This document shows, piece after piece, positions 1-18,190 of a DNA stretch of 18,190 nucleotides. The stretch is taken from NCBI GenBank assembly GCA_001818835.1, contig MHKL01000003.1, positions 1-18,190 of the forward strand, in the 5' to 3' direction. The stretch comes from Candidatus Komeilibacteria bacterium RIFCSPLOWO2_01_FULL_45_10 (GTDB lineage: Bacteria > Patescibacteriota > Patescibacteriia > UBA1558 > UBA10009). Below the pieces are notes generated by a model. The model was not told the origin of the DNA, made no database searches, and was given only the letters and a program-made list of their open reading frames with translations. Numbering within the stretch: the stretch's first letter is position 1; every line of letters begins with the position of its first letter. A program made the position numbers and the translations under genes.

Positions 1-1
1 C

Positions 2-2326
2 AGAAAAATCAAAGAGCTGATTATGGCTTACCGGCTGGAAAGAAAATACACCAAAGAAGAAATTTTGCAGATGTATTTCAACGAAATCCCTTACGGCTCA
101 ACCGCCTACGGCATTGAAGCGGCCGCCTTTACCTATTTTGGCAAATCGGCCCGCGAGCTGACTTTGGCCCAAGCCGCGCTGATCGCCGCCCTGCCCAAAG
201 CGCCCAGCTATCTTTCGCCTTATGGCAGCCATACCGACGAACTGTTCGGCCGCCAGCAATACGGGCTGGACCAGATGGTCAAGCTGGGCTACCTTACCCA
301 AGAAGAGGCGGCGGCGGCGAAAGCGGAAAAAATGGATTTTAAAAATAAAATCGAGGGCATTGAGGCACCCCACTTCGTCTTTTTCGTCAAAGAACTCTTA
401 AGCGAAAAATACGGGGAAAAGCTGATTGAGCAGGGCGGCTGGAAAATCATTTCCACCCTGGATTTTGATTTGCAAAAGAAAGCCGAAAAAATCATTGAGG
501 AGCAGGTGGCCGAAAACCAGAAAAATTTTAACGCGGGCAACGCCGCTTTGGTGGCCATTGACGTTAAAACCGGCCAGATTCTGGCGATGGTCGGCTCCAT
601 GGATTTTTTTAACGAAGAAATTGATGGCCAAGTTAACGTTGCCATTTCACCCCGCCAGCCCGGCAGCTCGTTTAAGCCGATTGTCTACGCCGCCGCTTTT
701 AAAAAAGGGTATGTTCCGGAAACGGCGGTTTACGATCTGGAAACGGTCTTCCCCACTTTGCAGGGCGATTATTTCCCCCATGACTATGATTTAAAAGAGC
801 GCGGCCCGGTCTCCTTAAGGACGGCTTTGGCCGGTTCGCTTAACATTCCGGCGGTTAAAATGATTTATCTTGCCGGCATTGAAAATGTTTTGAATCTGGC
901 CGACGAACTGGAATACACCACTCTCAAAGACCGCAGCCGCTTCGGCCTGTCTTTGGTTTTGGGCGGCGGCGAAGTCAAGCTATTGGAGCACACCAACGCT
1001 TACGCCGCTTTTGCCCGCGACGGCAAAAAAATGAAATATGAGGCGGTTTTAAAGCTGGAGGACGAAACCGGCCGCGCCCTGGAAAAATTCCAGGAGCCCC
1101 GGAGCCAAGAAGCGCTGGAACCCAACATCAGCCGGATGGTGACGGACATTTTAAGCGATAACTCGGCGCGCGCTTTTATTTTCGGCGAAAACAACTATTT
1201 AACTTTGCCTGACCGGCCGGTGGCGGCCAAAACCGGCACCACCAACAACTACCACGACGCCTGGACTCTGGGCTATACCCCGCAAATCGCCGTTGGCGTC
1301 TGGGTGGGGAATAGCGACAACGCGGAAATGAAAAAAGGAGCGGACGGCAGCCGAATAGCGGCCCCGATTTGGCAGCGCCTCATGAAAGAAGCGCATGTTA
1401 ATCTGCCCGTGGAAAATTTTACCAAGCCGATTTACGCCGTCCCCCAAAAACCCATGCTGGGCGGCGACGCCTCCGGCGTCAAGGTTAAAATTGACAAGAT
1501 AACCGGCTTGCTGGCAACCGAAGCCACGCCGCCCCAACTGATTGAGGAGCGCACCTATAAGCAGGCCCACGAAATTCTCCACTACATCAGTAAAGATGAT
1601 CCTTTGGGCCCAATCCCCGAGCACCCGGAAAATGACGAATATTATAAATATTGGGAAGACCCGGTCCAAAAATGGGCGCAAAAAAATGGCATTATCAATG
1701 AAATGCCGCCAATAACCAGCGACAATTTGCATCGCGTGGAAGACCGGCCAACCGTTAACCTCACCAGCCCGGGGGAAAACGATAACATAGCGGAGCCGCT
1801 TTTAAACCTGTCGGCAACCGCCTCAAGTCCGCGCGGCGTCAGAAGAGTGGAATTTTATCTTGACCAGACCATTTTAACCACCAGCGTCCAGCCGCCTTAC
1901 CAGGCCCAGGCCATTATCCCGCCCAATATTCTCCAGGGGCAGCATATTGTAACGGCCAAGGCCTATGATGATCTGGAAAACATGGGCAGTGACTCCGTTA
2001 CCATTAACCTTTCCGGTGGGGCCTACTTAAATGTTGAGTGGTTAGAGCCCCAAGGCGGCATCACGGTCAGACGCGCTGATTTTCCGCTCGCGCTCCTCCT
2101 TAACGTCAATGATTTGAGCAAAGTGAAAAAAGTTGATTTCTATTTCAAGGAACAGCAAAATCAAAACTCTAGTTGGCTCGGCACCATTGAATCGCCAGCG
2201 GAAAACAATTTGCGCTTTAACTGGCAGGAACCGCCCGAGGCAGGCGTTTACAAGCTTTACCCGCTGATTACTGCCGCCAATAATCAAACGTTGGCCGGCC
2301 CGGAAATCACCATTAGCGTTGAATAA
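2..2326 (+). CDS. Class A penicillin-binding protein (transglycosylase/transpeptidase), 5' partial
   Basis: The reading frame is open from the window edge, so the true start and membrane anchor lie upstream. Residues are numbered from the ATG at position 23. The first ~70 residues are the end of a GT51 glycosyltransferase domain, which polymerises lipid II (RLERKYTKEEILQMYFNEIP, then YGIEAAAFTYFGK). A penicillin-binding transpeptidase domain follows, with all three motifs: SSFK with Ser215 as the acylated nucleophile, SLN at 272-274, and KTGTT at 403-407. It should build and crosslink peptidoglycan outside the membrane. After ~590 come two Ig-like beta modules (VEFYLDQ and VDFYFKEQ strands) ending at 767, a tail often seen on CPR and Gram-positive class A PBPs. 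Family membership is clear. PBP1A versus another class A subtype is not resolved. Confidence 0.95.
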   Translation, partial: RKIKELIMAYRLERKYTKEEILQMYFNEIPYGSTAYGIEAAAFTYFGKSARELTLAQAALIAALPKAPSYLSPYGSHTDELFGRQQYGLDQMVKLGYLTQEEAAAAKAEKMDFKNKIEGIEAPHFVFFVKELLSEKYGEKLIEQGGWKIISTLDFDLQKKAEKIIEEQVAENQKNFNAGNAALVAIDVKTGQILAMVGSMDFFNEEIDGQVNVAISPRQPGSSFKPIVYAAAFKKGYVPETAVYDLETVFPTLQGDYFPHDYDLKERGPVSLRTALAGSLNIPAVKMIYLAGIENVLNLADELEYTTLKDRSRFGLSLVLGGGEVKLLEHTNAYAAFARDGKKMKYEAVLKLEDETGRALEKFQEPRSQEALEPNISRMVTDILSDNSARAFIFGENNYLTLPDRPVAAKTGTTNNYHDAWTLGYTPQIAVGVWVGNSDNAEMKKGADGSRIAAPIWQRLMKEAHVNLPVENFTKPIYAVPQKPMLGGDASGVKVKIDKITGLLATEATPPQLIEERTYKQAHEILHYISKDDPLGPIPEHPENDEYYKYWEDPVQKWAQKNGIINEMPPITSDNLHRVEDRPTVNLTSPGENDNIAEPLLNLSATASSPRGVRRVEFYLDQTILTTSVQPPYQAQAIIPPNILQGQHIVTAKAYDDLENMGSDSVTINLSGGAYLNVEWLEPQGGITVRRADFPLALLLNVNDLSKVKKVDFYFKEQQNQNSSWLGTIESPAENNLRFNWQEPPEAGVYKLYPLITAANNQTLAGPEITISVE

Positions 2327-2328
2327 AA

Positions 2329-2361
2329 AATGTAGCGGCGAGGTCGCCTTGCCGCTACATT
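2329..2361. repeat. Palindromic hairpin just after the PBP stop
   Basis: An 11-base arm (2329-2339, AATGTAGCGGC) is perfectly repeated in inverted form at 2351-2361, with an 11-base loop. It starts two bases after the PBP stop codon and ends nine bases before the NUDIX start. There is no T-run, so it is not a classical terminator. It could be an mRNA 3' end stabiliser or a dispersed palindromic repeat of the GTAG...CTAC type, like the one at 2840-2868. Confidence 0.7.
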
Positions 2362-2369
2362 GTAAATTT

Positions 2370-2783
2370 ATGAATTATCGCTTATTTGTCGCTACCAAGG
2401 CCTTTATAATTTTTCGGGGCAAAGTTTTAATTTTAAGAGAATCTACAAAATACCAAGATGGCGCCAATTGGGGCCGCTATGACGTGCCTGGCGGCCGCAT
2501 TAAGCCGGGCCAAAAATTCGACCAAAGCTTAAAAAGGGAAGTCAAAGAAGAAACCAATTTAAAAATCAAGATTTTAAAGCCGTTTTTCGTCAGTGAATGG
2601 CGGCCAAAAGTCAAAGGCGAAAACTGGCAAATCATCGGCGTCTTTTTTATCTGCCAAGCAATGACTGATAAAGTGAAGTTAAGTAAAGATCATAACCATT
2701 TTCTCTGGATTAAGCCAAAGGATTACAAAAAATATAATTTAATCCCAAATTTAATTAAGATCTTTAAGGCCTACTTGGAATAA
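2370..2783 (+). CDS. NUDIX hydrolase with degenerate Nudix box
   Basis: A 137-residue protein. NUDIX hydrolases cleave nucleoside diphosphates linked to another moiety, for example oxidised or surplus nucleotides. The Nudix box lies just after GRYDVPGG and reads GRIKPGQ, seven residues, then REVKEETNL. The canonical pattern is Gx5Ex7REUxEExGU, so the first Glu is Gln and the late Gly is Asn. The metal-binding REVKEE core is intact. I chose the ATG at 2370 because the in-frame ATG at 2319 lies inside the upstream PBP gene and its added residues read through the 2329-2361 hairpin. No Shine-Dalgarno site is visible. The substrate cannot be told from sequence. Confidence 0.85.
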   Translation: MNYRLFVATKAFIIFRGKVLILRESTKYQDGANWGRYDVPGGRIKPGQKFDQSLKREVKEETNLKIKILKPFFVSEWRPKVKGENWQIIGVFFICQAMTDKVKLSKDHNHFLWIKPKDYKKYNLIPNLIKIFKAYLE

Positions 2784-2794
2784 ATTAAGCATAA

Positions 2795-2911
2795 ATCCCG
2801 CACCACTTTTGTTTTCTTTATAAACACGTTTTAAAATATGTAGGGACAGGTTTTAAACCTGTCCCTACGTTTTTTATACCAATATTCTTTTAAACAAAAG
2901 TGGTGCGGGAT
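2795..2911. repeat. Nested inverted repeat, CCCGCACCACTTTT family copy 1
   Basis: A perfect 20-base outer arm (2795-2814, beginning ATCCCGCACCACTTTTG) is inverted at 2892-2911. Its 77-base interior holds a second near-continuous palindrome at 2840-2868, where GTAGGGACAGGTTT and its complement flank one base. The outer arm core recurs at 7485-7557 and 13365-13403. It lies between the convergent NUDIX and dnaN genes. Confidence 0.85.
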
Positions 2912-2912
2912 A

Positions 2913-2955
2913 AACAAAACCCCTCGTGCTTGTTGGCCTTAGGGGCTTTGTTTTT
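2913..2955. terminator. Bidirectional terminator between NUDIX gene and dnaN
   Basis: The arms AACAAAACCCCT (2913-2924) and AGGGGCTTTGTT (2941-2952) pair in 11 of 12 positions. A T-run follows on the plus strand and an A-rich stretch precedes it, so it could stop transcription from both convergent genes. Confidence 0.6.
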
Positions 2956-2961
2956 ATTTCA

Positions 2962-3011
2962 AAGGTGGCTAGGAGTAAGACCGCTAGAAACGGCCAACCC
3001 CCAACCATCTT
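2962..3011. other. Possible structured RNA or attenuator of unknown type
   Basis: A 7-base closing helix (AAGGTGG at 2962-2968 with CCATCTT at 3005-3011, one G-U) encloses 36 bases containing CTAG twice and a GACCG/CGGCC element. TTGGCC inside the preceding terminator loop (2933-2938) could also pair with GGCCAA at 2992-2997. I do not recognise it as a known riboswitch. The rest of the spacer to dnaN (3012-3081) is low-complexity TAGT-rich sequence. Confidence 0.25.
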
Positions 3012-3081
3012 AATTGATACATTAGTCCATAGTCGGTAGTGGGTAGTTAGTAGATTTGGTCATCTTATTACCAGCTATTAA

Positions 3082-4191
3082 CTACTGTCTGATGGGCATG
3101 ACAATGTAAAGATAATCGTCATCCCCTACCGGCTTAATCAGGCCGGGCGCCGTATTGGAAATCAGCTCTATTTTTATTTCTTCGCTGCCTAAATTATTTA
3201 AACCATCCAAAAGGTAACGGTAATTAAACACGGCCTCATTATCGTCGCCGGTGATGGCCGCCTCCACGGTCACCAAATTCTCGCCAATGGCGCTGTTGAC
3301 GGCGCTCACGACCAGCTCGCCTTTTTCAGCTTTAAAATCAAGCTTAACGTCGTTGATGCCCGGCTTACAAAAAAGGGAAACGCTTTTAACCACCCGGTTG
3401 AGTTCGGCCGTTTTAACTTTGGCCTGCGTTTTGCTCGTCGTCGGGATAATCTGCTGATAGTCGGGGTACTGGCCTTCCACCAGGCGGGAAACAAGCTCCA
3501 CTTCGTTATTCAGCTTAAACAAAATCTGGTTTTCATTAAGATAAATGGAAATTTCCTCGTCCGGGCTGTCGGTGAGAATGCGGTGGACTTCCTGCAAAGT
3601 CCTTAAAGGAATAATTAATTTTCTGTCTTCTAAGGCGGCGGTTGACAGCTTAACCTTTTTTTCGGCCAAACGATAGCTGTCGGTGCCGGCGATAGTCAGC
3701 GTTTTACCGGAAAAATTGAAGAAAACTCCGCTGATTTCCGGCCGCGACTCGTCCAGCGCCACGGCAAACATAGCTTGCGCCAGGGCGTTTTTTAAATCCC
3801 TTGATTTTAAAACGACCGATTCCTTTCTTTCCATTTCCGGGATCAAAGGAAAATCAACGGCCGCCGCACCTTTAATAAAAGTTTTATATTTGCCGCATCT
3901 TAAATAAATGGTTTCGTTTTCCAGCTCCAATTCAATATTCTCTTTTGGCAAAAGATTAACGTAATCGGCTAAAAGCCTGGCTTGAACCGTAAATTCCCCC
4001 TCTTTTTCCACCTTGCCCCTAATTTGGGCGGCAATGCCAATTTCCAAATTAGTGGTGCTTAAGCTGATAACGCCGCCCGTAACCCTAATTAAAACATTAT
4101 TTAAAATTGGTAGGGTGGCGTTACGGTTAGCCACGTGGCAAGTTAGGTTAAGGCCGCGGTTTAAATTCTCTTGGGTGCAGGTGAATTTCAT
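3082..4191 (-). CDS. dnaN: DNA polymerase III beta subunit (sliding clamp)
   Basis: A 369-residue protein, normal length for the family. The ring-shaped homodimer tethers the replicative polymerase to DNA. Family hallmarks are the N-terminal MKFTCTQENLNRGL, then LPILNNVLI, DFPLIPE, the GTDSYRLAEKK segment near the middle, and the C-terminal YLYIVMPIRQ, which lines the partner-binding pocket. Its ATG lies directly against the AT-rich part of the candidate origin. It is downstream of dnaA on the same strand, the standard dnaA-dnaN order. No Shine-Dalgarno site is evident. Confidence 0.98.
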   Translation of the reverse strand: MKFTCTQENLNRGLNLTCHVANRNATLPILNNVLIRVTGGVISLSTTNLEIGIAAQIRGKVEKEGEFTVQARLLADYVNLLPKENIELELENETIYLRCGKYKTFIKGAAAVDFPLIPEMERKESVVLKSRDLKNALAQAMFAVALDESRPEISGVFFNFSGKTLTIAGTDSYRLAEKKVKLSTAALEDRKLIIPLRTLQEVHRILTDSPDEEISIYLNENQILFKLNNEVELVSRLVEGQYPDYQQIIPTTSKTQAKVKTAELNRVVKSVSLFCKPGINDVKLDFKAEKGELVVSAVNSAIGENLVTVEAAITGDDNEAVFNYRYLLDGLNNLGSEEIKIELISNTAPGLIKPVGDDDYLYIVMPIRQ

Positions 4192-4473
4192 AAACTTATA
4201 ATTTATATAAATAATTGGTAATAATAGTAATAAGGGCGGTTGATAAGTTGATAAGTGGATTTTTTGTTTGTTTTTATTGTTGTTTTGGTTGTATTTTTTA
4301 GCGACGATTTGGTTGAAATCCTTGTTTATAATTTATAATAAGTTTGGGATAAGTGGCAAGACTTTATTTTAGCTGTTGAAAAGAATATTTTTTTAAACAG
4401 TTATTTTAAACTTTATCAACAAACTTTACTTAATCATCTGAATTATCTAAGTGGCTTTTTCACAAGTTAACAA
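4192..4473. other. Candidate replication origin (oriC) in the dnaA-dnaN spacer
   Basis: A 282-base, strongly AT-rich spacer between dnaA and dnaN. It contains DnaA-box-like 9-mers relative to TTATCCACA: TTATCAACA at 4413-4421 (plus, one mismatch), TTTTTCACA at 4456-4464 (plus, fits the relaxed TTWTNCACA), two tandem TTATCAAC on the minus strand (4239-4254), and TTATCCCAA on the minus strand (4344-4352, two mismatches). The AT-rich flank 4192-4218 adjoins dnaN. Gene context (dnaA, dnaN, divergent rpmH-rnpA-yidD-yidC) supports an origin. No perfect consensus box is present. Confidence 0.7.
4219..4254 (-). other. DnaA-box / GC-block / DnaA-trio unwinding element
   Basis: Read on the minus strand: two tandem TTATCAAC octamers (4254-4239), a GC block (complement of GGGCGG, 4234-4239), then five triplets TTA TTA CTA TTA TTA (4233-4219). 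The complementary strand of these triplets is 3'-AAT-AAT-GAT-AAT-AAT-5'. This matches the order and polarity of the basal unwinding system known from Bacillus subtilis, where DnaA spreads from boxes onto the trio strand. An AT-rich stretch follows toward dnaN. Confidence 0.6.
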
Positions 4474-5838
4474 CTACTGATGGTAAAGTCTTTGTTTGAT
4501 TTGGCTGATATCGTTTTTTAACTTCTCGTCCTTTTCCAGGGCTAAATGGATTTTATTGCAGGCGTGGATGGCGGTAGTGTGGTCGCGGCCGCCCAATTCC
4601 TGGCCGATAGAAGGGTAGGAGGATTTTATTTCTTCCCTCATTAAAAACATTACGATCTGCCTGGGGTTGACCAGCTCTTTGCGGCGGGAGGCGCCGGTTA
4701 AATCACTGATGGCAACGTCAAAATAGGTGCTGACCGCTTCAATAAGCTTGCGGGGGGTGAGGTTGCCTTTGGGCGTGCTAGCGGTGATGGCCTGCATTAC
4801 CTGCATGGTTGATTCCAGGGAAGGAATGGTATTATTCAGCTCATGGTAGGCCAAAATGCGGTTTAAGGAGCCCTCCAGCTCGCGGATGTTATTTTGGATG
4901 GTTTTGGCCAAGTATTCAATAATCCCCCGGTCTAAGGCCGCGTTTTTTTCCTGGCATTTGGCCTCTAAAATGGCAATGCGGGTTTCCAAATCCGGTGCCG
5001 TGATGTCGGCCGTCATGCCCCATTCAAAACGGGAAACTAGGCGCTGTTCAATATCGGGGATGGCTTTGGGCGGCCGGTCCGAACTTAAAACAATCTGCTT
5101 GTTGTTCTGGTGCAGGGCGTTAAAAGTATGGAAAAATTCTTCCTGGGTCTGCTCTTTGCCCGACATAAAATGGACGTCATCCACCAGCAGCACGTCCACA
5201 TTGCGGTAAAGGCGTTTAAAGCTTTCGGTTTGGCCGGTTTTAATGGCTTGGACGTAGTCATTGGTGAATTTTTCGCTATTGATGTAAAGAACCTTGAGGC
5301 GCGGGTTGGTTTTTAAAACTTCATTGCCAATGGCCTGGACCAAATGGGTTTTGCCTAAGCCGACCCCGCCGTAGATGAAAAAAGGATTATAGGCCTCACC
5401 CAGTTTTTCGGTAATGGCGCGGCCGGCGGCATGGGCCAGTTCATTGCCCTTGCCCACGATAAAATTGTTAAAGAGGTATTTTTTGTTTAAACCGAATTTA
5501 TTGGCCTCCACTGGTTCGCTGGCGTTTAGGGGAGTAGCGCTTACCCGGGCCGTGACCGCGTCCACCGACTGTTTTAAAGCCGCCTGTTTCGTGGTCTCGA
5601 CGATAAAACCGATTTTTTTAATGGAATCGTTGGTAATGTTTTTAATGGCCTGGGCGATTTGCTCGGCGTATTTTTTTTCCAGCCAGGCCTTGGTAAAGGC
5701 GTTGGGGGCGGCAATCACCAAATTCTCGCCGTCCAAGGAGGCGATAAAAGTATTTTTAAACCAAGTGGTAAAATTAGCTTTGCTGATTAAGAGTTCCAGC
5801 TCCCCCAGGACCGCCTGCCATAGTTGTTCATTATTCAT
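4474..5838 (-). CDS. dnaA: Chromosomal replication initiator DnaA
   Basis: A 454-residue AAA+ initiator that binds DnaA boxes and opens the origin. Domain I spans ~1-85 (LWQAVLGELELLISKANFTTWF), with a short linker to ~117. The AAA+ core has Walker A GGVGLGKT (157-164), Walker B LLVDD (217-221), sensor 1 LSSDRPP (251-257) and the arginine-finger region RLVSRFEWG (266-274). Domain IV contains the DnaA signature GGRDHTTAIHACNKI (416-430), the helix-turn-helix that reads the box. All catalytic and DNA-contact motifs are present. The ATG at 5836-5838 has no clear Shine-Dalgarno site. Confidence 0.99.
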   Translation of the reverse strand: MNNEQLWQAVLGELELLISKANFTTWFKNTFIASLDGENLVIAAPNAFTKAWLEKKYAEQIAQAIKNITNDSIKKIGFIVETTKQAALKQSVDAVTARVSATPLNASEPVEANKFGLNKKYLFNNFIVGKGNELAHAAGRAITEKLGEAYNPFFIYGGVGLGKTHLVQAIGNEVLKTNPRLKVLYINSEKFTNDYVQAIKTGQTESFKRLYRNVDVLLVDDVHFMSGKEQTQEEFFHTFNALHQNNKQIVLSSDRPPKAIPDIEQRLVSRFEWGMTADITAPDLETRIAILEAKCQEKNAALDRGIIEYLAKTIQNNIRELEGSLNRILAYHELNNTIPSLESTMQVMQAITASTPKGNLTPRKLIEAVSTYFDVAISDLTGASRRKELVNPRQIVMFLMREEIKSSYPSIGQELGGRDHTTAIHACNKIHLALEKDEKLKNDISQIKQRLYHQ

Positions 5839-5873
5839 CTATTTTTTATTTTATTTTAAGAAAAATGGTAGTT

Positions 5874-5903
5874 CTTATATTAACACAAATAAGAAATTAG
5901 CAA
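5874..5903 (-). promoter_or_regulatory. Possible dnaA promoter
   Basis: On the minus strand, TTGCTA (5903-5898), an 18-base spacer, and TATAAG (5879-5874) lie ~36 bases before the dnaA ATG. The match is only moderate in an AT-rich region. Confidence 0.35.
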
Positions 5904-5986
5904 AATATCCCCAAAAGAGGAAGAGTTGTTTATAAGCTGTTGATGATTTGAGTATAATTTTAAAAATCCCAAAACAATAGTTTTTA

Positions 5987-6015
5987 TTGACCAGATAAGC
6001 AAAAGTTGATAGAAT
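5987..6015 (+). promoter_or_regulatory. Promoter of the rpmH-rnpA-yidD-yidC operon
   Basis: TTGACC (5987-5992), a 17-base spacer, and TAGAAT (6010-6015) form a near-consensus sigma-70-type promoter. The expected start near 6022 gives a ~48-base leader before rpmH. Confidence 0.7.
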
Positions 6016-6030
6016 AGTATCAAAATAATC

Positions 6031-6060
6031 TCAGCCAAAGGCTGATGAGCCTATGGCTCA
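6031..6060 (+). promoter_or_regulatory. Two adjacent hairpins in the rpmH leader
   Basis: TCAGCC-AAA-GGCTGA (6031-6045) is followed without a gap by TGAGCC-TAT-GGCTCA (6046-6060). Both are perfect 6-base stems with 3-base loops, located between the promoter and the rpmH start. They may be a leader regulatory structure or a small repeat element. No T-run follows. Confidence 0.5.
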
Positions 6061-6069
6061 AAATAATTT

Positions 6070-6210
6070 ATGTCAACCAAAAGAACCTATCAGCCCAAAA
6101 AAAGAAAAAGGGCCAGGACCCACGGCTTTAGAAGGAGAATGCGCTCCAAAAACGGCCGCCAGGTTCTAAAAAGAAGAAGAGCCAAAGGCAGAAAAAGATT
6201 AACGGTTTAA
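6070..6210 (+). CDS. rpmH: 50S ribosomal protein L34
   Basis: A 46-residue, very basic protein. It reads [20 protein letters not shown] and then an [21 protein letters not shown] tract, the L34 signature: KRTYQP, HGFRxRM, GRxVLxxRRAKGR. It is part of the large ribosomal subunit. It starts the operon divergent from dnaA, and its TAA is four bases before the rnpA ATG, so the two are probably translationally coupled. Confidence 0.98.
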
Positions 6211-6214
6211 GTTT

Positions 6215-6553
6215 ATGCTGCCCTCCAAAAACCGCTTAAGCAAAACCTCGGATTTTAAGGAATTGGCCTTAAAGGGGCGACCTTTTTATTCCTCTTTCCT
6301 GACTTTGAAGATTCTTAAAGAAAGCGGGCTGACCAGCCGTTTTGGGGTGGTGGTTTCGGCCCGAGTCAGCAAAAAGGCCACCGTCAGGAATAAGATTAAA
6401 AGAAGAATTACGGAAATTGTCAGATTAAATTTAAATAATTTGGCCGCGGGGTTTAAAATAATGATTTTGGTAAAACCGGCGGCCGCCAGCAAAAATTACC
6501 GGGAAATTAAAGAAGAAATTGGCAAGTTATTAAAGCAAGCCCGGATTTTATGA
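6215..6553 (+). CDS. rnpA: Ribonuclease P protein component
   Basis: A 112-residue basic protein that helps the RNase P RNA mature tRNA 5' ends. The N-terminal [13 protein letters not shown] and central [22 protein letters not shown] segments match RnpA. The RNKIKRR part is the family's RNR motif that contacts the catalytic RNA. Its stop overlaps the yidD start (ATGA, 6550-6553). Confidence 0.96.
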
Positions 6554-6783
6554 TTAAAACGGCCGTTTTAAAAGTGATTCGTCTATACCAAAGAACCTTG
6601 TCTCTGGATTCGGGCTGGTTTTCTTACAGACATCCCCATGGCTACTGCCGGTTTTATCCGCGTTGTTCCGAGTATTGTTATCAGGCCATTGCCAAGCATG
6701 GCATTTTAAAAGGCAGTGCCCTTGGTTTAAGGCGTATTTTAAAATGCCATCCGTTTAATAAAGGCGGAGAAGACAAAATATAA
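6550..6783 (+). CDS. yidD: Membrane protein insertion efficiency factor YidD
   Basis: A 77-residue protein with the family's cysteine and aromatic pattern: [38 protein letters not shown]. YidD is a small membrane-associated protein thought to help YidC insert membrane proteins. Overlaps with rnpA (ATGA) and with yidC (TAATG, one base) indicate tight coupling in one operon. Confidence 0.96.
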
Positions 6784-7511
6784 TGTTGATCGAAATTTAC
6801 AATGCCATTCTTTATCAGCCGCTCTTAAACCTGCTGGTTTTTTTCTATAACGTCATTCCCGGCCACGATGTCGGCATCGCCATTATTTTATTGACGATTT
6901 TTATTAAAGTTATTCTTTCACCGTTTTTCGTTCAGTCCATCAAAGCCCAGAAGCGGATGCAAATACTGCAGCCCAAGATTGACGAGTTGAAAGAAAAGTA
7001 CAAAGGCCAGCAGGACAAGCTGGGCCCGGCCTTAATGGAGCTTTACAAAAAGGAAAAAATCAATCCCCTTTCTTCCTGCCTGCCGCTTTTATTGCAATTG
7101 CCTTTTTTGATCGCGGTTTACCAGGTTTTCAGCGCCGGTCTTTCTAGCGGTTCTTTGGAAATGATTTATCCTTTTATTTCCAACCCCGGCACCATTAATC
7201 CGGTTTCTTTCGGCCTGATTAACTTGAGCCATCCCAGTTCCGTTATGGCGGTGCTGGCGGGCGCCGCCCAATTTTGGCAGTCAAAGATGATGATGGCCAA
7301 GCACTCAAACAAATCTTCAGCCGGCGGCATGGCTGGTCAGATGGGTGCCCAGATGACTTACATTATGCCCTTGGTCACTATTTTTATCGGCACCAGATTG
7401 CCGGCCGGCCTGACTCTTTATTGGTTTTTAATGACATTGTTAAGCGCTCTGCAGCAGCTGCTGGTTTTTAAGAAGATGGATAAGCCCCGCACCACTTTTT
7501 TTGATAAATAA
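6783..7511 (+). CDS. yidC: Membrane protein insertase YidC/Oxa1 family
   Basis: A 242-residue short-form YidC (Gram-positive/Oxa1 type, no periplasmic domain) that inserts and folds membrane proteins. A hydrophobic segment at ~31-52 (IAIILLTIFIKVILSPF) is followed by the charged cytoplasmic hairpin (QKRMQILQPKIDELKEKY). NPLSSCLPLLLQLPF then leads into the second helix, and the remaining helices end near 230. Lys42 stands where many homologues have the conserved groove Arg. Oddity: the last residues, KPRTTFFDK, are encoded by the left arm of a CCCGCACCACTTTT palindrome whose other arm lies after the stop. Confidence 0.97.
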   Translation: MLIEIYNAILYQPLLNLLVFFYNVIPGHDVGIAIILLTIFIKVILSPFFVQSIKAQKRMQILQPKIDELKEKYKGQQDKLGPALMELYKKEKINPLSSCLPLLLQLPFLIAVYQVFSAGLSSGSLEMIYPFISNPGTINPVSFGLINLSHPSSVMAVLAGAAQFWQSKMMMAKHSNKSSAGGMAGQMGAQMTYIMPLVTIFIGTRLPAGLTLYWFLMTLLSALQQLLVFKKMDKPRTTFFDK

Positions 7512-7557
7512 CATATCTATTTTTTCATTAACAATGTTAAATAAAAGTGGTGCGGGG
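7485..7557. repeat. CCCGCACCACTTTT family palindrome copy 2, overlapping yidC 3' end
   Basis: The arm CCCCGCACCACTTTT (7485-7499) is perfectly inverted at 7543-7557. The left arm lies within the yidC coding sequence and the right arm in the spacer. Compared with copy 1 (ATCCCGC/GCGGGAT), a T-A pair has become C-G, so both arms changed together. Confidence 0.85.
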
Positions 7558-7588
7558 TAAGAATAATTAAAGCCATAAGCGGATTTTT

Positions 7589-7858
7589 ATGTATTTAAGT
7601 TTAAAGACCCTGAAAAATCTGCCGGTCGTTACTAAAAATGGCCAGTTTTTGGGCAAAATCAGGGAAATAGAAATGGAGGCGGAAACCCAAAACATCAGCC
7701 GCTATTTTGTTGCCAGCAACCAAATGGTTAAAAGATTAACCAGTAAAGAACTGATTATTGCCGCCGTTCAGGTTTTAAGCATTGATAATGAAAAGATGGT
7801 GGTGGAGGACAATTTAGTTAAAGAAGAGGAAATGATCAAACAGGCCGCCGCCATTTAG
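7589..7858 (+). CDS. PRC-barrel domain protein
   Basis: An 89-residue protein with the PRC-barrel start pattern SLKTLKNLPVVTKNGQFLGKI and alternating beta-strand-like segments up to ~75 (RYFVASNQ, LIIAAVQVLSIDNEKMVVED). The tail is acidic, with a short alanine-rich end. PRC-barrels are small beta-barrel adaptors found in RNA-processing factors and photosynthetic reaction centres. The role of stand-alone bacterial versions is mostly unknown. There are no membrane segments and no Shine-Dalgarno site. Confidence 0.75.
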   Translation: MYLSLKTLKNLPVVTKNGQFLGKIREIEMEAETQNISRYFVASNQMVKRLTSKELIIAAVQVLSIDNEKMVVEDNLVKEEEMIKQAAAI

Positions 7859-7864
7859 ATAAAC

Positions 7865-7911
7865 AAAAAACAGGATTTAAATGCTACCATAATTTATAAA
7901 CCCTGTTTTTT
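7865..7911. terminator. Bidirectional terminator between PRC-barrel and lipid-kinase-like genes
   Basis: AAAAAACAGGATTTA (7865-7879) pairs with TAAACCCTGTTTTTT (7897-7911) with one mismatch. Flanking T- and A-runs would serve both convergent genes. Confidence 0.7.
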
Positions 7912-7917
7912 ATTTTA

Positions 7918-8679
7918 TTAAAACAACCGGTTGCTGCCCACAATCACTTTTAATTTTTTGGGCGCCACCGCCACCTCCACCGGCGTTTTAAAGACCGCCT
8001 GCTGGTCAATGGTGACGGTCACGGGTTCGGCGCGACTGCCCACCGTGATTTTTTTAAAGGGAAAAATGCTCTGCTTGTTTAAGGCCTTGATTTTTTTGAA
8101 TAAGCCGCTTTTAATCGGCGCGATCACCGCCTCCAGAAGACCGTCGGTGGGAATGGAAATTCGCTCCCGGTAAATTGACTGATTGGTCGTTAAAAAGCCC
8201 AGGTTGCAGATGCTGACCACGGCATTTTTGCAGGTGGGGCTGATTTGGAATTTTTCAAAATCCAAAATAACGTCGGTGTTGTCAATGGTGGCGGAATCGA
8301 TAAAATACTGATGGTTGATTTTCCCCAAATCAATTTTCTTAATGAGGCGTTGGGCCAAAACGTCGCCGGCCGCTTCGCCTTCGGGGATGCCCAGAATTTC
8401 CGCGATTTTGCTTTTGCCGATCGGGATAATGCCCAAAGTGACATTCATTTCCGCGATGATGTTGACGATTTTGCTGAAAGTTAGATCATTGCCCACCGCC
8501 ACCACCGTTTCCACCCCCTGCTTGACGCCGTCTTCAATCACCTCTTTCATGTTTTTCAGGATGTTCAGGCGGCTGATCTTGCCTTTAATTTCCAAATCTG
8601 CCAGGCGGTTTTCCAGGCGGCTTAAAACATTGAAATATTTTTTATGATTTAAAAAAGTATCGTAGATGTAGAGATACAT
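7918..8679 (-). CDS. Diacylglycerol-kinase-like (DAGK catalytic fold) protein with altered nucleotide motifs
   Basis: A 253-residue protein whose layout follows the DAGK/YegS family. An alpha/beta N-domain has VVAVGNDLTFSKIVN where active enzymes have VxGGDGTxxxVxN. GIIPIGKSKIAEILGIP (83-99) stands where GxxPxGTGNDFAxxLxxP is usual. The C-terminal beta sandwich has PTDGLLEAVIAP (177-188) and a VTIDQQ...VEVAVAPKKLKVIV end. Asp65 survives from GGDGT, but the glycines that wrap ATP phosphates and the GTGND motif are lost. It may be a weak, altered or non-catalytic homologue. It sits 28 bases downstream of the bactofilin gene in one minus-strand operon. Confidence 0.7.
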   Translation of the reverse strand: MYLYIYDTFLNHKKYFNVLSRLENRLADLEIKGKISRLNILKNMKEVIEDGVKQGVETVVAVGNDLTFSKIVNIIAEMNVTLGIIPIGKSKIAEILGIPEGEAAGDVLAQRLIKKIDLGKINHQYFIDSATIDNTDVILDFEKFQISPTCKNAVVSICNLGFLTTNQSIYRERISIPTDGLLEAVIAPIKSGLFKKIKALNKQSIFPFKKITVGSRAEPVTVTIDQQAVFKTPVEVAVAPKKLKVIVGSNRLF

Positions 8680-8707
8680 AATTTGCCAGCCTTTTACTTA
8701 TTAGATG

Positions 8708-9094
8708 TTATTTGCCCGTTTTGGCTTCCTGACCCTCAATTTTTTTGGCGCCGTTCATGGAAATCCGGCCATTGATTTTCGCGCCCTTTTCCACAGAAAT
8801 CAAACTGGCGCTAATGTCGCCCTTAATTTTGGCGCTGGCGGTTAATTCAACCTCTTCCAAAACGGTCAGGTTACCGCTCACCTCGCCGGCAATAAAAGCG
8901 CTTTGGGCCTCAATTTCGGCCTGAACCCTGGCGCCGGCCCCGATTTTCAGATGATTTTTTGTTTTTAAATTGCCGACGACAATGCCCTCGACAATCACGT
9001 CGCCGTCGCCGGTAAAATCACCCTGGACTTTTACGGACGGGCCAATAATAGTCTCCACTTTTTTTATTTGTTTGTCTTGTTCATTTTTAAACAT
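8708..9094 (-). CDS. Bactofilin (polymer-forming cytoskeletal protein)
   Basis: A 128-residue protein with the bactofilin core: IIGPSVKVQGDF near residues 16-27, then repeated short beta-helix rungs (VIVEGIVVGNLK, LKIGAGARVQAEIEAQ, AFIAGEVSGNLTVLEEVELT, AKIKGDISASLISVEKGAKI). Disordered ends flank the core, with a Gly-Gln-Glu-Lys tail. Bactofilins self-assemble without nucleotide into filaments that often position cell-wall or segregation factors at the membrane. This is the first gene of the operon with the lipid-kinase-like gene. Confidence 0.93.
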   Translation of the reverse strand: MFKNEQDKQIKKVETIIGPSVKVQGDFTGDGDVIVEGIVVGNLKTKNHLKIGAGARVQAEIEAQSAFIAGEVSGNLTVLEEVELTASAKIKGDISASLISVEKGAKINGRISMNGAKKIEGQEAKTGK

Positions 9095-9123
9095 AATTTA
9101 ATTTTTTTAATATTAGCAGTTAA

Positions 9124-9152
9124 ATTCTAATGAAAACCGGCTTTGCTGTCAA
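9124..9152 (-). promoter_or_regulatory. Promoter of the bactofilin operon
   Basis: On the minus strand, TTGACA (9152-9147), exactly 17 bases, then TAGAAT (9129-9124). This is a perfect -35, and the -10 has one mismatch. It lies 30 bases before the bactofilin ATG, giving a ~23-base leader. Confidence 0.8.
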
Positions 9153-9201
9153 TGGTTGAAAGCTAATGACAGTTGCTTTATATCACATTATATTGTATTT
9201 T

Positions 9202-9267
9202 TATTAGCGACGTAAAGCGAGGAAATATGAAAATTTATTTTCATATTTCCGAGCCGAGGAGCTAATA
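9202..9267. repeat. Large palindromic element
   Basis: The inner arms GGAAATATGAAAAT (9221-9234) and their exact complement (9237-9250) leave a two-base loop. The outer TATTAGC (9202-9208) pairs with GCTAATA (9261-9267). No protein is plausible here. Confidence 0.75.
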
Positions 9268-9319
9268 TAGGTTAATACCATAAGGTCTTGCCGCGTTAAA
9301 AAGCTTAAATCCTATATTA

Positions 9320-9377
9320 CCCTGCGCTCATTACGCGCAGGGGCTTATATTAGCGACGTAAAGCGAGGAAATATGAA
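9320..9377. repeat. Second hairpin plus direct repeat of the palindromic element
   Basis: CCCTGCGC/GCGCAGGG (9320-9342) forms a hairpin. It is followed at 9348-9377 by an exact 30-base copy of 9202-9231 (starting TATTAGCGACGTAAAGCGAG). Here the palindrome's right half is missing, as if only half was copied or the rest was lost. Confidence 0.7.
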
Positions 9378-9395
9378 GTTTACCTTTAAAAAACT

Positions 9396-9530
9396 ATGGA
9401 AAATTATTTAAAAAAAGACCTTTTAAAAACAATTATCCTGGTTTTAGTGGTGGTTTTGGTTTTGGTCAGTTTGGCTATTTTGGATAATAAAACCGGGTTT
9501 TTAGGGAATTTAGCGAGTAAGTACTTCTAG
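9396..9530 (+). CDS. Small single-helix membrane protein, function unknown
   Basis: A 44-residue ORF. It has a short charged N-terminus (MENYLKKDLL), one long hydrophobic stretch at ~11-29 (KTIILVLVVVLVLVSLAIL), and a polar end DNKTGFLGNLASKYF. By composition it is a one-pass membrane peptide with the basic side cytoplasmic. It is flanked by repeats and has no neighbour in an operon and no obvious Shine-Dalgarno site. I do not recognise a function. Similar tiny membrane ORFs are common in CPR genomes, which makes a real gene plausible. Confidence 0.5.
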   Translation: MENYLKKDLLKTIILVLVVVLVLVSLAILDNKTGFLGNLASKYF

Positions 9531-9607
9531 TTCTAATATTTTACGACACCAGATTTTGTTTAAGATTAGGTAAATTCTTAATTTTTTATCTAGTTTTTGT
9601 TTTACTT

Positions 9608-9623
9608 TGTTCCACGTGGAACA
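9608..9623. promoter_or_regulatory. parS: parS centromere-like site (ParB binding), perfect palindrome
   Basis: TGTTCCACGTGGAACA is a complete 16-base palindrome matching the bacterial parS consensus TGTTNCACGTGNAACA. It lies in a gene-free spacer, ~3.8 kb past the dnaA start. ParB would load here for chromosome segregation. No parA or parB gene is in the window. Confidence 0.8.
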
Positions 9624-9638
9624 TTTTGCCCCGGTAGT

Positions 9639-9675
9639 TCCCGCCTACGCCCCAAAGGGGTTTCGGTGGGCAGGC
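9639..9675. repeat. GC-rich hairpin between parS and tRNA-Arg
   Basis: CCCGCC...GCCCC-AAA-GGGG...GGTGGGC forms an imperfect GC-rich stem-loop without a T-run, probably a dispersed intergenic repeat. Confidence 0.45.
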
Positions 9676-9700
9676 AACAGATACTTACCCGCTAAAACAA

Positions 9701-9775
9701 GCCCTCGTAGTTCAACGGACAGAATAGGACACTCCTAACGTCTAGATGCAGGTTCGACTCCTGCCGAGGGCACCA
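9701..9775 (+). tRNA. tRNA-Arg (anticodon CCT)
   Basis: A full cloverleaf with acceptor GCCCTCG/CGAGGGC, D stem GTTC/GAAT, anticodon stem GGACA/CGTCT (one A-C mismatch at the loop end), loop CTCCTAA with anticodon CCT reading AGG, T arm GCAGG-TTCGACT-CCTGC, discriminator A, and an encoded CCA at 9773-9775. Confidence 0.93.
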
Positions 9776-9804
9776 TGAACCGGAGCGAAGCGACTGGTTC
9801 ATGG
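9773..9804. repeat. Hairpin beginning at the tRNA-Arg CCA
   Basis: CCATGAACC (9773-9781) is perfectly inverted at 9796-9804, so the encoded CCA forms the first pairs of the stem. The loop carries GGAGCGAAGCGA, a motif recurring in neighbouring repeats. Confidence 0.7.
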
Positions 9805-9829
9805 CGAGTCAATTCCTGAGTTTCAAAAT

Positions 9830-9905
9830 GGGCTGGTAGTTCAGTTGGTAGAACACCGCATTCGCATTGCGGAGATCGAGGGTTCGAATCCCTCCCAGTC
9901 CACCA
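9830..9905 (+). tRNA. tRNA-Ala (anticodon CGC)
   Basis: Cloverleaf with acceptor GGGCTGG/CCAGTCC containing the G3-U70 alanine identity pair, D arm GTTC...GAAC, anticodon stem CCGCA/TGCGG with loop TTCGCAT (anticodon CGC), T arm GAGGG-TTCGAAT-CCCTC, discriminator A and encoded CCA. Confidence 0.95.
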
Positions 9906-9976
9906 CTCGACTCGCCCCTCGCTTCACTCGGAGCTCGCTCGTGGTCTTTGCCCTCATTTCATTCGGGCTTCGACCA
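9903..9976. repeat. tRNA-Ala trailer element copy 1
   Basis: Starts at the encoded CCA. Pairs visible: CCAC (9903-9906) with GTGG (9941-9944), and TGGTC (9942-9946) with GACCA (9972-9976) enclosing GCCC/GGGC. It aligns along its whole length with 10163-10235 after the other tRNA-Ala. A 10-base tandem repeat (ATTAATCTAC twice) follows at 9978-9998. Confidence 0.6.
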
Positions 9977-10040
9977 TATTAATCTACATTAATCTACGAG
10001 CGAAGCGAGCTCTACTTTAGGGCTAATTTCAGCCAAAATA

Positions 10041-10068
10041 TTGACTTTTTAACTATTTTGTGTATAAT
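10041..10068 (+). promoter_or_regulatory. Promoter of tRNA-Ala(GGC)
   Basis: TTGACT (10041-10046), 16 bases, TATAAT (10063-10068). The expected start is near 10075, 14 bases before the tRNA. Confidence 0.75.
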
Positions 10069-10088
10069 TTAGTTTACCTTTATTTAAT

Positions 10089-10165
10089 GGGGATATAGCT
10101 CAGTTGGCTAGAGCGTCTGCATGGCATGCAGAAGGTCAAGGGTTCAAGTCCCTTTATCTCCACCA
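10089..10165 (+). tRNA. tRNA-Ala (anticodon GGC)
   Basis: Cloverleaf with acceptor GGGGATA/TATCTCC including the G3-U70 alanine identity pair, D arm GCTC...GAGC, anticodon stem TCTGC/GCAGA with loop ATGGCAT (anticodon GGC), T arm AAGGG-TTCAAGT-CCCTT, discriminator A and encoded CCA. Confidence 0.95.
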
Positions 10166-10259
10166 TTCGACTCATCCCGCCTATGGCGGGATTCGCTCAT
10201 GGTCTCCGCCTCTCACTTTGTTCGAGGTTGCGACCAGTTATATAGGAATGAGTCGAATG
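10163..10259. repeat. tRNA-Ala trailer element copy 2 with outer inverted repeat
   Basis: Starts at the encoded CCA. TCCCGCC-TAT-GGCGGGA (10175-10191) forms a hairpin, CCAT/ATGG (10163-10166, 10199-10202) pairs, and TGGTC/GACCA (10200-10204, 10231-10235) encloses CCTC/GAGG. A 12-base arm CATTCGACTCAT (10164-10175) is also inverted at 10248-10259. Further GAGCGAAG motifs run to 10290. No gene is seen before trxB. Confidence 0.65.
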
Positions 10260-10330
10260 CCTCGAGCGAAGCCCTTGAGCGAAGTCGAGAGGCAAGAATC
10301 TTAATTTTCTCTAATCTTAGCTAAAATTCA

Positions 10331-11245
10331 ATGGAAAAACTGATTATCATAGGTTCGGGACCATCCGGGTTAACTGCTGCCATTTATGCGGCTAGGGCTA
10401 ATCTGGCTCCTTTGGTTTTGGCCGGGCCAGAGCCGGGCGGCCAGTTAGTAACCACTACTTTGGTAGAAAATTGGCCGGGTTCAATTGACGGCATTATGGG
10501 TCCGGATTTGGTATTAAGCATGCAGAAACAAGCGGAAAAATTCGGGGCCAGGATTGTTTTTGAATCGGTAAAAAGCGCTAATTTTAGCCAAAAACCCTTT
10601 AAAATCAGCACTGACAGCAAAACTTATGAGGCAGAGGCAATTATTATTGCCAGCGGCGCCAGAGCCAGAACTTTAGGGCTGCCCAATGAAAAAGAATTAA
10701 TCGGCAAAGGCGTCCATACCTGCGCTACCTGCGATGCCGCTTTTTATAAAGGTAAGGAAGTGATAGTGGTGGGCGGCGGCGATTCTGCCATGGAAGAGTC
10801 CAATTTCATTACAAAATTCGCTAAAAAAGTGCATCTAGTCCACAGGAAAAATACCTCAAATGCTTCCAAAATAATGCAGGAAAGGGCCAAAAATAACCAT
10901 AAAATTGAGTTTATTTGGAATTCGGAAATTAAGGAATACCTGGGCAAGGATAAATTAGAAGCAGTGAAATTATTTGATAACCAGACAAACAAAGAAAAGG
11001 AAATGAAAATAGATGGCGTATTTTTGGCTATTGGCCATATCCCCAATACTGAAGCGTTCCAGGGCCAGCTAAAATTGGGTAAATTTGGCTATATTGAGCC
11101 AAAAAACGAGGTTTTTACAGAAATCCCGGGAGTTTTTGTGGCCGGGGACGTTTCTGACTGGCGTTACCGGCAGGCAGTAACCGCGGCTGGCTTTGGCTGC
11201 ATGGCGGCCTTGGAAGCGGAAAAGTATTTGGCTGGGAAGGAATAA
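10331..11245 (+). CDS. trxB: Thioredoxin-disulfide reductase
   Basis: A 304-residue FAD flavoenzyme that passes electrons from a pyridine nucleotide to thioredoxin. FAD-binding GSGPSGLTAAIYAARA is at 8-23, the redox disulfide CATC at 131-134, the nucleotide-binding GGGDSAMEE at 148-156, and the C-terminal FAD motif GVFVAGDVSDWRYRQAV at 267-283. The usual HRRxxFR that grips the NADPH 2'-phosphate reads HRKNTSN here (171-177), so the second Arg is Lys and the last Arg is Asn. That may weaken NADPH preference. Its likely partner, trxA, is ~2.2 kb downstream. The start has no Shine-Dalgarno site, and a TAAAAT lies 3 bases before it. Confidence 0.95.
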   Translation: MEKLIIIGSGPSGLTAAIYAARANLAPLVLAGPEPGGQLVTTTLVENWPGSIDGIMGPDLVLSMQKQAEKFGARIVFESVKSANFSQKPFKISTDSKTYEAEAIIIASGARARTLGLPNEKELIGKGVHTCATCDAAFYKGKEVIVVGGGDSAMEESNFITKFAKKVHLVHRKNTSNASKIMQERAKNNHKIEFIWNSEIKEYLGKDKLEAVKLFDNQTNKEKEMKIDGVFLAIGHIPNTEAFQGQLKLGKFGYIEPKNEVFTEIPGVFVAGDVSDWRYRQAVTAAGFGCMAALEAEKYLAGKE

Positions 11246-11370
11246 AAAGGCTTTGCCTACCCTGTCATTGCGAGGAGCGAAGCGACGAAGCAATCCCAAT
11301 GTACTGACATTATCAACGGGATTGCCACGCCCCTTCGGGGCTCGCAATGACAAATAAAGCAAAGCCTTTT
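11245..11370. repeat. Long hairpin repeat downstream of trxB (copy A)
   Basis: The outer arms AAAAGGCTTTGC (11245-11256) and GCAAAGCCTTTT (11359-11370) are exact. Inside, TGTCATTGCGAG (11263-11274) pairs with CTCGCAATGACA (11341-11352) and GCAATCCC (11290-11297) with GGGATTGC (11318-11325). The left arm begins in the trxB stop codon, and the right arm ends in a T-run, so it could terminate trxB. A second copy is at 15266-15402. TGTCATTGCGAG-type palindromes are widespread dispersed repeats. Confidence 0.85.
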
Positions 11371-11372
11371 AA

Positions 11373-11388
11373 TGTTCCACGTGGAACA
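11373..11388. promoter_or_regulatory. parS: parS centromere-like site, second perfect copy
   Basis: TGTTCCACGTGGAACA, identical to the site at 9608-9623, lies two bases after the hairpin repeat and is followed by a T-run. The remaining spacer to 11554 holds an imperfect tandem TTAGCCAAATTATT (from ~11411) and the transketolase promoter. Confidence 0.8.
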
Positions 11389-11484
11389 TTTTTTATTATA
11401 TTTTATTTAATTTTAGCCAAATTATTTTATATTAGCCAAATTATTGCGTCGTAAAATATTATATTAAGCAAGTAATCGTACTCT

Positions 11485-11512
11485 TTGCTATTTAATTCCC
11501 CTATGTTAAGAT
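11485..11512 (+). promoter_or_regulatory. Probable promoter of the transketolase pair
   Basis: TTGCTA (11485-11490), 16 bases, then an extended -10 TGTTAAGAT (11504-11512). The leader is ~36 bases to the ATG and contains the AGGAGG at 11544-11549. Confidence 0.5.
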
Positions 11513-11554
11513 GAACCCGAAAATGATATTTGACATCAATTTTAGGAGGAACAA

Positions 11555-12379
11555 ATGTTCCGCATTTCCATTCCAGAACTGGAGGAAAAGGCCTATAAAA
11601 TCAGGCGTCAGCTGATTGACCTGATTTATCAAGCCGGCTCCGGCCACCTAGACACCTGCCTTTCCTTGGTAGAGGTCTGGCTGGCTATTGTTTATTCCGC
11701 TTTTTTCAAGTTTGACCCTAAAAGGGGCGCTTGGGAAAGCCGGACACCCCTTTTCCTTTCCGAGGGGCATGCTTGCCCCTTGCAATACCTTGTCAATGCG
11801 GATTTGGGGTACTATCCGGTGGAAGAGGTTTTTGCCGGATTCCGCAAACCCCACACCCTTTTTCAGGGGCATACTGTGCGCCATCTGCCCTATGGTCTTG
11901 AGAACTCCAATGGCTCTCTGGGCATCGGACTGTGGCAGGCCTATGGTTATGTCTTGGTCAGCCAGGAGCTAGTTTTCTGCATTGTTGGCGATGGTGAAAT
12001 GCAGGAGCCATCTTCTCTGGGGTTTTTGACCGCGCCTTTCTTCATCAAACCGGCGCCGAACTTTGTTTTAATCATCAACAACAATGGTTTGGCGCAAGAT
12101 GCGGCTATTGGCCTTGGCCCGCTTCCTCAAGTGGCTGAACTTTACCGCTGGCAGATGATTGAAACTGACGGCCATGATTTTAAAGCGTTAGGTCGCGCCC
12201 TTCAATCAGCAATTGAAGAACCACATCACCCTTCTTTAATTGTCTGCCAGACCATTAAAGGCAAAGGCGGTAATCCCGCGTGGGAAGGTCAGCTTGGTCA
12301 CCATGGCGTGCCACCAAAGAATGAGGCAGAATATCAGGCCTGTCTTCAGGGGCTTGAGAACTCAAAGGGGCAATCATGA
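11555..12379 (+). CDS. Transketolase-like N-terminal (TPP-binding) subunit, divergent
   Basis: A 274-residue protein equivalent to the first third of a transketolase. GSGH (28-31) is kept, but the usual HPGGSLS reads HLDTCLS. Also visible are LSEGHACPLQYL (68-79), the TPP/metal motif GDGE (145-148) with NNN at 175-177, and the closing KGKG...HHG region (235-251). It should pair with the next gene to form a TPP-dependent enzyme moving two-carbon ketol units between sugars. A strong AGGAGG (11544-11549) sits six bases before the ATG, unlike most neighbours, and the codon choice looks less A/T-biased. It overlaps the next gene by ATGA. The exact substrate is uncertain because several conserved residues differ. 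Confidence 0.85.
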   Translation: MFRISIPELEEKAYKIRRQLIDLIYQAGSGHLDTCLSLVEVWLAIVYSAFFKFDPKRGAWESRTPLFLSEGHACPLQYLVNADLGYYPVEEVFAGFRKPHTLFQGHTVRHLPYGLENSNGSLGIGLWQAYGYVLVSQELVFCIVGDGEMQEPSSLGFLTAPFFIKPAPNFVLIINNNGLAQDAAIGLGPLPQVAELYRWQMIETDGHDFKALGRALQSAIEEPHHPSLIVCQTIKGKGGNPAWEGQLGHHGVPPKNEAEYQACLQGLENSKGQS

Positions 12380-13320
12380 ACATCACCGGAAAGATTTCTC
12401 TCAGAGAGGCCTTTGGCCAGGAACTTCTGGCGCAGGGCAAGATCTGGCCCGACTTGGTGGTTTTGGATGCTGGTACTTCCAACTCCACTTACAGCCAGCT
12501 GTTCGGCCAAATGTTTCCTAACCGTTTCTTCAATGCCGGCATCAATGAGCTAGGCATGATCGGCTTGGCAACAGGCATGGCTATGGCTGGCAGGAGAGTG
12601 GTCGCCTGCGATATGTCCATCTTTCTGCAACACGCTTATGCTCATTTGGTCACGGCAGCGCGGCAGGGCGACATTCATCTGATAGTCGCAGCTACGCACA
12701 CCGGCGTCACCGTTGGCGCAGACGGCGGCTCGGCGCAGGATGTGACTGACATTGGCCGGATGCGCTTAATTCCCAACTTCACTATTGTCGCTCCCTGGGA
12801 CGGCAACCAAACGCGCTTGGCTTTAAGGCAGATGCTGGAACAGCCCGGTTTGTACTATCTGCGTTTAAACCGGCCGGCTTTGCCGATTTTTACCTCGCTG
12901 GAAGACCCTTTCCAAATCGGCCGGGCTTATCGGTTGGTGGAGGGCAATGGACTAACCTTGATTGCCATGGGCGACATAGTTCACCAAGCCATTGAGGCGG
13001 CCGAGAAAGTGGGCGAAAGCAAAGTAGAGATCATTGGCGTGGCTACGGTTGAGCCGCTGGACGAACAAACTATCCTTGAATCAGCGGCTAAGACCGGGAA
13101 AGTCATCACCTTGGAAAACCATTCCCTTGTCGGCGGTTTATCTGAGCAAATTGCCGGTCTTTTGCGAGCATCGCATTTAGCGGTGCCACTTTGGCCAATG
13201 GCTTTGCCAAGGGAATTTGGCACTTCAGGCGAGCCAGAAGAACTACTCAAGCTTTACCAACTAGACGTTGATTCAGTGGTCAGGCTTTGCCAGGAGGTCA
13301 TCCAAACAGCAGTTCTTTGA
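12376..13320 (+). CDS. Transketolase-like C-terminal subunit, divergent
   Basis: A 314-residue protein with the pyrimidine-binding and C-terminal transketolase domains. The catalytic Glu that activates TPP is kept in FFNAGINELGMIG (Glu58). The conserved GxDGxTHQ segment reads GADGGSAQ (114-121), so the active-site His is Ala120. The C-terminal domain is normal (LIAMGDIVHQA, VEPLDEQTI, TLENHSLVGGL). It is translationally coupled to the N-subunit (ATGA overlap), and a terminator follows. It may be an altered-specificity transketolase-family enzyme rather than the housekeeping one. Confidence 0.85.
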   Translation: MNITGKISLREAFGQELLAQGKIWPDLVVLDAGTSNSTYSQLFGQMFPNRFFNAGINELGMIGLATGMAMAGRRVVACDMSIFLQHAYAHLVTAARQGDIHLIVAATHTGVTVGADGGSAQDVTDIGRMRLIPNFTIVAPWDGNQTRLALRQMLEQPGLYYLRLNRPALPIFTSLEDPFQIGRAYRLVEGNGLTLIAMGDIVHQAIEAAEKVGESKVEIIGVATVEPLDEQTILESAAKTGKVITLENHSLVGGLSEQIAGLLRASHLAVPLWPMALPREFGTSGEPEELLKLYQLDVDSVVRLCQEVIQTAVL

Positions 13321-13330
13321 AACTATCATT

Positions 13331-13364
13331 AACCGTCGTTTTTGGGGGAAACGGCGGTTTTTTT
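13331..13364 (+). terminator. Terminator of the transketolase operon
   Basis: AACCGTCGTTT (13331-13341) pairs with AAACGGCGGTT (13349-13359, one G-U). A seven-base T-run follows. Confidence 0.85.
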
Positions 13365-13403
13365 ATCCCGCACCACTTTTTTACAAGAAAAGTGGTGCGG
13401 GAT
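13365..13403. repeat. CCCGCACCACTTTT family palindrome copy 3
   Basis: ATCCCGCACCACTTTT (13365-13380) is perfectly inverted at 13388-13403 with a seven-base loop. This is the shortest and cleanest copy, located right after a terminator and before the trxA promoter. Confidence 0.9.
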
Positions 13404-13406
13404 TTA

Positions 13407-13435
13407 TTTACAATCCAACTCATTTGGATTATAAT
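13407..13435 (+). promoter_or_regulatory. trxA promoter
   Basis: TTTACA (13407-13412), 17 bases, TATAAT (13430-13435). The start is expected near 13442, with a ~27-base leader to the ATG. Confidence 0.75.
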
Positions 13436-13468
13436 GGAAGCGGTTATCAACATTAACTTTTTTGTTTT

Positions 13469-13783
13469 ATGGAATTGACTGACCAGAATTTTGAAAAGGA
13501 AGTTTTAAGAAGCAAAGAACCGGTTTTGGTGGATTTTTTTGCCCAGTGGTGCGGCCCCTGCCGCATGCAGGCGCCGATTACTGAGGAATTAGCCAAGGAA
13601 TATCAGGGCAAAGCCAAAATATTTTCTTTAGACATTGACCAGGCCCAAACAACCGCCTCCCAATACCAGATTATGAGCATTCCTACCCTGGTTTTATTTA
13701 AAGGCGGCAAGGAAATGGAGCGGCTGATGGGTTTGCAGCAGAAGCATTTGCTGAAAGATAAGTTGGATAATTTATTAAAATAG
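13469..13783 (+). CDS. trxA: Thioredoxin
   Basis: A 104-residue protein, the standard thioredoxin length. Active-site WCGPC is at 27-31 within LVDFFAQWCGPCRMQAP, the buried Asp22 is present, and the cis-proline loop SIPT has Pro72. It reduces protein disulfides in the cytoplasm and would be recharged by TrxB. It is transcribed alone from its own promoter. Followed by low-complexity repeats. Confidence 0.96.
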   Translation: MELTDQNFEKEVLRSKEPVLVDFFAQWCGPCRMQAPITEELAKEYQGKAKIFSLDIDQAQTTASQYQIMSIPTLVLFKGGKEMERLMGLQQKHLLKDKLDNLLK

Positions 13784-13791
13784 ATATTAGG

Positions 13792-13856
13792 TGATTAGGT
13801 AGTTAGTTAAACAGGTATTTAGTAGCCCAATTACCTAATCCCTAATTACCTAATCA
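13792..13856. repeat. TACCTAATC low-complexity inverted and direct repeats
   Basis: TGATTAGGTA (13792-13801) is inverted at 13847-13856, and AATTACCTAATC occurs twice (13829-13840, 13844-13855). The stem could fold back after trxA. Confidence 0.65.
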
Positions 13857-13945
13857 TGAGCGATACTGAGGTTAATAATGTAATTATCCTGGCCGTTTTG
13901 ATCGCTTTTGTCACCATTATATTTTTAGGATTTAGCTTATTTTAA
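13856..13945 (+). CDS. Possible 29-residue one-helix membrane peptide
   Basis: MSDTEVNNV is followed by a continuous hydrophobic stretch (IILAVLIAFVTIIFLGFSLF) to the stop. It would be a minimal membrane peptide. The start overlaps a repeat and there is no Shine-Dalgarno site. Kept because the helix is clean and frame-limited, but it could be chance. Confidence 0.35.
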   Translation: MSDTEVNNVIILAVLIAFVTIIFLGFSLF

Positions 13946-13963
13946 CTCCTGAAAAAAATTAAT

Positions 13964-13991
13964 AATCGCAAAGATCAAGAGGCGATTTTTC
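13964..13991 (+). terminator. Weak terminator-like hairpin before gdhA
   Basis: AATCGC (13964-13969) pairs with GCGATT (13982-13987), followed by a short T-run. The stem is short. Confidence 0.35.
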
Positions 13992-14013
13992 TTTGTCAAA
14001 AAATTATAAAATT

Positions 14014-15267
14014 ATGACGGGTATTTTCCAAAAGACAATTAAACAAGCAAGTCAGGCGGCTCGGCTTATTAATTTGGATAAAAAATTAATTAAACGGCTC
14101 ATTACACCCCAAAGAGTCGTTTCAAAAAAAGTTATCATCAAACTTGATAGCGGGGGAAACAAAACTTTTAGCGCTTATCGCGTCCAGTTTAACAACGCCC
14201 GCGGCCCTTACAAGGGCGGCATCCGTTTTCATCCGCAGGTGAATCTGGACGAAATCAAAACCCTGGCGTTTTTAATGGCTATTAAATGCGCGGTCGTGGG
14301 CATTCCCATGGGCGGCGCCAAAGGCGGCGTTCAGCTTAATCCCAAAGAATTAAGTTTTAATGAATTGGAAAGATTGTCGCGGGCTTGGGTGAGGGCATTT
14401 AAAAATTATTTGGGCCCGCATCAAGACGTGCCGGCGCCGGACGTTTACACCAATCCGCAAATTATGTCCTGGATGGCGGATGAATACAGCCGACTGGTTG
14501 GTAAAAAAACGTTGGCCGCTTTTACAGGCAAGCCCTTAACTGAGGGCGGCTCCGAGGGCCGTGAACTGGCCACCGGCCAGGGCGGTATTTATATTTTAAA
14601 CGAAGCCGTAAAAAAATTAGGACTCAAGCTAAAAGGGGTGACGATGGCGGTTCAGGGCTTTGGCAATGTCGGCTATGGCTTGGCCCAGCTCGCTTATCAA
14701 GCCGGTTATAAAATCATCGGGCTTTCCGATTCGCAGGGCGGTATTATGGCTTTAAACGGGAAAAATATGGATCCGCTAAAAGTTATGGAAACCAAAAAGG
14801 AACACGGCCAAATCCATGCCTGCTATTGTTTGGGCACGGTCTGCGATTGCGTTAATTATAAAAAAATCACTAATGATGAGTTGTTAAAATTAAAAGCCGA
14901 CATTTTGGTTTTAGCCGCTTTGGAAAACCAGATCACCGGGGGAAATGTCAATCAGGTAAAAGCCAAGATTATTTTGGAACTGGCCAACGGCGGCATTGAT
15001 CCGATTGTTGATGGAATTTTAAAAAAGAGAGGCGTTTTGGTTTTGCCGGACGTTTTGGCCAATGCCGGCGGCGTAACCGTTTCTTATTTTGAATGGCGGC
15101 AAAATTTAAAAAATGAGCATTGGCCGGAGTCGGCGGTTTTTGCCAAACTGAAAAAAATAATGACGGACTCTTTCAATGAAGTGTGGCAAACCATGGAAAA
15201 ATATCAAGCGACGCCGCGCCAGGCCGCCTTAATGGTCGGCATTAAAAGAATCACGGAAGCGATGTAA
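14014..15267 (+). CDS. gdhA: Glutamate dehydrogenase (Glu/Leu/Phe/Val dehydrogenase family)
   Basis: A 417-residue protein, the normal length for hexameric GDH. It interconverts glutamate and 2-oxoglutarate plus ammonia using NAD(P). Motifs visible include RGPYKGGIRFHP, VGIPMGGAKGGV with the catalytic-type lysines, DVPAPDVYTNPQIMSWM, TGKPLTEGGSEGR, and the Rossmann VQGFGNVG. I chose the ATG at 14014 over an upstream TTG at 13993, which would place the start at the end of the hairpin. Oddity: CYCLGTVCDC at 270-279 puts four cysteines in ten residues in the nucleotide-binding half. Leu, Val or Phe dehydrogenase activity is less likely but not excluded. Confidence 0.92.
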   Translation: MTGIFQKTIKQASQAARLINLDKKLIKRLITPQRVVSKKVIIKLDSGGNKTFSAYRVQFNNARGPYKGGIRFHPQVNLDEIKTLAFLMAIKCAVVGIPMGGAKGGVQLNPKELSFNELERLSRAWVRAFKNYLGPHQDVPAPDVYTNPQIMSWMADEYSRLVGKKTLAAFTGKPLTEGGSEGRELATGQGGIYILNEAVKKLGLKLKGVTMAVQGFGNVGYGLAQLAYQAGYKIIGLSDSQGGIMALNGKNMDPLKVMETKKEHGQIHACYCLGTVCDCVNYKKITNDELLKLKADILVLAALENQITGGNVNQVKAKIILELANGGIDPIVDGILKKRGVLVLPDVLANAGGVTVSYFEWRQNLKNEHWPESAVFAKLKKIMTDSFNEVWQTMEKYQATPRQAALMVGIKRITEAM

Positions 15268-15402
15268 AAGGCTTTGCCCAGCATGTCATTGCGAGGACCC
15301 CGCCTTTGGCGGGGGACGAAGCAATCCCGATGTTTATGCTAAGTACAACGGGATTGCCACGCCCCTTCGGGGCTCGCAATGACAAATAAAGCAAAGCCTT
15401 TT
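15266..15402. repeat. Long hairpin repeat downstream of gdhA (copy B)
   Basis: Same architecture as 11245-11370: outer AAAAGGCTTTGC/GCAAAGCCTTTT, inner TGTCATTGCGAG...CTCGCAATGACA, and GCAATCCC/GGGATTGC. An added GC hairpin (ACCCCGCC...GGCGGGG region, ~15297-15314) sits in the left arm. Its left end overlaps the gdhA stop codon and its right end is a T-run. Confidence 0.85.
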
Positions 15403-15403
15403 T

Positions 15404-15419
15404 TGTTCCATGTGGAACG
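15404..15419. promoter_or_regulatory. Degenerate parS-like site
   Basis: TGTTCCATGTGGAACG differs from the perfect parS copies at two positions (central C to T, last A to G). It directly follows hairpin copy B, as the perfect site follows copy A. ParB binding is uncertain. Confidence 0.5.
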
Positions 15420-15428
15420 TTTTTGGCT

Positions 15429-15439
15429 TATAATATAAT
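15429..15439 (+). promoter_or_regulatory. rnhB -10 region
   Basis: Two overlapping TATAAT hexamers (15429-15434, 15434-15439) lie directly before the ATG at 15441. With the first one the transcript would start at or next to the ATG. The region where a -35 is expected overlaps the degenerate parS. Confidence 0.5.
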
Positions 15440-15440
15440 T

Positions 15441-16094
15441 ATGCGTTATCCCAACTTTGCCAGAGAAAAAGCATTAATCGCCCAGGGCTATCAAAACATC
15501 GTTGGCATTGACGAAGTGGGGCGGGGAGCGTGGGCAGGCCCAATCATCGCCGTGGCGGCGATGACAAACTCCAAATTCCAAGTAATAAGTAACAAACAAA
15601 TTTCAAATCACAAATTCCAAAATCCCAAGCGATTTAAAATTAGGGATTCAAAGCTGTTATCGGAAAGGCAAAGGGAAAGGATATTTGAGGAAGTTTCTCA
15701 AAAAGTCGTTTGGTCAATTGGGGTAGTGACGCATCAAGAAATTGACCAGTGGGGCATGGGCCGGGCCAACATTCTGGTTTTTAAAAGGGCTTTAAAGAAT
15801 CTGGGGGCCAGGGCGGATTATCTGCTTTTAGACAGGGTCAGCGGCTTTAAGCATCATTTGCCTTTTGAGCTGATTACTGGCGGCGACCGCAAGGTTCTGT
15901 CCATTGCCATTGCCTCAATTTTGGCCAAAGTGACCCGCGACCGGCTGATGCGGAAATACCATCAAAAATATCCGCATTATAATTTTGACAGGCACAAGGG
16001 CTATGGCACGGCCCGGCATCGGCAATGTTTGAAAGAACACGGTATTTGCGAAATCCACCGCCGCAGTTACCGGCCCATAACACATTATTTGTAG
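15441..16094 (+). CDS. rnhB: Ribonuclease HII
   Basis: A 217-residue enzyme that removes ribonucleotides and RNA primers from RNA-DNA hybrids. Catalytic GIDEVGRG gives Asp24 and Glu25, Asp131 is in LLLDRV, and Asp167 is in ILAKVTRDR. DSKLLSERQRE and HKGYGTARH are further family motifs. An in-frame insertion at ~42-65 (NSKFQVISNKQISNHKFQ) between AVAAM and the DSK motif is encoded by a CAAATTCCAA-type repeat. The start is the ATG at 15441, because the upstream TTG lies in the promoter. Confidence 0.95.
   Translation: MRYPNFAREKALIAQGYQNIVGIDEVGRGAWAGPIIAVAAMTNSKFQVISNKQISNHKFQNPKRFKIRDSKLLSERQRERIFEEVSQKVVWSIGVVTHQEIDQWGMGRANILVFKRALKNLGARADYLLLDRVSGFKHHLPFELITGGDRKVLSIAIASILAKVTRDRLMRKYHQKYPHYNFDRHKGYGTARHRQCLKEHGICEIHRRSYRPITHYL
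15568..15633 (+). repeat. Low-complexity repeat inserted in-frame in rnhB
   Basis: CAAATTCCAAGTAATAAGTA, then AACAAATTTCAAATCACAAA, then TTCCAAAATCC: A/T-rich, CAAAT-iterated DNA unlike the flanking rnhB sequence. It is translated without a stop or frameshift. Confidence 0.6.
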
Positions 16095-16097
16095 ATT

Positions 16098-16106
16098 TGT
16101 TATAAT
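16098..16106 (+). promoter_or_regulatory. Extended -10 promoter of the methyltransferase gene
   Basis: TGTTATAAT is a TGn-extended consensus -10, 12 bases before the ATG. No -35 is visible. The expected leader is about six bases. Confidence 0.55.
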
Positions 16107-16118
16107 AAAGACAATTAT

Positions 16119-16676
16119 ATGGTCAACCAGCGTTATGCGGGCGGCAACGAACTGTTGGACGCCGAACATTTATTGGGGGAGGTTTTAGCCATCCCTTACG
16201 GCGCCAGCGTGGCGGACCTGGGCTGCGGCTCCATGGCTTTTTTTACTTTGCAGGCGGCCAAACTGGCGGGCGATAAAGGCCGCGTTTACGCCTGCGACAT
16301 CGTCAAGGAAGTTTTGTCTTCAGTGGAAGGCAAGGCGCGCCAGGAAGGGCTTTTAAACATCAAAACCGTCTGGACCAATTTGGAAACGGTGGGCGCGGCA
16401 AAAATTTTAGAACCATTGGATTACGTTTTGCTAGTCAACACTTTGTTCCAGACCAAAAAGCGCAAAGAGGTTTTAAAGGAAGCGTACCGGTTGTTGAAAC
16501 CGGAGGGCAAGCTACTTTTTGTGGAATGGAAAATTTCTTCGGGTCCGATCGGTCCAAAGCAGGAATTAAAAATCCCCAGGGAAACGGCCGAGGAATTGGC
16601 GCGGGAAGCCGGCTTTATTAAATTAAAAGATTTTGAAGCGGGCCAATACCATTACGGAGTGATATTCCAGAAGTGA
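16119..16676 (+). CDS. Class I SAM-dependent methyltransferase, substrate unknown
   Basis: A 185-residue Rossmann-fold methyltransferase. The SAM-binding motif I is VADLGCGSM (31-39), an acidic residue follows in YACD (Asp60), a motif IV-like LDYVLLVNTLFQ is at 100-111, and LLKPEGKLLFVEW is at 125-137. The layout resembles the UbiE/Methyltransf_11 group of small-molecule enzymes, but the acceptor cannot be deduced. No membrane segment or extra domain is present. It is bounded by its own promoter and a strong terminator, so probably monocistronic. Confidence 0.88.
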   Translation: MVNQRYAGGNELLDAEHLLGEVLAIPYGASVADLGCGSMAFFTLQAAKLAGDKGRVYACDIVKEVLSSVEGKARQEGLLNIKTVWTNLETVGAAKILEPLDYVLLVNTLFQTKKRKEVLKEAYRLLKPEGKLLFVEWKISSGPIGPKQELKIPRETAEELAREAGFIKLKDFEAGQYHYGVIFQK

Positions 16677-16691
16677 GACCTGGAGACAGTT

Positions 16692-16713
16692 AAACGCGCC
16701 TAAGCGCGTTTTT
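16692..16713 (+). terminator. Methyltransferase gene terminator
   Basis: AAACGCGC-CTAA-GCGCGTTT (16692-16711) is a perfect 8-base stem running into a T-run. Confidence 0.9.
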
Positions 16714-16717
16714 ACAT

Positions 16718-16745
16718 TTGCCAATTTTTTCATTTCTGTTAAAAT
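16718..16745 (+). promoter_or_regulatory. Promoter of the three-helix membrane protein
   Basis: TTGCCA (16718-16723), 16 bases, TAAAAT (16740-16745) with an upstream TGT that makes it an extended -10. The expected start coincides with the ATG at 16752. Confidence 0.6.
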
Positions 16746-16751
16746 GCGGTC

Positions 16752-17147
16752 ATGGGCAATTTTTTAGAGTTGTCATTCTGGCTTGACGTTTATTCTCTGC
16801 CTTTAGAAGGCCGGTTTTTTTGGCTGACCATTACTGTCGCTTTCCTGGCCGTTCTTTTTGGCCTGGCCGGCGTTTTTTTAAGAAAGCGGCTGGCCGCGGA
16901 CAGGATTAAAAGAGAAATTTGGTTAAGGTTTTCCCGGATTGGTTTGACCTTTGGGCTGATCAGCTTGGTTTGGATTTTCTTCAGGCAGGAGCGGGCGCCT
17001 TACTTGGGCATGCGCCTCTGGCCGGGTTTATTGATTCTTACTTGTTTGGTTTGGATTTTCTTTATTCTGAAATTCGTTTTTATCAAAGCGCCAAAGGCCA
17101 GAGAAGAAAAAAAGAGGTTGGAGGAATTGAGGAAATATTTGCCGTAA
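16752..17147 (+). CDS. Three-helix membrane protein, function unknown
   Basis: A 131-residue protein with hydrophobic segments at ~22-44, ~62-77 and ~89-111. A basic loop (RKRLAADRIKREIWLRFSR) lies between the first two, and a charged tail (KAPKAREEKKRLEELRKYLP) follows the last. By the positive-inside rule the basic loop is cytoplasmic. The charged tail, which would then lie on the opposite side, could be a short helix for partner contact. No enzyme motif is visible and I do not recognise the family. Confidence 0.75.
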   Translation: MGNFLELSFWLDVYSLPLEGRFFWLTITVAFLAVLFGLAGVFLRKRLAADRIKREIWLRFSRIGLTFGLISLVWIFFRQERAPYLGMRLWPGLLILTCLVWIFFILKFVFIKAPKAREEKKRLEELRKYLP

Positions 17148-17183
17148 CGCAGATTACGCAGATTTCCGCAGATAACACGGATA
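17145..17183. repeat. CGCAGATT-type iterated repeat
   Basis: ACGCAGATTACGCAGATTTC continues as CGCAGATAACACGGAT: three imperfect iterations of a CGCAGAT unit. It starts at the preceding gene's stop codon. Similar arrays are common dispersed intergenic repeats. Confidence 0.6.
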
Positions 17184-17184
17184 T

Positions 17185-17213
17185 AAAAACAGGTTAACCC
17201 TGTTTTTATTTTG
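17185..17213 (+). terminator. Terminator after the membrane protein gene
   Basis: AAAAACAGG (17185-17193) pairs with CCTGTTTTT (17199-17207), then TATTTTG. The A- and T-flanks make it potentially bidirectional. Confidence 0.75.
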
Positions 17214-17228
17214 TTCTTTAACAAAAAG

Positions 17229-17289
17229 AAAGCCCGCCCGTCAGAGAAAACGCAGTTGGTGTCCTGCATCTTTCTGACGAGCGGGGTTT
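17229..17289 (-). terminator. Terminator of the minus-strand gene
   Basis: AAAGCCCGCCCGTCAGA (17229-17245) pairs with TCTGACGAGCGGGGTTT (17273-17289) in 15 of 17 positions. On the minus strand a T-rich run (TTTCTTTTTGTT) follows. It begins 11 bases after the stop of the 17300-18190 gene. Confidence 0.8.
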
Positions 17290-17299
17290 TGGAGGTTGT

Positions 17300-18190
17300 T
17301 TACCGGGAGGCGCCAGTAGCGGTGAATTTGGCTGCCAGGGCCTGCATGGCCTCGGTCACCATCTGCCGCGACATTTGGACGCGGCCGTTCGGGAAGTAGA
17401 AGACCTTACCCGTTTCCGAAAGGGAAACGATGGTGAAGCCATCGCCTTTTTGGAAACGGAGCCGGAGGCATCTTTCCCCCCGCTGTTCTCCGACTTCTTG
17501 CCGGGTGACGGTGGTGATGCCGTCAATTTCTACCGGCAGGTCTTTGGTTGAACCGAGGCGGCTACAGACCACCTCAAAGTCGGGCAGACCAGCCCATCTG
17601 CCGCCATTGTTGCCGACTTTGGCCGTGCGGGTGTTGGTTTGAGCGGAGGATGGGGAGGCAGGCGCTGGCTGATTGAGAATCGCATCAACGATTGTCAACG
17701 TTGCCTCAACCATCTTGGATTGGTTGACGCCGGCTAACCCCTCTCCACAGCACATGTGCAAGCAGCCATCTTCCTGCACTGCCCAGACAGTGAAGATATT
17801 GCGGGCGGTGTCAGTGACCTTGATTCGGCGCTGGCGCTTGCCATTGCCGGACCAGGTCACGACTGGTTGCACCTCAACCCTCACCTGCCGACCATAAAGT
17901 CGGGTGGTGGTAGTCAAAGTTACCTCGGGGCAGTGACCCGTCAGTCGATTGGCCAGGTTGGCCAAACGGACTTGCTGTGCGTTCTGCTCGGTGAGATAGA
18001 GCAGGGTGCGCGCTTCTGTTATCACGGCCGGGTCAATGCCGCTTAGGTCTATGATTGCTTCCAGGTCCTTGCGAACCTGCTCGTCAATCGTTTGACCCGC
18101 CTTGACCGCTGCCTTGGCCGGCTCAATGAGCAGTTGGCGGACGGTCTCCCGGAGTAAGGCCAGCACTTTTTCTGCGCTGCCGTTCGCCTG
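17300..18190 (-). CDS. Unrecognised protein, 5' partial (runs off the window)
   Basis: The frame stays open to the window edge (eight more codons before the GTG at 18164-18166), so the start is probably outside. At least 296 residues. The N-terminal part is helical and charged (LLRETVRQLLIEPAKAAVKA, then a LEAIIDLSGIDPAVITEA segment). A middle strand-rich region has VRVEVQPVVTWSGNGKRQRR, EDGCLHMCCGEG and a Pro/Ser/Thr/Asn linker (~170-190 from the GTG). A second strand-rich part follows (FEVVCSRLGSTKDLPVEI, LRLRFQKGDGFTIVSL, GKVFYFPNGRVQMSRQMV). The two halves may be related small beta domains. No signal peptide, membrane segment or catalytic motif is visible. It has its own terminator. Its C- and G-rich codon choice resembles the transketolase pair more than the AT-biased genes. 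Confidence 0.7.
   Translation of the reverse strand, partial: QANGSAEKVLALLRETVRQLLIEPAKAAVKAGQTIDEQVRKDLEAIIDLSGIDPAVITEARTLLYLTEQNAQQVRLANLANRLTGHCPEVTLTTTTRLYGRQVRVEVQPVVTWSGNGKRQRRIKVTDTARNIFTVWAVQEDGCLHMCCGEGLAGVNQSKMVEATLTIVDAILNQPAPASPSSAQTNTRTAKVGNNGGRWAGLPDFEVVCSRLGSTKDLPVEIDGITTVTRQEVGEQRGERCLRLRFQKGDGFTIVSLSETGKVFYFPNGRVQMSRQMVTEAMQALAAKFTATGASR

Follow-up and report, generated by a model that had tools for sequence, protein, structure and literature searches.

A predicted Bacillus-type unwinding module in the dnaA-dnaN spacer of a CPR bacterium of the order containing Candidatus Komeilibacteria

Where is the chromosome opened for replication in this uncultured CPR lineage, and is the module known from Bacillus subtilis present at that place? 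The window analysed here is a stretch of 18,190 nucleotides at the start of contig C3, which has 23,431 bases and belongs to a draft genome of 45 contigs (594,480 bases in total, completeness 72.75%). Open reading frames and Pfam domains give the gene order rnpA/rpmH - dnaA - dnaN (Table 1), which is the usual bacterial arrangement where the origin adjoins dnaA. A first-pass annotation had proposed that the spacer between dnaA and dnaN holds an oriC with an unwinding module of the B. subtilis type, in the same order and polarity. This proposal is supported by the gene order, the skew minimum of the contig and the conservation described below, and the spacer is very probably the unwinding half of a chromosomal oriC carrying a module of the Basal Unwinding System (BUS) type. 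The assignment of the organism to the CPR is also borne out: its order contains Ca. Komeilibacteria, and the spacer of a further genome of the order (G014) is that of RIFOXYD1_FULL_37_29. Elsewhere in the window, two adjoining, overlapping open reading frames (11555-13320) resemble, in their translations, the halves of a split transketolase, and three tRNA genes, Arg(CCT), Ala(CGC) and Ala(GGC), lie at 9701-10165.

Table 1. Genes and proposed origin elements around dnaA (positions of the window)
Feature	Position	Strand	Basis
dnaA (454 aa)	4474-5838	minus	Pfam DnaA_N, Bac_DnaA, Bac_DnaA_C
dnaN, DNA polymerase III beta clamp (369 aa)	3082-4191	minus	three Pfam DNA_pol3_beta domains
rpmH (46 aa)	6070-6210	plus	translation identified by eye
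rnpA	6215-6553	plus	Pfam Ribonuclease_P
YidC-type protein gene	6783-7511	plus	
dnaA-dnaN spacer, proposed as the unwinding region of oriC (282 bp, 24% GC)	4192-4473	minus	flanking ORFs
Upstream DnaA box of the BUS pair, 9-mer TTATCAACT	4246-4254	minus	conserved profile position -21, 25 relatives
Downstream DnaA box of the BUS pair, 9-mer TTATCAACC	4238-4246	minus	conserved profile position -13, 25 relatives
GC block CGCCC	4234-4238	minus	sequence; G/C majority at profile positions -4 to -1, 25 relatives
Five DnaA-trios, TTA TTA CTA TTA TTA	4219-4233	minus	shuffle test, profile match
AT-rich stretch past the trios, up to the dnaN ATG	4192-4218	minus	AT 0.88-0.92, last 25-nt windows
Additional DnaA box TTATAAACA	4323-4331	minus	
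Additional DnaA box TTTTCAACA	4374-4382	minus	
Additional DnaA box TTATCAACA, opposite orientation, one mismatch to TTATCCACA	4413-4421	plus	
Weak additional DnaA box TTTTTCACA	4456-4464	plus	
Second, weaker DnaA-box cluster, rpmH-dnaA spacer	5905-5913; 5927-5935; 5938-5946; 5949-5957	plus; minus; minus; minus	

Position, anatomy, conservation and strand specificity of the module, its uniqueness in the contig and in a relative, and the presence of the needed DnaA residues were computed here. The interval originally proposed is exactly the entire dnaA-dnaN spacer, and the succession claimed for its minus strand (two boxes, a GC block and five YTA triplets, followed by AT-rich DNA up to the dnaN ATG) is confirmed in the sequence. 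Read from dnaA to dnaN, two TTATCAAC octamers (4254-4247 and 4246-4239) precede CGCCC and TTATTACTATTATTA, and the dnaN ATG starts at 4191. Taken as 9-mers, the two boxes share one base, which sets a box period of 8 bp, and each has two mismatches to TTATCCACA. The first C of the GC block doubles as the ninth base of the downstream box; this nearer box begins 13 nt ahead of the first trio, and the strand bound at the trios reads 3'-AAT AAT GAT AAT AAT-5'. The AT-rich stretch that follows is likely the side on which the duplex is unwound and the helicase loaded.

The clustering of DnaA boxes expected of an oriC next to dnaA is found in both spacers flanking this gene. With up to two mismatches, the dnaA-dnaN spacer has six boxes against a shuffle mean of 0.77, a number reached by none of 1000 shuffles, and the rpmH-dnaA spacer has four against a mean of 0.46. 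The two clusters together make a bipartite origin possible. A spacer that is 76% AT also raises the prospect that the triplets are a by-product of composition, an explanation already disfavoured and in our judgement extremely improbable. A box with at most three mismatches followed at the right distance by at least five YTA triplets did not arise in any of 5000 dinucleotide shuffles of the spacer, while at least three triplets followed a box in 29 of the 5000.

For the comparison with relatives, 53 genomes of the same family, order and class (the window's own included) were searched for DnaA, which was found in 48, and more loci were added later. Spacers were kept only if present, non-duplicate and 40-700 nt long, which removed 3 loci of the order, 2 of the class, 11 from other CPR and 15 from outside the CPR. 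The resulting set comprises 28 same-order spacers (window included), 23 others of the same class, 117 other CPR, 16 non-CPR and one unassigned; 'other CPR' is a catch-all that pools named CPR records with phylum-level genomes, some of which may belong to the window's class. A conservation profile of 42 positions was applied with each spacer and its near copies left out and with 200 shuffles per spacer; in the window, the match spans 4216-4257. The profile beats all 200 shuffles in 27/28 same-order spacers (the sole miss being L020), 18/23 of the other same-class, 62/116 of the other CPR (one short spacer was unscored), 13/16 of the non-CPR spacers and 0/1 unassigned. On the opposite strand, the corresponding numbers are 0, 0, 5, 1 and 0.

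A strict rule demanding at least three uninterrupted YTA triplets after a box is satisfied by 12/28 same-order, 14/23 same-class, 23/117 other CPR and 7/16 non-CPR spacers; the opposite strand yields 1, 1, 7 and 0, and shuffle means are 0.3, 0.3, 0.8 and 0.1, respectively. A looser NTA rule discriminates less well because it matches 10/28 same-order spacers in reverse beside 22/28 forward, a point in favour of composition. Against composition stand both the strict rule, with its single reverse match in the order, and the profile, with none. In four relatives (L028, L107, L110, L137) the YTA triplets continue directly into the dnaN start codon, as in ...CTACTACTATG, and opening would therefore start at the dnaN ATG.

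Uniqueness was examined with a 25-relative profile that excluded both the window and G003, a genome of the window's family that is assembled as one contig of 946,732 bases. The window site scores 42.1 bits; elsewhere in the 23.4-kb contig, the best independent site reaches 7.1 bits. Among the 752,000 bases of G003 that were scanned, the dnaA-dnaN site ranks first as well (26.0 against 15.7 bits for the next).

At the scale of the contig, the cumulative GC skew points to the same place. On contig C3, one of the 45 of the draft, the minimum falls at 4095 of 23,431, beside the spacer. Of the two checks named by the first-pass annotation, conservation among relatives was passed, with 27 of the 28 same-order spacers; the other, which called for the skew of the full genome, agrees at the scale of the window's own contig. 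In G003 (752,000 of 946,732 bases), the raw minimum at 135,796 is ~71 kb from dnaA (206,575-207,936) and belongs to a flat zone extending to ~212 kb; the detrended minimum is at 211,653, and the maximum at 665,283 has its antipode at ~192 kb. This skew is consistent with an origin at dnaA and is broad, not sharp. A 40-kb sample of G017 shows a V-shaped local minimum at 209,228, beside dnaA at 210,194-211,561.

Could initiation nevertheless take place elsewhere, in the rpmH-dnaA spacer or kilobases away, with the dnaA-dnaN spacer serving as an auxiliary DnaA-binding region? The box cluster upstream of dnaA and the distant raw minimum of G003 would fit this idea, as would G040, a genome of the same class with a 17-bp dnaA-dnaN spacer. 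In a 40-kb sample of G040, the local skew minimum (798,383) is ~10 kb from dnaA at 808,854, and its origin may have moved away from the dnaA-dnaN spacer. Because of this short spacer and distant minimum, the linkage of module and spacer, although strong in the window's order, does not extend to every member of its class. For the window itself, initiation elsewhere is improbable: the skew minimum of contig C3 adjoins the spacer, and the runner-up to the module's profile match in this contig is as weak as stated above.

Several spacers of the class deviate. The 17-bp spacer (L029 and L103-L104, G040) is without the module, and a BUS in other parts of G040 was sought in the 40-kb sample, where the best profile matches, of 17.5 and 12.7 bits, look unconvincing. 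In family f24 of the same class, the spacer of L236 (G205) is only 22 bp long, and that of L273 (G294) has no clear trio within its last 120 nt. In the DnaAs of both loci, B. subtilis R202 and E228 correspond to Q and S.

The spacer might alternatively be mainly regulatory, with one or more dnaN promoters, boxes for autoregulation and triplets that are merely AT-rich promoter DNA. DnaA boxes near dnaA often have an autoregulatory role, and the minus strand of the spacer contains two sigma-70-like 9/12 matches (4470-4442 and 4359-4330). However, promoter-like sites between 4150 and 6250 occur at near-chance frequency (6 against 3.6 in shuffles, sd 2.0), and neither of the two matches overlaps the conserved block. 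Furthermore, a promoter would not predict the fixed-spacing order box-box-GC-(YTA)n. We regard a chiefly regulatory spacer as unlikely, to about the same degree as initiation elsewhere, and retain the reading as the unwinding half of oriC.

The octamers of the BUS pair had been taken as a sign of a lineage-specific DnaA box, and in this wording the claim does not hold. On the dnaA strand, TTATCAAC is the commonest of 13 octamers tested in the 28 same-order spacers (18 forward, 4 reverse). In the same spacers, TTATCCAC is enriched too, with 9 forward and 3 reverse occurrences against ~0 in shuffles, and outside the order it is the commoner of the two (14 vs 9 in other same-class spacers, 38 vs 19 in other CPR spacers). 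The recognition motif of DnaA is of the GGRDHTT type, and its R, D, H, T and T are invariant in 25 aligned DnaAs. Altered DnaA-box specificity, of which T. maritima is an example, would show in a changed recognition motif in domain IV and a missing standard box. For the present lineage, the invariant RDHTT and the enriched TTATCCAC speak against a box of its own with altered specificity, and a new DnaA specificity is not supported by these sequences. Overlapping boxes of period 8 were also considered as a CPR novelty and rejected, since by eye the non-CPR loci L175 (Moorella), L167 and L172 have period 8 as well. Period 9 is seen, again by eye, in L166, L170, L183, L184 and the CPR locus L121.

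Among PDB structures, the window's DnaA best matches the B. subtilis protein in the BUS complex (8btg). In that structure, as given in the available text of PMC10721633, R202 and E228 touch the first base of a trio (G) and N187 the second (A), while the third lies between I190 and I193. In the alignment, the window's DnaA has N, V, I, K, E and R at B. subtilis N187, I190, I193, R202, E228 and R264. Apart from two conservative changes, the ISM pocket and the arginine finger (R264) of the BUS are thus present. The pocket for a central adenine is hence in place, and we infer with good confidence that the BUS mechanism can be transferred.

By analogy with B. subtilis, DnaA binding, oligomerisation, base capture and helicase loading can be pictured as follows. 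Domain IV of DnaA would occupy the two co-oriented, overlapping boxes, and the box-bound pair would seed an ATP-DnaA oligomer. Extending across the GC block, this oligomer would reach the complementary strand of TTATTACTATTATTA, where one ISM pocket after another would take two bases per trio (3'-R, then A). The duplex would thereby be opened toward the AT-rich stretch before dnaN, where the helicase would load.

In B. subtilis, the BUS lies in incC and consists of DnaA-boxes 6/7 and the DnaA-trios, according to the parts of PMC6669920, PMC10721633 and PMC8287927 at hand. The window resembles it in its location between dnaA and dnaN, two co-oriented boxes, a GC-rich gap, and the strand and polarity of the trios. 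In contrast to B. subtilis, the boxes are TTATCAAC instead of TTATCCAC and their 9-mers overlap by one base, the trios are mostly 3'-AAT-5' with one GAT, and R202, which binds the trio guanine in B. subtilis, is replaced by Lys. A B. subtilis origin with all trios 3'-AA is described as impaired (PMC10721633, available text). The definition in the available sections of PMC8287927 is a box within 16 bp of at least three NAN trios, with tandem boxes preferred, and a BUS is predicted there in 1755 of 2070 bacterial species. The window agrees with such predicted BUSs: its co-oriented tandem boxes lie within 0-16 bp of the trios, CGCCC forms the GC-rich gap, and the five in-phase YTA triplets, where at least three (3'-NAN-5', typically 3'-RAT-5') are asked for, correspond to 3'-RAT-5'. 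For C. difficile oriC2, the available part of PMC7561715 likewise describes, in the dnaA-dnaN region, a box cluster and a trio (CACCTACTACTATTACTACTATGA) with an AT-rich unwinding site downstream of them; there, unwinding by DnaA was found experimentally, whereas for the window it is predicted.

The main text of PMC8287927, in the sections available, never mentions CPR, Patescibacteria or Saccharibacteria. In Peregrinibacteria, also CPR, an origin located by GC skew likewise has DnaA-box-like sequences nearby; the available portions of that report (PMC4736985) name these and short repeats, and no DnaA-trio. Within the collection of papers searched, none joins DnaA-trio with Patescibacteria, candidate phyla radiation or coevolution, and DnaA-trio occurs together with Asn187 in PMC10721633 only. 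The BUS is a known type of module, and what our best reading adds is a member in the order that contains Ca. Komeilibacteria. Few origins have been studied in the CPR, a large branch, and the module would firmly establish a Bacillus-type origin opener there while supplying a compact, testable origin sequence for an uncultured lineage. It also lends support to the BUS being an ancestral bacterial trait.

A separate lead concerns residue 187 and the triplets of relatives. This residue is Asn in 157 of 216 DnaAs (first four locus sets) and V, I, T, S, A, G or others in many CPR relatives, mainly in the class nearest to named Paceibacterota, Nomurabacteria and Yonathbacteria records (L178, L165, L153). 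The triplets of non-Asn187 relatives keep TA every three bases, mostly with a purine (TAR) and not a pyrimidine (YTA) as the intervening base. Replacement of N187 together with TAR spacers is seen in the three records just named and in L185-L195, L277, L280, L292, L299, L353, L355, L360, L363, L365 and others.

A first set of 267 unique spacers contained 154 with a run of at least three TA after a box: 72 Y, 13 R and 9 ties with Asn, 9 Y, 40 R and 7 ties with other residues, and 3 Y and 1 R with Asp/Glu. A later held-out set of 29 spacers, mostly from the same clade and hence of little added independence, contained 17 classifiable runs (15 R and 1 Y with other residues, 1 R with Asn) and 12 spacers without one. 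Combined, and leaving out ties, Asp/Glu and one unread residue, Asn spacers are 72 Y and 14 R and non-Asn spacers 10 Y and 54 R, so that TAR triplets occur in 54/64 non-Asn vs 14/86 Asn spacers. With a looser run rule the association is weaker (Asn 96 Y and 27 R; non-Asn 21 Y and 61 R). The register differs as well. Of the 57 Asn/Y spacers with a downstream box (15 further ones are without), 38 have the first TA 5 nt past it, and of the 17 non-Asn/R spacers with such a box (24 further ones without), 13 have it 4 nt past; one Asp and one unread row are counted here among the 'non-Asn'.

When corrected for relatedness, a model with dependent rates is preferred (likelihood ratio 10.7, p ~0.005). 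Counts of independent sister pairs were not significant, either with 8 pairs (2.6 with, 0.1 against, 5.3 without difference) or with 9 (2.3, 0.2 and 6.4). The association is thus a lead with modest tree-aware support. Clear exceptions are Thr187 with YTA in L028, L107 and L110, and Asn187 with TAR in L303, L308 and L317, and the deviating dinucleotides in variant triplets did not fix their reading frame. We tentatively suggest, as a somewhat doubtful scenario, that the window's class keeps the standard trio code and that the Paceibacteria-like class recoded it with replacement of N187, from YTA to TAR and with a register shifted by one base. If so, the captured central A would become T in the B. 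subtilis frame, and the code for origin opening would have changed in nature with a matching change in the protein. In the available text of PMC10721633, the BUS authors deem deviant trios possible and leave as a question, in the Discussion, whether DnaA homologs recognise various single-strand sequences. Relatives whose triplets and adenine-capturing residue appear to have changed jointly would offer a direct test of it. Finally, one genome (L048, G031:C1:46429-47664) encodes a second, divergent DnaA-like gene with 40% identity over residues 9-426, its normal dnaA being located elsewhere in the genome.
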